Made by a program: the position numbers and the translations under genes. A stretch of 64,000 bases of DNA from Methylobacterium oryzae (GTDB lineage: Bacteria; Pseudomonadota; Alphaproteobacteria; Rhizobiales; Beijerinckiaceae). Below, piece after piece: positions 1-64,000 of this stretch; the first letter of the stretch is position 1, and each line of letters starts with the position of its first letter. The DNA is taken from positions 2,985,001 through 3,049,000 of the forward strand of contig NZ_CP090349.1 of NCBI RefSeq assembly GCF_021398735.1. The letters are read 5' to 3'. The notes below the pieces were generated by a model. That model worked only from the letters and a program-made list of their open reading frames with translations, did no database searches and had not been told where the DNA came from.

Positions 1-31
1 GGGCTGGACACCCGGGGTGCAAAAAGAACCA

Positions 32-907
32 TCACCGCCGCCCCAGCAGACCTTGCGGGCGCAGGTACATGACGGCGACCAGCAGGAGCAGCGCCGGGAT
101 CACCCGGTAGGCCGGCGAGATCAGGTAGGCGGTGGCGGTCTCGAGGTAGCCCACCACGTAGGCGGCGATCAGCGAGCCGGTGACGCTCCCTAAGCCCCCC
201 AGCACCACGATCGAGAAGGCGCTCGCGGTGAGCGGCCCCACCGAGTACGACGACACCCCGAGGAACATCCCGAGCAGCACCCCGGCGGTGCCGGCGAGCA
301 GGCCGTAGATCGCCCAGACCGCCACGTAGATCTTGCCCATGTCGTGGCCGAGCAGCGTGACGCCCCGCGGGTTCATGGAGGCGGCGAGCAGGACCTTGCC
401 GGCCCGCGCCCGGTTCACGAACAGCCAGAGCAGGCCGATCACCACCCAGCAGATCACCGCGGTGAAGACCTGGTTCCTCGGCGTCCGCACCCCGGCGATC
501 TCGAAGACGCCCTCGACGATCGGCAGCACGGTCTTCGGGTTGTCGGTGAAGAAGTAGGCCACCAGCTCCTGGATCATGATGCCCCAGAGCAGCGTCCCGG
601 TGAGCACGAAGATCTCCTTCTCCTCCCGCGGGATGGCCCGGCTGCGCTCGATCGGCGCGACCACCGCGAAGTAGGTGACCAGCGCGCCCGCGAGCCCGCA
701 CAGGATGCCGATCACAGCGCCCGCGTAGGAGCCGAGCCCGAACAGCGCCGAGGCCGCCCAGGCCGCCACCGCGGCCATGACCATCAGGGCGCCGTGGGTC
801 AGGTTGAGGACGCCCGAGACCCCGAAGATCAGGGTGAAGCCCATCGCGCCGAGCGCGTAGAGGGACGAGATCGCGAAACCGTCGACGAGGATCTGGAGGC
901 CGATCAT
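32..907 (-). CDS. Branched-chain amino acid-type ABC transporter permease (LivH family)
   Basis: A 291-residue, strongly hydrophobic protein of the LivH permease family, which forms one half of the inner-membrane channel of high-affinity branched-chain amino acid, amide or urea importers. The N-terminal segment (LQILVDGFAISSLYALGAMG) and the late motif LGGLGSVTGSLIAAYVVG are typical of the family, and the length is normal. It begins 18 bases after the stop of a LivK-type binding protein on the same strand, so the two are probably one operon. The partner permease (LivM) and ATPases (LivG, LivF) would lie beyond the left edge. The substrate cannot be read from the sequence; the flanking cyclase-family gene hints at something other than a plain amino acid. 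Confidence 0.93.
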   Translation of the reverse strand: MIGLQILVDGFAISSLYALGAMGFTLIFGVSGVLNLTHGALMVMAAVAAWAASALFGLGSYAGAVIGILCGLAGALVTYFAVVAPIERSRAIPREEKEIFVLTGTLLWGIMIQELVAYFFTDNPKTVLPIVEGVFEIAGVRTPRNQVFTAVICWVVIGLLWLFVNRARAGKVLLAASMNPRGVTLLGHDMGKIYVAVWAIYGLLAGTAGVLLGMFLGVSSYSVGPLTASAFSIVVLGGLGSVTGSLIAAYVVGYLETATAYLISPAYRVIPALLLLVAVMYLRPQGLLGRR

Positions 908-925
908 CGCGCTCTCCCCGCCCGG

Positions 926-2185
926 TTACCGTCCCGCCGCCTTCACCGCAGGGGGCAGGATCATGGTCCCGTTGGCGGTGGTGGCCGGCCAGATCGCCAC
1001 CTGCTTGCCGTTCTGCCACTGCCCGAGGACGCTGGTCATCAGGCCGGGCCCGTACTGGATCGAGTGCGTGAACGGCTCGTCCTTGCCGTAGAATTTCAGG
1101 CGCCCGACGGTGCCGACGTAGTCGGTCTTCTCCAGGGCGTCGACGAGCTTGTCGGCCTCCGTGGAGCCCGCCCGCTTGACCGCCTCCGCCGCGTAGTGCG
1201 TGGCGTCGTACGCCATGTAGCCCGCGTAGGACGGCGCGCCGCCGAAGCGCTTGGTGAAGGCCTCGGCGAACGGGATCGTCTTCTCGGTGAGCGCCACGCC
1301 CGGCACCGCCACGCTGTCGAACAGCACGCCCTGCGTGCCGCCGTTGGTGTTGGCCCAGAAGGTCGAGGAGGTCGCCTGGCCGCTGATCCCCGTCATGGCG
1401 ATCGGCACCTGCTGGTTCTGCCACTGCACGGTCGGCTGCACGCCGACATGGGCGATGCCGGTGACGATCAGGTCGGGCTTGGCCGCCTCGATCTTGTTGT
1501 AGATCGGCGTGAAGTCGCCTGTGTCCGGCGAGAAGCGGACGTGCTCGACCACCTTGAGCCCGGATTTCGGCAGGCATTCCTGGTAGGCGGCGTCCAGCGG
1601 CCGGGTCCAGGCCGCGTCCTCGCTCATGATCGCGGCGGTCTTGGCCTTGAGCTTCTCGACCAGCACCTCCTTGGCCGAGTCGCACACCGCCTGCGCCAGG
1701 GCGTGCGAGGTCAGGTAGCCGTGGAAGGTGTACTTGTTGCGCGCGTAGTCCTTGTGGACCGCGACGCTGATCTCGTTCGAGGCCGCGCCGGGCGTGATCA
1801 TCGGCGTCTTGAGCCGGGCCGCCCAGGGCATCAGCGCCAGCACGACCTCCGAGATGTAGCTGGCGATGACGAGGTTGACCTTGTCCTCGGAGACCGCCCG
1901 CTGGAAGGCGCGGACCGCGTCGGAGGCCGAGGACTTGTCGTCGTAGGTGACGACCTGGATCTGGCGGCCATCGACGCCGCCCTGGGCGTTGATCTCGTCG
2001 GCGGCGAGCTGGACCGCCTGCGGGATCGAGGCCCCGGCCACCGACTGCGCCTCGGCGATCACCCCGATCTTGATCGGGTCCGCGGCCCGGACGGGCCCGG
2101 CGGCGACCAGCCCCGCGGCGATCAGGGCGGGCAGCGTGCGCCGAATCGGGGCAACCCGGGCGGCGGCGCGCACGGTCTCGGACAT
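926..2185 (-). CDS. Branched-chain amino acid-type ABC transporter substrate-binding protein (LivK family)
   Basis: A 419-residue periplasmic binding protein of the LivK/Peripla_BP_6 type that would capture the substrate and deliver it to the LivH-like permease encoded 18 bases downstream. The start at 2185 gives a proper signal peptide: a basic stretch (RAAARVAPIRR), a hydrophobic core and an Ala-X-Ala-type cleavage region near AGPVRAADP. The mature domain opens with PIKIGVIAEAQSVAG, the usual first strand of the fold. The open frame extends further upstream to about 2791 but that part is low-complexity and lacks a signal sequence, so I rejected it. An AT-rich TATAAA at 2214-2219 on the minus strand may be its -10 element. 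The ligand is unknown. Confidence 0.92.
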   Translation of the reverse strand: MSETVRAAARVAPIRRTLPALIAAGLVAAGPVRAADPIKIGVIAEAQSVAGASIPQAVQLAADEINAQGGVDGRQIQVVTYDDKSSASDAVRAFQRAVSEDKVNLVIASYISEVVLALMPWAARLKTPMITPGAASNEISVAVHKDYARNKYTFHGYLTSHALAQAVCDSAKEVLVEKLKAKTAAIMSEDAAWTRPLDAAYQECLPKSGLKVVEHVRFSPDTGDFTPIYNKIEAAKPDLIVTGIAHVGVQPTVQWQNQQVPIAMTGISGQATSSTFWANTNGGTQGVLFDSVAVPGVALTEKTIPFAEAFTKRFGGAPSYAGYMAYDATHYAAEAVKRAGSTEADKLVDALEKTDYVGTVGRLKFYGKDEPFTHSIQYGPGLMTSVLGQWQNGKQVAIWPATTANGTMILPPAVKAAGR

Positions 2186-2510
2186 CGGCGTTCCCTCATC
2201 CCAGTGCCCGAATTTTATATTCGCGGGCTTGGCCCGGACTGTACCCGGGCTCCGACGGATCACAAGGGGCCGGTCGGGACCGGCCGGTGACGTTTGCACC
2301 GAGTCGTTTTCCGCCCGGGGTATCGCCGCGCGCCGCCGCATCCTAGGCTCGCCGCGGCCCTGCGAAGCGCGGGCCCGGCGGCCTCGAAGAAGGGCACGGT
2401 CCGGTGAGGAACGCACGCTCGGCCGCGGCCGGGGTTCGCCCCGGACCGCGGCCCCGGAGCCTCGGGAAGCGGTCCGCTCCGCGGCCGGCACGGGCAGGGG
2501 AACCACAGGC
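2186..2510. other. Divergent promoter region between livK-like and cyclase genes
   Basis: This 325-base stretch separates two divergently transcribed genes and so should hold both promoters. On the minus strand a TATAAA at 2214-2219 is a reasonable -10 for the binding-protein gene. The rest is GC-rich, with a short GGCCGG...CCGGCC-type inverted repeat near 2270-2285. I see no small gene that I can support here. Confidence 0.4.
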
Positions 2511-3536
2511 ATGACCCTGCGCTGGACGCGGCGGCCCGAGGGCTCGACCTGGGGGGATTTCGGCCCCGACGACGAGCTGGGCCGGCTGAACCTGCTCACC
2601 CCCGAGAAGGTGCTGCAGGGGGTCGCCGAGGTGCGCGAAGGGCTGACCTTCTGTCTGAGCCTGCCGCTGGACCTGCCGGGCGGCAACGTCCTGAACCCGC
2701 GCCGCCACCCGCCGCAGATCACCCCGACGCGGCGCGCCAACGGCCGGCCGAACATGAACTTCCCGGTCTGCGAGGAGGTCGACGGCGCCACCGACGTGAT
2801 CTGCGACGACCGCGCGCTGATCCACCTGCAATACTCGACGCAGTGGGACTCGCTAGCCCATGTCGGCTCGCTGTTCGACGCGGACGGGGCGGGCGCCGCG
2901 CCGACCTTCTACAACGGGTTCCGCGGCGGCCGCGACATCGTCGGGCCGAGCGCGCCGGAGGCGGCGGATGAGCCGTCCCGGGCGAAGCGCCTCGGGATCG
3001 AGCGCCTCGCCGAGACCGGCATGCAGGGCCGGGCCGTGATGATCGACCTGCGCGCCCATCTCGGCGACGCCAGGACACGCGTCGGCTACGACCAGCTCGC
3101 CCGGATCCTGGAGGCCGACGGCGTCGTGGTGGAGCCGGGCGACATGGTCTGCCTGCACACGGGCTTCGCCGAGCGGCTGATCGCCATGGGCGGCGCGCCG
3201 GACCCGAAGCTCGTCCACACCCTCTGCGCCGGCCTCGACGGGCGCGACCCGCGCCTCCTCGACTGGATCACCCGCACCGGGCTCTGCGCGCTGATCGCCG
3301 ACAACTACGCGGTGGAGGCCTACCCGGCTGGCCCCGGCCCCGCCTGCTGCGCGACGCTGCCGCTCCACGAGCACTGCCTGTTCAAGCTCGGGGTCAATCT
3401 CGGCGAGCTGTGGCACCTGACGCCGCTGGCCGACTGGCTGCGGGCCCGCGGCCGCAGCCGCTTCCTGCTCACCGCCCCGCCGCTGCGCCTGCCCGGCGCC
3501 GTCGGCTCGCCGACGACGCCGATCGCCACGGTGTGA
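2511..3536 (+). CDS. Cyclase family protein (kynurenine formamidase-like hydrolase)
   Basis: A 341-residue protein of the PF04199 cyclase family, metal-dependent amide or lactone hydrolases related to kynurenine formamidase and isatin hydrolase. Family features are the opening GSTWGDFGPDDELGRLNLL and the motif STQWDSLAHVGS, which takes the place of the usual HxGTHxDxP metal site, followed by GDMVCLHTGFAER and LPLHEHCLFKLGVNLGELW. The ATG at 2511 gives the normal N-terminus; the upstream extension of the frame is composition-biased. The gene is divergent from a LivK/LivH-type importer, and a shared substrate is a reasonable inference. The exact reaction is not known for this subgroup. Confidence 0.85.
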   Translation: MTLRWTRRPEGSTWGDFGPDDELGRLNLLTPEKVLQGVAEVREGLTFCLSLPLDLPGGNVLNPRRHPPQITPTRRANGRPNMNFPVCEEVDGATDVICDDRALIHLQYSTQWDSLAHVGSLFDADGAGAAPTFYNGFRGGRDIVGPSAPEAADEPSRAKRLGIERLAETGMQGRAVMIDLRAHLGDARTRVGYDQLARILEADGVVVEPGDMVCLHTGFAERLIAMGGAPDPKLVHTLCAGLDGRDPRLLDWITRTGLCALIADNYAVEAYPAGPGPACCATLPLHEHCLFKLGVNLGELWHLTPLADWLRARGRSRFLLTAPPLRLPGAVGSPTTPIATV

Positions 3537-3579
3537 CGATCGGGAACGGCCCCGCGGCGCGCTCCCGGGGTCGCCCGGA

Positions 3580-5565
3580 TCAGCCGAGGGCGGCGGGTGC
3601 GGCGGCGCGCGGCGGGTCGCCGACCGGCTCCGCGGCGTCCTGGGGCGGCCCGGGGCGGAGGACGGCGCGCTCCCGGAAATGCGGGATGGCCGCCTCGAAC
3701 ACGGCCTCGGCGGCCGCCCGGTCGCCGGCCGCCACGGCGTCGCGCAGCCGCGCCACCCAGGCGTCGAGCCGGTCCCGATCGGCGAAGACCGGCCGCGCCG
3801 CCATCACCCCGTCGATGCCCGGCAGGGCGATCCGGGGCTCCTCGCGGGCGAACAGGATCTCGTTGAGCCGCTCGCCGGGCCGGGCGCCGGTATAGGCGAT
3901 CTCGATCTCGGTGCCGGGCTCGAAGCCGGCCAGCCGGATCATCCGCTCGGCGAGGTCGGCGATCCGCACCGGCTGCCCCATCTTGAGCACGTAGACCGCG
4001 GCGCGCTCCGCGCCCGCCCGGGCCTCGCCGTCGGCGTGGGAGGCGGCCGTCAGCACGAGGTCGCAGGCCTCGCGCACGGTCATGAAGTAGCGGACCATGT
4101 CCGGGTGGGTGACGGTGACCGGGCCGCCCCGGGCGATCTGCGCCTTGAAGACCGGCACGACCGAGCCCACGGAGCCCAGCACGTTGCCGAACCGCACGGC
4201 GATCAGCCGGGTCGGGTGGTCCGGCCGCGCCGACTGCGCGGCGTCGAGGGCCTGGGCGACCATCTCGGCGAAGCGCTTCGTGACCCCGAGCTGCGAGACC
4301 GGCTCGATCGCCTTGTCGGTGGAGATCATCACGAGCGCCCGCGCGCCCGCCGCCACCGCCGCCTCGGCGACGTTGATCGAGCCGAACACGTTGGTCTTGA
4401 TGCCCTCCTGCCAGTCCCGCTCCAGGTAGGGCACCTGCTTCAGCGCGGCGGCGTGGAGCACGTAGTCGGGCCGGAACGCCGCGATCACCGCGTGCGTCCG
4501 CTCACGGTCGCGGATATCGGCCAGCACCCCCGTCACGGCGGTCTCGGCGGCCAGGATCGCGGGGTGGCTGAGGATGCCGTGGAGCGCCGGCTCGGAGGAT
4601 TCGAGCACCAGCACGGCGGCGGCCCCGAAGGCCACGGCCCGCAGGCAGATCTCCGAGCCGATCGACCCGCCGCCGCCGGTCACCACGACCCGGCGGCCGG
4701 CGAGGAACGCCTCCAGACGCGGCCGGTCGATGGCGACGGTCGGCCGCAGCAGCAGGTCCTCGATCTCCAGCGGCGCCAGTTCCGGACCCTGCACGCCCTC
4801 ACCGAGGCCGACGACCCGAGCGAGGGGCAGGCCGAGGCGCCGGGCGCGGGCGATCAGGTCGTCCGGCGCCGCCTCCGGCACGAGGGCGCTCGGGGCGGCC
4901 ACGAGCCGCCGCACCGGCTCGCCGCGGGCGGCGAGGTCGGCGACCACGCGCTCGAGATCCGGGAAGCCGCCGAGCACCGGCACGCCGCGCATGAACTGGC
5001 CGCGCTCGTCCGCTCGGGGCGACAGGATGCCCCGCGGCGCGAGCTTCCGCACCGAGCCCGCCTCGATGGCGCGGATCAGCACGTCCATGTCGGCGCCGCG
5101 CCCGAGGAGCAGGGTCGGGACGGTGGCGGCCCGCGCGCTCGACTGCCGGGAGCGGGTGTCTTTCAGGTAGCGGAACGCCAGGCGCGTGCCGCCCAGGAAG
5201 AAGATCTGCAGCACCCAGTAGAGCAGGATCGCGATCTTGCCGAAGAAGTAGAATCCGTAGAGGTCGGACGAGACCAGCACCCAGTCGATCACCAGGAGCG
5301 CCAGGGCCAGGACGCTGGCCGCCCGGACGATGCCGGCGAGGTCCTGCAACGAGGCGAAGCGCCACTTGGTCCGGTAGAGCCGGAAGCGGCCGTAGACGAG
5401 GCCGGCGAGGACGAGGAACGGCGGCAGCAGCAGGGGCAGGGCGTGCAGACGCTCGGCCAGCATGCCGCCCTGGAAGCGGAACAGGAAGGTGAGCACCACG
5501 GCGGCAGCGGTCGCCGCGAGGTCGTGGGTCACCATCACCGCGGTCTTGTAGAGGCGCTGCTGCAT
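3580..5565 (-). CDS. Nucleoside-diphosphate sugar 4,6-dehydratase of the FlaA1/CapD/WbpM type
   Basis: A 661-residue membrane-anchored polysaccharide biosynthesis enzyme. The first ~150 residues contain four transmembrane helices, followed by a CoA-binding-like Rossmann domain (TLLLGRGADMDVLIRAIE) and a C-terminal extended SDR domain with the nucleotide-binding motif VVVTGGGGSIGSEICLRA and the signature STDKAIEPVSQLGVTKR. This matches WbpM/PglF-type UDP-HexNAc 4,6-dehydratases, which start synthesis of modified amino sugars for O-antigen, capsule or glycoproteins. The length is normal for the long form. No glycosyltransferases flank it, so the product glycan cannot be named. Confidence 0.92.
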   Translation of the reverse strand: MQQRLYKTAVMVTHDLAATAAAVVLTFLFRFQGGMLAERLHALPLLLPPFLVLAGLVYGRFRLYRTKWRFASLQDLAGIVRAASVLALALLVIDWVLVSSDLYGFYFFGKIAILLYWVLQIFFLGGTRLAFRYLKDTRSRQSSARAATVPTLLLGRGADMDVLIRAIEAGSVRKLAPRGILSPRADERGQFMRGVPVLGGFPDLERVVADLAARGEPVRRLVAAPSALVPEAAPDDLIARARRLGLPLARVVGLGEGVQGPELAPLEIEDLLLRPTVAIDRPRLEAFLAGRRVVVTGGGGSIGSEICLRAVAFGAAAVLVLESSEPALHGILSHPAILAAETAVTGVLADIRDRERTHAVIAAFRPDYVLHAAALKQVPYLERDWQEGIKTNVFGSINVAEAAVAAGARALVMISTDKAIEPVSQLGVTKRFAEMVAQALDAAQSARPDHPTRLIAVRFGNVLGSVGSVVPVFKAQIARGGPVTVTHPDMVRYFMTVREACDLVLTAASHADGEARAGAERAAVYVLKMGQPVRIADLAERMIRLAGFEPGTEIEIAYTGARPGERLNEILFAREEPRIALPGIDGVMAARPVFADRDRLDAWVARLRDAVAAGDRAAAEAVFEAAIPHFRERAVLRPGPPQDAAEPVGDPPRAAAPAALG

Positions 5566-5631
5566 CGGGAGCCGGATGGGATGCCGCGGGGTATCCGCCG
5601 CGGCACCGGCCCTGTCAACGCGGCCCGCCCA

Positions 5632-5694
5632 GGGCCGGAGCCGGGGCCGGAGCCGGGGCCGGAGCCGGGGCCGGAGCCGGAGCCGGGGCCGGAG
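5632..5694. repeat. 12-bp tandem repeat (GGGCCGGAGCCG)
   Basis: Four perfect head-to-tail copies of the 12-base unit GGGCCGGAGCCG run from 5632 to 5679, followed by a shortened and a degenerate copy to about 5694. It lies between the dehydratase start (5565) and the end of the DUF1206 gene (5707). Reading frames through it give Gly-Pro-Glu or Gly-Ser repeats that I do not consider coding. A replication-slippage microsatellite is the likeliest explanation. Confidence 0.9.
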
Positions 5695-5706
5695 GCGGCG
5701 CCGGCC

Positions 5707-6558
5707 TCAGCCCAGCGCCCGGGCCGCCGCACCGGCCGCGTCGTCCACCCGGTCGATGTCGGGGGCGTCGATGAGCCGGTAGCGGGCCTGGATCAGCCCG
5801 AAGGCCCCGAAGGCGGCGTGGCCGGCCGCCACGAGCCCGAGGAGGATCCAGCCGTAGGGTTGTGCGCGCAGCAGCGCGAAGGCCTCGGCCAGACCCTTGG
5901 CATCCGAGGAGCGCTGGTGCCACGCGGCGGCCACGAGGAACCCGCCGATGATCAGGAAGGCGAGGCCCCGCGCCGCGTAGCCGAAGCGGCCGATCGGGCC
6001 GGCCCAGCGGTCCCGGGCCCGGGCGTCGAGGGCGAGCCGGTCGGTGACGTCCCCGCGCCACGCCTTGCCGAGGAAGCCGAACCCGCCGCCGACGACCGCG
6101 AGGCCGACGAGGGCCACGAGCCAGCGGCCGAAGGGCTTGCTCAGGAGCCACGCGGTGCCGTCATGCACGCCGTCGCCGCCGCTCATGCCCAGGCCGAGGC
6201 TGAGCGAGGCCGCGCTGGCGGCGAGCCCGAGATAGAGCCCGGCGCTGATCAGGTGGGCACCGCGCACCGCGAGGCCCTTGGCGGAAGTGCCCCGCCGGTC
6301 GGCATCGGTGATGCCCTCGACGAGGCGCCAGAGGGCGAAGCCAGCGAGGCCGAGGGCGATCAGGCCGACGACGGCCGCGCCGAACGGCCCGGCCATGACG
6401 GCGCGGAGCGCGTCCTTGCTGTCGCCGGCCTGGCCGCCATGCCCCAGGGCCGCCAGCAGGGCCAGGGCGCCGACCACGATGTAGACCACGCCGCGGGCGC
6501 CGTAGCCGAAGCGGGCGATGCGCTCGATCGCGTTGCGGCCGCCGGGAAGGGTCCTCAT
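5707..6558 (-). CDS. DUF1206 domain-containing membrane protein
   Basis: A 283-residue integral membrane protein containing three internal repeats of the DUF1206 unit, each beginning with an IxRFGYxARG-type motif (IERIARFGYGARGVVYIVVG near the N-terminus, HLISAGLYLG in the middle in diverged form, and IGRFGYAARGLAFLIIGG later). About six transmembrane segments are visible. The function of the family is unknown. I chose the ATG at 6558 because it places the first repeat near the N-terminus; an earlier TTG at 6627 would add 23 non-hydrophobic residues. No clear ribosome-binding site decides between them. Confidence 0.85.
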   Translation of the reverse strand: MRTLPGGRNAIERIARFGYGARGVVYIVVGALALLAALGHGGQAGDSKDALRAVMAGPFGAAVVGLIALGLAGFALWRLVEGITDADRRGTSAKGLAVRGAHLISAGLYLGLAASAASLSLGLGMSGGDGVHDGTAWLLSKPFGRWLVALVGLAVVGGGFGFLGKAWRGDVTDRLALDARARDRWAGPIGRFGYAARGLAFLIIGGFLVAAAWHQRSSDAKGLAEAFALLRAQPYGWILLGLVAAGHAAFGAFGLIQARYRLIDAPDIDRVDDAAGAAARALG

Positions 6559-6678
6559 CGGCGGGACCCGGCTTCGGGGAATCGGGTGTCGGGCACGGGC
6601 GGCATCCTGTGGAGCGGGAGCGTTCAACGCCCGGCGGCGCGCACCCGATCCGTTGCCGGCACAACCTCCGTGGCCGCC

Positions 6679-7020
6679 CTACATGGGCGTCCGGTCGGCG
6701 CGGCCGGTGAGCGCCACGTAGAAGCCGAGCCCGTCCTGGGCCGGCAGGGTCTGCAGGCGCTCGATCAGGCCGCGGCGCTTCGCGTCGAGGAGCAGGCGCC
6801 CGGCCGGCTGGAACAGGGTCTCGCCGCCGCCCTCCGGGGGCGGATCGAGCCGGATCGCCACGGTCTTGCCCTTGGCGAAGCGGCTGCGCTCCAGCATGTC
6901 CTTGAGCGAGGCCTCGGCGGTCGCCCGGTTGGTGCCGCGCAGGTCGAGCACCGACTCGGCGTCGGTCACGCCGAGGGAGCCGCGCAGCTTGGCCGCGTAG
7001 AAATCTTCGAAATGGGGCAA
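6679..7020 (-). CDS. Small protein with a divergent Smr-like fold (uncertain)
   Basis: A predicted 113-residue protein using a TTG start at 7020, preceded by AAGG about ten bases upstream; no ATG or GTG lies between this and the stop of the Uma2 gene at 7068, to which it appears translationally coupled. The pattern VLDLRGTNRATAEASLKDML followed by a strand (TVAIRLDPP) and a C-terminal FYVALTG resembles an Smr domain, but the family's DLHG histidine is replaced by Arg and the GxG loop is missing. If the resemblance is real, nuclease activity is doubtful. An internal GTG start is also possible. Confidence 0.55.
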   Translation of the reverse strand: MPHFEDFYAAKLRGSLGVTDAESVLDLRGTNRATAEASLKDMLERSRFAKGKTVAIRLDPPPEGGGETLFQPAGRLLLDAKRRGLIERLQTLPAQDGLGFYVALTGRADRTPM

Positions 7021-7067
7021 GTCGGTGCCTTGATGCTTCGCCGTTCGATCAGGTGGGGTGCGGCCGC

Positions 7068-7631
7068 TCAGAAGGCGAGACCGCGGTAGAGGTCGCGCAC
7101 CGGCACGGCGCCGTCGAGCTCCGGCAGCGACACGGTGCCGTCGAGACCGAGGGCCGCGACGCTCCAGTCGTCGCCCGCGCGTCGCCAGACCTCGACCCGC
7201 GCCTCGTCGGAATAGACGATCAGCAGGACCGCGAGGCTCGGCACGGTCCGGTAGAAGTCGATCTTCCGACCGCGGTCGAGACTCATGGTCGAGGGCGAGA
7301 GCACCTCGGCGACGAGGAGCGGGTCGGCGGCGTAGCCCTCCGGCAGCGGCGGCCCGCACCGCACCACCACGTCGGGGATCGGGGCGAAATCGTCCATCGC
7401 GGCGCTGAGGATCGCCAGACCCGGCATGGCGCGGCAGCCTCGCGGCTCCGCCAGGGCGTCGAGGCGTCCCGCCAGGTTCATGACGATTCGCTGATGCCGC
7501 TCCCGCGGCGGCGCCATGAGCGCGGGCTCGCCGTCGAGCAGCTCCCAGCGCTCGTGCGCGGGCCGGCCCTCCACCCAGAGCCTGAACTCGGACACATCCA
7601 TCCGCGCGTCGCGCTTCGCGGCCAGAGCCAT
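7068..7631 (-). CDS. Uma2 family endonuclease-fold protein
   Basis: A 187-residue member of the Uma2 (DUF820) family, which has a PD-(D/E)XK restriction-endonuclease-like fold. The order is typical: FRLWVEGRPAHERWELLDGE at the N-terminus, then PDVVVRCG, LLVAEVLSPSTMSLDRGRKI and a hydrophobic strand LAVLLIVY. The D...ExL...K arrangement (PDVVV, AEVLSPST, RGRKIDFY) carries the expected active-site residues. ATG at 7631 is chosen; ATG at 7601 (MDVSEFRLW) is an alternative. Biological roles of Uma2 proteins are poorly known, although many occur in multicopy in high-GC bacteria and cyanobacteria. Confidence 0.88.
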   Translation of the reverse strand: MALAAKRDARMDVSEFRLWVEGRPAHERWELLDGEPALMAPPRERHQRIVMNLAGRLDALAEPRGCRAMPGLAILSAAMDDFAPIPDVVVRCGPPLPEGYAADPLLVAEVLSPSTMSLDRGRKIDFYRTVPSLAVLLIVYSDEARVEVWRRAGDDWSVAALGLDGTVSLPELDGAVPVRDLYRGLAF

Positions 7632-7803
7632 CGCCGATCCCCACCTCGGCCGGATCGTAGCACCGGGCCGGCCGCCCGCAACAGGTCCGGCCCGGAAGGC
7701 CATCCCCGCGCGGGCGTCACGGCCGATGCCAGGCCGGCCTCCCTCGGGGACTCGGAGGCCGGCACAGGGCGACCGGCACAGGGCGACCGGCGCAGCGACG
7801 GAC

Positions 7804-9033
7804 TCAGTCGGCGCCGGGTCCGGCCGCCGCGACGGTGGCGCCGGCCTCCAGGAAGCGCTGCGGATCCACCGGCTCGCCGTCGATGCGGGTCTCGTAGTGG
7901 AGATGCGCCCCGGTGGAGCGCCCCGTCGAGCCGACGGCGCCGACCGCGTCGCCCGCGGCCACGCGCTGCCCGGGGCGGACCGCGATGCGGGCGAGGTGGC
8001 CGAACCGCGTGGTGACGCCGTGGCCGTGGTCGATCTCGACCATGTTGCCGTAGCCGCCCGCGGCCTCGGCGGCGATCACCCGGCCCGGCGCGGTGGCGCG
8101 GGCGGGCTCGCCGTACTCCGCCTTCAGGTCCAGCCCGGTATGGAGGGCGAGGCCGCGGGTGAAGGGGTCGAGGCGCGTGCCGAACGGGCTCGACACGGTC
8201 GCGCCTCCCCGGATCGGGCGGGCCAGGGGCAGGGTGGCGGCGAGCCGGCGCAGGCGCTCGCCGTCGTCGAGCGCGCGCCGGGCCAGGGCGAGGCCCTCCG
8301 CGAAGCCGGTTCCGTCCAGGGCGCGGCCGTCGAGGGGCACGAACGGTCCGCCCAGCCCGGCGGCCGGCGCGGCCGCGCCGGTGCGGTCGGGATCGAGGCG
8401 GTCGGGGTCGAGACCGGTGCGGCCGATCAGCCCGCGCAGCCGCCGCACCGCGTCCCCGGCCCGGGCGGCCAGCCCGGCGAGGCGCTCGCCCTGGGCCGCC
8501 TGCAGGCCGTCGAGCCGGGCCTCCAGCCGGATCAGGCCGGTCTCGGCCTCGCGCGCGCCGCGGCGGGGCAGGGGATCGCGGGCGGAGCGCGGCGCCGGAG
8601 CCGCACCCTCAGTCGGACGCAGGAAGAGATCGTCGTAGCTCCCACCGGGCGCAGCGCCGGGCCGCCCGGGCAGGGCGCCGGTCGTGGACGGCTCGGGTAG
8701 GGCCTGCCGCTCCAGGTCTGCGAGGGCGGCCGTGCGCCGCTCCAGCTCGGCCTGGCGCTCCAGGGCGGCCGCAACCCGGTCGGCCAGACCCGCCTCGCTC
8801 CCCGCCCGGTCGCTCCGGTCGCGGTCGAGGCGGTCCTGGAGCTCGCCGATGCGCGCCTCGTAGGCGTCGCGCAGGGCGGCCTGCCTGGCCACGAACCCGG
8901 CGAGCACCTCGTCGTGGAACACGATCAGGCAGGAGGCCCCGAGCGCCCAGGCCACCGCCAGGGCGAGGCCGGCGGCGAGCCAGGGAGCTGGCCGGTGCGG
9001 CCTGAGACGCGCGGGGAACTTCGGAAGCTGCAT
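7804..9033 (-). CDS. M23 family peptidoglycan DD-metallopeptidase
   Basis: A 409-residue envelope protein with an N-terminal transmembrane anchor (about residues 18-40, AAGLALAVAWALGASCLIVF), a long coiled-coil or Ala/Arg/Glu-rich region, and a C-terminal LytM domain. The zinc-site motifs are visible: LHTGLDLKAEYGEP (HxxxD) and GAHLHYETRIDGEPVDPQRF (HxH). These enzymes cut peptide crosslinks in peptidoglycan or activate amidases during growth and division. The anchor plus coiled coil resembles NlpD/EnvC or Csd-type proteins. It lies between the Uma2 gene and a peroxiredoxin with no apparent functional link. Confidence 0.92.
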   Translation of the reverse strand: MQLPKFPARLRPHRPAPWLAAGLALAVAWALGASCLIVFHDEVLAGFVARQAALRDAYEARIGELQDRLDRDRSDRAGSEAGLADRVAAALERQAELERRTAALADLERQALPEPSTTGALPGRPGAAPGGSYDDLFLRPTEGAAPAPRSARDPLPRRGAREAETGLIRLEARLDGLQAAQGERLAGLAARAGDAVRRLRGLIGRTGLDPDRLDPDRTGAAAPAAGLGGPFVPLDGRALDGTGFAEGLALARRALDDGERLRRLAATLPLARPIRGGATVSSPFGTRLDPFTRGLALHTGLDLKAEYGEPARATAPGRVIAAEAAGGYGNMVEIDHGHGVTTRFGHLARIAVRPGQRVAAGDAVGAVGSTGRSTGAHLHYETRIDGEPVDPQRFLEAGATVAAAGPGAD

Positions 9034-9122
9034 CGGGACGGCACCGGAGGAGCCGCCATTCAGGCCTCAGTAGGGTTAAGGATCCGTCGCGCGCCGGGCG
9101 TCAGGGGGACGTCAAGGGGACG

Positions 9123-9590
9123 TCAGGGCAGGGCGCGCGCGGCCGCCAGGACGGCCTCGGCGTGGCCGGGCACCTTCACCTTCGGCCAGATCCTGGCGAC
9201 GCGCCCTTCCCGGTCGACCAGGACGGTGGTGCGCTCCACGCCCATGTACTTGCGCCCGTACATGCTCTTCTCGACCCAGACGCCGTAGGCCTCGAGCACG
9301 GTCTTGTCCTCGTCGGCGGCGAGCGGGAAGGTCAGCCCGTACTTGCCGCAGAACTTGTCGTGGCTCTTCACCGGGTCCGGCGACAGGCCGACGACCTTGG
9401 CGTCCGCTTCCGCGAAGGCCGGCAGCAGGCCGTTGAAGTCCTGCGCCTCCAGCGTGCATCCGCTCGTGTCGTCCTTCGGGTAGAAGTAGAGCACGACTTT
9501 GTGACCGCGGAGCGCGGACAGTCCGACACGCCCTCCGCCCGAGGCGGGAAGGTCGAAATCGGGGGCGGGATCCCCCTCTGACAGCGGCAT
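9123..9590 (-). CDS. bcp: Thioredoxin-dependent peroxiredoxin (Bcp/PrxQ type)
   Basis: A 155-residue peroxiredoxin of the Bcp family, which reduces hydrogen peroxide and organic hydroperoxides using thioredoxin. The peroxidatic site DTSGCTLEAQDF (Cys45) is intact. The usual resolving cysteine five residues later (CTxEAC) is Gln here; another cysteine occurs in KFCGKYGL, so this may work as a 1-Cys or atypical 2-Cys enzyme. ATG at 9590 gives the standard MPLSEGDPAPDFDLP start. It is divergent from the AsmA-like gene at 9774. Confidence 0.93.
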   Translation of the reverse strand: MPLSEGDPAPDFDLPASGGGRVGLSALRGHKVVLYFYPKDDTSGCTLEAQDFNGLLPAFAEADAKVVGLSPDPVKSHDKFCGKYGLTFPLAADEDKTVLEAYGVWVEKSMYGRKYMGVERTTVLVDREGRVARIWPKVKVPGHAEAVLAAARALP

Positions 9591-9773
9591 CGTGCCTTCC
9601 TTTCGGCCGATTGATGATGTGCAACCGATCTCGTGCGCGGGCTCGAGCGATGGCACCGCGCACGTCCGAGCCAAGCCCGGAGTCGCGGCCGCTGTAAAGC
9701 GCGGGTGCGCTTCGATCCACCGGCCGCGGAGCCCGAGGGCGCCGCGCGCAGAGACCCCGGAACAAAGGTCCCG

Positions 9774-12700
9774 ATGGCGGACGAGACAACGCCGGCATGC
9801 AGGCCTCGGGGGAAGGCGCGACGCGTCGGCGGCGTCTGCCTCGTGAGCGCCCTCGCGCTGGTGCTGCTCGTCGGCGCCGGTGTCGGCCTCGTGGCCCTGC
9901 GCCTGTCGAACGGGCCGCTCCAGATCGACGGCCTGTCGCGCCGCGTCGCCGCCGCCGTGGCCGAGAGGATCGGGCCCGGCTGGAGCATCGGGCTGCGCGG
10001 CAGCAGCCTCGAGCTCGACCGCGAGAACGCGCTCAGCCTGCGCTTCTCCGGCCTCGACATTCGCAACCCGCAGGGCGACCTCGTGGTGCGCGCCCCCCTG
10101 GCGCTCGTCAGCCTCGACCCCTGGGGGCTCCTGCGGCTCAACCTGCAGCCGCGCTCGATCGAGTTCCGCGAGACGCAGACCACCGCGCTGCTGCACCGGG
10201 ACGGCTCCATCGCCTTCGCGGCCTCGGAGGCCAACCACCCGGTCGACGTCGCGCCGCACACGCCGCCGAGCGTGGACGGGGTGCGCGGCACCGTCTCGCC
10301 GCTCTCGGCCGCGATCGCGTCGATCTTCGGGGTCGTCCTCGATCCGGGCGGCGTGGTCGGCGCCCTCGACCGCGCGCGCGTCACCGACGCGCGGCTGCGG
10401 CTGATCGACGAGGACGGCCGCGAGCGCGCGGTCTTCGCGCGGGTCAACGGCCTGTTCGGGCGCGACCCGGTCAACGGCACCCGGAACTTCGAATTGCGGC
10501 TCGACGGGCCGCACGGCGAGTGGCGCTTCGGCGGCACGCTGCGCGACGGCGCGGACGGGCAGGAGCGCTCGGGCGTCATCACCCTCGACGACCTGCCGGT
10601 CACGGATCTCCTGTTGCTCTCGGGCCAGTCCGGCCTGCCGCTGACCACGGACCTGAAGGTCTCGGCCCGCGCCGACGTGAGCCTGACGGCCGGCCGCATC
10701 CGGACCATGAACGCCAAGCTCCACACCGGCGACGGCACGTTCCTGATCGAGGAGAAGGACTTCAACCCGGTCACGGTCGAGAGCCTCGACGCCTCCCTGG
10801 ACTGGGACGAGGCCAACCGCGTGATGTCGCTGACCGGCCTGGACTATCGCGGGGCCGGCAACGCCGTGCACCTCGCGGGGACGTGGACGGGCAGCCCCGC
10901 GGGGGCGAGCACGAGCTGGACCGCGACGCTGGCGAGCCGCGACGCCACCTTACGCGGGGCGACCCCGCAGGACGCGCCGGTGAAGATCGACGCCCTGGAC
11001 GCGCAGCTCTCCGGCCGCGACGGCGGGATCTCCATCGACGCGCTGACCCTGTCGGGGCCCGGCGTGAAGGGCGCCATCACCGGGACGATCGGCACGAGCG
11101 CCGACGACGGCGGCCTGACCCTGCACCTCGCCGGCCACGACGGCGAGGTCCGTACCGGGCTGCGGCTCTGGCCGGAGCACATCGCGCCGCCGGCCCGCAC
11201 CTACCTGGTGGACCAGCTCCAGCGCGGCCGGGTCGATTCCGTCGACATCAAGGTGAAGATGTCCGGGGCGGTCCTGGCGGCCGCCACCCGGGGCGACCCC
11301 GCCCCGGACGACGCGGTCCACATCGACTTCCACGTCTCGGACGCTGCCATCGACGTCACCGCCGATTCCCCGCCGGTGACCAAGGGCAACGTCGTCGGCG
11401 TGATCACCGGGCGCTCGACCACGGTGCGCAACGTGACCGCCGAGGTCCACGGGCCGGACGGGCGCGGGCTCGCCATCTCGGACGGCAGCTTCGTCATCCC
11501 GCAGATCACCCCGGACCGGGTCGTGGCCCAGATCGGGATGCGGCTCTCCGGCGGCGCCGACGGCATGGCCTCCGTGCTCCAGGCCAAGCTGTTCAAGAGC
11601 GTGATGAGCGTCGACCTCGACCCCGCCACGATCAAGGGCAGCGCCGACCTGCGCGTCGACTTCCCCCTCGACCTCAAGCACATCCCCGACCTGCCGGACC
11701 TGCCGGTGACGCTGACCGGCTCGCTGGCCGACCTCGCGGTCGACAAGGTGATGGGCCGGGACCGGCTCGAGTCGGGCCGGTTCAACCTCGTCTACGACCG
11801 GGGCGCCTTCACGCTGAAGGGCGACGGCCGGGTCGCGGGCGCGCCCATGTCGGTCGACCTGCGCCAGCCGAAGGTCGGGCAGCCCGGCGAGGCGGTGGTC
11901 AACGTGTCGCTCGACGAGGCGGTCCGCGGCCGCAAGGGCCTGCCGACCGCGCCGCAGCTCACCGGGACGATCCCGGTCCGCGCGGTGGTGCAGATCGGCC
12001 GGCCGGGATCCGGCAAGCCGCCGATCCGGGTCGAGGCGGATCTGGCGAAGGCCGGGATCGACGGGCTGATCCCGGGGCTGACCAAGCCGCCGGGCAAGCC
12101 CGGGCGGCTGACCTTCACCCTCGTCGACAGCGGCCAGACCTTCGACCTGCGCGACTTCGCCCTCGACGCGGCCCCGGCGAGCGCGCGCGGCACCGTCTCG
12201 ATCACCCAGGAGGGCGGCCTGGAGCGGGCGGACCTGACCAGCGTCAAGCTCTCCCCCGGCGACGACCTGCGCGTGAGCCTCGACCGGACCGGCGGCGGCT
12301 ACAAGGTCGTGGTCCGGGGCGCGGTGGCCGACGCCCGGCCGTTCCTGAAATCGCTGGGCGCCCCCGACCCGAAGGGAGGCCGAGAGGCGCGGGACGCGAA
12401 TCCGAAGGATATCGACGCCGACATCCAGGTGCCCATCGTCACCGGCTTCAACGAGGAGGCGCTGACCGGCGCCAACCTGAAGCTCTCCCTGCACGGGAAG
12501 ACCCTGCGGGCCGCCAACATCACCGGGCGCTTCCGCGCGGCCCCCTTCGCCGCCACGGTGACCCGCGGCGAGCGCGGCGTGCCGACCCTGTCGGTGGAAT
12601 CGGCCGATGCCGGCGCGACGCTGCGGTTCGTCGACGTGTACCGGCGGATGTATGGCGGCCGGCTCACGGCCGGGATCGGCCTCAACGACGGCCCGCAATC

Positions 12701-13223
12701 CGGCGTCGTGCAGATCCGCGACTTCATCCTGCGCAACGAGCCCGCGCTGTCGAGCATCATGGCGCAGGGCCCGGAGCCGTCCGACGCGGAGACGGCCCGC
12801 GGCCGACGGGTCGCCCCGGGCCGGGGCGCGGGCGACGTCACCTTCGACCGCATGCGCGCCAATTTCGTGCGCACCGGCACCCGCGTCGACTTCACCGACG
12901 CGGCGATCTCGAACGCCGCCATGGGTTTCACCCTGTCGGGCTGGCTCGATACCGGCCGCGAGCGCACCGACATGACCGGCACCTTCGTGCCGCTCTACGG
13001 CCTGAACAACGTGGCCTCGCAGCTGCCGCTGCTCGGGCCGCTGCTGGGCGGCGGCCACAACGAGGGCCTGTTCGCGGTCAATTTCCGCGTCTCCGGCAAG
13101 CTCGCCTCGCCGGACGTGAGCGTGAACCCGCTCTCGGCGATCGCCCCGGGCTTCCTGCGCAAGCTGTTCAGCGCCGGCGGCGGCCCCTTCGCGGACGGGA
13201 TGCCGGGCGTCCCGCAGCAATAG
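9774..13223 (+). CDS. AsmA/YhdP-like large envelope protein (DUF3971 and AsmA_2 domains)
   Basis: A 1149-residue protein with one N-terminal transmembrane helix (about residues 20-45, VCLVSALALVLLVGAGVGLV) followed by a very long beta-rich periplasmic region. The middle matches DUF3971 and the C-terminal third an AsmA-like domain (DMTGTFVPLYGLNNVASQLP and VNPLSAIAPGFLRKLF). Family members such as YhdP and TamB bridge inner and outer membranes and are proposed to carry phospholipids. Start at 9774 has an AAAGG ribosome-binding site and gives the membrane anchor at the expected place. It converges on rsr across a strong hairpin. Confidence 0.9.
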   Translation: MADETTPACRPRGKARRVGGVCLVSALALVLLVGAGVGLVALRLSNGPLQIDGLSRRVAAAVAERIGPGWSIGLRGSSLELDRENALSLRFSGLDIRNPQGDLVVRAPLALVSLDPWGLLRLNLQPRSIEFRETQTTALLHRDGSIAFAASEANHPVDVAPHTPPSVDGVRGTVSPLSAAIASIFGVVLDPGGVVGALDRARVTDARLRLIDEDGRERAVFARVNGLFGRDPVNGTRNFELRLDGPHGEWRFGGTLRDGADGQERSGVITLDDLPVTDLLLLSGQSGLPLTTDLKVSARADVSLTAGRIRTMNAKLHTGDGTFLIEEKDFNPVTVESLDASLDWDEANRVMSLTGLDYRGAGNAVHLAGTWTGSPAGASTSWTATLASRDATLRGATPQDAPVKIDALDAQLSGRDGGISIDALTLSGPGVKGAITGTIGTSADDGGLTLHLAGHDGEVRTGLRLWPEHIAPPARTYLVDQLQRGRVDSVDIKVKMSGAVLAAATRGDPAPDDAVHIDFHVSDAAIDVTADSPPVTKGNVVGVITGRSTTVRNVTAEVHGPDGRGLAISDGSFVIPQITPDRVVAQIGMRLSGGADGMASVLQAKLFKSVMSVDLDPATIKGSADLRVDFPLDLKHIPDLPDLPVTLTGSLADLAVDKVMGRDRLESGRFNLVYDRGAFTLKGDGRVAGAPMSVDLRQPKVGQPGEAVVNVSLDEAVRGRKGLPTAPQLTGTIPVRAVVQIGRPGSGKPPIRVEADLAKAGIDGLIPGLTKPPGKPGRLTFTLVDSGQTFDLRDFALDAAPASARGTVSITQEGGLERADLTSVKLSPGDDLRVSLDRTGGGYKVVVRGAVADARPFLKSLGAPDPKGGREARDANPKDIDADIQVPIVTGFNEEALTGANLKLSLHGKTLRAANITGRFRAAPFAATVTRGERGVPTLSVESADAGATLRFVDVYRRMYGGRLTAGIGLNDGPQSGVVQIRDFILRNEPALSSIMAQGPEPSDAETARGRRVAPGRGAGDVTFDRMRANFVRTGTRVDFTDAAISNAAMGFTLSGWLDTGRERTDMTGTFVPLYGLNNVASQLPLLGPLLGGGHNEGLFAVNFRVSGKLASPDVSVNPLSAIAPGFLRKLFSAGGGPFADGMPGVPQQ

Positions 13224-13252
13224 GGCGGGCGGCCCGGAAGAGCCGCCCGCCC
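13223..13252. terminator. Bidirectional terminator hairpin
   Basis: A perfect 11-bp stem (GGGCGGGCGGC at 13223-13233 and GCCGCCCGCCC at 13242-13252) with an 8-base loop lies exactly between two convergent genes, the AsmA-like protein and rsr. There is no strong T-tract on either side, which is common for terminators in very GC-rich genomes. Confidence 0.75.
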
Positions 13253-13257
13253 CTGTC

Positions 13258-14862
13258 TCACGCGCGGATGAAATCCGCGATCACGGCCGGAGCCGCGGTG
13301 TCGAAGCCGACCACGTCGAGCATGCCGGGATCCTCCGGGTCGGCGATGCTGAAGCCGTTGGAGACCAGCCCAACGACCACCAGCTTCGCCGGGATCCCGG
13401 TCTTCTCCCGGTACGCCCGCAGCGCCTGGACCGGGTGGACCGGCCCCGCCCAGGTCTCCGAGTCCGTGTAGACCACGAACGCGTCGGCCTTGACGCCCCG
13501 CTCCAGCGCCCAGCGCATCGGCAGGGAGCAGTCGGTGGCGCCGAACGGCAGGTCGGCGGTCGCCCGCACCGCCTGATCGAGCCGCGTCGACGGCCCGATC
13601 GGCAGCGGCGTCATCGCGGCCCCCTGGCTCCAGGCCCGGCCGGCCTCGGCGGTGAAGCCCAGCACCTGCCAGTGCTCCTCGGTCGCCGCGGTGACGAGCG
13701 CCATCGCGGCGGCCGCCTCCCGGGCCGTGAGCGTCGAGCCCGCGACCGTGCTGGCGCCCATCGAGCCCGAGACGTCCAGCGCCAGCACGAGGCGCCGGCC
13801 CGTGGGCTCGACCGCGCCGAACGCCGTGTAGAACGCGGCGTTCGGCGCCTCGACGATCGCCGCCACCGGCTCCCAGGCGAGCTTGCCCCGCTGACCGTGC
13901 CCGGAGGCGTAGGTCTTGAGGGCCAGCAGCAGCGCCATCGGGTGCAGGCGCGCCCGGAGGATCCGCTCCCGGTCCGACAGGACCGCCCGGACGTGCTCGG
14001 TGCCCTCCGAGAAGGGCGCGAGCACCCCCGCGGCCGTCAGGCGGCCGAGCTGGCGCACGAGGGCGCCGACCGGCATCCGCTCGATCAGGGCCTCGTTCAC
14101 CGCGCGGCTGCCCATCAGCCCGGTCGGCAGCGCCTCCCACGGCAGGCCGTGCGAGCGCACCAGGGCGGCGGCCACCGCCCCGTCGAGGCCCTCCGCCTGC
14201 ACCCGCGCGAAGGCGTGGACGAGCCCGGGGGCGGCCTCGGTCACGGTGCCGCGGCAGATCCAGTCGAACAGCGCCTTCCGGGCGGGCTCCTCCGTCTCCG
14301 GATGGGCCAGCCGCAGGAGGTCGCGGTGCGACCAGCCCTGGCGGGTCCGGTACTTCACCGCCTGGAAGGCCAGGGCCTCCACGGGCTTGGCGCAGTACCA
14401 GTCACCGACCGCCCGGCGCAGGCCCCGGCCCCAGCCGCGCATCGCCTCGACGGAGGCGGCGAACTGGAACAGGTGCGTGCCGGTGCGGCAGACCCGCGGC
14501 AGGGCCGCGAGCGCCGCGCGCCGGGTCGCGAGGTCCGCCGACGCGGCGGCCAGCGCCAGGGCGAAGATCGCCGGATCCGGCTTCGGAGCCCGGCCGCCCT
14601 CGCTCACCGCCACGATGGCGGCGACCGCGCGGGCGCCGTCCTGCGCGATGCACCGCTGCACCGCCGCCGCGTTCTCGGCGGTCAGGGCGCGCGGGCTCGC
14701 GTAGTACGAGCCGCCCTCGGAGCCGAGCACCAGGAAGCGGTCGAGCCGCGCCCAGTCGCCGACCGCGAAGGCGTGGCCTCCGGCGGCGTTCGGCACCGTG
14801 CCGGGGATCGGCTCCGTCTGCGGGGTGGCGCGGAGCCGGAACATCTGTGCGAGCTTCGTCAT
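13258..14862 (-). CDS. rsr: Ro60-like TROVE domain RNA-binding protein
   Basis: A 534-residue bacterial orthologue of the Ro60 autoantigen. The N-terminal part carries the TROVE HEAT-like ring (for example LDRFLVLGSEGGSYYASPRA and VRKALFD-type repeats, with GTHLFQFAASVEAMRGWGRG), which binds misfolded RNA ends in its hole and Y RNA on its outside. The C-terminal vWA domain has a complete MIDAS: DVSGS from Asp363, then a Thr and YTDSETW. Bacterial Ro (Rsr) works with Y RNAs in rRNA maturation and in RNA decay with exoribonucleases. Start 14862 has an AGAGGAG site. Four Y-RNA-like elements lie directly upstream on the same strand, which strongly supports the call. No rtcB/rtcA genes are nearby. 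Confidence 0.95.
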   Translation of the reverse strand: MTKLAQMFRLRATPQTEPIPGTVPNAAGGHAFAVGDWARLDRFLVLGSEGGSYYASPRALTAENAAAVQRCIAQDGARAVAAIVAVSEGGRAPKPDPAIFALALAAASADLATRRAALAALPRVCRTGTHLFQFAASVEAMRGWGRGLRRAVGDWYCAKPVEALAFQAVKYRTRQGWSHRDLLRLAHPETEEPARKALFDWICRGTVTEAAPGLVHAFARVQAEGLDGAVAAALVRSHGLPWEALPTGLMGSRAVNEALIERMPVGALVRQLGRLTAAGVLAPFSEGTEHVRAVLSDRERILRARLHPMALLLALKTYASGHGQRGKLAWEPVAAIVEAPNAAFYTAFGAVEPTGRRLVLALDVSGSMGASTVAGSTLTAREAAAAMALVTAATEEHWQVLGFTAEAGRAWSQGAAMTPLPIGPSTRLDQAVRATADLPFGATDCSLPMRWALERGVKADAFVVYTDSETWAGPVHPVQALRAYREKTGIPAKLVVVGLVSNGFSIADPEDPGMLDVVGFDTAAPAVIADFIRA

Positions 14863-15030
14863 GGCGGGCTCCTCTCGGTCTCTCCTCTCTCCATCGCGGC
14901 CGATCGCCGGCCGGTGGCGCGTCCCGGCGCGCGCGGTCGGGCGGGGACGCGGCCGCGGCGCGTCGTCCACCGCCGCTCGCGCGCGGCCGGTCTCTCGTAT
15001 GGTCGGTGGCGGGGTTCCGTCCGGCCGGGC

Positions 15031-15149
15031 GCGGGCGTGGCGGCGACGAGGGGCTTATCCGATGCTCTGCTTGAGCTACGGGCCTGACGACCCGGCGGGA
15101 CTCGCACCCGCACCCCTCGGATCCCGATAACCTTCGTCTTCCGGCCCGC
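15031..15149 (-). ncRNA. Y RNA-like element A with tRNA-like module
   Basis: Reading the minus strand from 15149, the element starts GCGGGCCGG and has GGTTATC after 8 bases. It ends CACGCCCGC at 15031. The ends pair as GCGGGC/GCCCGC; a second stem GACGA-A-GG pairs with CCTCGTC across one irregularity. Between them are a T-arm-like hairpin (15095-15111, 5-bp stem, loop TGCGAGT), an acceptor-like hairpin CGGGTC-GTCA-GGCCCG (15079-15094) and a short D-arm-like hairpin GCTC-AAGCA-GAGC. The arm order T, acceptor, D is that of a permuted tRNA opened at the anticodon. The T-loop departs from TTCGA and the D-loop lacks GG, so this copy may be degenerating or specialised. Confidence 0.75.
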
Positions 15150-15160
15150 GTCCGGGCGAT

Positions 15161-15285
15161 GCGGGCGTGGGGTGAGGAACGGTGTCCGGGCGCTCTATCC
15201 GGTCTGAGCTACGGGCCTCGCGGCCCGGCGGGATTCGAACCCGCGACCTCCCTTCGGTGAAGATAACCGTTCCTCTCCGGCCCGC
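15161..15285 (-). ncRNA. Y RNA-like element B with permuted tRNA mimic
   Basis: This is the best-formed element, about 125 nt from 15285 to 15161. The terminal stem GCGGGC/GCCCGC is separated by an internal loop from a perfect 10-bp stem (GAGGAACGGT with ACCGTTCCTC). The enclosed module reads T arm (15228-15244, GCGGG-TTCGAAT-CCCGC), acceptor stem closed by a GCGA tetraloop (CGGGCC-GCGA-GGCCCG, 15212-15227), TA, then D arm (GCTC-AGACCGGATA-GAGC, 15192-15209, with the conserved GG). It is therefore a tRNA cut at the anticodon and rejoined at the acceptor end, as in YrlA-type bacterial Y RNAs. The T-loop would be a substrate for tRNA modification enzymes in such RNAs. Confidence 0.87.
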
Positions 15286-15339
15286 ATTGTCGGCCGGGAT
15301 CCGCGCACGGTCGGCGCCCCGGTCGTCTCGCGGGGCCCT

Positions 15340-15468
15340 GCGGTCGTGGTGTCGGAGACGGGCATGAGCTCCGGCGACCTCGCGGCCCCCGACGGGGATC
15401 GAACCCGCAACCTCCGCGGGACAAGCCCGCGGCGCTCTACCGATGATAACCGTCCCCTGCCGGCCCGC
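15340..15468 (-). ncRNA. Y RNA-like element C with tRNA mimic opened in the D-loop
   Basis: The 5' part (from 15468) has GCGGGCCGG-N8-GGTTATC. The inner stem GGGGACGG pairs with CCGTCTCC (8 bp, one G-U) and the outer GCGGGC pairs with GACCGC except one mismatch. Inside, the order is D-stem 3' half GAGC, a strong hairpin CCGCGGG-CTTGT-CCCGCGG in the anticodon-arm position (15414-15432), a T arm (15392-15408, loop TTCGATC), an acceptor hairpin with GCGA loop (15372-15391, one mismatch), then D-stem 5' half GCTC. The Y stem thus replaces the D-loop rather than the anticodon arm. The anticodon-like loop lacks U33, so it is not a decoding tRNA. The exact 3' end is inferred. Confidence 0.75.
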
Positions 15469-15486
15469 AGGGTCCTCGAGACGCGC

Positions 15487-15585
15487 TCAGCCTCTCGGGC
15501 CGAGAGCCCCGCGATACGACCGTAACGGTCGCATCAGCCCGGAACGGGCGAACGCCGCGACGTCGATGCCGTCGTGCTGTTTCAT
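15487..15585 (-). CDS. Possible 32-residue small protein between Y RNA elements
   Basis: A short frame starting MKQHDGIDVAAFARSG and ending in GPRG has an ATG at 15585 preceded by GGAG about six bases upstream. It sits between elements C and D on the same strand and would be carried on any transcript spanning the array. Nothing in it identifies a family. The region also contains two small hairpins (15492-15506 and 15517-15531) that may simply separate the RNAs. Chance occurrence is quite possible in a sequence this GC-rich. Confidence 0.25.
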   Translation of the reverse strand: MKQHDGIDVAAFARSGLMRPLRSYRGALGPRG

Positions 15586-15617
15586 GCCATGCTCCGTCCG
15601 AACGGGGCTTCGGGTGA

Positions 15618-15682
15618 CGCGGGCGTGTCGATGAGGCTCGGGGGGATCCGTGACAGGGATAACCGAGCGTCTCCGGCCCGCG
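15618..15682 (-). ncRNA. Minimal Y RNA-like element D (no tRNA module)
   Basis: About 65 nt read from 15682 on the minus strand. It shares GCGGGCCGG-N8-GGTTATC with the other three and ends CACGCCCGCG. The outer stem CGCGGGC/GCCCGCG is 7 bp, and an inner 6-bp stem GCTCGG/CCGAGC follows an asymmetric internal loop. The remaining loop holds only a weak hairpin (ATCC...GGAT); there is no T arm, acceptor or D arm. It looks like a bare Ro-binding stem and is the most upstream of the four. Confidence 0.68.
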
Positions 15683-15854
15683 CCGGTGAACTGCGATGGG
15701 CTGCCAGCGGCGACCGTTGCGAAGGGAACCGGACTCGTCCGCCGCGGCGCGCGGGCCGCGGATACGAGGAGCGTGCGGTCACTTCAGATCACCGGCCCGG
15801 CAGGCCGATGGCGCGGTGGATACGGTCGCGCTCGGCCTGCGTCAACCGAAAACT

Positions 15855-15868
15855 TGAAAATTCTTTCA
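15855..15868. promoter_or_regulatory. Inverted repeat upstream of HTH gene, possible operator
   Basis: TGAAA-ATTC-TTTCA is a perfect 5-bp inverted repeat in a short AT-rich patch, 21 bases before the start of the small HTH gene and facing the Y RNA array on the other side. This position would suit autoregulation or joint control of the divergent RNA cluster. No binding data can be inferred from the sequence alone. Confidence 0.35.
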
Positions 15869-15888
15869 GTTCGGGCGATCTCCGGCCC

Positions 15889-16182
15889 ATGATCACTGCC
15901 GCTCAGATCCGCGCCGGCCGCGGACTTCTCAAGTGGACGCAAGGGGTTCTCGCGAGCCGCGCCGCGGTCTCCGTCGTCACCCTGAACATGATCGAGAGCG
16001 AGCAGGTCCAGCCCCGCAGCCGGACCCTCGCGGCGATCCGCACGGTCCTCGAAGGGGCGGGCATCCGCTTCGTCGGCGACGCGCAGGAGGGCTACGGGGC
16101 GATCCTGCGCCCCGCCCCCGCGACCGGGTCCGGAGACGCACCGGCACAGAAAAGCCCGGCACGGCGGACCGCACCGGGCTGA
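15889..16182 (+). CDS. Small XRE-type helix-turn-helix regulator
   Basis: A 97-residue protein whose first ~65 residues form a Cro/CI-type HTH: MITAAQIRAGRGLLKWTQGV, then AAVSVVTLNMIESEQ as the recognition region and TLAAIRTVLEGAGIRFVGD. It is a common alphaproteobacterial single-domain regulator of unknown target. It lies 207 bases from the outermost Y RNA-like element and is divergent from it, so it could control the RNA/rsr cluster or only itself. Its 3' end overlaps a hairpin that serves the convergent reductase gene. Confidence 0.82.
   Translation: MITAAQIRAGRGLLKWTQGVLASRAAVSVVTLNMIESEQVQPRSRTLAAIRTVLEGAGIRFVGDAQEGYGAILRPAPATGSGDAPAQKSPARRTAPG
16153..16180 (-). terminator. Terminator of the ferredoxin-NADP reductase gene
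   Basis: On the minus strand AGCCCGG pairs with CCGGGCT around a GC-rich loop, followed by TTTTCTG, the layout of an intrinsic terminator. It lies 28 bases beyond the reductase stop and overlaps the last codons of the convergent HTH gene. Confidence 0.65.
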
Positions 16183-16207
16183 AGCCGAACCGGCCTGCGC
16201 GGGTGCG

Positions 16208-16981
16208 CTATTTCTCGACGAAGGCCTTCTCGATGACGTAGTGGGCGGCCTCGCCGTGGTTGCCCTCCTCGTAGCCGCGGGACGTCAGGAGCTCGCGGGT
16301 GTCGCGGATCATGTCGGGGCTGCCGCAGAGCATGAAGCGGTCGTTCTCGATCGCCATCGGCGGCAGGCCGATATCCTCGAACAGCTTGCCCGAGACCATC
16401 AGGTCGGTGATCCGGCCGCGGTTGCGGAACGGCTCGCGGGTCACGGTCGGGTAGTAGACCAGCTGGTTCGAGATCATCTCGCCCAGGAACTCGTGGCGCG
16501 GCAGCGTCTCGGTGATGGTCTCGCCGTAGGCGAGTTCCTGCACCTGCCGGCAGCCGTGGACCAGCACGACCTTCTCGAACCGGTCGTAGGCCTCGGGATC
16601 CTTGATGATCGACAGGAACGGCGCCAGGCCGGTGCCGGTGCCCAGCAGGTACAGGTTGCGGCCCGGCAGCAGGTTGTCGAGCACCAGCGTGCCGGTCGGC
16701 TTCTTGCCGACGATGATCGGGTCGCCGACCTTCAGGTGCTGCAGCTTCGAGGTCAGCGGGCCGTCCTGGACCTTGATCGAGAAGAACTCCAGCTCCTCCT
16801 CGTAGTTGGCCGAGACCACCGAGTAGGCGCGCAGCAGCGGCCGGCCCTCGACCTCCAGGCCGATCATGGTGAACTCGCCGTTGCGGAACCGGAACGCCGG
16901 ATCCCGCGTCGTGCGGAACGAGAACAGGTTGTCGGTCCAGTGGTGGACCGACAGAACGCGCTCCTCGTAGAACTTGCTCAT
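16208..16981 (-). CDS. fpr: Ferredoxin--NADP(+) reductase
   Basis: A 257-residue FAD enzyme of the bacterial Fpr family that moves electrons between NADP(H) and ferredoxin or flavodoxin. The FAD site is visible as RAYSVVSANYEEELEFFSIK and the NADP part as YLLGTGTGLAPFLSIIKDPE, then MLCGSPDM. The C-terminus ends in AFVEK, matching the usual short tail of the subclass I enzymes of alphaproteobacteria. Length and start (MSKFYEERVLSV) are typical. In related organisms it supports oxidative stress response and sulfite or Fe-S metabolism. Confidence 0.95.
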   Translation of the reverse strand: MSKFYEERVLSVHHWTDNLFSFRTTRDPAFRFRNGEFTMIGLEVEGRPLLRAYSVVSANYEEELEFFSIKVQDGPLTSKLQHLKVGDPIIVGKKPTGTLVLDNLLPGRNLYLLGTGTGLAPFLSIIKDPEAYDRFEKVVLVHGCRQVQELAYGETITETLPRHEFLGEMISNQLVYYPTVTREPFRNRGRITDLMVSGKLFEDIGLPPMAIENDRFMLCGSPDMIRDTRELLTSRGYEEGNHGEAAHYVIEKAFVEK

Positions 16982-17297
16982 CGACGGATCAGTCCTCGAA
17001 TCCTCTGACGCTCGGCACACGGCCCCGACGATTCGGGGCCCGTGGTGCGGGGGATCCCCGCCGCCCCGCTCGGGCGGGGGTGGATCCTCGGCAGGGAACC
17101 CGCCCGGATCCGGTTGCAAACACACGCGCGCCGCTTCTTTCGCAGTTGCAGCACGTCCGTCAAGGCGTGCCGGGATCACACTGGCGAAAGAAGTGAACGG
17201 CCTGGAATCGTTCGAAGATTTAGCGTCTTCGCGGACGCTCCGCAGCGCCGTTCCGGACATGGGAGGGTTGCCGCAGAGCGGGCCCCGCGCGCCGCCC
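16982..17297. other. Intergenic region upstream of fpr
   Basis: These 316 bases separate two minus-strand genes. They hold a GC hairpin (CCCCGC...GCGGGGG near 17065-17085), a widely spaced inverted repeat (17134-17193, listed separately) and an AT-richer patch near 17205-17235 that could hold the fpr promoter. I see no supported gene. Confidence 0.4.
17134..17193. repeat. Long-spaced inverted repeat upstream of fpr
   Basis: CTTCTTTCGC at 17134-17143 is mirrored by GCGAAAGAAG at 17184-17193, a perfect 10-bp pair 40 bases apart; allowing one extra G the arms extend to 13 bp. The arms are not GC-only, which makes chance less likely here. A dimeric activator site or a looped regulator site for fpr is possible. 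Confidence 0.55.
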
Positions 17298-18248
17298 TCA
17301 GAGGGGGGCGGCGGGCCGGAGCGGCGCGAGCCCGGCCTCGATCTCGGCCCGGCGCGGCTCCAGAAACGGCGGCAGGGCCAGGCGCTCGCCCAGGGTCTCC
17401 AGGGGCTCGTCCGCGGTGAAACCCGGCCCGTCGGTGGCGATCTCGAACAGGATGCCGTTGGGCTCGCGGAAATAGAGGCTGCGGAAGTAGTAGCGGTCCA
17501 CCGGCCCGCTGCTCGGCACCCGCGCCGCCCGGAGCCTGTCGGCCCAGGCCTCGTAATCCCCGTCCGGGATGCGGAAGGCGACGTGGTGGACCGCGCCCGC
17601 GCCCTGGCGGGCCGGCGCGGACCGGTCGGCCAGGAGCTGGAGCTCGGCGGCCGGGCCGCCGGGTCCCATCGCGTAGACCTCCACCGGGCCGTCGCCCGTC
17701 TCGAAGGCGCGGTCCCGGCGCAGGCCGAGCACCTCGGTCAGCACGGCGGCGGTGCGGGCCGGGTCCGGCACCGACAGCCGGATCGGGCCGAGGCCGCGGA
17801 TCTGGTAGGCGGCCGGCACGGGCGAGCCGTCCCAGGGATGCTCCGGCCCGGTCCCGCCATCGTCCACCAGGGCGAGGCGCTGGCCCTCCGGATCCTCGAA
17901 ATCGAGGGTGAGGCGCCCGTCGCGCGCGGCGGGCTCGGCCTCGACGATCCCGGCCTCGCGCAGGCGCGCGTGCCACCACGCGACCGCGCCCTCGCCCGGG
18001 ACGCGCAGGTGCGTGCGGGTGATGCTGCCGGAGCCCCGCCGCTCCCGGGGCGCCGGCCAGTCGAAGAAGGTGATGTCGGTGCCGGGGCTCGCCAGCCCGT
18101 CGGCGTAGAACAGGTGGTAGGCCGAGACATCGTCCTGGTTCACCGTCTTCTTCACGAGCCGCAGGCCGAGCGTGCCCGTGTAGAAGGCGACGTTCTCCGC
18201 CGCGCGGGCGGTCACCGCGGTGAGGTGGTGGATGCCGGTGAGCTGCAT
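17298..18248 (-). CDS. VOC family ring-cleaving dioxygenase-like protein (MhqO type)
   Basis: A 316-residue protein of two glyoxalase/VOC modules, similar to MhqO/MhqA enzymes linked to quinone and hydroquinone detoxification. Metal-ligand patterns appear as [20 protein letters not shown] at the N-terminus and [20 protein letters not shown] in the second half, with [20 protein letters not shown] providing the late Glu. The length fits the family. Substrate is inferred only by family. It is followed upstream on the same strand by the M16 peptidase genes but separated from them by over 200 bases. Confidence 0.88.
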
Positions 18249-18480
18249 GTCGGTCCTGGGGTTCGCCGCGTCGCGCCTCAGGTGGGGGGCGGCGGCGGCT
18301 TCGCGAGCGGCTCGCGGATCGGGCGGCCGGCACCCGTTCCTCCGGGGCCGCGCCGCGGTCGGCCCGCAGCGATCGCCGCCCGAGAGGCGCCGCGCCCCGG
18401 ACCGGCGGCGCGGCCGCTACGCGGCGATCGGTACCCGGGCGCGGCGGATTTCGCCGAACCGCGGTCCCGAGACCCGCTTC

Positions 18481-19776
18481 TCAGAGCCCCACGGGCCGGC
18501 CGGCGGCGACCACCAGCATCTTGCCGTCCGCGAAGGTGCGGGCGGCGGCCCGGCGGATATCCGCCTGGGTCACGGCCGAGACCATCGCGTTGCGCCGGGC
18601 GATGTAGTCCATGCCCAGCTCCTCGAAGGCGATCTGCACCAGCTGGTGGGCGATCTTGGTCGAGGTGTCGAAGCCGAGGGCGTAGGAGCCGGTCAGGTAA
18701 TCCTTGGCCTTCTGCAGCTCGTCGTCGTCCGGGCCGTCCGTGATCAGCCGGCCGATCTCGTCGCCGATCACCGACAGGGCCTCGCCGACGCGCTCGTTCT
18801 TGGTGGCGGTGTAGCCCCAGGTCATCGCGGCCGACCGGTGGCTGACCAGCGAGGTCCCCACCGAGTAGGCCAGCCCGCGCTTCTCGCGCACCTCCTGGAA
18901 CAGGCGGGACGTGAAGGCGCCGCCGCCGAGGATGTGGTTCAGCACGTAGGCCGGGATGAAGTCCGGGTCGCGCCACGGCACGCCGGCCATGCCGAACCGG
19001 ATCACCGACTGGGGCACGTCGAGGTCGACGACGATGCGCTTGCCGAGATCGTGCACTTCGGTGCGCGGCACCGCCTTCAGCGCCCCGGCCTCCGGCAGGG
19101 TTCCGAAGGCGCGGTTCAGGCCCTCGGCGAGCTGCTCGGCGCCGATGGCGCCGACCGCCGCCACCTTCACCCGGCCGCGGCCGATGATGCGGGCGTGCAT
19201 CGCCAGCAGGTCGTCCCGGGTGATCGCCGTCACGCTCTCCACGGTGCCGGAGGACGGGCGGGCGTAGGGATGGCCGGCGAACGCCTCCTTGAAGAAGCGG
19301 CGGGAGGCCAGCACGCCCGGATCGTTCTGCTGGTAGCGCAGGCCGGCGATGATCTGGGCGCGGACGCGCTCGATCGCGTCGGGGTCGAGGCGGGGCTTGG
19401 CCAGCGCCAGGGCGAGGAGCGCGATGCCCTCGTCGGCGTGCTTGACCAGCATCTTCAGCGAGCCGCCGACCGCGTCGGCCCCCGCGTGGAACGACAGCTC
19501 GATTGCCCGGGCGGCGAGCCGCTCCTGGAACAGGTCGGAGGTCAGGTCGCCGGCGCCCTCGTCGAGGAGCCGCGCCAGCATCTGCGCGCAGCCGGCCTTG
19601 CCGGCCGGGTCCTGGGCGGCGCCGCCCTCGAAGGTGAAGGCCAGGGCGATCATCGGCACCACCGGCGACTCGACGTGCCACGCCTCGATGCCGGCGGCGG
19701 TCGTCACCGGCAGCGCCGTGGTGGGCGAGCTGACGGTTTGGGCGGTGGTCTCGACCAGAGTCTCGGCCAAGCTCAT
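18481..19776 (-). CDS. M16 family peptidase-like protein, non-catalytic partner
   Basis: A 431-residue M16 (insulinase/pitrilysin) family protein without the zinc motif HxxEH; the corresponding region reads GCAQMLARLLDEGAGDL. It retains the substrate-binding C-terminal features, such as GGGAFTSRLFQEVREKRGLAY with the conserved R/Y pair. In this subfamily an inactive chain works with the active M16B chain encoded next to it, here 107 bases upstream. The pair probably forms a heterodimeric periplasmic or processing peptidase. Confidence 0.9.
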   Translation of the reverse strand: MSLAETLVETTAQTVSSPTTALPVTTAAGIEAWHVESPVVPMIALAFTFEGGAAQDPAGKAGCAQMLARLLDEGAGDLTSDLFQERLAARAIELSFHAGADAVGGSLKMLVKHADEGIALLALALAKPRLDPDAIERVRAQIIAGLRYQQNDPGVLASRRFFKEAFAGHPYARPSSGTVESVTAITRDDLLAMHARIIGRGRVKVAAVGAIGAEQLAEGLNRAFGTLPEAGALKAVPRTEVHDLGKRIVVDLDVPQSVIRFGMAGVPWRDPDFIPAYVLNHILGGGAFTSRLFQEVREKRGLAYSVGTSLVSHRSAAMTWGYTATKNERVGEALSVIGDEIGRLITDGPDDDELQKAKDYLTGSYALGFDTSTKIAHQLVQIAFEELGMDYIARRNAMVSAVTQADIRRAAARTFADGKMLVVAAGRPVGL

Positions 19777-19883
19777 GGGAACCTCGTGTCTCTATCTCGG
19801 GCGACGGCGGAGCGGGCCAGGGCTCCCGTTCGGCAGAGCGCCCCGCCCGGACCCGTCACGGGCCCGGCGGGACGCACCCGGGG

Positions 19884-21293
19884 TTACTCGGCGGCCATCG
19901 CGACCGGGGCGTCGGGATCCTGCGCCTTGGTCAGGTAGCCGGTGACCGAGCGGGCCGGCGTCAGCCAGCGCTCGGCGGCGCCCTTGAGACGCGCCTGCGT
20001 CACCCCCTCGATGTCGGTCGGCCAGCGGCGGACCTCCTCGATGGTCTCGCCGATCGCCAGCGCCGAGCCGTAGATGCGTGCCAGCGACGACTGGCTGTCA
20101 GAGGAGTAGACGGTCTCGGCCACGAGGCGGGTCTTGGCGCGCTCGATCGCCTCGGCGTCCAGGGCCTCCGCGGGGGCGCGGCGCAGCACCCTGTCGACGG
20201 CCTCCTCCAGCTTCTCCAGGGGCACGCCCTCGGCGGGCACCGCGTAGACGGAGAAGCGGGTGTCGTCGATCGCCGAGCCCATGTACCAGGCGCCGGCATT
20301 CACCGCGAGGCCGGTCTCCATGACCAGCTTGCGGTAGAGGTAGGAGGTCGAGCCGCCGCCCAGCACCTCGGCCAGCAGCTCGAGGTCGTGGCAGCCGCCG
20401 TCCCGGGCGGTGATGCAGGAGGGGGTCAGGTAGAGGCGCTGCAGGGTCGGCTGCTCGACCTTCGGGTCGGCGACGGCGACGCGGCGCAGGGCCTTCGGCT
20501 CCGGCTCCCGCGCCCGCAGGCGCTCGGGCCGGGCGCCCTGGGGCGTCACGCGGCCGTAGGTGGTCTCGGCGAGGCGCCGGACCTCGTCGGGCGTGACGTC
20601 GCCGGCCACCACCAGGATGGCGTTCTCGGGGGTGTAGAAGCGCTTGTAGTAGGCCAGCGCGTGCTCGCGGTTCAGGCCCTCGATCTCGTGCATCCAGCCG
20701 ATGATCGGGATGCCGTAGGGATGGTGCACGAACAGGCCGGCCGCCATCGCCTCGGAGAGCTGGGCGGAGGGGTCGGTCTCGACCCGCATGCGCCGCTCCT
20801 CCAGCACGACGTCGCGCTCGGGGGCGACGACGGCGTCGTCGAGGACGAGGCCGCTCATGCGGTCCGCCTCGAATTCCATCATGGTGCCGAGGTGATCCCG
20901 GGCGACCCGCTGGAAGTAGGCGGTGTAGTCGTAGCTGGTGAAGGCGTTCTCCTGGCCGCCCAGGCCCGACACCGCCTTGGAGAAGGCCCCGACCGGGTGC
21001 TTCTCGGTGCCCTTGAACATCAGGTGCTCGAGGAAGTGGGCGATGCCCGACTGGCCGAGCGGATCATCGGCCGAACCGTTGCGGTACCAGATCATGTGGG
21101 TGGCGACGGGGGCCCGGTGGTCGGGGACGACCACCACGTCGAGGCCGTTGTCGAGGGTGAAGGCCGTCACTTCCGGTCCGCCCGCCTCGGAACGCCCGAA
21201 CGGCGCGGCCTCGCCCCGGCCGGCGCTGCCGCCGTAGGGCGAGCCCGGACGCAGCGGGAAGAGGGTGGGCGTCGCCTTCCTGAACAGGTGCAT
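19884..21293 (-). CDS. M16 family zinc metallopeptidase, catalytic partner
   Basis: A 469-residue M16B peptidase with the inverted zinc motif HFLEH at residues 86-90 (GIAHFLEHLMFKGTEKHPVG) and the third ligand region downstream (MSGLVLDDAVVAPERDVVLEE). The second half carries GGGSTSYLYRKLVMETGLA. Start at 21293 has an AAGGA site and gives MHLFRKATPTLFPL, a weak N-terminal segment; whether it is exported is unclear. It is followed by its inactive paralogue. This gene order after an ileS-lspA block is common in Hyphomicrobiales. Confidence 0.93.
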   Translation of the reverse strand: MHLFRKATPTLFPLRPGSPYGGSAGRGEAAPFGRSEAGGPEVTAFTLDNGLDVVVVPDHRAPVATHMIWYRNGSADDPLGQSGIAHFLEHLMFKGTEKHPVGAFSKAVSGLGGQENAFTSYDYTAYFQRVARDHLGTMMEFEADRMSGLVLDDAVVAPERDVVLEERRMRVETDPSAQLSEAMAAGLFVHHPYGIPIIGWMHEIEGLNREHALAYYKRFYTPENAILVVAGDVTPDEVRRLAETTYGRVTPQGARPERLRAREPEPKALRRVAVADPKVEQPTLQRLYLTPSCITARDGGCHDLELLAEVLGGGSTSYLYRKLVMETGLAVNAGAWYMGSAIDDTRFSVYAVPAEGVPLEKLEEAVDRVLRRAPAEALDAEAIERAKTRLVAETVYSSDSQSSLARIYGSALAIGETIEEVRRWPTDIEGVTQARLKGAAERWLTPARSVTGYLTKAQDPDAPVAMAAE

Positions 21294-21452
21294 TCCGCTT
21301 TCCTTCTGCCGGCCCCGGATCGAAGCGTCCCGCGTCGGGATGCGCGCGCGGATCGGGGCCGTCCTGGTCACCGGGGCGCAAGAACCGCACCGGGACGATC
21401 ATCTCATGTTGCCACGCCGCGGCGCCGTTGCAACGGCGACACGGCGCCCCCG

Positions 21453-22118
21453 TCACTGCTGCGCGCGCTGACGGAGATACGCGCGGGGATCCGACTCCTC
21501 GCGCTCGCGGCTGGCGTTGTTGATCGGGTCGCTCGACGGCGGCCGGGCCAGCTGCTTGGGCGACTGCCGGTACCCGGTCGGCGGGTCCGTGAGCGTGTCG
21601 CGGCTCGGCTCGATGTCGGAGGGCTCGGCGTTGGCGCTCTTGCCCTTGAGCAGCTCGAAGGGGCTGAGCAGGCTGTCGTCGCGGTTGTTGTCGCCGGGCT
21701 TGCGCTCGGCGGTGGTCGTCAGGCCCGCGCCGGCACGGCGGCCGCCGCGCATCTCCTCCACGGAGAGCGTCGCGTTGTTGTCGTCGTAGCGGCCCTGGGC
21801 CTGGGAGCCCTTGGGATTGCGCCGCTCCACGGCGGCGCGCTCGCGCTCCACGATCTCGGGATCCTTCGGCCAGGCGGTGCTGGTGGAGCGCGCCCGCGGC
21901 TGCGGCAGGGCCTTGCCGTCGATCTTGGGCGGCATCACCAGTGGCGGCCGCTCGTGATAGTCGATCGGATCCTGGCGCTTCTCCAGGAGGCCGATGCCCG
22001 ACAGGGCGTCGCGCATGAACTCGCCGCGCTCCTGCGCGTGCGCGGCACCGACGACGCAGAGCGGAGCCAGGGCCACCGCGGCGGAGAGGAGGGGACGAAG
22101 CCTGCGATGCCCGGTCAT
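21453..22118 (-). CDS. Exported hypothetical protein
   Basis: A 221-residue protein with a clear signal peptide (RLRPLLSAAVALAPLCVVGAAHAQ, cleavage after AHA), followed by a hydrophilic, probably disordered region rich in Pro, Arg, Asp and Asn (for example YDDNNATLSVEEMRGG and DNNRDDSLLSPFELLKGKS). I recognise no domain. It sits between lspA and the M16 pair on the same strand, a position where related genomes also carry an uncharacterised exported protein, so it may belong to an envelope operon. Confidence 0.75.
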   Translation of the reverse strand: MTGHRRLRPLLSAAVALAPLCVVGAAHAQERGEFMRDALSGIGLLEKRQDPIDYHERPPLVMPPKIDGKALPQPRARSTSTAWPKDPEIVERERAAVERRNPKGSQAQGRYDDNNATLSVEEMRGGRRAGAGLTTTAERKPGDNNRDDSLLSPFELLKGKSANAEPSDIEPSRDTLTDPPTGYRQSPKQLARPPSSDPINNASREREESDPRAYLRQRAQQ

Positions 22119-22278
22119 GCTGCCTCACGGGTTCCGGACGGAGCGTCCGGCTCTGGGAAGGCCGCGGCGCGGCCCGATCCGACAGGTCCCGGCCTGAGAC
22201 CGGTTTCCGGCGATCGTATGGCGCCTTGACTGCGTCGCGCCAGGAGGGGGACGCGGGAGGACCTGTGTGTTGCAGGGA

Positions 22279-22794
22279 TCACAGGCGCGGCGCCGGGTCG
22301 CCCTGCGGGGGGGACGCCCGGCCCCTGCGGCCGTCCGGGGACAGGCTGTCGAGGATCAGGCCGATCACGCCGGCCACGATCGCCGCGTCGGCGACGTTGA
22401 ACACGTACCAGGACCAGCCGCCGGCATGCAGGTGGACGAAGTCGAAGACGGCGCCGTAGGCGGCCCGGTCGATGGCGTTGCCGAGCGCCCCCCCGACGAT
22501 CAGCCCGAGGGCGATCCCGAGGAGCCGCGACGTGGCCCGGCGCATCCAGATCCCGAGGCCGAGGGCGGCGGCCAGCGACAGGGCTACGAGGAGCCAGCGG
22601 CCGATCCCGCCCTCCTGCTGGAACAGCCCGTAGGAGACGCCCCGGTTCCAGACCACGACGAAGTCGGCGAAGGGCGCCAGCCGCCAGGGCTGCGTCAGCA
22701 CGAGGTCGGTGCCGAAATAGAGGCCGAGCTTGCTGGCCTGATCGAGGACCAGGGTGAGAACGAGGGCCAGGAGGCCGGCGCGGAACGGCGTCAC
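22279..22794 (-). CDS. lspA: Lipoprotein signal peptidase (signal peptidase II)
   Basis: A 171-residue inner-membrane aspartyl peptidase that removes signal peptides from prolipoproteins. Four transmembrane helices are visible. The catalytic aspartates lie in [20 protein letters not shown] and [12 protein letters not shown], and [11 protein letters not shown] is the conserved early motif. It follows ileS on the same strand, the classical ileS-lspA order. The C-terminal tail is Arg/Pro-rich. Confidence 0.97.
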
Positions 22795-22824
22795 GGGCGG
22801 CGCACTCGGCCCGGGCCGGCGTCC

Positions 22825-22850
22825 CCCTCTCCCCGCGGGCGGGGAGAGGG
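22825..22850. repeat. REP-like hairpin between ileS and lspA
   Basis: CCCTCTCCCC at 22825-22834 and GGGGAGAGGG at 22841-22850 form a perfect 10-bp stem with loop GCGGGC. Related CTCCCG...CGGGAGAGGG hairpins occur near 39511 and 39576, so this looks like a member of a dispersed repeat family rather than a unique terminator. Confidence 0.65.
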
Positions 22851-22879
22851 AGTGGCGCCGCCGACGACGCGGAACGCCC

Positions 22880-25846
22880 TCACGCCGCGCTCGCCTCCGG
22901 ATGCGCCGCGTCCCACTCGCGCAGGGCCTGGGCGTCGCGGGGCGTCACGTCCGGGTAGTCCGGGTCGCTGCCCACCTCCGGGCTGACCCGCCAGGAGCGG
23001 GCACATTTGCGACCCGCGGCCGGGCTCGGCACCACCGCCACGCCGCGTACCTCGTCGAGGCGGAAGGCCTCGGCCGGGCCCTCGCCCGCCACAACGGCGA
23101 TGTCCGAGGTGATGCAGGTATCGGCGAAGTCGCAGCCCTCGAGCGCCGCGAGAAGCTCCGGATCCGCCACGTAGACCGTCGGCGCCGCCTCCAGGCTCGC
23201 GCCGATGCGCTTGGCCGCGCGCTCGATCTCCAGGGCGCCGGTGACCACCCGCCGCACCCGCCGGATTTTTTGCCAGCGCTCCGCGAGGGGGGCGTCGAGC
23301 CAGTCAGCCGGGGTCTCCGGCAGGGTCTGGAGATGCACCGAGCCGTCCTCGGACGGGTAGCGGTCGAGCCACGCCTCCTCGGCGGTGAAGGCGAGCACCG
23401 GGGCGAGCCAGATCGTCACCCGGCGGAAGGCCTCGTCGATCACCTGCAGCGCCGACCGCCGGCGGACCGAGGACACGGGATCGCAGTACAGGGCGTCCTT
23501 GCGCACGTCGAAGTAGAAGGACGACAGGTCGCCGGTCATGAAGCCGTTGAGCAGCGCCACCACCCGCTTGGTGTCGAACGCCGCGTAGGCCTCGCGGATC
23601 TCGCCGTCGAGCTCGGCGAGCCGGTGCAGGATCAGCCGCTCCAGCTCCGGCATGTCGGCGTAGGCCACGTCGTCGCCCTGGACTCGGTGGGCCAGCGAGC
23701 CCAGCATCCAGCGCAGGGAATTCCTGAGCTTCCGGTAGGTCTCCGCGAAAGTCTTGATGATCTCCGGGCCGATGCGCAGGTCATCTGTGTAGTCGGAGGC
23801 GGCGACCCACAGGCGCAGGATGTCGGCGCCCGAATCCTTGATGACGCTCTGCGGTGCGACGACGTTGCCCTTCGACTTCGACATCTTCAGGCCCTTGCCG
23901 TCGAGCACGAAGCCGTGGGTCAGGACGATGTCGTAGGGCGCCCGGCCGCGGGTGCCGGCGGATTCGAGCAGCGAGGACTGGAACCAGCCGCGGTGCTGGT
24001 CGGAGCCCTCCAGGTACATGACCCGGTCCTGCCCGCCGTCGCGGACGCGCTTCACCCCAGAAAGCCCCGGGAAGGCCTCCGGATCGTCGAGCACGAAGGC
24101 GTGGGTCGAGCCCGAATCGAACCAGACGTCGAGGACGTCGGTGACCTTCTCGTAGGCGGCCGGGTCGTGGTCGGGCGCCAGGAAGCGCTGCGCGGCGTCG
24201 TCCCGGAACCACGCGTCGGCGCCCTCGGCCGCGAAGGCGTCGCGGATGCGGGCGTTGACGGCGTCGTCCTTCAGGATCTCGGCGGTGTCGCGGTGGACGA
24301 AGACGGTGATCGGAACGCCCCAGGCGCGCTGGCGCGAGACCACCCAGTCCGGCCGGTTGGCGACCATGCCGGTGATGCGGTTCTTGCCTTGCGTCGGCAC
24401 CCACTGGGTGTCGTCGATGCCCTGGAGCGCTACCTCGCGCAGCGTCCGGTTGCCCAGCGAATCCACCGGCCGGTCCATGGCGATGAACCATTGCGGCGTG
24501 TTGCGGAAGATCACCGGCTTCTTGGACCGCCAGGAATGCGGGTACTGGTGGCGCAGCACCCCGCGGGCGATCAGCGCCCCGGCCTCCGTCAGCGCGGCGA
24601 TGACCGCCTTGTTGGCGTCGCCCTTCTCGCCCTTGGCGGTGAGCACGCGGGTGCCGGTAAAGCCCGGAGCGGCCTCCGTGAGCACGCTGTCGGCGTCGAC
24701 CGTGTAGGGGATGGTCGCGTCGATGCCGCGCTCGCGCAGCAGCCGGCCGCTCGCCATCCAGAGCTCGAAATCCTCGCGGCCGTGGCTCGGCGCCGTGTGG
24801 ACGAAGCCCGTGCCGGACTCGTCGGTGACGTGGTCGCCGTCGAGCATCGGCACGGCGAAGCCGTAGCCGAGCTTCGCCAGCGGGTGGTCCAGGGTCAGGC
24901 CGGCGAGCGTCGACGGGCTCACGTCGGCGACGCGCGCGAACGCCTCGACCCGGGCGGCTTTGAACACCGTGGCGGCGAGGCTGTCGGCGAGCAGGTAGGT
25001 CTGGCCGGGCACCGCCCAGTTGTCGGCCGGCGCCTCCGTGACCCGGTACAGGCCGTAGGCAATTTTTTTGGAGAACGCGACGGCGCGGTTGCCCGGGATC
25101 GTCCACGGAGTGGTCGTCCAGATCACCACCCGCGCCTGCGCGAGATCGCCCTCGGCGCCGGACCGGATCGGAAACGCGCAAAAAATCGTGTCGCTGACGT
25201 GCTCCTCGTACTCGACCTCGGCTTCGGCCAGCGCGGTCTTCTCGACCACCGACCACATCACCGGCTTGGAGCCGCGATAGAGCTGGCCGCTCATCGAGAA
25301 CTTCATCAGCTCGTCGGCGATCACGGCCTCGGCGGGGAACGCCATGGTGGCGTAGGGATGGTCCCAGTCGCCGGTGACGCCGAGCCGCTTGAACTCCTCG
25401 CGCTGCACGTCGAGCCACTGGGCCGCGAAGGTCCGGCATTCCTGCCGGAACTCGATCACCGGCACGTCGTCCTTGTTGCGGCCCTTGGCGCGGTACTGCT
25501 CCTCGATCTTCCACTCGATCGGCAGGCCGTGGCAGTCCCAGCCCGGGACGTAGTTGGCGTCGAAGCCGAGCGCGGTCTGCGAGCGGACCACCACGTCCTT
25601 GAGGATCTTGTTGAGCGCCGTGCCGATGTGGATGTTGCCGTTGGCGTAGGGCGGCCCGTCGTGGAGCACGAATTTCGGCCGGCCCTGGCCGCGGGCGCGC
25701 AGCTTGCCGTAGAGGTCCATCCGCTTCCAGCGCTCGATGAACAGCGGCTCGCGCACCGGCAGGCCAGCGCGCATCGGGAACTCGGTCTGCGGCAGGAACA
25801 GGGTCTTGGAATAGTCGCGGGCGGGCGCGGTCTCGGGGGCGGTCAT
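22880..25846 (-). CDS. ileS: Isoleucyl-tRNA synthetase
   Basis: A 988-residue class I aminoacyl-tRNA synthetase. The HIGH signature is in [12 protein letters not shown] and the KMSKS loop at residues 654-658 ([10 protein letters not shown]). The editing domain lies between them ([19 protein letters not shown]), and the anticodon-binding region follows ([20 protein letters not shown]). The C-terminal zinc-binding region is shortened to [13 protein letters not shown], as usual in alphaproteobacteria. ATG at 25846 gives [19 protein letters not shown]; an ATG four codons earlier (25858) is equally possible. Two of its internal stretches use AAAAAA-type codons unlike the rest of the window (near 23270 and 25060), a minor oddity. 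Confidence 0.97.
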
Positions 25847-26182
25847 CGGATCTCGCATCGGCGGTCGGGCCGGCAGCGTCGGGCCGGCGGAATCGGGTCG
25901 GGCGGCAGGAGGATCCCGGACCTCCGCGCGGCCGCGCTGGAGCGGGCCCTCAGGCGGAGGCCGGGCCGGTAATTCGGATCGGGCGGCCGGGGCCGCGCAG
26001 GGCGCGCGAAGCGTGCATGACGGGTTCTCTACCAGCCGCCCCGGCCGGAGGCCAGCGGCAGCGCGGATCACGCGCCCGTGACCGCGGATGGGACCAATCG
26101 GCGTCTGAACCGTTGACCGACACACCCTCCGCCCGCCGCGGCGGCGCGGAGCCGATTCGGACAGACATCCGGGAGTAGCCCC
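25847..26182. other. Divergent promoter region between ileS and small exported protein gene
   Basis: This 336-base GC-rich stretch should hold the ileS promoter on one strand and that of the small gene at 26183 on the other. A TTGACC at 26113 could be a -35 for the plus-strand gene, without an obvious -10. The ribosome-binding site GGGAG lies just before 26183. Nothing else is supported. Confidence 0.35.
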
Positions 26183-26452
26183 ATGAAGAAGCTTCTGATC
26201 GCGACCCTCGCCCTCGCGCCGCTGGCCTACGCGGGCGCCGCGGAGGCCCAGGGCACGGCGCGCGGCGCCCAGCGCGGCGTCGAGGACGGCACGGCCGCGG
26301 CCGGCCCCGTGGGCGGGGTCGTCGGCGGCGCGGTCGGCGCGGCGACCGGCACCGTCGGCGGCGTGCTCGGCACCGATCCGGACCCGGCCCGCCGGGCGCG
26401 CGAGAACCGCCGCGAGGAGCGGATGGAGCGCCAGGAGCGCCTCGGCCGCTGA
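26183..26452 (+). CDS. Small exported glycine-zipper-like protein
   Basis: An 89-residue protein with a clean signal peptide ([20 protein letters not shown], cleavage near AEA-QG), then a Gly/Val/Ala-rich segment with small-residue spacing ([18 protein letters not shown]) like a glycine zipper, and a charged C-terminus ([14 protein letters not shown]). Such proteins are widespread in this order and may associate with membranes; their function is unknown. A good GGGAG site precedes the ATG. Confidence 0.8.
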
Positions 26453-26484
26453 CAGGGTCCCGTAACAGGGTCCGGCCGGTCGCC

Positions 26485-27438
26485 TCAGGCGGCCGGCCGC
26501 GCCTCCCGGCGGATCGTCTCCTGCGCCAGGAGGTACAGGCCGGAGCCGACGACGATCATGGCGCCCGCCACGGTCCAGCGGCTCGGAACGTCGCCGAACA
26601 GCAGGAAGCCGAGCGTCACCGACCACAGCAGCTGCGTGTAGATGAACGGCGCCAGCACGTTGGCCGGGGCCCGGGCATGGGCCATCACCAGCAGCCAGTG
26701 GCCCAGCGTTCCGAACAGCGCGACCCCGAACAGCAGCGCCCAGTGGGTCAGGCTCGCCGGGCTCGTCCAGATCCACGGTAGGAGCGGGGCCATCAGCGCG
26801 AGTCCCGCGAGGCCCGTGTAGAACATGGTCGTGGCGGTCGAGTCGTAGGCCGCGAGCTTGCGCGTGATGATCGCGTAGAAGGCGTAGACCACCACGTTGG
26901 CGACGCAGAGCAGCGCGGCCGGATGCATGCCGCCGGCGCCCGGCCGCACGATCACCAGCACGCCCAGGAAGCCGACGCCGATCGCCGCCAGCCGCGCCCG
27001 CGACGACCACTCGCCGAGCAGCGGCCCGGCGAGCAGCGCCACGGTGAGCGGCGCGGCGAACTGGATCGAGATCGTCTCGGCGAGCTGCAGGTAGCGCAGG
27101 GCCAGGAAGTTGAGCGCCGTGGAGGCGAAGAGCAGCAGGGAGCGCGCGATCTGCAGCGGCAGGCGCCGGCTCTTCACGACGCCCGGCGTGCGTACCGGGT
27201 TGATGAACAGCGAGATCATGGCGACGCTCGCCGCGTAGCGCATGAAGGTGGTGACCAGGGGATCGACGCCGGCCCGGGCCAGGGTCTTGCCGCAGGCGTC
27301 GAGGCTCGCGAAGAAGGCGACGGCCCCGCACATCAGGGCGATGCCGACGATCCGCCGGCGGCCGGCGAGGTCGGCCTCCGGAGCGGCGCGCGGCGCGGCG
27401 CTGTCGTCGGGGACGGAGGTCGCGACCTGCGTGCTCAT
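26485..27438 (-). CDS. DMT superfamily (EamA) transporter
   Basis: A 317-residue inner-membrane protein with ten predicted transmembrane helices in two EamA repeats, the usual architecture of drug/metabolite exporters. Repeat one begins [20 protein letters not shown] and repeat two [17 protein letters not shown]. The motif [17 protein letters not shown] is typical of the RhaT/YdcZ-like group. Start at 27438 (MSTQVATSV) avoids an Arg/Gly-rich upstream extension. Substrate unknown. Confidence 0.9.
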
Positions 27439-27552
27439 GCCTGACCAATCTCGGTAGAGGCCGAAATCCCTGCCACGCCCGGTGCCGTGCGGGTACCGGC
27501 CGGCGCGCAGGGGAACCATGCAGCCGGCACGGTCGCCCGCGACGGCGGCGGC

Positions 27553-27933
27553 TCAGCGCTTCGCCGCGACCTTCTCGGCAACGGGGGCCTTCTCGGCGGA
27601 GGCCGTCTTGGTGGCGGCCTTGGCGAGCTTCGGCTTGGGCGGCGTCGCGCCGGCGATCAGGGCGGCGAGGTGCGACTGGTCGAGCCCCGCGGCGGCGCGC
27701 GCGGGCGCAGCGGGAACAGGCGCCGCCGCGGCGACCGGCGCGGGCGCCAGCGCGGCGGCCCGTTCGACCCGGCGCGGCTCGATGGAGCCGGTCGCGGCGG
27801 GCTCGGCGAGGCTCGCCGTCGCGACCGCGGGGGCGGCGGACTCGCGCTGGACCCGGAGGGTCCAGTGCGCGGCGGTGGAGAGCGCGGCGATGCCGAGAAT
27901 CGCCTTGATGCCGCTGGTGAGCAGGGCTCGCAT
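27553..27933 (-). CDS. Hypothetical membrane-anchored Ala/Pro-rich protein
   Basis: A 126-residue protein with one N-terminal hydrophobic segment ([18 protein letters not shown]) and a long low-complexity Ala/Pro/Lys tail ending in [13 protein letters not shown]. The segment may be a signal anchor or signal peptide. I recognise no family. Codon-position GC pattern and the anchor favour a real gene, but low-complexity sequence limits confidence. Confidence 0.55.
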
Positions 27934-28360
27934 GGTCGTCAGGCCCGAGAGAACGCGGTTACGCGGAACCGGATCCCCGGCCCGGACGCATCATCGCGCG
28001 GGAGCGTGAACGAAGCCGCAACGGCCCCGTGCGCCCCTGTCCCGGAACGGGTCAGGGACCCGCGCCCGCGACCCGTCTCGCGGGCGGAATCGGGTGGGAA
28101 ATCATGTGGGCCATGCGCCGGACCCGCGGTTCCTGTTCCCCGCGCTCCCGACACTCCTGCAGCGACTCGGCCCACTGAGCCTCACAGGAACGGCCCAGAG
28201 AACTGGTCCGGACCGTCCCGTCACTGCCGACCCCGCCGCCATGCAGGCCCGAGCGGGCTCGCGAAACCTTCAGGCGCATCGGCCGCTGGGGACAGCCCGT
28301 GTAGAGGGTGACAGCCGAGCCGGCAACAGAGGCGGGGCCGTTTCCGGGACCCCGCGGCGA
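27934..28360. other. Intergenic stretch without a supported gene
   Basis: 427 bases between two minus-strand genes. A 75-codon minus-strand frame at 28052-28279 exists, but its composition gives no family and no good ribosome-binding site, so I do not call it. Several short inverted repeats (for example GTCCCGGAAC...GTCAGGGAC near 28035-28060) are visible. No RNA gene is recognised. Confidence 0.35.
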
Positions 28361-29203
28361 TCAGTGCTCCGCCGCGGGCGCGACGAAGCGCATCAGCGCG
28401 GCGATCTCGTCCGCGCCGTCCTCCGCGGCGAGGCGCCGGTAGAGCGCGGCGTAGCCGGAGAAGACCTGCCGCCCGGCCGCGTCGGGCCCGAGGAACCCGG
28501 CGATCTCCTCCATCTCGGGCGCCCAGCGATAGGCCTTCGGCACCATGTCGGGCAGCCCCCTGGCGAACCGGGCCAGCAGCGACGGCTCGTTCTCGGCGAG
28601 CTCGGCCAGCAGCGCTTCCCCGGCGCCGGCGCGCTCGGCGGCGCCGATCACGAGCGCGGCGAGCGCCGTCAGGCCCTTGTTGAGGCCGGCATAGCTCATC
28701 TTGAGGCTGGAGGCGGCGCCGACCGCGCCGGGGCAGACGCGCAGGTCGAGGCCGAGGTCGCGCAGGACCAGGGCCGGGGCCGTCTCGGGACCCGAGACGT
28801 AGACGCGCGGCCCCTTGGCGCCGGGCTTCGGCGGCAGGCCCAGGATCGCGCCGTCGAGGAATGGCGCGCCGGTGGCCGCGACGATCCCGGCGACGCGCCC
28901 GACCGTCTCCGGGCTGACGGCGTTGGCGTCGATGTAGACCGGCTTGCGCGGGGCCGCCGCCAGGGCGGGCGCGAGCCGGCGGGCCAGCGCCTCCGCGTCG
29001 GCGGGCGGCACGATGGAGAGCAGGAGATCGGCGGCGGCGAGCTCGCCGTCCCCGGCATGCGCCATGCCGGCGGCCGCGGCCCGGGCGCGGCTCGCCGCCC
29101 CGCGCCCGTCCAGGGAGGTCAGTACCCGGGCGCCGTGCCCGGCGAGCCGGGCCCCGACGGCGCTGCCCATGGCGCCCGGGGCGATCACCGCGATCGTGGG
29201 CAC
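28361..29203 (-). CDS. NAD(P)-binding 6-phosphogluconate dehydrogenase-like oxidoreductase (DUF1932)
   Basis: A 280-residue protein with an N-terminal Rossmann fold (IAVIAPGAMGSAVGARLAGHG, GxGxxG-like with A in the second position) of the 3-hydroxyisobutyrate/6-phosphogluconate dehydrogenase family, and a C-terminal DUF1932 domain around KMSYAGLNKGLTALAALVIG. The GTG start at 29203 is preceded by GGAGG at good spacing. The substrate is unknown. It lies 26 bases after the stop of an aminotransferase gene on the same strand, so the two may be cotranscribed. Confidence 0.82.
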   Translation of the reverse strand: MPTIAVIAPGAMGSAVGARLAGHGARVLTSLDGRGAASRARAAAAGMAHAGDGELAAADLLLSIVPPADAEALARRLAPALAAAPRKPVYIDANAVSPETVGRVAGIVAATGAPFLDGAILGLPPKPGAKGPRVYVSGPETAPALVLRDLGLDLRVCPGAVGAASSLKMSYAGLNKGLTALAALVIGAAERAGAGEALLAELAENEPSLLARFARGLPDMVPKAYRWAPEMEEIAGFLGPDAAGRQVFSGYAALYRRLAAEDGADEIAALMRFVAPAAEH

Positions 29204-29229
29204 GGGACGCCTCCGGGACCTCGGGGCCG

Positions 29230-30459
<1,230 letters not shown>

Positions 30460-30598
30460 TCAGGCGCCGCTTCCCCGCGGCGCGGCGGACCCTAGGCCCG
30501 GGACGCTGAGCCGGCAAGCGCGAGACGCCGCGGCGGCGCGCGGGAGCGACGTTTCTGCTATGATCCTCGGAATCGGGACGGAACGAGAGGCCCTGCCG

Positions 30599-30877
30599 AT
30601 GGGCGAGACGATCAGCATCACCCTGGCACCGGACACGCTCCGCGCCGTGCGGGAGAGCGTCGAGGCCGGTGAGTACGCTTCGGTGGACGCGCTGCTCGAC
30701 GAGGCCGTGCACGCCCTGCAACGCCAGCGACGCGAGGATGCCGAGCGTCTCGATGACATCCGCGCCCGCATCCGGCGTTCCCTGGACGATCCGCGGCCGG
30801 ATCTGAGCATCGAAGAGGTTCAAGAGGATCTCGACAGGATGTTCGCTGAAGCGCGGCACGACACCCGCCGTGCGTAG
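30599..30877 (+). CDS. parD: ParD-like antitoxin of a type II toxin-antitoxin pair
   Basis: A 92-residue protein beginning with a ribbon-helix-helix DNA-binding segment (ETISITLAPDTLRAVRESVE, EYASVDALLDEAVHALQR) and a charged C-terminal tail (DLSIEEVQEDLDRMFAEA) of the kind that wraps the toxin. It overlaps the following ParE-like gene by 8 bases. ATG at 30599 has GAGAGG upstream; an ATG at 30559 would add 13 residues. Antitoxin and complex normally repress this promoter. Confidence 0.9.
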   Translation: MGETISITLAPDTLRAVRESVEAGEYASVDALLDEAVHALQRQRREDAERLDDIRARIRRSLDDPRPDLSIEEVQEDLDRMFAEARHDTRRA

Positions 30878-31211
30878 ACTGCCTGTCGCGTTTCGCCCTC
30901 AAGCGCAGGCCGATCTGGCCGGCATCTTCCGAACGGTCTTGCAGCGGAGTCAGAACGTCGCGACGGCGCAGCGCTTCACGCAGCGGATCAAGGATCGGTG
31001 CGACCGAATCGGCCACGCACCGCATGCGGGCCGACCCCGTGACGATCTCTTGGAAGGCTTGCGAACGGTGGCGTTCGAGAGATCGGCTGTGATCGCCTAT
31101 CGCGTGGAACGTGGATCCGTGAGGATCCTCAATATCTTCTATGGCGGCCGCGATTTCGAGGCGGTCTATCCAGGCGATACCACGGAAAAAGCTCAGGAGC
31201 CCCCGTCCTGA
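30870..31211 (+). CDS. parE: ParE/RelE-superfamily toxin
   Basis: A 113-residue protein with a GTG start overlapping the antitoxin stop. The motifs FRPQAQADLAGIFRTVL, FTQRIKDRCDRIGHAPHAGRPRD and VRILNIFYGGRDFEAVY are typical of ParE, which poisons DNA gyrase; the C-terminal hydrophobic strand and the RPRDDL region are conserved. The pair looks intact and so could be functional. Confidence 0.9.
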   Translation: MRRLPVAFRPQAQADLAGIFRTVLQRSQNVATAQRFTQRIKDRCDRIGHAPHAGRPRDDLLEGLRTVAFERSAVIAYRVERGSVRILNIFYGGRDFEAVYPGDTTEKAQEPPS

Positions 31212-31257
31212 CGAACTGCCCTCGCACCGGCCGGCCCAGACCCCCATCTCACCCGGC

Positions 31258-32280
31258 ATGACCCCGCTCTCCGTCCTCGACCTCTCCTTCGTCAGCGCCG
31301 ACTCGACCCCGGCGCGGGCGCTGCACGACACGCTGGCCCTCGCCCGCCACGTCGATAACCTCGGCTACCGGCGCTACTGGCTCGCCGAGCACCACGCCCT
31401 GCCCAACGTGGCGAGCCCGGCGCCCGAGATCATGATTGGCCAGATCGCCGCCGCGACCCGCAACATCCGGGTCGGCTCGGGCGGCATCATGCTGCCGAAC
31501 CACGCGCCGCTGATGGTGGCCGAGCGCTTCCGGGTGCTGGAGGCCCTGTTCCCGGGCCGGATCGACCTGGGTCTCGGGCGCGCGCCCGGCACCGACGGCC
31601 TCACCGCGCGGGCGCTGCGCCGCCGGGAAGCGCCGGGGGAGGGCGGGGACGACTTCCTCGACCGCCTGCAGGAGCTGCTGTTCTGGGACGGCGGCTTTCC
31701 GGAGGGGCACCCGTTCGCGCGGATCGAGGCGAGCCCCGCGGGGGTGCCGCTGCCGCCGATCTTCCTGCTCGGCTCCTCCGACTACAGCGCCCGCCTCGCT
31801 GGCGAGATCGGCTGCGGCTTCGGCTTCGCGCAGCACTTCTCCGGGATGCCCGCGGAGCCGCCGATGCTGGACTACCGGACCCGGTTCCGGCCGACGCGGC
31901 TCGGCGCGAAGCCCCACGCGATCCTGGCGGTGGCGGCGATCTGCGCCGCCACGGACGCGGAGGCCGAGCGCCTCGCCTCCAGCGCGCGGCTCGCGACGCT
32001 GCGGCGGGAGCGCGGCGAGTACCGGCCTCTGCCGAGCCTCGCCGAGGCGCTGGACTACCCGTATTCCGACGGCGAGCGGGTGCAGATCGAGCGCGGCCGC
32101 GACCGCCTGCACGTGGGCGGCCCCGAGACCCTGCGGGCCCGGCTCGCCGACATGGTCGCGCGCACGCAGGCCGACGAGCTGATGATCGTCTCGGCGATCC
32201 CCGACCAGGCGGCGCGCCACGACTCCTACGCGCTGCTGGCGCGGGCCTGGGGACTCGGCGCCGCCTCACAGGCGGCCTGA
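31258..32280 (+). CDS. LLM class flavin-dependent oxidoreductase
   Basis: A 340-residue luciferase-like monooxygenase family protein, using FMN or F420-like flavin. The typical TIM-barrel motifs are visible: LGYRRYWLAEHHALPNVASP, IRVGSGGIMLPNHAPLMVAE and FPGRIDLGLGRAPGTD. It belongs to the YhbW/MsnO8-like subgroup with unknown substrate. It begins 46 bases after the toxin stop but is probably independent of the toxin-antitoxin pair. Confidence 0.92.
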   Translation: MTPLSVLDLSFVSADSTPARALHDTLALARHVDNLGYRRYWLAEHHALPNVASPAPEIMIGQIAAATRNIRVGSGGIMLPNHAPLMVAERFRVLEALFPGRIDLGLGRAPGTDGLTARALRRREAPGEGGDDFLDRLQELLFWDGGFPEGHPFARIEASPAGVPLPPIFLLGSSDYSARLAGEIGCGFGFAQHFSGMPAEPPMLDYRTRFRPTRLGAKPHAILAVAAICAATDAEAERLASSARLATLRRERGEYRPLPSLAEALDYPYSDGERVQIERGRDRLHVGGPETLRARLADMVARTQADELMIVSAIPDQAARHDSYALLARAWGLGAASQAA

Positions 32281-32386
32281 GCCGTCACTCGCCCCCGCCG
32301 CGGGCGCTGGCGGCGGCGAGGCCGGCCGTGCAGGCTCCCCCCGGTTCACGCCCGCGACCAGACGGGCCGACCGGAGGAGAGGCAGC

Positions 32387-33417
32387 ATGGGCAACCGACG
32401 CGAATTCCTGACCGCCACGGCCGCGGGCCTCGCCGCCGCCGCCGCGGCGCCGGCCCGGGCCGCCGAGGAGCGCACGGCGGCTCCGAAATCCACGCCGGCG
32501 GGGGCGCCGCCCTTCGGCATGCCCCGCGACATGGTCCTCCTCAACATGCGCCGCGGCGACGGCTACGCCCTGGGCGTGAAGACGAAGGACGGCGTTCTCG
32601 ACGTCGAGGCCGCCGGCCGGGCGCTCGGGATGCCGGTCCCCGCCGACATGGACGACCTTCTCCAGAACGGGCGCGGCCCGGCCCTGCGCGCCCTGATCGA
32701 CGCGGTCGAGGCCGCGCCCGACGGGCGCTTCGTGCTGGCGGAAGCCGACGTCGCCTACGCGCCGGTGGTCACGCGGCCCGAGAAGATCATCATGATGGGC
32801 TTCAACTACCGCCACCACGCGGAGGAGACCGGCACGCCGATCCCCAAGGACCCGCCGCTGTTCAACAAGTACAACAACGCCCTGAACCACCACGGCGGCA
32901 CGATCGCGCTGCCGACTCAGGCGGCGCGGGAATTCGACTACGAGACCGAGCTGGTGATGGTGTTCGGCCGCGAGTGCCGGAACGTGTCCGAGGCGGACGC
33001 CCTCGATTATCTCGCCGGCTACTGCACGGGCAACGATTTCAGCGCCCGGGACCTCCAGACGCTGACCTCGCAGTTCATGATCGCAAGACCTCGGACGGGT
33101 TCGCGCCGCTCGGCCCCTACCTGGTGACCGCCGACCGGGTGAAGGACCCGAACAACCTCAAGCTCAAGACGCTGGTCAACGGCCGGGTGCGCCAGGACTG
33201 GAGCACCGACGACATGATCTTCAACTGCCGCCAGCTGATCAGCTTCGCGTCGAGGGTGATGACCCTGAAGCCGGGGGACATCTTCTACACCGGGACCCCG
33301 CAGGGGGTGATCTTCGGCGAGAAGATCCCGCGCAAGGACCGCGCGTGGCTGAAACCCGGCGACGAGGTCGTGTCCGAGCTGGAAGGGCTCGGTGAGCTGC
33401 GCTTCAGGCTGGTCTGA
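32387..33417 (+). pseudogene. Fumarylacetoacetate hydrolase family protein with Tat signal, frameshifted
   Basis: The first frame starts at 32387 after GGAGGAG and encodes a Tat-type signal (GNRREFLTATAAGLAAAAAA) and the N-terminal FAH domain (KIIMMGFNYRHHAEETGTP, FDYETELVMVFG, GYCTGNDFSARDLQ). It runs out of register at about 33081-33085, where ATCGCAAG stands where ATCGGCAAG is expected, and stops at 33127. The rest of the domain (KTSDGFAPLGPYLVTADRV to LGELRFRLV) continues in the +1 neighbouring frame to 33417. One missing G explains everything; restored, the product would be 343 residues. Either a recent mutation or a sequence error. Confidence 0.88.
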
Positions 33418-33585
33418 TCCGTCGTCCGAGCGGTGCGACCCGCACCGTCATCACGAGCGCAGCGACGTGACCCAGGGCAGCGCGACGGCAGGTGTCGTCG
33501 CGCCGGCCGGATCGCTTCGCTCCGCTCGCGAGGACGGCACTGTCGCAGCCATCACCCGTGAACGGCCCGGGTGCTGGGACCGTCC

Positions 33586-34992
33586 TCAGCGCCCGAACAG
33601 GCGACCGAGACGGGCGAGGAAGCCGCCCCCGTCCGCGGGCTTCGCACCGGGCGTCGCCGCCTGCGCGGCCCCCGCCTTCGGCGCCAGGACCAGCCCGAGG
33701 GCCGCCGTATCGGTGGTCTCGCGGTCGATCAGGATCAGGCTGCCGGTCTCGCGGTTCTCCGCGTACGGGTCCACCGCCACCGGCCGGTCGAAGCGCAGGC
33801 TCACGTCGGCGATGTCGTTCGCCGACAGGCGCTCGGCCGGGCCGGGCCTGCCGGTCTCGGGATCGATCCGCGAGGCGATCCGCTCCACGGTCGCGGTGAC
33901 CGTGGCGGTGCCGATCTTGGCGAGCAGGCTCGCGCCCGGGCTGAGATCGGTCTCGGCCGCCCAGAACAGGCGCGCGTCGAGGGTCTCGGTGACCCGCATC
34001 GGCGCGTCGGTGGCCACGATCACCTGCCCGCGGGAGGCGTCGATCTGGTCGGCCAGCACCAGGGTCACCGACTCGTCCTCGCCGGCCTCGGGCAGGTCGC
34101 CGTCGGCGGTGTAGATCCGCGCCACCGTGGAGGTCCGGCCGGAGGGCTGGACCGTCACCGAATCGCCCGGCCGCACCCGGCCGCTGGCGATCCGGCCGCT
34201 GTAGCCGCGGAACTCGGAATTGGGCCGGTTGACCCACTGCACCGCCATCCGGAACGGCGCGTTCAGTGCCTCCGCGCGGACCGGCACGGTCTCGAGGTAG
34301 TGGAGCAGGGTGCCGCCCGTGTACCAGGGCGCCGCGACGCCCGCGTCCACGACGTTGTCGCCGTTCTTGGCCGAGAGCGGGATCGCCTTGACCTCGGAGA
34401 AATTCAGCCCGCGGGCGAAGTCCGAGAACCCCGACACGATGCCGTCGAAGGTGCCCTGCGCCCAGCCGGCGAGGTCCATCTTGTTCACCGCCAGCACGAC
34501 GCGGCGGATCCCGAGATTCGACACGAGCAGCGCGTGGCGCCGCGTCTGCCGGGTCAGGCCCTGGCGGGCGTCGACCAGGATCACCGCCACGTCCGCCGTC
34601 GAGGCGCCGGTGGCCATGTTGCGGGTGTACTGCTCGTGGCCGGGGGTGTCGGCCACGATGAAGGAGCGCTTGTCGGTGGAGAAGAACCGGTAGGCGACGT
34701 CGATGGTGATGCCCTGCTCGCGCTCGGCCTGAAGGCCGTCGACGAGCAGCGCGAGGTCCATCTCCTGCCCCTGCGTCCCGTGCTTGCGCGAGTCGCGCTG
34801 GAGCGCCGAGATCTGGTCGTCGAAGATCTGCTTGGTGTCGTGCAGGAGCCGCCCGATCAGGGTCGACTTGCCGTCATCCACCGAGCCGCAGGCGATGAAG
34901 CGCAGCACCGCCTTGTTGCGGTGGGCCGTCAGGAACGCCGCGTAGCCGGAGGCCCGGTCGGTGAAGGCCGTGGGAGCCTGGTGGAGCGTCAT
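33586..34992 (-). CDS. cysN: Sulfate adenylyltransferase subunit 1 (GTPase)
   Basis: A 468-residue regulatory GTPase of ATP sulfurylase, which activates sulfate to adenosine phosphosulfate. GTPase motifs are GSVDDGKST, DTPGHEQYTRNM and NKMD, in an EF-Tu-like core with a C-terminal beta-barrel region. It lacks the APS kinase (CysC) fusion seen in NodQ-type proteins, fitting a pathway through direct APS reduction. Its ATG overlaps the cysD stop by one base (TGATG), so translation is coupled. The Pro/Ala-rich last ~30 residues are less conserved. Confidence 0.96.
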   Translation of the reverse strand: MTLHQAPTAFTDRASGYAAFLTAHRNKAVLRFIACGSVDDGKSTLIGRLLHDTKQIFDDQISALQRDSRKHGTQGQEMDLALLVDGLQAEREQGITIDVAYRFFSTDKRSFIVADTPGHEQYTRNMATGASTADVAVILVDARQGLTRQTRRHALLVSNLGIRRVVLAVNKMDLAGWAQGTFDGIVSGFSDFARGLNFSEVKAIPLSAKNGDNVVDAGVAAPWYTGGTLLHYLETVPVRAEALNAPFRMAVQWVNRPNSEFRGYSGRIASGRVRPGDSVTVQPSGRTSTVARIYTADGDLPEAGEDESVTLVLADQIDASRGQVIVATDAPMRVTETLDARLFWAAETDLSPGASLLAKIGTATVTATVERIASRIDPETGRPGPAERLSANDIADVSLRFDRPVAVDPYAENRETGSLILIDRETTDTAALGLVLAPKAGAAQAATPGAKPADGGGFLARLGRLFGR

Positions 34993-35951
34993 CAGAAATA
35001 GCCCTCCTGCTTCTTGCGCTCCATGGCGCCGGCCCCGTCCTTGTCGATCACCCGGCCCTGCCGCTCCGAGGTGCGCGCCGCCAGCGTCTCGCCGATGATC
35101 TCGGGCAACGAGGCCGCGTCGCTCTCCACCGCGCCGGTGAGCGGGTAGCAGCCGAGCGTCCGGAAGCGCACGAGGCGCTGCTGCGGGGTCTCGCCCGGCG
35201 CGAGCGGCAGGCGCTCGTCGTCGACCATGATGAGCTGGCCCTCGCGCTCGACGACCGGCCGCTCCTTAGCGAAGTAGAGCGGCACGATCGGAATGTTTTC
35301 CTGCTCGATGTAGAGCCAGATGTCGAGCTCGGTCCAGTTCGACAGCGGGAAGACGCGCAGGGACTCGCCGCGCTTCTTCTTGAGATTGTAGAGGTGCCAG
35401 GGCTCGGCGCGCTGGCGCTTCGGGTCCCAGCGGTGCTGCGCGGTGCGCAGGGAGATGATCCGCTCCTTGGCGCGGCTCGCCTCCTCGTCGCGGCGGGCGC
35501 CGCCGAAGGCCGCGTCGAACTTGTGCTTGTCTAGCGCCTGCCGCAGGGCCTGCGTCTTCATCACGTCGGTGTGCACCTCGGAGCCGTGGCTCACCGGCCC
35601 GACACCGCGGGCGAGCCCGTCCGGGTTGGTGTGGACCAGGAGGTCGAGGCCGAGCTCCTTCGCGCGGGCGTCGCGGAAGGCGATCATCTCGCGGAACTTC
35701 CATGTCGTGTCGACGTGGAGCAGCGGGAACGGCAGCCGCCCGGGCGCGAAGGCCTTGAGGGCGAGGTGCAGCAGCACCGAGGAATCCTTGCCGATCGAGT
35801 AGAGCATCACCGGGTTCTCGGTCTCGGCGACCGTCTCCCGGAAGATGTGGATGCTCTCGGCCTCCAGCCGCTTGAGATGGCTGAGGCGGTCGGCGGCGGT
35901 CGGTGCGGGCGTGGGGGCGCTCGGCTGCACGGCGGCGAGGGCGGCGCTCAT
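34992..35951 (-). CDS. cysD: Sulfate adenylyltransferase subunit 2
   Basis: A 319-residue PP-loop ATPase, the catalytic subunit of ATP sulfurylase, with the PP-loop motif [14 protein letters not shown] and the characteristic [18 protein letters not shown] and C-terminal [20 protein letters not shown]. The start at 35951 overlaps the cysH stop by four bases, giving a tightly coupled cysH-cysD-cysN operon. The open frame extends far upstream over cysH and the operator region, but that part is antisense-like noise. Confidence 0.96.
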
Positions 35952-36775
35952 CGGGCGAACTCCGGCTGGCGGGCTGTCTGATTCGGGGTGGTCTCGAAGG
36001 CGGCGGGCTCGAGGATCGCGGGCTCTTGGCCCGGCTGCACGGCCGCACCGGGGCGTCCGACGTGCAGGCCGCACTCCTTCTTGTCTTCCTGCTCCCACCA
36101 CCAGCGGCCGGCCCGCTCGGGCTCGCCGAGCTTCACGGCGCGGGTGCAGGGGGCGCAGCCGATCGACGGGAAGCCGCGATCGTGCAGGACGTTGTAGGGC
36201 ACGAAATTGTCGCGCACGAAGCGGTCGACCTGCTCCCGCGACCAGTCGGCCAGCGGGTTCAGCTTGATCAGGCCGCGCTCCGCGTCGAAGGCGGCGAGCG
36301 GCGTCTCGGCGCGGTTGGCCGACTGGCCGGCCCGCAGCCCGGTGAGCCAGCCGCTCGCGCCGGCGAGCGCGCGGCCGAGCGGCTCGACTTTGCGGAAGCC
36401 GCAGCAGGCCTGACGGGCCGCCACCGAGCGCCGGAAGCCGTTGATGCCCTCGCTCCGCACGAAATCCTCGGCGGCCGCGCGTTCGGGGGCGTAGGCGGTG
36501 ATTCGGATGCCGTAGGCCGACTCGGTCTCGGTCCACGTGTCGTAGGTCTCGGCGAAGAGGCGGCCGGTATCGAGGGTGACGATCTCGACGCGACCCTTCG
36601 CGAGGCCCGCCATGGCCAGCGCGTGGGTGAGCGCCTGGTCCTCGACGCCGAGGCTCGTCGTGAAGACGAGGCGGCCGGGGATCTCGGCGGCGATCAGGTG
36701 GAGGCGGCCTGGAAGGTCGAGCCCGGACAGCCGCTCCGCGAGGGAGTCGGCCGCCTGTCGGTCCGGACGGGTCAT
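35948..36775 (-). CDS. cysH: Assimilatory adenylyl-sulfate (APS/PAPS) reductase
   Basis: A 275-residue thioredoxin-dependent reductase that makes sulfite from activated sulfate. It carries the four Fe-S cysteines of the APS-reductase type (C124 C125 in [13 protein letters not shown]207 and C210 in GCAPC) and the catalytic C-terminal cysteine in KKECGLH (C235). These features and the absence of cysC indicate APS rather than PAPS as substrate. It is the first gene of the cysHDN operon, with a candidate operator-promoter upstream at 36849-36864. Confidence 0.95.
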
Positions 36776-36848
36776 CGCGCCATGTCCCGGGGTTCGCGTG
36801 GTGGAAAGGCCACGGCCAGCGCCGTGCCTGTTGTCGAACGGTCGAAAT

Positions 36849-36864
36849 GTTCGCTATACCGAAC
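36849..36864. promoter_or_regulatory. Inverted repeat upstream of cysH, candidate operator
   Basis: GTTCG-CTATAC-CGAAC is a perfect 5-bp inverted repeat with a 6-base spacer, 74 bases upstream of cysH. On the minus strand the spacer reads GTATAG and could also be a -10 element. A near-identical site (GTTCT-N6-CGAAC) lies before the cysJ-like gene, suggesting one regulator for both arms of the pathway. Confidence 0.5.
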
Positions 36865-37040
36865 GAAGTCAAGGCGCCCCGGCGCGCTTGGCGGGGTCGG
36901 ACCGGCGGTTCGGCGTGCGGTTGCGCACAGCTTCCGGCGCGGGCAGCATGGGCCCGAGGTAAAAGATTCTTCTCACTGGTCCCGGTAGACACGTATATGC
37001 GCTCGCGCCCCGCGCGCGGCGGAAGCCCACGGAGACAGCT

Positions 37041-37556
37041 TTGGACGCGATCGATCTGAAGATTCTCGCCCTGCTGCAGACGGACGCCACGCTCTCCATC
37101 GCGGCGATCGGCGAGCGCGTGGGCCTGTCCCAGACGCCGTGCTGGAAGCGCATCCAGAAGCTGGAGGCCGACGGGGTCATCGACCGGCGCGTGGCGGTGC
37201 TCGATCCGGTGAAGCTCGGCCTCGGGCTGACCGTGTTCGTCTCCATCGAGACCGCGGACCATTCCCAGGAGTGGCTGCAGCGCTTCGCCGCAACCGTCTC
37301 GGCCATGCCGGAGGTGCTCGAGTTCTACCGGATGGCCGGCGACGTGGACTACATGCTGCGGGTCGTCGTCGCCGACATGCAGGCCTATGACAGCTTCTAC
37401 AAGCACCTCATCGCGGTGCTGCCGCTCAAGAACGTCACCTCCCGCTTCGCGATGGAGAAGGTGAAATCCACCACGGCCCTGCCGCTGCCGGCGCCCCCGA
37501 AGAACGGGCGGCACCTGCCGGGGACGGCCCCCGTCCTCGCCGTGGTTGGAGAATGA
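37041..37556 (+). CDS. Lrp/AsnC family transcriptional regulator of the sulfate assimilation locus
   Basis: A 171-residue regulator with an N-terminal HTH ([40 protein letters not shown]) and a RAM effector domain ([20 protein letters not shown]). The TTG start at 37041 follows GGAG at good distance and gives the standard DAIDLKIL beginning. It lies between cysHDN and the cysJ/cysI-like genes, an arrangement that makes it the likely regulator of sulfate or cysteine metabolism; the effector might be cysteine or a precursor. Confidence 0.93.
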
Positions 37557-37567
37557 TATTCTCTTTT

Positions 37568-37583
37568 TTCGCAGTGCAGCGAA
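37568..37583. promoter_or_regulatory. Inverted repeat upstream of cysJ-like gene
   Basis: TTCGC-AGTGCA-GCGAA is a perfect 5-bp inverted repeat with a 6-base spacer, just after the lrp-like stop and a T-rich run. It shares TTCG/CGAA with the other two sites of this locus but in shifted spacing. A TCCTATACG at 37591-37599 may be the -10 element of the downstream gene. Confidence 0.35.
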
Positions 37584-37605
37584 CGTGATGTCCTATACGC
37601 CACCC

Positions 37606-37621
37606 GTTCTGCAAAACGAAC
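37606..37621. promoter_or_regulatory. Second copy of the cys inverted repeat
   Basis: GTTCT-GCAAAA-CGAAC matches the cysH-side site (GTTCG-N6-CGAAC) in length and in nine of ten arm bases. It ends 46 bases before the start of the CysJ-like gene, a position suited to repression or activation near the transcription start. Confidence 0.45.
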
Positions 37622-37667
37622 GTTTCTCGATTGACACCGGCCGCGCCGGCCCCGACATGGTCCCGTG

Positions 37668-39437
37668 ATGTCCCGCCAGAATCTCCTCCCGCGCACCGCC
37701 CCGTTCGGGGACGGCGAGCGCGCCAGCCTCGACGCGGTGCTCGGCACCGCGAGCCCCACGCAGCGCGCCTGGCTCGCCGGCTTCCTGGCGGGCCTCGACG
37801 CCGCGGGCGGCCAGCCGGCCGCGGTACCGGCCGCCCCGCCCAAGGCCGCCGCGCCGCTGACGGTGATCTACGCCAGCGAATCGGGGAACTCCGAGGCGCT
37901 CGCCGGCAACGTCGCCAAGCTCGCGCGCAAGCAGGGCTTCAAGCCGAAGGTGGTGGACTTCGCCGACCTCGACGTCGCGACCCTGCCCAAGGCCGGCAAG
38001 CTGATCGCCATCGCGGCCACCTGGGGCGAGGGCGAGCCGCCGGCCCGGGCCGTGCGGGCCTACGGCGAGCTGATGGGGGAGGGCGCCCCGCGCCTCGACG
38101 GCGTCGAGTTCGCGGTCCTGTCGCTCGGCGACACGTCCTACGCGGAGTTCTGCGCCATCGGGAAGGCGCTCGACGCGCGCTTCGAGGCGCTCGGCGCCAA
38201 GCGCGCCGCCGAGCGGGCCGACCTCGACCTCGATTTCGAGAAGCCCGCCGCCGACTGGATCAAGGGCGCGCTGAAGGCGCTCGCCCCGGCCGAGCAGCCC
38301 GACAACGTCGTGGCGGTGGACTTCGCCCGCGCCGGCGCCGGCGAGGACGACGACGCCGAGCCGAGCCGCGAGCCCGTCGTGGTCGAGGTCGTCGAGCACG
38401 TGAACCTCAACTCGTCGCGCTCCGACAAGGAGACGATCCACCTCGCGCTCGCCTTCGAGGACGGCGCGCCGGCCTACGAGCCCGGCGATTCGCTGGAGAT
38501 CTATCCCGAGAACGACCCGCAGCTCGTGGACGAGATCCTGAACGCCGCCGGGCTCTCCGGCGACGAGGCCCTGCGCACGGCTCTGCTCGCCGAGCGGGAC
38601 ATCACCACGCTCTCGGCCGCCACGATCGAGCGCTTCGTGAAGGCGACCGGCCACGCGGAGGCGCAGACGCTCATCGACAGCGGCGAGGCCAAGGCCTGGA
38701 TCGAGGGCCGCCACCTGATCGACCTGCTGGAGACCTACCCGGCGAAGCTCACGGCCGATCACATCGGCACCATCACCCGGCCGTTGCCGCCGCGGGCCTA
38801 CTCGATCGCCTCCTCGCGCAAGGAGGTGGGCGACGAGGTCCACCTCGCGATCGCGGCGGTGCGCTACGAGACCCACGGCCGCGCCCGCTCGGGCGTCGCC
38901 TCGGTCCACGTCGCCGACCGCATCCGCGACGGCGCCAAGCTGCGGGTGCGGCTGAAGCCGAACCGCCACTTCCGCCTGCCGCAGGATCCGGCCACCGACA
39001 TCATCATGGTCGGGCCGGGCACCGGCGTCGCGCCGTTCCGCGCCTTCGTGCAGGAGCGCCGCGCAGTGGAGGCCCCGGGGCGGTCGTGGCTGTTCTTCGG
39101 CGACCGGCACTTCACCCACGACTTCCTGTACCAGCTCGAGTGGCAGGACGCCCTGGAGGACGGGTCGCTCACGAAGATCGACGTGGCCTTCTCGCGGGAC
39201 CAGCCGGAGAAGGTCTACGTGCAGGACCGGATCACCCAGCACGCGCAGGAGTTGGTCTCCTGGCTGGACGGGGGCGCGCATCTCTACGTCTGCGGCGATG
39301 CCAAGGCCATGGCCAAGGACGTGCGCGCCGCCGTGGTGGGCGCGTACCAGAGCGCGAAGGGCCTCAGCGCCGCCGAAGCCGAGGCGCAGGTCGCGGCGCT
39401 GGAGCGCAGCCACCGCTACCAGCAGGACGTTTACTGA
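37668..39437 (+). CDS. cysJ: Sulfite reductase flavoprotein subunit (CysJ-like)
   Basis: A 589-residue diflavin reductase that would pass electrons from NADPH through FAD and FMN to the haem subunit. The flavodoxin domain begins at about residue 66 (TVIYASESGNSEALAGNVAK), the FAD part contains RAYSIASSRKEV, and the NADPH site reads DIIMVGPGTGVAPFRAFVQE. The C-terminus RYQQDVY is the family ending. An N-terminal extension of ~60 residues precedes the flavodoxin domain. ATG at 37668 is chosen; a GTG one codon earlier is equivalent. Confidence 0.93.
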   Translation: MSRQNLLPRTAPFGDGERASLDAVLGTASPTQRAWLAGFLAGLDAAGGQPAAVPAAPPKAAAPLTVIYASESGNSEALAGNVAKLARKQGFKPKVVDFADLDVATLPKAGKLIAIAATWGEGEPPARAVRAYGELMGEGAPRLDGVEFAVLSLGDTSYAEFCAIGKALDARFEALGAKRAAERADLDLDFEKPAADWIKGALKALAPAEQPDNVVAVDFARAGAGEDDDAEPSREPVVVEVVEHVNLNSSRSDKETIHLALAFEDGAPAYEPGDSLEIYPENDPQLVDEILNAAGLSGDEALRTALLAERDITTLSAATIERFVKATGHAEAQTLIDSGEAKAWIEGRHLIDLLETYPAKLTADHIGTITRPLPPRAYSIASSRKEVGDEVHLAIAAVRYETHGRARSGVASVHVADRIRDGAKLRVRLKPNRHFRLPQDPATDIIMVGPGTGVAPFRAFVQERRAVEAPGRSWLFFGDRHFTHDFLYQLEWQDALEDGSLTKIDVAFSRDQPEKVYVQDRITQHAQELVSWLDGGAHLYVCGDAKAMAKDVRAAVVGAYQSAKGLSAAEAEAQVAALERSHRYQQDVY

Positions 39438-39504
39438 GGACACACCGCTCCCCGCACCGCGGGGGGCCTTCAACGAGATGCGGCAGAGACAGGCGGGACG
39501 CAGG

Positions 39505-39620
39505 TCCCCGCTCCCGGGCGGGAGAGGGACAGGGTGAGGGATCAGGTCTTTCCGGAGAGGGCGCACCCCTCACGCCGACCCGCTCCCGCACGGGAGAGGG
39601 GGCGGGTCGCGGATCCGGTT
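39505..39620. repeat. Pair of REP-like hairpins between cysJ and cysI
   Basis: Two similar units, CTCCC-GGGC-GGGAGAGGG near 39511 and CTCCC-GCAC-GGGAGAGGG near 39584, lie in the 262-base gap between the two sulfite reductase genes. Both resemble the hairpin at 22825. They may act as mRNA-stabilising or attenuating elements between cysJ and cysI, or be inert dispersed repeats. Confidence 0.6.
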
Positions 39621-39699
39621 CCAGTCCTGCACCGGCTTCGCTCCGCTCGCCACCTCCCGATCGGGGAGGAAGACGCGTTCAGACAGACGGATTCACCCC

Positions 39700-41550
39700 A
39701 TGGACGACCACAGCCCCCGCGACGCCGCCGAGACCCCGGCCCCCGGCCCGATCACCGCCCCGGCCAAGCGCGTCTACGAGACCCCGCCGACCGCGCGCCC
39801 GATCACGGACGCCGAGGCCGCGCGCGCGGAGAAACTCGCCGCGAACGAGCACATCAAGATCGCCAGCGGCTACCTCCGCGGCACCCTGGCGGACGGCCTC
39901 CTGAAGCACGCCACCGGGGCGATCTCGGAGGATGACGGGCAGCTCGTGAAGTTCCACGGGATGTACCTGCAGGACGACCGCGACCTGCGCCCCGAGCGGA
40001 CCAAGAAGAAGCTCGACAAGGCCTACAGCTTCATGATCCGCCTGCGCATCGCCGGCGGCGTCATCACCCCGAAGCAGTGGCTGATCCTCGACGACATCGC
40101 CCGGACCTACGCGGGCGGGGCGCTGCGCGCGACCACGCGCCAGACCTTCCAGTACCACGGCGTGATCAAGTCGAACCTGAAGCGCACGATGGCCGCCATC
40201 GACGGCGCGCTGCTCGACACGATCGCGGCCTGCGGCGACGTCAACCGCAACGTCATGGCGGCGACGAACCCCGCTCAGACCGGCGCCCACAAGGCCGCCT
40301 ACCAGCTCGCCAAGGACATCTCCGACTCGCTGCTGCCCAAGACCAGCGCGTGGCGGGAGATCTGGCTCGACGGCGAGCGCGTGGTCGGCGGCGAGGAGGA
40401 GGCCGAGGTCGAGCCGGTCTACGGCCGGACCTACCTGCCGCGGAAGTTCAAGACCGTCGTGGCGGTGCCGCCCTCCAACGAGGTCGACATCTTCGCCCAC
40501 GACCTCGGCTTCATCGCGATCCTCGACAAGAAGAACCAGGTCACCGGCTGGAACGTGACGGTGGGCGGCGGCATGGGCATGACCCACGGCGAGCCCGACA
40601 CCTTCCCGCGCACCGCCGACGTGATGGGCTTCGTGAAGCCCGAGGACGCCCTGAAGGTCGCCGAGGCGGTGATGACCGTCCAGCGCGACTGGGGCAACCG
40701 CAAGAACCGCAAGAACGCCCGGCTCAAGTACACGATCGAGCGCTACGGCCTCGACGCCTTCCGGGCCGAGGTCGAGAAGCGCGCCGGCAAGAAGCTCGGC
40801 GCGCCCAAGCCCTTCACCTTCACGGGCAACGGCGACCGCTACGGCTGGGTCGAGGGCGACGACGGCCGCCACCACCTGACCCTCTACGTGCCCTCGGGCC
40901 GGATCAAGGACATCGCGGGCGGCGCGCAGTTCCTCTCGGGCCTGCGCCGCATCGCCGAGGTGCATCAGGGCGATTTCCGCCTCACCGGCAACCAGAACGT
41001 CATCATCGCCAACGTCCCGGCCGAGAAGCGCGCCGAGATCGACGCGCTGGTCGACGAGTACGGCCTGACCCGGGGCGCGAGCGCGCTGCGGCGCAGCTCG
41101 ATCGCCTGCGTGGCCCTGCCGACCTGCGGCCTCGCGCTCGCCGAGAGCGAGCGCTACCTGCCGGACCTGATGACCGAGCTGGAGGAGAGCCTCGCGTCCC
41201 ACGGGCTCGCCGAGGAGGAGATCACGATCCGCTCCACCGGCTGCCCGAACGGCTGCGCCCGGCCGTTCATCTCGGAGATCGGCCTCGTCGGCCGCGGCCC
41301 CGAGCGCTACCACCTCTACCTGGGCGCCGCCCACGACGGCTCGCGGCTCAGCAAGCTCTACCGGGAGGACGTGGCGGCCTCCGAGATCCGCGACACCCTC
41401 GACCCGCTCTTCGCCGACTACGCGAAGGGCCGGCAGCCGGGCGAGCATTTCGGCGACTACCTGATCCGCGCCGGCCACGTGGCGCGGACCACCAACGGCC
41501 CGGACTTCCACGAGCGGACCGGCGCCCTCAAGCCGGCCACGCTCGGCTGA
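39700..41550 (+). CDS. cysI: Sulfite reductase haemoprotein (nitrite/sulfite reductase family)
   Basis: A 616-residue sirohaem/4Fe-4S enzyme that reduces sulfite to sulfide. Cluster and sirohaem ligands are C470 and C476 (CVALPTCGLALAE) and C515 and C519 (STGCPNGCARP). The N-terminal half carries RATTRQTFQYHGV, typical of sulfite reductases. It follows the CysJ-like gene on the same strand after 262 bases containing REP-like hairpins; together they complete sulfate reduction to sulfide with cysHDN. Confidence 0.95.
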   Translation: MDDHSPRDAAETPAPGPITAPAKRVYETPPTARPITDAEAARAEKLAANEHIKIASGYLRGTLADGLLKHATGAISEDDGQLVKFHGMYLQDDRDLRPERTKKKLDKAYSFMIRLRIAGGVITPKQWLILDDIARTYAGGALRATTRQTFQYHGVIKSNLKRTMAAIDGALLDTIAACGDVNRNVMAATNPAQTGAHKAAYQLAKDISDSLLPKTSAWREIWLDGERVVGGEEEAEVEPVYGRTYLPRKFKTVVAVPPSNEVDIFAHDLGFIAILDKKNQVTGWNVTVGGGMGMTHGEPDTFPRTADVMGFVKPEDALKVAEAVMTVQRDWGNRKNRKNARLKYTIERYGLDAFRAEVEKRAGKKLGAPKPFTFTGNGDRYGWVEGDDGRHHLTLYVPSGRIKDIAGGAQFLSGLRRIAEVHQGDFRLTGNQNVIIANVPAEKRAEIDALVDEYGLTRGASALRRSSIACVALPTCGLALAESERYLPDLMTELEESLASHGLAEEEITIRSTGCPNGCARPFISEIGLVGRGPERYHLYLGAAHDGSRLSKLYREDVAASEIRDTLDPLFADYAKGRQPGEHFGDYLIRAGHVARTTNGPDFHERTGALKPATLG

Positions 41551-41561
41551 TGAAAGGCCGC

Positions 41562-41591
41562 GCGCGTCCGGGACGGCGCTTCCGGACGCGC
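41562..41591 (+). terminator. Terminator hairpin after cysI
   Basis: GCGCGTCCGG at 41562-41571 pairs perfectly with CCGGACGCGC at 41582-41591 across a 10-base loop, 12 bases past the cysI stop. No T-tract follows. Confidence 0.6.
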
Positions 41592-41889
41592 CGGGACCGC
41601 GAGGCCGCGGCGGCAGGGTCGCGGGCAGGGTTGCGGAATGCGGGTCGCGGCCCGGCCCCGCCCTGACCGGAGCCGCGCGCCGATCCCGGGCGGCCGGGCC
41701 GCGGCGCGAGGGATCCGAGCCCCGGAGGAACTCCCCGCCCATGCGTGGATCCGGACGGCCGTTCCGAGATAACCGGAACCGCCGCCGGAGACCCGGCCGC
41801 GCTCGCGCCGGCACGCCCGGTAGATCCCCGCCCTCGCATATCCCCGTCCCAGCGGTGCGCTGTCGTCGCAACCCATCGCCCCCGATGAG

Positions 41890-41930
41890 AATGAACGTTC
41901 ATTGACATGAGAATGAACGTTCATTATAAG
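41890..41930 (+). promoter_or_regulatory. Strong promoter with twin palindromic TetR-type operators
   Basis: Two identical 14-bp palindromes AATGAACGTTCATT lie at 41890-41903 and 41912-41925, 22 bp centre to centre (two helical turns). A consensus -35 TTGACA (41902-41907) overlaps the end of the first, and a -10 TATAAG (41925-41930) follows after a 17-bp spacer filled by the second. Bound repressor would block polymerase completely. The second gene of the transcript is a TetR-family regulator, so autorepression is the obvious model. Confidence 0.85.
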
Positions 41931-41953
41931 GGTGGGGCAAACAGGAGCGCGCG

Positions 41954-42253
41954 ATGGCTCTCACACTCGAAGGCCGCTGGTCCGATCTCGATGCCGAGCG
42001 TTTCGGCGCCCGCGGCCCGGGCGCCCTCGCCCTCGTCCGCGCCGTCTGCACCCCCGCCAACCTGACCTTCGGCGCCGTCCTGGCCCTCGCCTGGCTGGCC
42101 CTGATCAACTGGACGGGCGCCGGCCCGGACGGCTGGCAGGCCCGGATCTGCGCGGACCTGCATCAGGGACCGCAATCCTGCGCCGTCGCCAGCCTGGGCA
42201 AGGACCAGAGCCGCGTCGCCCCGGTCGCCGTCACGGCGCAGCCGGGATCGTGA
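41954..42253 (+). CDS. Small single-pass membrane protein, first gene of the TetR operon
   Basis: A 99-residue protein with one clear hydrophobic helix (about residues 34-52, ANLTFGAVLALAWLALINW) and two cysteines in the C-terminal part (ARICADLHQGPQSCAVASLG). AGGAG precedes the ATG. It is translated from the strong repressed promoter and its stop overlaps the GTG of the TetR gene (GTGA). I recognise no family. The context suggests a membrane protein made only when the TetR repressor is released. Confidence 0.8.
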   Translation: MALTLEGRWSDLDAERFGARGPGALALVRAVCTPANLTFGAVLALAWLALINWTGAGPDGWQARICADLHQGPQSCAVASLGKDQSRVAPVAVTAQPGS

Positions 42254-42888
42254 CCGTCGCGGCGGACAGGGCGGCGGAGGCCCGCGGCAACCCGTCCGCC
42301 CGGCGCGAGCACATCCTCGACGCCGCCGAGACCTGCTTCGCGCGCAACGGCTTCCATCGCACCACCATGCAGGACCTCGCCCGCGAGGCCGCGATGAGTC
42401 CGGGCAACTTCTACCGCTACTTCGAATCCAAGGAGGCCCTGGTCCTCGGGCTGGTGGAGCGCGAGCGCGAGCGCGGCACGCTCCTGGTCGCCGAGATGGA
42501 GGGCAGCGGCGATCCGCGCGGGACGTTGCTGGGCATCATCGCCCGCTACTTCGCGTCGATCACCCGCGAGGCCGCGACCCTGCGGGTGGAGATCTGGTCG
42601 GAATCGACCCGCAACCCGGACATCGCCGCCATGACGGCGCGGACCGAGGCGGAGAGCCGCGACTGGTTCGTGGCGACCCTGGCGGCGCTCGCCACCGCGC
42701 CGGGATGCGATCCGGCCGGGCTCTACGCCCTGCTCGCGCCGCTGATGAAGGGGATCGTCGTCGGCCGGGCCGCGCTGCCCGACTACGACGTCGCCGCGGC
42801 GATCGCCCAGCTCCACGCGCTCCTCGACGCCGGGCTCGACGGTCGCCTGCCGGCCCCGCCGCTCGCAGGCCGACACGCCGGCCGCTGA
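42250..42888 (+). CDS. TetR/AcrR family transcriptional regulator
   Basis: A 212-residue repressor with the N-terminal HTH (RREHILDAAETCFARNGFHR, TTMQDLAREAAMSPGNFYRY) and a C-terminal ligand domain. GTG at 42250 overlaps the upstream stop by three bases, giving coupled translation. Twin palindromes in the operon promoter are its probable targets. TetR proteins with AATGAACGTTCATT-like sites often control efflux or fatty-acid genes, but here the only cotranscribed gene is a small membrane protein. Confidence 0.92.
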   Translation: MTVAADRAAEARGNPSARREHILDAAETCFARNGFHRTTMQDLAREAAMSPGNFYRYFESKEALVLGLVERERERGTLLVAEMEGSGDPRGTLLGIIARYFASITREAATLRVEIWSESTRNPDIAAMTARTEAESRDWFVATLAALATAPGCDPAGLYALLAPLMKGIVVGRAALPDYDVAAAIAQLHALLDAGLDGRLPAPPLAGRHAGR

Positions 42889-43324
42889 TCCCGGCACCGC
42901 CGCCGCCGCGCCCTCGGGACGCACCGGCGGCGCGCCGGTCGAACCGCCATCGACGATCGCGCGTCGGACACGGCGCGCGGTACGCCGGCCGGTCCGCGTT
43001 TCCCCCCTCGCGCGGGCCGGCCGGCCGTTCTCCCGGGCGATCCCGCGCGATCACGCCCGGTCCCCTGACAGACGCGACGGCGTGAGTCGGCCCGCGGCCC
43101 GGGATTCAGCCGGTTGCGAAGGGCACGCATTACACACTCTGTAGTTGGCATCTTTGAATGATTTCAAAGCATTGCCCCTCAAAGCGTGCCTTCCGCGCCA
43201 CATCCGGGCAGAGGATGCGCGCGTCACCCGCGGCTTTCCCGATCGGCGTTGAGAAACGACGGCGTTTGCACTCTAGAAACACCGCACCGCGTCGATACGT
43301 CGCTCTTGAGAACGATTTTAAATC
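42889..43324. other. Upstream region of the TonB-dependent receptor
   Basis: 436 bases with no supported gene. The first half is GC-rich; the second half becomes AT-richer and holds the palindrome at 43152-43169 and a second, looser TTGAGAACGATTTTAA element immediately before the receptor start, consistent with an iron-regulated promoter region. Confidence 0.5.
43152..43169. promoter_or_regulatory. Palindrome resembling an Irr/iron-control element
   Basis: CTTTGAA-TGAT-TTCAAAG is a perfect 7-bp inverted repeat 155 bases upstream of the siderophore receptor start. It resembles the alphaproteobacterial iron-control element bound by Irr (TTTAGAA-N-TTCTAAA type). Gene context supports iron regulation; binding by Irr, RirA or Fur is not proven by sequence. 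Confidence 0.5.
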
Positions 43325-45505
43325 ATGCCCGCCGCCCGGATCGACGTCGTCGATCGCATCAAATACTGCCGGTCGCGCCTGAATATCTGCAGCACCGGAC
43401 TCGCGACGTCGCTCCTCCTGCTCGCGCCGACAGAGATCCGCGCGCAATCCGACCCGGCCGCCGACGAGGTCGTGCTCTCCGAACTCAGCGTTGCGGGCAC
43501 GGGCCCGGTCAGCGAGCGGGCCGACGGTCCCGTCACCGGCTATCGGGCGACGCGCTCGGCGACCGCCACGCGCACCGACACGCCGGTGCGCGACTCGCCG
43601 CAATCGATCAACGTCGTGTCCCGCTCGGTGATCACCGACCAGCAGGATCTGCGGCTCACCGATGCCGTGACCAACGTCAGCAACGTGGTTCTCGGCAGCA
43701 CGGTGCAGGGACGGTCGCAGAACTACCTGATCCGCGGCTTCTCCACCCAGGTCTTCGCCGTCGACGGCGTGCTGGTCGACCCGGCCATCAACTTCTACCC
43801 GGTCACACGGGACCTCGTGGACGCCGAGCGCGTCGAGGTGATCAAGGGCCCGGCCTCCGTGCTGTTCGGCCGGGGCGATCCCGGCGGCGTCATCAACATC
43901 GTGACCCGCCGGCCCACCTTCGAGCCCACGGCCGACGCGAGCGTGCAGGGCGGCAGCTTCGGCTTCCGGCGGTTCCAGGGCTCCGTGTCGAGCGCGCTGC
44001 CCGCCGTCGAGGGCCTCGCCGCGCGTCTCAGCTTCGCCGCCCAGGAGGATCCGACCTTCCGCAATTACGGTGGCGACACCAACCGGCGCGTCTTCGTGGC
44101 GCCGGCCTTCAGCTGGACGCCGAGCGCCGACACCCGGGTCTACGTGAACTCGGAATTCACCAACCAGCACACCCAGTACGACGAGGGGCTGGTGGCCTTC
44201 CGCGGCCGCGTCCCGCTCGACAACATCGGCCGGTTCTACGGTGAGCCGTCCTCGCGCTACTTCGGCGCGTTCAACACGATCACCATGCGCGCCGAGCACG
44301 ACGTCAACGAGAACCTGACGCTCCGGCAGGTCATCGCCGGGCAATGGGGCACGTTCGACGTGTTCGCCGCCCGTGCCCTATCGGTCAACAATGCCGGCAC
44401 GCTGCTGAGCCGGCGCGAAGCCACGGTCAATTCGCGCTTCGCCGCGGTCGACAGCCAGACCGAGGCCGTGATGAAGTTCGACACCTTCGGCTTCGCCCAT
44501 ACGGCGCTCCTCGGGTTCGAGTACTCGAACGGCTTCCGCCACGCCTTCTCCCAGCAGGGCAACCTCGCCCCGGTCAGCTTCCTCAACCCGATGTTCGGCG
44601 CGGCCTTCCAGCCGCTCCAGTTCCAGGCCGACCTGAAGCAGAAGCTGGAAGTGTTCGGGCTCTACGTCCAGGACCAGATCGTGCTGGCGCCGGGCCTGCA
44701 GCTCGTCGTCGGCGCCCGGTTCGATCTCGGCAGCCAGTACTATTTCAACCGCCAGCCGGCCTCGCGGACCCAGCCGCCCGAGCAGACCCTGTTCGGCGCC
44801 TCGCCGCGGGTCGGGCTGATCTACCGGCCGTTCGAGCCGCTGACCTTCTACGCGAGCTACGCCACGTCGTTCCTGCCGCAGACCGCCAGCGTGCTGAACG
44901 TGGCGAGCCCCCCGCCCAGCACGGGCGAGCAGGTCGAGGCCGGCACCCGGGTCGATCTCACGCCCGGCCTGACCCTGAGCGCGGCCGCCTTCCAGATCGT
45001 CCGGGACAACGTCGCGGCCACCGACCCGCGCAATCCGACCTTCTCCGTCATCACCGGCCAGCAGCGGTCGCGGGGTGTCGAGGCCGACCTGGCCGGCGAG
45101 ATCCTGCCCGGCTGGAGCATCATCGGCAGTGTCGGCCTGATCGACGCGCGGATCACCAAGGACACGACCTTCGCGGTCGGCAACCGGCTCACCGGCGTGC
45201 CGGTGTTCAGCGGCAGCCTGTGGACGACCTACGCGTTCCAGGACGGCCCGCTGCGCGGGCTCGGGCTCGGCTTCGGCGTCACCCATGTCGGCCGACGCTA
45301 CGGCGACCTCGACAACAGCTTCACCGTGGGCGCCTACAACCGGCTCGACGCGCTCGTGTACTACGATTTCGACGCCCACTGGCGCCTGTCGGTGAACATG
45401 CGCAACCTGACGAACGCGCGCTACATCGAGGCGCCGACCAACGCGACCAACAACACCCCCGGGGCGCCGTTCACGGTGCTGGCGACGATCACCGCCCGGC
45501 TCTGA
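43325..45505 (+). CDS. TonB-dependent siderophore receptor
   Basis: A 726-residue outer-membrane receptor. A signal peptide covers about the first 40 residues (GLATSLLLLAPTEIRAQ), then a TonB-box-like stretch (DEVVLSELSVAG) and the plug domain (VRDSPQSINVVSRSVITDQ, NYLIRGFSTQVFAVDGV, VEVIKGPASVLFGRGDPGGV), followed by a 22-strand barrel. The plug motifs match ferric-siderophore receptors of the FhuA/FpvA group. It ends in TITARL instead of an aromatic residue. It is paired with a convergent PepSY protein, and an iron-type palindrome lies upstream. Confidence 0.93.
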   Translation: MPAARIDVVDRIKYCRSRLNICSTGLATSLLLLAPTEIRAQSDPAADEVVLSELSVAGTGPVSERADGPVTGYRATRSATATRTDTPVRDSPQSINVVSRSVITDQQDLRLTDAVTNVSNVVLGSTVQGRSQNYLIRGFSTQVFAVDGVLVDPAINFYPVTRDLVDAERVEVIKGPASVLFGRGDPGGVINIVTRRPTFEPTADASVQGGSFGFRRFQGSVSSALPAVEGLAARLSFAAQEDPTFRNYGGDTNRRVFVAPAFSWTPSADTRVYVNSEFTNQHTQYDEGLVAFRGRVPLDNIGRFYGEPSSRYFGAFNTITMRAEHDVNENLTLRQVIAGQWGTFDVFAARALSVNNAGTLLSRREATVNSRFAAVDSQTEAVMKFDTFGFAHTALLGFEYSNGFRHAFSQQGNLAPVSFLNPMFGAAFQPLQFQADLKQKLEVFGLYVQDQIVLAPGLQLVVGARFDLGSQYYFNRQPASRTQPPEQTLFGASPRVGLIYRPFEPLTFYASYATSFLPQTASVLNVASPPPSTGEQVEAGTRVDLTPGLTLSAAAFQIVRDNVAATDPRNPTFSVITGQQRSRGVEADLAGEILPGWSIIGSVGLIDARITKDTTFAVGNRLTGVPVFSGSLWTTYAFQDGPLRGLGLGFGVTHVGRRYGDLDNSFTVGAYNRLDALVYYDFDAHWRLSVNMRNLTNARYIEAPTNATNNTPGAPFTVLATITARL

Positions 45506-45618
45506 CGGGCGGGCCGCATCGCCCGAGCGGCCGGGCCCGTCGGGGCGCGGATCGCCGCCCCGCCGTCCGCGCGACGGGGTGGGTGTCATCGAACGCTGGC
45601 GCCGCCGGAGGCCCGCCG

Positions 45619-46815
45619 TCAGGGGCTCGCCGTGCGGACCGCGCCCGCCGGCGCCCCGGCCGCGACGGTCCTGCGGCGGGCGCCGGCGCGGCGGCGCAGG
45701 ACGTAGAGCGTCAGGCCGGTCGCCGCGAAGCCCGGCATGGCCAGCGCCGCGAGGCAGAACAGCAGCGCGACGAGGTCGCCGAAGAAGCGGCCGCGATGCA
45801 CCTCCAGGACGTTGTCCAGGAGGCGCCGGCCCAGCGGCGCGTCGGCGGCCCGCTCGGAGGCCAGCAGCGCGCCCGTGGCGGGATCGTAGCGGATCTCGTT
45901 GCGGGCGCTCGGCGCGTCGACGCCCTTCGGCAGCCAGCGGATGCGGATCGCCTTCGTGTCGGCGCCCGGCAAAGTCAGGACCGCCGTCCCGGCCTCCGCG
46001 CCGGTCCGCGCGCGGAAATCCGCCCAGGCGCGGTCGACGGCCGCGCCGTCGGCGGCGGGATCGGCCGGTTTTCCGGCGGCCCTGCGGCCGGCCGGCTTCG
46101 CGGCGTCGGGGGCGCCCACGAGCAGCCGCGTCGCGCCGTCCTTGAACCACGGGTAGGACCACGTCAGGCCGCTCAGCGCGATGACTAGGTAGACCGGCAG
46201 GAGCCAGGTCCCGACCACGGCGTGCAGCGACCACCAGCGCGGCCGGCCGGGCCGCGACAGGGCCGGCTTCAGCCAGATCCGCCAGCGGTGGATCCGGGGC
46301 CAGCGCAGGTAGAGGCCGGTCGCCAGGAAGGCCAGCAGCGCCAGGGTGCAGGCGCCCGTCACGGTGCGGCCCCAGCCCTTGGACCCGCCGGGCAGCAGCA
46401 GCCAGCGGTGCAGGTCCCGCACCGTCGTGAAGGCGCCCTCCAGCCGCACCGGGCCGAGCAGCGCGCCGTCGTAGGGGTCGGCGTAGGCGGCGGGCGGCCG
46501 CGCGCGGGTCTCGGGGTCGCGGGCGAAGCGGACGTGGACGCTCGCGCGCGGGTCGTCCGACAGGGTCAGCACGTTGGCGACGCGGCCGCCCGCCTGCGCG
46601 TCGATCCGCGCCGCCAGCGCCGCGGGGGGCAGCGCCGTCCGCCCGGCGGGCGCGACCTCGAGCCGGTCGCGGTTGGCGAAGGCGGTGACCGCCTCCTCGT
46701 AGCTCATCAGTGCCCCGGTCAGGCCCATCAGGGCGAGGACGAGGCCGGCGGTGAGGCCGAGCGCCCAGTGCAGGCGGAAGAGCAGGGTCCGGAGGGAGGG
46801 AATCGGCAGCGTCAT
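45619..46815 (-). CDS. PepSY-associated transmembrane protein (siderophore-iron reductase type)
   Basis: A 398-residue inner-membrane protein with four to five transmembrane helices: one at about residues 14-38 (LHWALGLTAGLVLALMGLTG), a pair around 145-165 and 195-215, and one near the C-terminus (LVALLFCLAALAMPGFAAT). The histidine pairs HWALG, DLHRWLL, LHAVVGTW and VHRGRFFGDLV fit haem-binding PepSY proteins such as PiuB and FoxB, which help release iron from siderophores. Its convergent position next to the receptor supports that role. Confidence 0.9.
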   Translation of the reverse strand: MTLPIPSLRTLLFRLHWALGLTAGLVLALMGLTGALMSYEEAVTAFANRDRLEVAPAGRTALPPAALAARIDAQAGGRVANVLTLSDDPRASVHVRFARDPETRARPPAAYADPYDGALLGPVRLEGAFTTVRDLHRWLLLPGGSKGWGRTVTGACTLALLAFLATGLYLRWPRIHRWRIWLKPALSRPGRPRWWSLHAVVGTWLLPVYLVIALSGLTWSYPWFKDGATRLLVGAPDAAKPAGRRAAGKPADPAADGAAVDRAWADFRARTGAEAGTAVLTLPGADTKAIRIRWLPKGVDAPSARNEIRYDPATGALLASERAADAPLGRRLLDNVLEVHRGRFFGDLVALLFCLAALAMPGFAATGLTLYVLRRRAGARRRTVAAGAPAGAVRTASP

Positions 46816-46908
46816 GGCGGTGCCGGCTGCCTAGCAGAGTCCGGCCACGCTGACGACGCGGCGGGACGCATGCCCCGCCCGACCGTCCGGCCGTCCCGCC
46901 GGTGAGTC

Positions 46909-48501
46909 TCAGGTGATCGGCGCGGGGTTGAACAGGGTCAGGTCGTTGAACAGCCCCCACCGGTCCGACCAGGGGCGCTTGCGCCCGCTCGCGACGTCGA
47001 GGATCAGGTGGAACAGCTCCCAGCCGACCTCCTCGATCGTCGCCGCGCCTGTGGCGATGCGGCCGGCATCGAGGTCGATCAGGTCGGACCAGCGCTCGGC
47101 CAGCTCCGTGCGGGTGGCGACCTTGATCACCGGCGCTTGGGCGAGCCCGTAGGGCGTGCCGCGGCCGGTGGAGAAGACCTGCAGGGTGATGCCCGAGGCG
47201 AGCTGCAGCGTGCCGCAGACGAAGTCGCTCGCCGGGGTCGCGGCGAAGATCAGGCCCTTCTCGCGGACGCGCTCGCCCGGCGCCAGGACCCCCGAGATCG
47301 CGCTCGTGCCCGATTTGGCGACCGAGCCCAGCGCCTTCTCCACGATGTTGTTGAGGCCGCCCTTCTTGTTGCCCGGCGACGGGTTGGCCCGGCGGTCGGC
47401 CTCGCCCTTGGCGAGGTAGGCGTCGTACCACGCCATCTCGCGGACCAGCGCCGCGGCGACCTCCGGGCTCTTCGCCCGGGGGGTGAGGAGGTGGATCGCG
47501 TCGCGCACCTCCGTCACCTCGGAGAACATCACGGTGGCGCCGCAGCGGACCAGCAGGTCGGCCGCGAAGCCGAGCGCCGGGTTGGCGGTGACGCCCGAGA
47601 ACGCGTCGCTGCCGCCGCATTGCAGGCCGACGACCAGCTCGGAGGCCGGGCAGGTCTCGCGGGTCCGGCGGTTCAGCACCTCCAGGCGGGCCTCCGCCAT
47701 GGTCAGGATGCTGTCGATCATGGCCGAGAAGCCGCGGTGGCGCTCGTCCTGCAGCCGCACCACCCCGTCGCCGGCCGCGCCGCTGTCGGGCAGGAGCCGC
47801 TCCGAGACGAGCTTCTCGCAGCCGAGGCCGACGACCATGACCTCGCCGCCGAAATTCGGGTTCTGCGCGAGGCTCTGGAGCGTCCGGATCGGCACCACCG
47901 CCTCGGGAGCGTTGATGGCGACGCCGCAGCCGTAGGCGTGGGTCAGGCCGACCACGTCGTCGACGTTGGGGTAGCGCGGCAGCAGCTCCTGCTTGATCCG
48001 CCGGATCGCAACGTCGAGGGTGCCGGCGACGCACTGCACGCTGATCGAGATCGCCAGGATATTCTTGGTACCCACCGACCCGTCCGGGTTGCGATAGCCC
48101 TCGAAGGTGTAGCCCTCGAGCGGGGGCAGGGGGGCCGGCACGCGGGTGGCCATCTCCAGGGCGTCGAGGGCGGGGGCGACCGGCGTCGCGACGCGGGATT
48201 CCTCCACCCAGGCGCCCCGCGGGATCGGTTGCGTGGCGATGCCCACCACCTCGCCGTAGCGGCGGACCTCGCCGCCCTCCGGGATGTCGGTGAGCGCCAC
48301 CTTGTGGCCCTGCGGCACGAACTCGACGAGTTCCAGCCCGTCCGGGAAGACCGTGCCGGCCGGCAGCCCGAAGGCGTTGACCACGATCGCGACGTTGTCG
48401 CTGTCGCTCAGGCGGATCGTGCGCGGCACGTCGCCGGCGGCCCCTGCGGCCCCCGCGCCGGCCGGCTGCGGGCGGGTCGGGGCTTCGATCTCGGCCTGCA
48501 T
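46909..48501 (-). CDS. garD: Galactarate dehydratase
   Basis: A 530-residue enzyme that dehydrates D-galactarate to 5-keto-4-deoxy-D-glucarate. It has the N-terminal SAF domain ([38 protein letters not shown]) and the catalytic UxaA-type region with [40 protein letters not shown] and [20 protein letters not shown]. These blocks are close to enterobacterial GarD as I remember it. It lies last in a garL-garR-garD run on one strand, completing a galactarate pathway. Confidence 0.94.
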
Positions 48502-48545
48502 CGGATGCTCCTTCCGTCTCGCGCCCGTCCGGGCTCCTGTCGGGA

Positions 48546-49433
48546 TCAGGCGGCGTCGCCGACCGCGTGGTTCGCCAGGGCCTCCAGGGCCTTCACCATG
48601 GCGGAGTGGTCCCAGGCCGCGCCGCCCTGGGCCACGCAGGCCGAGAACAGCTGCTGCGCCAGCGCCGTGGCGGGCAGGCTGAGGCCGAGCGTCCGGGCGT
48701 TGTCCAGGGCGAGGTTCAGGTCCTTCTGGTGCAGGCCGATGCGGAAGCCGGGATCGAAGGTCCGCTCGATCATCCGCGCGCCGTGCAGCTCCAGGATCCG
48801 CGAGGTGGCCAGCCCGCCGGTTATCGCCTGCCGCACCTTGGCGGGATCGGCGCCGGCCTTCGAGGCGAAGAGCAGCCCCTCGGCCACCGCCTCGATGGTC
48901 AGGGCGACGATGATCTGGTTGGCGACCTTGGCGACCTGCCCCGAGCCGACCGGGCCGACATGCGTCACCGTCTTGCCCATCGCGGCGAACAGGGGCTCGG
49001 CGCGCGCGAAGGTCCCGGCCTCGCCGCCGACCATGATCGAGAGCGCGGCGTTCTTGGCCCCGACCTCGCCGCCCGAGACCGGCGCGTCGAGATAGGCGCC
49101 GCCCCGCTCGGCGATCCGGGCGGCGAAATCCTTGGTGGCGAGCGGCGCGATCGAGCTCATGTCGATCACGGTCTTGCCGGGCGACAGCCCCTCGGCGACC
49201 CCATCCGTCTCGAACAGGACCTGCTCCACGTCCGGGGTGTCGGGCAGCATCAGGATGATCGTGTCTGCGCGCTCGGCCACCTCGGCGGCGGTGGCGCAGG
49301 CGGTGCCGCCCGCCGCGAGCAGGGCCTCGGGCACGCTGCGCCGGGTCTTGAGGAACAGGCTGTGGCCCGCCGCGATCAGGTGTCCGGCCATGGGCGTGCC
49401 CATGATGCCGAGGCCGATGAATCCGATGTTCAT
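48546..49433 (-). CDS. garR: Tartronate semialdehyde (2-hydroxy-3-oxopropionate) reductase
   Basis: A 295-residue beta-hydroxyacid dehydrogenase. The Rossmann motif is at the N-terminus ([20 protein letters not shown]), the substrate-binding motif is [20 protein letters not shown], and the catalytic lysine is in [20 protein letters not shown] (K in GQVAKVANQ). It reduces tartronate semialdehyde to glycerate in glucarate/galactarate or glyoxylate catabolism. Start 49433 is the natural one (MNIGFIGLG). It stands between garL and garD. Confidence 0.94.
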
Positions 49434-49455
49434 GGGTACGATCCCGTTGCGGAGC

Positions 49456-50223
49456 TCAGGCGCGGAAGCGGGCGGCGAGCGCCTCGGAGCTGCGGGCGAG
49501 GAGCCCCATGTCGGAGCCCACCGCTGTGAAGCGGGTGCCGGCCGCGATGTAGCGGCGGGCCAGCTCCTCGCTCGGCGTGAGGATGCCGGCCTGCTTGCCG
49601 GCCCGGACGACCCGGGCGACCGCCGCCTCGATGGTGGCGACCACCTCCGGGTGGCCCTGCTGGCCGACATAGCCGAGGCTGGTGGAGAGGTCGCCGGGCC
49701 CGATGAACACGCCGTCCACGCCCTCCACGGCGGCGATCGCGTCCAGATTGTCGAGGGCGCGGCGGGACTCGACCTGCACCGCCACGAAGATCTCGGCCTC
49801 GCAGCGGGTGTGGTAGTCCTTGATCCGGCCGAACCGGGCGGCGCGGGGCGCCTGCGAGAAGCCGCGGATGCCGCGGGGCGCGTAGCGCGTCGCCGCGACC
49901 ACCCGGGCGGCCTGCGCGGCGTCGTCGATGTTGGGGATCATCAGCGACTGGGCGCCGGCGTCGAGGATCCGCTTGATGGTGATCGGGTCGTCGCTCGGCA
50001 CCCGCACCATCGGGTGCGTGTCGCCCTCCATCATCGCCTGGAGCTGGGCGTAGATGTCCCGGAGGTCGTTGGCCGAGTGCTCCATGTCGAGGAGCAGCCA
50101 GTCGAACCCGGCCCCGGCGACCACCTCGGTGGAGATGGGACTGGCGAGGCTGCACCACAGGCCGATCTGCTGGCGCCCCTCGGCGAGGGCCGCCTTGAAG
50201 CGGTTGGTGAGGCTGTCCATCAC
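49456..50223 (-). CDS. garL: 2-dehydro-3-deoxyglucarate aldolase (HpcH/HpaI family)
   Basis: A 255-residue class II aldolase cleaving 5-keto-4-deoxy-glucarate into pyruvate and tartronate semialdehyde. Family motifs: IGLWCSLASPISTEVVAGAG, FDWLLLDMEHSANDLRDIYA, MVRVPSDDPITIKRILDAGA and the metal-binding EIFVAVQVESRRALDNLD with VDGVFIGPGDLSTSLGYVG. Length matches GarL. Together with garR and garD it gives the full route from galactarate to glycerate and pyruvate. Confidence 0.93.
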   Translation of the reverse strand: MMDSLTNRFKAALAEGRQQIGLWCSLASPISTEVVAGAGFDWLLLDMEHSANDLRDIYAQLQAMMEGDTHPMVRVPSDDPITIKRILDAGAQSLMIPNIDDAAQAARVVAATRYAPRGIRGFSQAPRAARFGRIKDYHTRCEAEIFVAVQVESRRALDNLDAIAAVEGVDGVFIGPGDLSTSLGYVGQQGHPEVVATIEAAVARVVRAGKQAGILTPSEELARRYIAAGTRFTAVGSDMGLLARSSEALAARFRA

Positions 50224-50350
50224 GATCCTCCCTGGGGGCGTCGCGGCGTCTGCGCGCCGTCCGCCCCATCACGCGCAGCCTTCCGCCGCGAGGTCAAAGC
50301 CAAACACTGGATCGATCGATGCGGATCGCGCATCGATCGACCGTGCGGGC

Positions 50351-51241
50351 TCACGCGGGCGGCATCTCGGCCACGATCGAGACCAGCTGGGCGATGAGGG
50401 GGTCGTCCGCGTCGCGCCGCCACGCGAGGAGCAGTTCCACCGGGCGCGGCGCCGGCAGGACGAGGGGGCGGAACACCACGCCCTCGAAGCGCAGGCGCTC
50501 GGCGGCGGCCGGCACCAGGGCGATGCCGAGCGCCGCCCGGACGAGGGCCAGGATCGAGTGGATCTGCGTGAGCTGCTGGACCGTCGGGGGCCGGATCTCG
50601 GCCTCGGCGAGCAGGCCCAGGACGAGGTCGTGGAAGTAGCGCGCCTCGTTGGGCGCGTAGCCGATGAGCGGCTCGCGCCCGAGATCGGCGGGGGTGAGCC
50701 CGTCGCGCAGGGCCAGGGGGTTCCCGGCCGGCAGGGCCACCACCAGGGGCTCGGCCAGCGCCCGGACGGCGATCAGGTCCGGGTGCGTCACGGGCGGGCG
50801 CACCAGCGCGGCGTCGATCCGGCCGGCGAGCAGCTCCTCGATCTGGTCCTTGCTGACCATCTCGCGCAGCGCGAGCGTCACGTCCGGCAGCGCCCGCCGG
50901 AACGCGGTGACGAGGCGCGGCAGGAAGTCGTAGGCCGAGGCCGCCGTGAAGCCGAACTTGAGGACGCCCGCGCGCCCCGCCGCGACCTGCCGGGTGACGT
51001 GCGTCGCGGTCTCGGCGAGCCGCAGGATGCGCTGCGCCTCGGGCAGGAAGCTGCGACCGGCGGCGGTCAGCCGGACCGTGCGGCTGGTGCGCTCCAGGAG
51101 CTGCACGTCGAGGACGCGCTCCAGGACCTGGATCTGCCGCGACAGCGGCGGCTGCGTCATGTTCAGCCGGGCGGCCGCACGCCCGAAATGCAGCTCCTCC
51201 GCCACGGCGGCGAAGCACCGGAGCTGGCTGAAGTCGAACAT
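50351..51241 (-). CDS. LysR family transcriptional regulator
   Basis: A 296-residue LysR-type regulator: winged HTH at the N-terminus (FSQLRCFAAVAEELHFGRAA, MTQPPLSRQIQVLERVLDVQ), then a LysR substrate domain (VLKFGFTAASAYDFLPRLVT). The start 51241 has GGGAG upstream; longer forms of the frame run into an unrelated antisense of the next gene. It is on the same strand just upstream of the gar genes and downstream of a LivK-like gene, so it probably controls one or both. Confidence 0.92.
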   Translation of the reverse strand: MFDFSQLRCFAAVAEELHFGRAAARLNMTQPPLSRQIQVLERVLDVQLLERTSRTVRLTAAGRSFLPEAQRILRLAETATHVTRQVAAGRAGVLKFGFTAASAYDFLPRLVTAFRRALPDVTLALREMVSKDQIEELLAGRIDAALVRPPVTHPDLIAVRALAEPLVVALPAGNPLALRDGLTPADLGREPLIGYAPNEARYFHDLVLGLLAEAEIRPPTVQQLTQIHSILALVRAALGIALVPAAAERLRFEGVVFRPLVLPAPRPVELLLAWRRDADDPLIAQLVSIVAEMPPA

Positions 51242-51363
51242 GAAGGCTCCCTCTCCCGGACCGCGGCGCAGTCGGGCGGGAGCATAAGGCCTTCGCGGCG
51301 GCCACGTTGAGATCGCCGCCCTCATCCAATTAGGTAAGGCGGCGGCCTCCGGGCCCGACCGGC

Positions 51364-52497
51364 CTACGGGGTCACCTCGTGCCCGGCATAGTCGATCCGG
51401 CCGTCCGGCCCCTTGGTCCACTCGTAGATGACGTAGTCGGGGCGGGTGAGATCGCCCTTCCCGTCGTAGGCGATCGGGCCGACCACCGTGTCCACCGGCT
51501 TGCCCCGGTGCAGCCAGTCGGCGAGCGTCTTCCCGTCGCTGGAGCCGGTCTCGGCCATCGCCTTGGCCAGGACCTGCACGGCCGCGTAGGCGTAGAGCGT
51601 GTAGGCCTCGGGATCGATGCCCCGGGCGTTGAACGCCGCCACCACGCCCCTGGCGTTCGGGTTCTTGCGGGCGTCCGGCGCGAAGGTCATCAGGGTCCCG
51701 GCCGCGCCCGGGCCGGCGATCTGGACGAATTCCTTGTCGGGGATGGCGTCGCCGCTCATCATGCGGGCGGCGAGGCCCTGATCGCGCATCTGCCGGATGA
51801 TCAGCCCGGCCTCGGTGTGCACGCCGCCGAAATAGACGACGTCGACGTTGGCGGACTTCATCTTGGAGACGAGCGCCGAGTAGTCCTTCTCGCCCGGGTT
51901 GATGCCCTCGAACAGCACCTCCTTGCCGCCCTTGGCCCTGAACGCCTTCAGCGTCTCGTCGGCCAGCCCCTTGCCGTAGGGCGTCTTGTCGTGGACGAAG
52001 GCGATCTTCCTGCCCGGGAAGTGCGCGGCCAGGTAGCTGCCCGCCACCGCGCCCTGCTGGTCGTCGCGGCTGCAGGTGCGGAACGTGTTCCACATGCCGC
52101 GCTCGGTGAACTTCACGCTCGTGGAGGCCGGCGTGACCTGGATGATGCCGGCGTCGAGATAGACGTCGGAGGCCGGGATCGTGACGCCGGAATTGTAGTC
52201 GCCGACGACCATCTTCACGCCGTCGCTGGCGAACTTGTTGGCCACCGAGACGCCCTGCTTCGGGTCGGAGGCGTCGTCGCCGACCGTGACGGTCAGCGTC
52301 CTGCCCTTCAGCGTGCCGGCCCTGTTGATGTCCTCGACCGCCTGGCTCACGCCGTTCCGGATCTGGGCGCCGAAAGCCGCGTTCGGCCCGGTCATGGGCG
52401 CGGCGACGCCGATCTTCACCGGCGCGCCGCCCTCCTGACCTTGCGCCGCGGTCATGAACAGCAGCCCGGCCAGGCCGGCCATCAATAGTCGCGTCAT
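51364..52497 (-). CDS. LivK-type ABC transporter substrate-binding protein
   Basis: A 377-residue periplasmic binding protein of the branched-chain amino acid type, with a signal peptide (TRLLMAGLAGLLFMTAAQGQ) and the standard mature start APVKIGVAAPMTGPNAAFGA. The central FRTCSRDDQQGAVAGSYLA and HDKTPYGKGLADETLKAFRA are family motifs. No permease or ATPase genes lie next to it, so it is an orphan binding protein working with a transporter elsewhere. Neighbouring LysR and gar genes hint at a sugar-acid or amino-acid ligand, unproven. Confidence 0.92.
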   Translation of the reverse strand: MTRLLMAGLAGLLFMTAAQGQEGGAPVKIGVAAPMTGPNAAFGAQIRNGVSQAVEDINRAGTLKGRTLTVTVGDDASDPKQGVSVANKFASDGVKMVVGDYNSGVTIPASDVYLDAGIIQVTPASTSVKFTERGMWNTFRTCSRDDQQGAVAGSYLAAHFPGRKIAFVHDKTPYGKGLADETLKAFRAKGGKEVLFEGINPGEKDYSALVSKMKSANVDVVYFGGVHTEAGLIIRQMRDQGLAARMMSGDAIPDKEFVQIAGPGAAGTLMTFAPDARKNPNARGVVAAFNARGIDPEAYTLYAYAAVQVLAKAMAETGSSDGKTLADWLHRGKPVDTVVGPIAYDGKGDLTRPDYVIYEWTKGPDGRIDYAGHEVTP

Positions 52498-52770
52498 CTT
52501 TCCCCCAAGATGTGGCCGGACAGATCGCCGACGAACGCTGAATTCGGATAGATCAACGCGGATCCCCGCGCGTCGAGTCGCAGATCACCCGGCGCGATCC
52601 TGTCGCTCACCTTCACCGGGGTCAAGGTTTGGGGGTGGGCCGAGACGGTCACCGGCGCGGGCGCGCGATCGGCCGGCGGGCGCTCACGGAGCCGTGCGGC
52701 GGCCCGAAGGCCCGACGGGTCGGGATGGCGCCGATGATGCATCGGGCCGGCGCATCCGCAGCGAACCGCC

Positions 52771-55563
52771 GTGACCGATGACCGCCTCCCGTCCCCGCCG
52801 CACCCCCAGCCCCGGCCGACCGGGCCCGCGTCCGGGACGCGGCTGATGGGGCCGCGCGCGGACGAGGATCGGGACGGGGATCGGGACAGGGATCGGGGCG
52901 AGGGTCGAGACGCGTCGGTGGACTGGGCCGAGCGCCGCCGGATCGCCGAGCAGGGACGGGGCGACCGGGCGTGGTCGCTCTGGGGCCCCTACCTCAGCGA
53001 GCGGCAATGGGGGACCGTGCGGGAGGATTACAGCCCCTGCGGCAACGCCTGGGCCGCCCTGACGCACGAGGACGCCCGCTCGCGCGCCTATCGCTGGGGC
53101 GAGGACGGGCTGGCCGGGATCTGCGACGAGCGCGGCAACCTGTGCCTGGCCCTCGCCCTCTGGAACGGGCGCGACCGCATCCTCAAGGAGCGGCTGTTCG
53201 GCCTGACCAACCAGGAGGGCAACCACGGCGAGGACGTGAAGGAGGTCTACCACTACCTCGACGCGGTCCCGAGCCACGCCTACCTGAAGATGCTGTACCG
53301 CTACCCGCAGGCGGCCTTCCCCTACGCGGAGCTCGTCGACGAGAACGGTCGGCGCGGGCGGGAGCAGCCCGAGTACGAGATCGAGGAGACGGGCGTCTTC
53401 GACGGGGACCGGTTCTTCGACGTCACCGTGGAGTACGCCAAGGCCGACGCCGACGACGTCCACGCGGTGATCACCGCGCTGAACCGGGGGCCCGAGCCCG
53501 CCGACCTCCACCTCGTCCCGCAGCTCTGGTTCCGCAACACGTGGTCGTGGGAGGCCGGGCAGGCGCGCCCGCGGATCGCCCGCGCGCCCGACGGGGGCGC
53601 CGTCTGCACCCACGAGCGGCTCGGGCCGTACCGGCTCGCCTTCGACGGTACGCCGGACCTGCTGTTCTGCGAGAACGACACCAACCTGCGGCTGCACGGC
53701 GGGCAGCCGGACGCCGCGGGGCCGTTCAAGGACGGTCTCCACGCGGCGATCGTCGACGGCGATCCCGCTTCGGTGCGCCGGGACGCGGGCACCAAGCTCG
53801 GCCTGCACTACGCGCTGCGGCTGGCGCCCGGGGAGACCGCCCGGATCCGCCTGCGGCTTTCGGCGGGCCCGCGCGCCCGGGCCGTCGACGACGGGTCCCT
53901 GGTCCGCCGCCGGGTGGCCGAGGCGGACGCGTTCTACGAGGAATTGCAGGACGGCATCGCGAGCGCGGATTCCCGCGCGATCTTCCGCCAGGCCGCCGCC
54001 GGCCTGATCTGGTCGAAGCAGCTCTACAGCTACGACGTGCGGCGCTGGCTGGAGGGCGACCCGCTCCAGCCGCCGCCGCCCCGGGGGCGCGCGGGCGGCC
54101 GCAACGGCCAGTGGCGCCACTTCGCGGCGGCCGACGTGCTGTCGATGCCCGACACCTGGGAATATCCCTGGTTCGCCGCCTGGGACCTCGCCTTCCACTG
54201 CCTGCCGCTCGCCCTGCTGGACCCGGACTTCGCCAAGAAGCAGCTCCTGCTGCTCACCCGCGAATGGTACATGCACCCGAACGGCCAGCTCCCGGCCTAC
54301 GAGTGGGAGTTCGGCGACGCCAACCCGCCGGTCCACGCCTGGGCAGCCTACCGGGTGTTCGAGATCGACCGGGACCGGCGGGGCGGGCGCGGCGACCTCG
54401 CCTTCCTGGAAGGCGTGTTCCACAAGCTCCTGATCAACTTCTCTTGGTGGGTGAACCGCAAGGACGCGCAGGGCCGCAACGTGTTCCAGGGGGGCTTCCT
54501 GGGGCTCGACAATGTCGGCGTGTTCGACCGCTCGCGCCCGCCCCCGGGCTTCGGGGTGGTGCACCAGGCCGACGGCACCGCCTGGATGGCGATGTACGCG
54601 CTGACCATGATGCGCATCGCCCTGGAGCTCGCCCTCCACAACGACGTCTACGAGAGCACCGCCTCCAAGTTCTTCGAGCACTTCCTGCTGATCGCCGAGG
54701 CCATGACCGACATGGGCGGGTCGGGCGGAGACGGGCAGGGCTACGGCCTGTGGGACGAAATCGACGAATTCTACTACGACGAGGTCGACATCCCCGGCGG
54801 CGGGATGCTCCCCTTGCGGGTCCGCTCCATGGTCGGGCTGGTCCCGCTCTTCGCCGTCGAGGTGATCGAGCCCTCCGTGCTCCACCGGCTGCCGGATTTC
54901 GCCCGGCGCCTGAACTGGGTGCTGGAGAACCGGCCCCACCTCGCCCGCCTGGTCTCCCGCTGGACCGAGGGGGGCGTGAAGGACCGCAAGCTGCTGTCGC
55001 TGCTGCGCGGCCACCGGATGAAGGCGCTGCTGCGCCGCATGCTCGACGAGGCCGAGTTCCTCTCGCCCTACGGCGTGCGCTCCCTGTCGAAGGTGCACCG
55101 CGACGCGCCCTACGTGCTCAACGAGCTCGGCGCCTCCTTCACGGTCCGCTACGACCCGGCCGATTCCACCTCGAACATGTTCGGCGGCAACTCGAACTGG
55201 CGCGGCCCGGTCTGGATGCCGATGAACTTCCTCATCGTCGAGGCGCTGCGGCGCTTCCACACCTATTACGGCGACGACTTCCTAGTGGAGTACCCGACGG
55301 GCTCGGGCGCGATGCTGACGCTCAGCGCCGTCGCGGACGCCCTCGAGGACCGCCTGATCGCACTGTTCGCCAAGGACGGGACCGGGCGCCGGCCTGCCTT
55401 CGGGACCCGGCCGCCGATCGCCCCGGCGCCGGGTGCCGAGGAGCCGCTGCTGTTCCACGAGTTCTTCGACGGGGATACGGGGCGGGGCCTCGGCGCCGCG
55501 CACCAGACCGGCTGGACGGCCCTCATCATCAACCTGCTGCGCGACCGGGCACGCCCGCGATAG
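52771..55563 (+). CDS. Glucosidase-like protein of the GH63/MGH1 superfamily
   Basis: A 930-residue protein (GTG start) with an (alpha/alpha)6 glycoside hydrolase domain. The pattern ISLFNQEG-like (FGLTNQEGNHGEDVKEVYHY), then DTWEYPWFAAWDLAFHCLPL, and NWRGPVWMPMNFLIVEALRR near the C-terminus matches bacterial glucosylglycerate/mannosylglycerate hydrolase-like and GH63 enzymes. The first ~75 residues are low-complexity (repeated Asp-Arg from a GATCGGGAC-type repeat), so the ATG at 52846 may be the true start. Such enzymes often release glucose from compatible solutes or glycans. Confidence 0.85.
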   Translation: MTDDRLPSPPHPQPRPTGPASGTRLMGPRADEDRDGDRDRDRGEGRDASVDWAERRRIAEQGRGDRAWSLWGPYLSERQWGTVREDYSPCGNAWAALTHEDARSRAYRWGEDGLAGICDERGNLCLALALWNGRDRILKERLFGLTNQEGNHGEDVKEVYHYLDAVPSHAYLKMLYRYPQAAFPYAELVDENGRRGREQPEYEIEETGVFDGDRFFDVTVEYAKADADDVHAVITALNRGPEPADLHLVPQLWFRNTWSWEAGQARPRIARAPDGGAVCTHERLGPYRLAFDGTPDLLFCENDTNLRLHGGQPDAAGPFKDGLHAAIVDGDPASVRRDAGTKLGLHYALRLAPGETARIRLRLSAGPRARAVDDGSLVRRRVAEADAFYEELQDGIASADSRAIFRQAAAGLIWSKQLYSYDVRRWLEGDPLQPPPPRGRAGGRNGQWRHFAAADVLSMPDTWEYPWFAAWDLAFHCLPLALLDPDFAKKQLLLLTREWYMHPNGQLPAYEWEFGDANPPVHAWAAYRVFEIDRDRRGGRGDLAFLEGVFHKLLINFSWWVNRKDAQGRNVFQGGFLGLDNVGVFDRSRPPPGFGVVHQADGTAWMAMYALTMMRIALELALHNDVYESTASKFFEHFLLIAEAMTDMGGSGGDGQGYGLWDEIDEFYYDEVDIPGGGMLPLRVRSMVGLVPLFAVEVIEPSVLHRLPDFARRLNWVLENRPHLARLVSRWTEGGVKDRKLLSLLRGHRMKALLRRMLDEAEFLSPYGVRSLSKVHRDAPYVLNELGASFTVRYDPADSTSNMFGGNSNWRGPVWMPMNFLIVEALRRFHTYYGDDFLVEYPTGSGAMLTLSAVADALEDRLIALFAKDGTGRRPAFGTRPPIAPAPGAEEPLLFHEFFDGDTGRGLGAAHQTGWTALIINLLRDRARPR

Positions 55564-55593
55564 GCGCGCCCGGCCGGAAGCCGGCCGATCGGG

Positions 55594-55911
55594 TCAGCAG
55601 CTCAGCCGCCGGCCTTCGCGACGCCCGAACACTTTGTAGTGGGCGGCACCCGATTCCATCTGGCCGTTGGCCACGGCGCGGCGGACATCCGGGTTGCAGC
55701 GCAGGTACTCGCGCTCGTCGAACCCGTAATTGGCGCGGCCGCGGTAATCGTCCCGGTCGCGGTAGCCGCGGTCCCGGTAATCGTAGTCGCCGCGGTCGCG
55801 GTAGCCCCGGCCGCCGTAATCGTCGTAGTCGGGGCGCGGCTGCGCGGAGACCGGGCCGACCACGCCCAGAATGCCGAGGCTCACCGCGGCCGCTGCCAGA
55901 ATCGCCTTCAT
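55594..55911 (-). CDS. Small exported Arg/Tyr/Asp-repeat protein
   Basis: A 105-residue protein with a signal peptide (MKAILAAAAVSLGILGVVGP, cleavage after VSA) and a repetitive middle (YRDRGDYD and YRDRDDYR units), ending in a conserved-looking ECLR-type segment (FDEREYLRCNPDVRRAVANG, then HYKVFGRREGRRLSC). The C-terminal part resembles short exported proteins of this order that carry a YLxxNPDVxxAV signature, in which calcium-binding or surface roles have been suggested but not shown. Confidence 0.78.
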   Translation of the reverse strand: MKAILAAAAVSLGILGVVGPVSAQPRPDYDDYGGRGYRDRGDYDYRDRGYRDRDDYRGRANYGFDEREYLRCNPDVRRAVANGQMESGAAHYKVFGRREGRRLSC

Positions 55912-56086
55912 CGTACCAATCCTCCCTTGTCGGTGGCCAGAAACGCGTCGGGGCGCGGATGGTTCGATCGCCTCGGACGTGGCACCCCCGGCCAGCCCGA
56001 GCCCAGCCTCCGCGACGCGGGAAGCCCGCCTCGCGGCTCTGCCCCGGCCCGCGCCGGGGCGGACGCAGCCCCGGCGCGGATGCGCG

Positions 56087-56365
56087 TCACATGCGGCGCA
56101 TCATCTCGCGACGCATCTCGCGGTGGCGCATCTCGCGGCGCATCTCCCGATGCATCATGTGGCGCTCCATCCGGTGGCGCATCATCCGGCGCTCCATGCG
56201 ACGGCGCATCATGTGGCGCTCGACGGGATCCATCTGGACCGTCGAGACCATGCCGGCGGGCGCCGACACGCCCGTGCCGGGGCCGATCGGCGCGGCGGAG
56301 GCCGGGATCGCGACGGCGGAACCGAGAGCCGCCAGCAGGGCAGCGGCAATGATCATTGAACGCAC
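56087..56365 (-). CDS. Small exported Met/Arg/His-rich protein
   Basis: A 92-residue protein with a signal peptide (RSMIIAAALLAALGSAVAIP) followed by an almost pure Met/Arg/Glu/His tail of MRRRMERR- and MRHREMRR-like units to the C-terminus. GTG at 56365 is favoured because GAGAGGAAA lies at the right distance; an internal ATG at 56356 is possible. The tail could bind metals (Met and His) or nucleic acid (Arg). I know no characterised homologue. Confidence 0.65.
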   Translation of the reverse strand: MRSMIIAAALLAALGSAVAIPASAAPIGPGTGVSAPAGMVSTVQMDPVERHMMRRRMERRMMRHRMERHMMHREMRREMRHREMRREMMRRM

Positions 56366-56948
56366 GTGAGGTTTCCTCTCTCGCCGCCCGGGAAGACGGG
56401 CGGGCGTTTCCAGGGGACTCGCGGCCGGATCCGCCCGCAATCCCGCCCAGGAAGGCTCGGGCCGCCCGGATGGTTCCCCGGACCGGGCCGCCCCGCCAGG
56501 AACGCGCCGGAGCGGTATCGCGACGGGCATCGCGTCGGGCCGGCGGCCGGGCCCCGTGGCCGCCCTGGGTTGGACCGGGCAGGGCACAGGTGATGCACGA
56601 ACGCATCACCCGGCCGCAAAAGCGAACGGAACCAAGCCGCGGCACGACCGAAGATCAGAGCAACATCTCCGCTGACAATGACTCGAATACACTATCAAGA
56701 TACTAAGTCTGTAAAATACACGAAGTCAATAAAATATCATTCTCGCATCAACGATTGCATAGTCAGTCAAATTTGAGGAAGTATCTCGAAAATCCACGCT
56801 TCAGAATCGAGACATCATGACCTAATCATAAGAACGCATCATGCGAACCGCGCGAGATCAGCAGAAGCTCCGCTTCGGCATCCGAAGCCTTACCGGCGAA
56901 GAGACCTTGACGCTCATGCCTTCGACGACGCGCGGCGGGGGACACTAC
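56366..56948. other. Intergenic region with an AT-rich island
   Basis: 583 bases. The first ~290 are GC-rich and hold no gene I can support. From about 56650 to 56840 the composition switches abruptly to AT-rich, in strong contrast to the rest of the window, and then returns to normal within the porin gene. Several ATG codons occur but no convincing gene; the start of the porin is taken at 56949 with the AT-rich part as its upstream region. Confidence 0.5.
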
Positions 56949-58664
56949 ATGTACCGCATCTCGAGTTCTGGACTTCTCCTGTTCCTGCTGTCGCAGACCG
57001 CGATGGCGGCGGACCTCCCGCGGCGGGCCCTTCCGCCGGCGGCGACGGCCGTGCCGATCTTCTCCTGGACCGGAGCGCATGCCGGCCTGTTCGCCGGTTA
57101 CGGGACCCTCGATCGGGCCACGCAGTTCGTCTGCACAGGTCCGGACGGGCAGCCCGGAGCCCGGAACTGCCCGGTCATTCCATCGAAGCGGGCCTCGGAC
57201 GGGAGCTTCGTCGGCGGCGCCGAGGTCGGCTACGATTGGCAGGTGAATTCCGGCTTCGTCGCCGGCGCCGCCGCGGATTACCAATTCACCCGGCTGTGGG
57301 GCTACGATCGCCGCGAGGGCGCCTTTCCGGCCGCGGGCGGCGGCTTCTATCGCCGCAGCGTCGCCCATTCCGGCCAGAGGCTGGACGAACTCGCCACCCT
57401 GCGCGGCAGGATCGGCTTCGCCGTCGATCGCACCCTCGTCTACGCCACGGGCGGCCTCGCCGCGGGCACGGTCCGGACCGACAACAACCTGTCGTTGGCC
57501 GGCTTCCCGCTGTTCGACGGGCGCCAGGGCGCGGTGCGCATGGGCTACGTGGCCGGCGCCGGCATCGAGCACGCCTTCAGCGAGCACCTCTCCGCCAAGG
57601 TCGAGGGTCTCTACTACGATCTCGGCTCCCGGGCGATCCTCCCGGCTCCGTCGTACCCCGTGCTGACCGGCTACCACGCCGGCACGCGGGTCGCGACGGA
57701 CGGCTTCCTGGCCCGCGTCGGCCTCAACTACCGGTTCGGAGCCGGGCTTCCCACCCTGGCCCCGATCGCGTCGGCAGGCCCGGCCACCTGGGATTTCGAG
57801 GGCGGCCTGCGCTACGTCTTCAGCTCCGGGACACCGCGCGAGAAGCTCGGCGACCCCGACGCGCCCGGCCAGCTCAATTCGCGCCTGACCTACAACAACA
57901 CCCAGGCGCATGCCGGCGAGAGCTTCGCACGGCTCGAGCACAACCCCACCGGCCTGTTCGCCAAGGGCTTCCTCGGCTCGGGCGGCGTCACCGGCGGCCG
58001 CCTCGCCGACGAGGACTTCCCGCCCGCCCTGCGCCGCTATTCGAAGACGCTGTCGCCGATCAAGGACGGCGACATCGGCTACGGCGTGATCGATCTCGGC
58101 TACGACGTGCTGCGCCGGGACGGGTACAAGCTCGGCGGCTTCCTCGGCTACCAGTTCGCGTCCGAACTGTATAACGGCTACGGCTGCCGTCAGGTGGCAG
58201 GCGGGACTCCCTGCGCCAGACCCTACCCGACCAGCATGAAGACGCTGGGCGAGAGCATGCAGTGGAACGCGCTGCGCGTCGGGGTGATCGGCGAAGCGCG
58301 GTTCGACCGGGTCCGGCTGAGCCTGGAAGGCGCCTACTTGCCGGTCGTGAGCCTGAGCGGCGTCGACCGGCACTGGCTGCGGCCCGACATCAATCCGGGG
58401 CCGGAAGGCGGCCGCGGCGACGGCTACTTCCTGGAGGGGATCATCTCGTACGACCTGACGCCGTCCGTCAGCGTCGGCGTCGGCGGCCGCTACTGGCAGC
58501 TCCAGGCCGACAAGGCGCACACGACGGCCTTCCTGTTCTCGCCGCCCAGCCCGATGAAGTTCGAGACCGGTCGCTACGGCGGCTTCGCGCAGCTCTCCTA
58601 CCGGCTGGCCGATTTCGGCTTCGGCGAGACAGGCGCTCCGGCGGCCCCGATCCGCAAGGACTGA
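56949..58664 (+). CDS. Outer membrane protein with two beta-barrel domains
   Basis: A 571-residue protein with a signal peptide (SSSGLLLFLLSQTAMAADLP). Residues ~35-265 look like an Omp25/Omp31-type barrel (FSWTGAHAGLFAGYG, GRIGFAVDRTLVYATGGLAA, FLARVGLNYRFGAG). After a short linker a second barrel follows (WDFEGGLRYVFSSGTPREKL, YGVIDLGYDVLRRDGYKLGG, GFAQLSYRLADFGFGETG) resembling omptin-like or other 10-stranded proteins without recognisable catalytic residues. ATG at 56949 places the signal peptide correctly. Function is unknown beyond an envelope role. Confidence 0.8.
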   Translation: MYRISSSGLLLFLLSQTAMAADLPRRALPPAATAVPIFSWTGAHAGLFAGYGTLDRATQFVCTGPDGQPGARNCPVIPSKRASDGSFVGGAEVGYDWQVNSGFVAGAAADYQFTRLWGYDRREGAFPAAGGGFYRRSVAHSGQRLDELATLRGRIGFAVDRTLVYATGGLAAGTVRTDNNLSLAGFPLFDGRQGAVRMGYVAGAGIEHAFSEHLSAKVEGLYYDLGSRAILPAPSYPVLTGYHAGTRVATDGFLARVGLNYRFGAGLPTLAPIASAGPATWDFEGGLRYVFSSGTPREKLGDPDAPGQLNSRLTYNNTQAHAGESFARLEHNPTGLFAKGFLGSGGVTGGRLADEDFPPALRRYSKTLSPIKDGDIGYGVIDLGYDVLRRDGYKLGGFLGYQFASELYNGYGCRQVAGGTPCARPYPTSMKTLGESMQWNALRVGVIGEARFDRVRLSLEGAYLPVVSLSGVDRHWLRPDINPGPEGGRGDGYFLEGIISYDLTPSVSVGVGGRYWQLQADKAHTTAFLFSPPSPMKFETGRYGGFAQLSYRLADFGFGETGAPAAPIRKD

Positions 58665-59003
58665 TCCAGCCGCCACGTCGCGCCCGAACGCGGGCGCGGC
58701 AGGCCAGGGGACGGGCCGCGCCGGCCGTTCGATTCCGGTGCCTCGATATCCCGGTGCCTCGATCCCGGCATCGGCCCCACCCGGCCCGCGGCAGCGACGC
58801 CGCGGGGCCGCTCAGCTTGGCCGCGCGGCCGCGTGAATCGGCCGCGACCGGTCGTCGGCGTCCCCGGCAGGTCCGGCCCGGACAGGAGTTCCGGCCCGGA
58901 CGGGAGTTCCGGCCCGGACGGGAACTCCGGCACGCTCGACGGAGGGCCCACGCGGCCGGACCGCTTCCGCACGGAGCGCGTGCCCCGCGAGCCCTCACCC
59001 CCC
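58665..59003. other. Intergenic region with an 18-bp tandem repeat
   Basis: 339 GC-rich bases between convergent genes. Apart from the tandem repeat at 58872-58925 I see no supported gene; several short frames on both strands are composition artefacts. Confidence 0.4.
58872..58925. repeat. 18-bp tandem repeat, three copies
   Basis: TCCGGCCCGGACRGGAGT repeats at 58872, 58890 and 58908 (third copy ends GGAAC), followed by TCCGG. Differences are limited to one internal base and the third copy's end. Confidence 0.85.
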
Positions 59004-59567
59004 TCACGGCCGCGGCCGGGCCGGGTTCCCCACCACGGTGGCGCCGGCCGGAACGTCGCGCGTCACCACGCTGCCCGCCCCGACGATCGCGTCGTCGCCG
59101 ATCGTGACCCCGGGGAGGATGATCGCGCCGCTGCCGATCCAGACATTGGCGCCGATCACCACCGGGCGGGCGAATTCCAGCATCTGCCGGCGCTGGGCCG
59201 GGTCGCGCGGATGATCGGGGGTCAGGATCTGCACGGCCGTGCCGATCTGCGTCAGGTCGCCGATCGTGACCGACATCACGTCGAGGATGCTGCACCCGAA
59301 GTTCAGGAACACGCCGCGGCCCAGGCTGATGTTGTAGCCGTAGTCGCAGTGGAACGGCGGCCGGATGTTGCAGCCCGGGCCGACCCGCGCGAAGGCCTCC
59401 TCCAGGAGCGCCTGCCGCTCGGGCTGGCTCCGCGACTGCGCGGCGTTATACCGGTCCATCCATTCCGAGATGCGCCGGTTGTCGGCGGCCAGTTCCGGGT
59501 CGTCGGCACAGTACAGCTCGCCCGCCAGCATCCTCTGCTTCTGGGTCTTCACGATCTCTGTGTTCAT
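59004..59567 (-). CDS. Sugar O-acetyltransferase (maltose/galactoside acetyltransferase type)
   Basis: A 187-residue left-handed beta-helix acetyltransferase of the Maa/LacA family. The N-terminal Maa domain ([20 protein letters not shown]) is followed by hexapeptide repeats; the catalytic His lies in the [11 protein letters not shown] region and the CoA-binding repeats in [20 protein letters not shown]. It is divergent from a TetR gene across a short region holding a GTAC-based operator, implying control by that regulator. Substrate unknown. Confidence 0.9.
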
Positions 59568-59604
59568 GGTGGGGACCTCCCTCCGGCCGCGTCGGACCCT
59601 AGCT

Positions 59605-59624
59605 ATGCGTACAGATGTACATAT
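59605..59624. promoter_or_regulatory. Candidate TetR operator in divergent promoter
   Basis: ATGCGTAC-AGAT-GTACATAT forms an imperfect inverted repeat (6 of 8 arm bases pair) midway between the acetyltransferase and TetR starts. Its position suits a repressor controlling both. Confidence 0.5.
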
Positions 59625-59679
59625 CAAGGCCGCGCGCGTCACGGCCCGGCTGCCCTGAACCGGATCCGAGGAGGTCCCC

Positions 59680-60225
59680 TTGCCCGCCGCCCAGCGCCGT
59701 TTCGACCCGGATCGCCGGGCGCGCATCATCCGGGCGACCCTCGACGTCGTCGCCGAGCACGGCGTCGCCGGCACGACCCACCGCCGGGTCGCGGCGGCGG
59801 CCGACGTGCCGCTGGGCTCCATGACCTACCATTTCGACAGCCTCGACGCGCTGCTGACGGAGGCGTTCACCGGGCTCGCCGACACGGTCTCGGCGCGGTT
59901 CGCCGACCGGCTCGCTGCGGCCGCGACCGTCGACGAGGCCTGCGAGGCCGTGGTCGACCTGATCGTGAGCGACCTCTGGGCGAGCCCGCGCACGATGCTG
60001 CTGAGCTACGAACTCTACGCCTTCGCGGCCCGGAACCCGCCGCTGCGCCGGGTCATGCAGGACTGGATGGCCAAGAGCCGGGCCGCCCTGGAACGGCACT
60101 TCGCGCCGGAGACCGCCAAGGCCCTCGACGCCATGATCGAGGGCCTGACGATCCACCGCTCGGTCGACCCGCAGCCGGCGGATCGGGCGCAGGTGCGGGC
60201 GATCGTGGAGCGGCTGGTGCGGTAG
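59680..60225 (+). CDS. TetR family transcriptional regulator
   Basis: A 181-residue regulator with an N-terminal HTH ([40 protein letters not shown]) and a TetR_C domain. The TTG start follows GGAGG at good spacing. It is divergent from the acetyltransferase gene, with a GTAC-based inverted repeat between them, so it probably represses that gene and itself. Confidence 0.9.
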
Positions 60226-60437
60226 GGCCGCACCCGTCCCCGCACCCGTCCCCGCACCCGGCCGGGGACGCCGCGCGCCGGCCCCTCAAGCGATCGTGAT
60301 CGCCGGCCGGACAGGTGCCGAATGCCGCACGGTGCCGGCAAGGAATCAGCAACCGTCGCGCGAGCAGGTTCGCCCCGATGCGTGCCGAGGGCGCGCCCGG
60401 GCGCGGTCCGCGCCGGTGGTGGGGAACCCTGGGGCCG

Positions 60438-63896
<3,459 letters not shown>

Positions 63897-64000
63897 GCGG
63901 GGGCGCCGCCGGAGCCGGCCCGCGGGTTTTGCACGCCCAAATTCTCGTCTCCCAGGCACGCGGCGGCGAGGAACGATCTTCCAGCCGGCGGTCCCGCGGC

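Follow-up and report, generated by a model that had tools for sequence, protein, structure and literature searches.

An array of Y RNA-like elements with different tRNA-like heads in front of the Ro60 (rsr) gene of Methylobacterium

The rsr locus and the common foot of its elements

The window, a 64,000-nucleotide stretch of the Methylobacterium oryzae genome, encodes on its minus strand a 534-residue Ro60/Rsr orthologue (rsr; 13258-14862) with Pfam matches to TROVE (3.1e-37) and vWA_Ro60 (1.6e-64). By sequence, the solved relatives of its product are the Ro60 chains 9nen and 1yvp (E 3.5e-117 for 1yvp) and the Rsr 2nvo (E 8.6e-113). On the same strand, 5' of rsr, lies an array of Y RNA-like elements (15031-15681), and beyond it a 97-residue protein is encoded divergently on the plus strand (15889-16182); the latter has an HTH_3 (XRE) match just above the Pfam cut-off (7.2e-5; 23.2 bits against 23) and is probably a regulator. 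A first-pass annotation made from the letters alone had placed four minus-strand segments at 15031..15682, between a divergent regulator and a TROVE-domain gene on the same strand: four elements, E1 to E4, are indeed found there, with the extent correct to one base, and the Pfam matches agree with the flanking genes it named.

All four elements start with GCGGGCCGG, have GGTTATC at positions 18-24 and finish with CACGNCCGC. In the foot that they share, GCGGGCCGG leads into an internal loop and an inner helix; UUAUC and the variable head come next, and the complementary strands last. The outer helix has six pairs in E1, E3 and E4 and five in E2, with an internal loop in each, while over the seven inner positions tested seven pair in E2 and E3 and six in E1 and E4; the 5' and 3' ends thus form the stem with an internal loop that is typical of bacterial Y RNAs. 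A descriptor of this foot (outer helix at least 5/6, inner helix at least 6/7, GGTTATC with at most one mismatch, score at least 31) gave 122 matches in 28 congeneric rsr upstream regions against five in 560 dinucleotide shuffles, which upholds the earlier reading of matching ends, outer stem, internal loop and inner stem in each segment. Over both strands of the whole window it returned E1-E4, a weak match at 15816-15742 and a stray one at 8101-8005. A possible fifth, degenerate element, E0 (~15701-15803, minus strand), keeps the CTGCC/GGCAG ends and has lost UUAUC; its descriptor match in the window is weak and shifted, and the segment 15705-15820 folds no better than its shuffles (z 0.17). 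Fuller orthologues of E0 are present in six congeneric loci (L003, L005, L020, L026, L028 and L030).

The folding energies of E1, E3 and E4 are lower than those of their shuffles (z -3.15, -3.19 and -1.64, respectively). That of E2 is not (z 0.40), and the case for E2 therefore rests on comparison. It had been anticipated that annotation pipelines would miss the array: ARAGORN reports no tRNA anywhere in the window, and Rfam at its gathering cut-offs gives no match there, so that E2-type elements may be overlooked elsewhere. With relaxed limits, Rfam assigns E3 (49.6 bits, E 2e-9) and E4 (44.7 bits, E 5e-8) to YrlA and E1 to a stem-bulge (Y-like) RNA (32.9 bits).

Ahead of the array stands a promoter-like site (15817-15845, minus strand) with TTGACG at 15845-15840, a 17-nt spacer and TATCCA at 15822-15817, placed so that transcription would begin at the first element. 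A consensus promoter scan made no call at this site; TTGAC occupies the position in 28 of 28 rsr loci of the genus, with a variable second box, and no sigma-54 promoter with the required spacing was seen by eye at the locus. On the 5' side of the -35 box there is an imperfect palindrome of 21 nt (AACTGAAAGAATTTTCAAGTT; 15851-15871, minus strand), which recurs slightly altered at the 28 rsr loci of the genus and is a candidate operator for the divergent HTH protein. A narrow search with the operator pattern matched eight of 111 genomes, all of them with rsr, and is uninformative on the remaining genomes. Since the palindrome and then TTGAC precede the first element in the 28 genus loci, array and rsr seem to form a single unit. 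Between E1 and E2 lies a small ORF of 32 codons (MKQHDGIDVAAFARSGLMRPLRSYRGALGPRG; 15487-15585, minus strand) with GGAG upstream. An ORF of 24-37 codons with a conserved motif around VAAFARPG follows the first Y RNA at all 29 loci (by rule in 27, by hand in two), and among 27 gap-free sequences pN/pS is 0.59 in its frame versus 1.35 and 1.22 in the other two. It may encode a leader peptide or a small protein.

Headless, YrlA-type and permuted-cloverleaf elements

The elements differ in what they carry on the common foot. Across loci their class labels come from regular expressions, by which some extents are wrong (E1 is overrun or missed in several Methylorubrum-type loci). E1 (15619-15681, minus strand) is a minimal Y RNA of 63 nt, a Ro60-site stem with a short loop and no tRNA module. 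Its covariation is weak, with 62 of 500 shuffles reaching the score in an alignment of 17 of the 21 class-E1 rows, in which three identical copies and one false match are omitted and overrun E1 copies are absent.

E3 (15161-15285) and E4 (15031-15149), both on the minus strand, are of the YrlA type: inside the stem a T arm, a closed acceptor hairpin and a D arm follow in this order, and both align over the whole YrlA model (RF02553, 1-114). In both the Ro60 stem stands at the position of the anticodon arm. In an alignment of 20 of the 24 class-E3 rows (L003, L005, L017 and L020 are omitted, and the class itself misses some loci) 99.2% of cells pair and the covariation score exceeds that of all 500 shuffles; the numbers of pairs with both sides changed and of further pair types are reached by 64 and 20 of these, respectively. 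E4 scores 72.3 bits with our model R2 and has a short D loop, AAGCA, without GG, and a T loop, TGCGAGT, without U55. The D-loop GG and U55 of the T loop are two partners of the usual elbow contact of tRNA, and E4 is without both. As the rule for class E4 includes part of the T loop, no conservation is claimed for that loop.

The head of E2 (15340-15468, minus strand) is a complete, circularly permuted tRNA cloverleaf. With the E2 covariance model R1, which contains the sequence itself, it scores 109.2 bits. We could parse E2 in 27 of the 28 TROVE loci of the genus, G031 being without it. Read from 5' to 3', the head opens, usually with G18 G19 U20 A21, and continues with the 3' strand of the D stem (GAGC), G26 and an anticodon arm; there follow a 5-nt variable loop (AGGTC in 14/27, AGGTT in 9/27), a T arm with TTCGA and a closed acceptor hairpin, and finally U8 A9 (16/27), the 5' strand of the D stem (GCTC) and A14 G15 (16/27). 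The E2 of the window has GA and AT in place of U8 A9 and A14 G15, and so lacks U8 and G15, and it has three extra bases ahead of GGTA. The Ro60 stem thus breaks the D loop between what we take to be tRNA positions 15 and 18.

While all four cloverleaf arms are present, the open acceptor end and the 7-nt anticodon loop of a tRNA are not. The anticodon arm is 18-20 nt long, never of the 5+7+5 form, in all 27 parses, and its loop of 4-6 nt changes in sequence and is no ordinary anticodon loop; its seven outer positions are fully paired in 24 of the 27, with a single mismatch in each of L006, L012 and L029, and in the window the arm has 7 bp and a 5-nt loop. The acceptor closes as a hairpin in 26 of the 27. 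In the remaining locus, L003, the segment parsed was truncated by an insertion of ~100 nt in the hairpin (E2 at 988-1218) with a palindromic stretch inside, which reads as if the acceptor end of E2 were free of function. When E2 sequences were un-permuted, by cutting at the acceptor loop and joining at the D loop, ARAGORN called a tRNA in 14 of 26, that of the window not among them, as against three of 464 cut elsewhere and none of 520 shuffled. In native order it called none of 26 (a set that differs in one locus, with L003 in and L025 out).

In an alignment of 24 of the 27 E2 sequences (L003, L013 and L025 were omitted for their ends and kept in the parse) 96.5% of cells pair, and both the number of cells changed on both sides and the covariation score exceed those of all 500 shuffles, a control that on related sequences overstates significance, as the tool itself warns. 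Two of the five pair measures do not beat the shuffles: pairs with both sides changed are reached by 129 of 500 and further pair types by 484 of 500. A slide of -2 scores 0.099 in covariation versus 0.094 for the proposed pairing. Compensatory exchanges occur in the anticodon arm (GC/AT, GC/CG) and in the T arm. Both strands of the D stem are invariant in the 23 distinct rows of the alignment (L013, outside it, has one mismatch), and RNAalifold paired them with other partners; we keep the cloverleaf because these strands are invariant here and compensatory D stems occur elsewhere. The alignment of the locus across the genus, proposed with the first-pass annotation, therefore yields base-pair covariation in E2 and E3 and little in E1.

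The presence of several architectures in one locus, as first claimed, is borne out. The accompanying suggestion that such a locus is undescribed stands in part: several Y RNAs per rsr locus are known, as yrlB and yrlA of Salmonella attest (PMC7790460, PMC9879122), while the architecture of E2 was not found described. Among the matches listed in our literature search, no title or abstract points to a D-loop-inserted Y RNA or to Methylobacterium Y RNAs, and to the extent of those texts the closed cloverleaf inserted by its D loop is likely novel.

Linkage to rsr and distribution

Within the genus a TROVE match is present in 28 of 111 genomes, and R1 matches 29: these 28 and G044. Because 24 of these loci went into R1, the informative part is the genomes without TROVE, of which 82 of 83 have no match. 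The elements are thus encoded beside rsr and found with it (28/28 versus 1/83), as are bacterial Y RNAs. The R1 places listed in the 28 genomes lie within ~1.3 kb of the TROVE match, and in the genome of the window R1 matches at the Y RNA/rsr locus only. The match in G031 is a cross-match to a YrlA element, so that E2 proper is found in 27 of the 28. In G044 (L085, ~3000-4359, minus strand) rsr is truncated beyond residue 81 and joined in frame to an RtcB sequence, and seven R2 matches persist in front of the truncated gene.

The loci of the genus have two to six elements by the strict descriptor and up to seven by eye or with the looser R2. This variable number, together with the lack of E2 in G031, suggests that no single element is indispensable. 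Other heads in relatives consist of a T arm and acceptor hairpin only or of short hairpins, and a further type has a D arm that by eye resembles that of leucine tRNA. Among named rsr loci, the nearest found belong to Methylobacterium and Methylorubrum. In part of the genus rtcB lies directly 3' of rsr; among Methylorubrum-type loci RtcB is so placed at L039 5130-6572 and L041 5172-6581. The genome of the window has no RtcB match, and the pairing of rtcB with rsr that marks an RNA repair operon is absent from it.

Outside the genus, we collected the 23 TROVE loci found in 397 genomes from the same order and 398 from the same phylum, three of which (G300, G358 and G488) are below the Pfam cut-off in the TROVE search. 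With R2 at E 0.01, at least one Y RNA was found in 15 of the 23 and two or more in 12; eight gave no match, and one of these, L155, gave matches with a further model, R3. An E2-type layout is present in five loci (L139, L151, L152, L154 and L155), read by eye after R3 and rule-based matches; R3 also matches tRNAs, hence only matches read by eye were counted, and the modules of L139, L151 and L152 are among the 24 rows behind R3. All five proteins have TROVE above the cut-off and four have vWA_Ro60 above it, with L139 at 24.4 versus 27.7 bits. Their E2-type elements lie 3' of rsr in four loci and 5' of it in L139. The feet differ, being ACTAC-type in four and TTACTTC in L139 versus GGTTATC in the genus, while the heads agree, with GCGC/GCGC (by rule) or, in L155, GCTT/AAGC (by eye) replacing the GCTC/GAGC of the D stem. 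The modules of L151 and L152 fold unaided to the expected cloverleaf; those of L139, L154 and L155 do not do so in full. L155 (G527) and L151 (G354) seemingly have two E2-type elements each.

Relatives of Rsr are also encoded in 340 phage records, and the three such loci examined, L134, L135 and L136, each have one YrlA-type R2 match (E <0.01) before the gene. GGTTATC-N0-6-GGTAGAGCG, which marks the junction of an E2-type element, occurs in 37 viral contigs (L087-L123), possibly by chance; none of the 37 passes the strict D-loop rule, which also misses known members.

Proposed function and comparison with known systems

The earlier identification of the segments as Y RNAs is supported by the sub-cut-off matches to YrlA (E3, E4) and to stem-bulge RNA (E1), by co-occurrence with rsr and by the covariation of E2 and E3. 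According to PMC6181284, PMC8394870 and PMC4726728, the stem of a Y RNA binds Rsr and its tRNA-like part the KH/S1 domains of PNPase, and Y RNAs tether Rsr to PNPase and gate its substrates. Against this background we propose, with a probability of about 0.7, that the locus is transcribed as a single unit, which yields several Y RNAs followed by their partner Ro60 (Rsr), and that these RNAs are alternative adaptors for that one protein. The elements, each with the same Ro60-binding foot and a different head, would be cut from a long precursor as separate RNAs of 63-129 nt and would compete for one Ro60 ring, so that one Ro protein might have a choice of RNAs. The headless E1 would occupy or gate the ring, and the YrlA heads of E3 and E4 would link it to PNPase, a role reported for other Y RNAs. 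The entire tRNA-like cloverleaf of E2, closed, undecodable and attached by the D loop, would recruit either another tRNA-binding partner or the same one in a different orientation. The head would then decide which enzyme meets the RNA threaded through Ro60.

The array might instead act in cis, with Rsr binding its own ~950-nt leader via the repeated stems to control translation or decay of the rsr mRNA, and no separate RNAs being made. In agreement with this, all elements share the strand of rsr and lie between it and a single promoter-like site, and the leader contains the small ORF. However, such binding should need the foot only, yet elaborate class-specific tRNA heads are conserved; moreover, E2-type elements lie 3' of rsr in four of the five loci outside the genus, and known bacterial Y RNAs are separate RNAs (PMC4726728, PMC8394870). 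We regard this reading as improbable, and give equally little weight to the array being a tandem duplication for dosage in which the heads differ by drift: the number and kinds of elements do vary between species and E0 looks decayed in the window, but 27 of 28 loci keep the E2 layout, with covariation, and the layout turns up again in other genera. Exchangeable adaptors fit best with a common foot that bears conserved and different heads.

Compatible with adaptors, though in our judgement unlikely, is a role as decoys, in which closed tRNA-like heads, stabilised by Ro60, would under stress sequester nucleases that attack tRNA or enzymes that modify it. A competitive-inhibitor role has been suggested for YrlA, possibly on an anticodon nuclease (PMC7790460), and rtcB lies next to rsr in some congeners; yet E2, without an ordinary 7-nt anticodon loop, offers anticodon nucleases little to recognise, and the genome of the window is without an RtcB match. 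To tRNA pseudogenes or a degraded tRNA cluster we give next to no credence. T-arm and D-arm sequences of tRNA type are present, but the order of arms is permuted, the ends are closed, and the structure is conserved and linked to rsr. Both tRNA genes and pseudogenes were rejected on this permuted closed layout and on the ARAGORN results for the window and for E2 in native order.

Returning to alternative adaptors, we would also suggest, tentatively and at somewhat less than even odds, that E2 represents a second, as yet unnamed class of Y RNAs that mimic tRNA in Alphaproteobacteria, in which a full cloverleaf, permuted, lacking an anticodon and closed at the acceptor, hangs on Ro60 by its D loop. 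Along with YrlA and headless forms it would turn Ro60 into a ring whose adaptors, as many as seven per locus, can be exchanged, the bound Y RNA setting the enzyme or substrate served. It has long been asked, for animals too, why Ro60 should have several Y RNAs, and variants that stand side by side with one foot and different heads allow direct head-swap and deletion tests. As E2 is entered via the D loop and has neither an open acceptor nor an anticodon, the elbow and arms are its only readable features, and its anatomy narrows what the partners of Y RNAs recognise.

Of the known systems, YrlA (RF02553; Salmonella YrlA, PDB 6CU1, as named in PMC8394870) is like E3 and E4 in the closing stem, T arm, closed acceptor hairpin, D arm and adjacency to rsr. 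E3 and E4 score below its gathering cut-off of 69 bits, and E4 differs in lacking U55 and G18 G19. The locus also differs in having four elements, and up to seven in relatives. YrlA has the Ro60 stem in place of an anticodon arm, whereas E2 carries it within the D loop besides having an anticodon arm, and hence departs from the layout of that family. The Salmonella RNA repair operon rsr-yrlBA-rtcBA (PMC7790460, PMC9879122) likewise has rsr with more than one Y RNA, and the part of the genus with rtcB directly after rsr shares a further likeness to it. Here, however, the Y RNAs precede rsr, the genome of the window is without an RtcB match, and in place of RtcR and sigma-54 there are a divergent HTH_3 protein and a TTGAC-type promoter-like site.

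The Deinococcus Y RNA (RF01053) likewise combines an Rsr stem with a PNPase head; E3 reaches only 19.7 bits against its gathering cut-off of 80. The match of E1, below the cut-off of 38 bits, is to an animal family, the nematode stem-bulge RNA ceN72-3_ceN74-2 (RF01656), and PMC4726728 describes a UUAUC motif in the loop of sbRNAs and of vertebrate Y RNAs. The likeness of E1 to RF01656 may reflect convergence on the Ro60 site. Work by Chen of 2014 reportedly states that every species has at least one tRNA-like Y RNA, a wording which implies that several Y RNAs per species were already known. Finally, circularly permuted tRNA genes share with E2 the permuted order of tRNA arms and mature into working tRNAs; unlike them, E2 keeps its acceptor closed and does without an ordinary anticodon loop.
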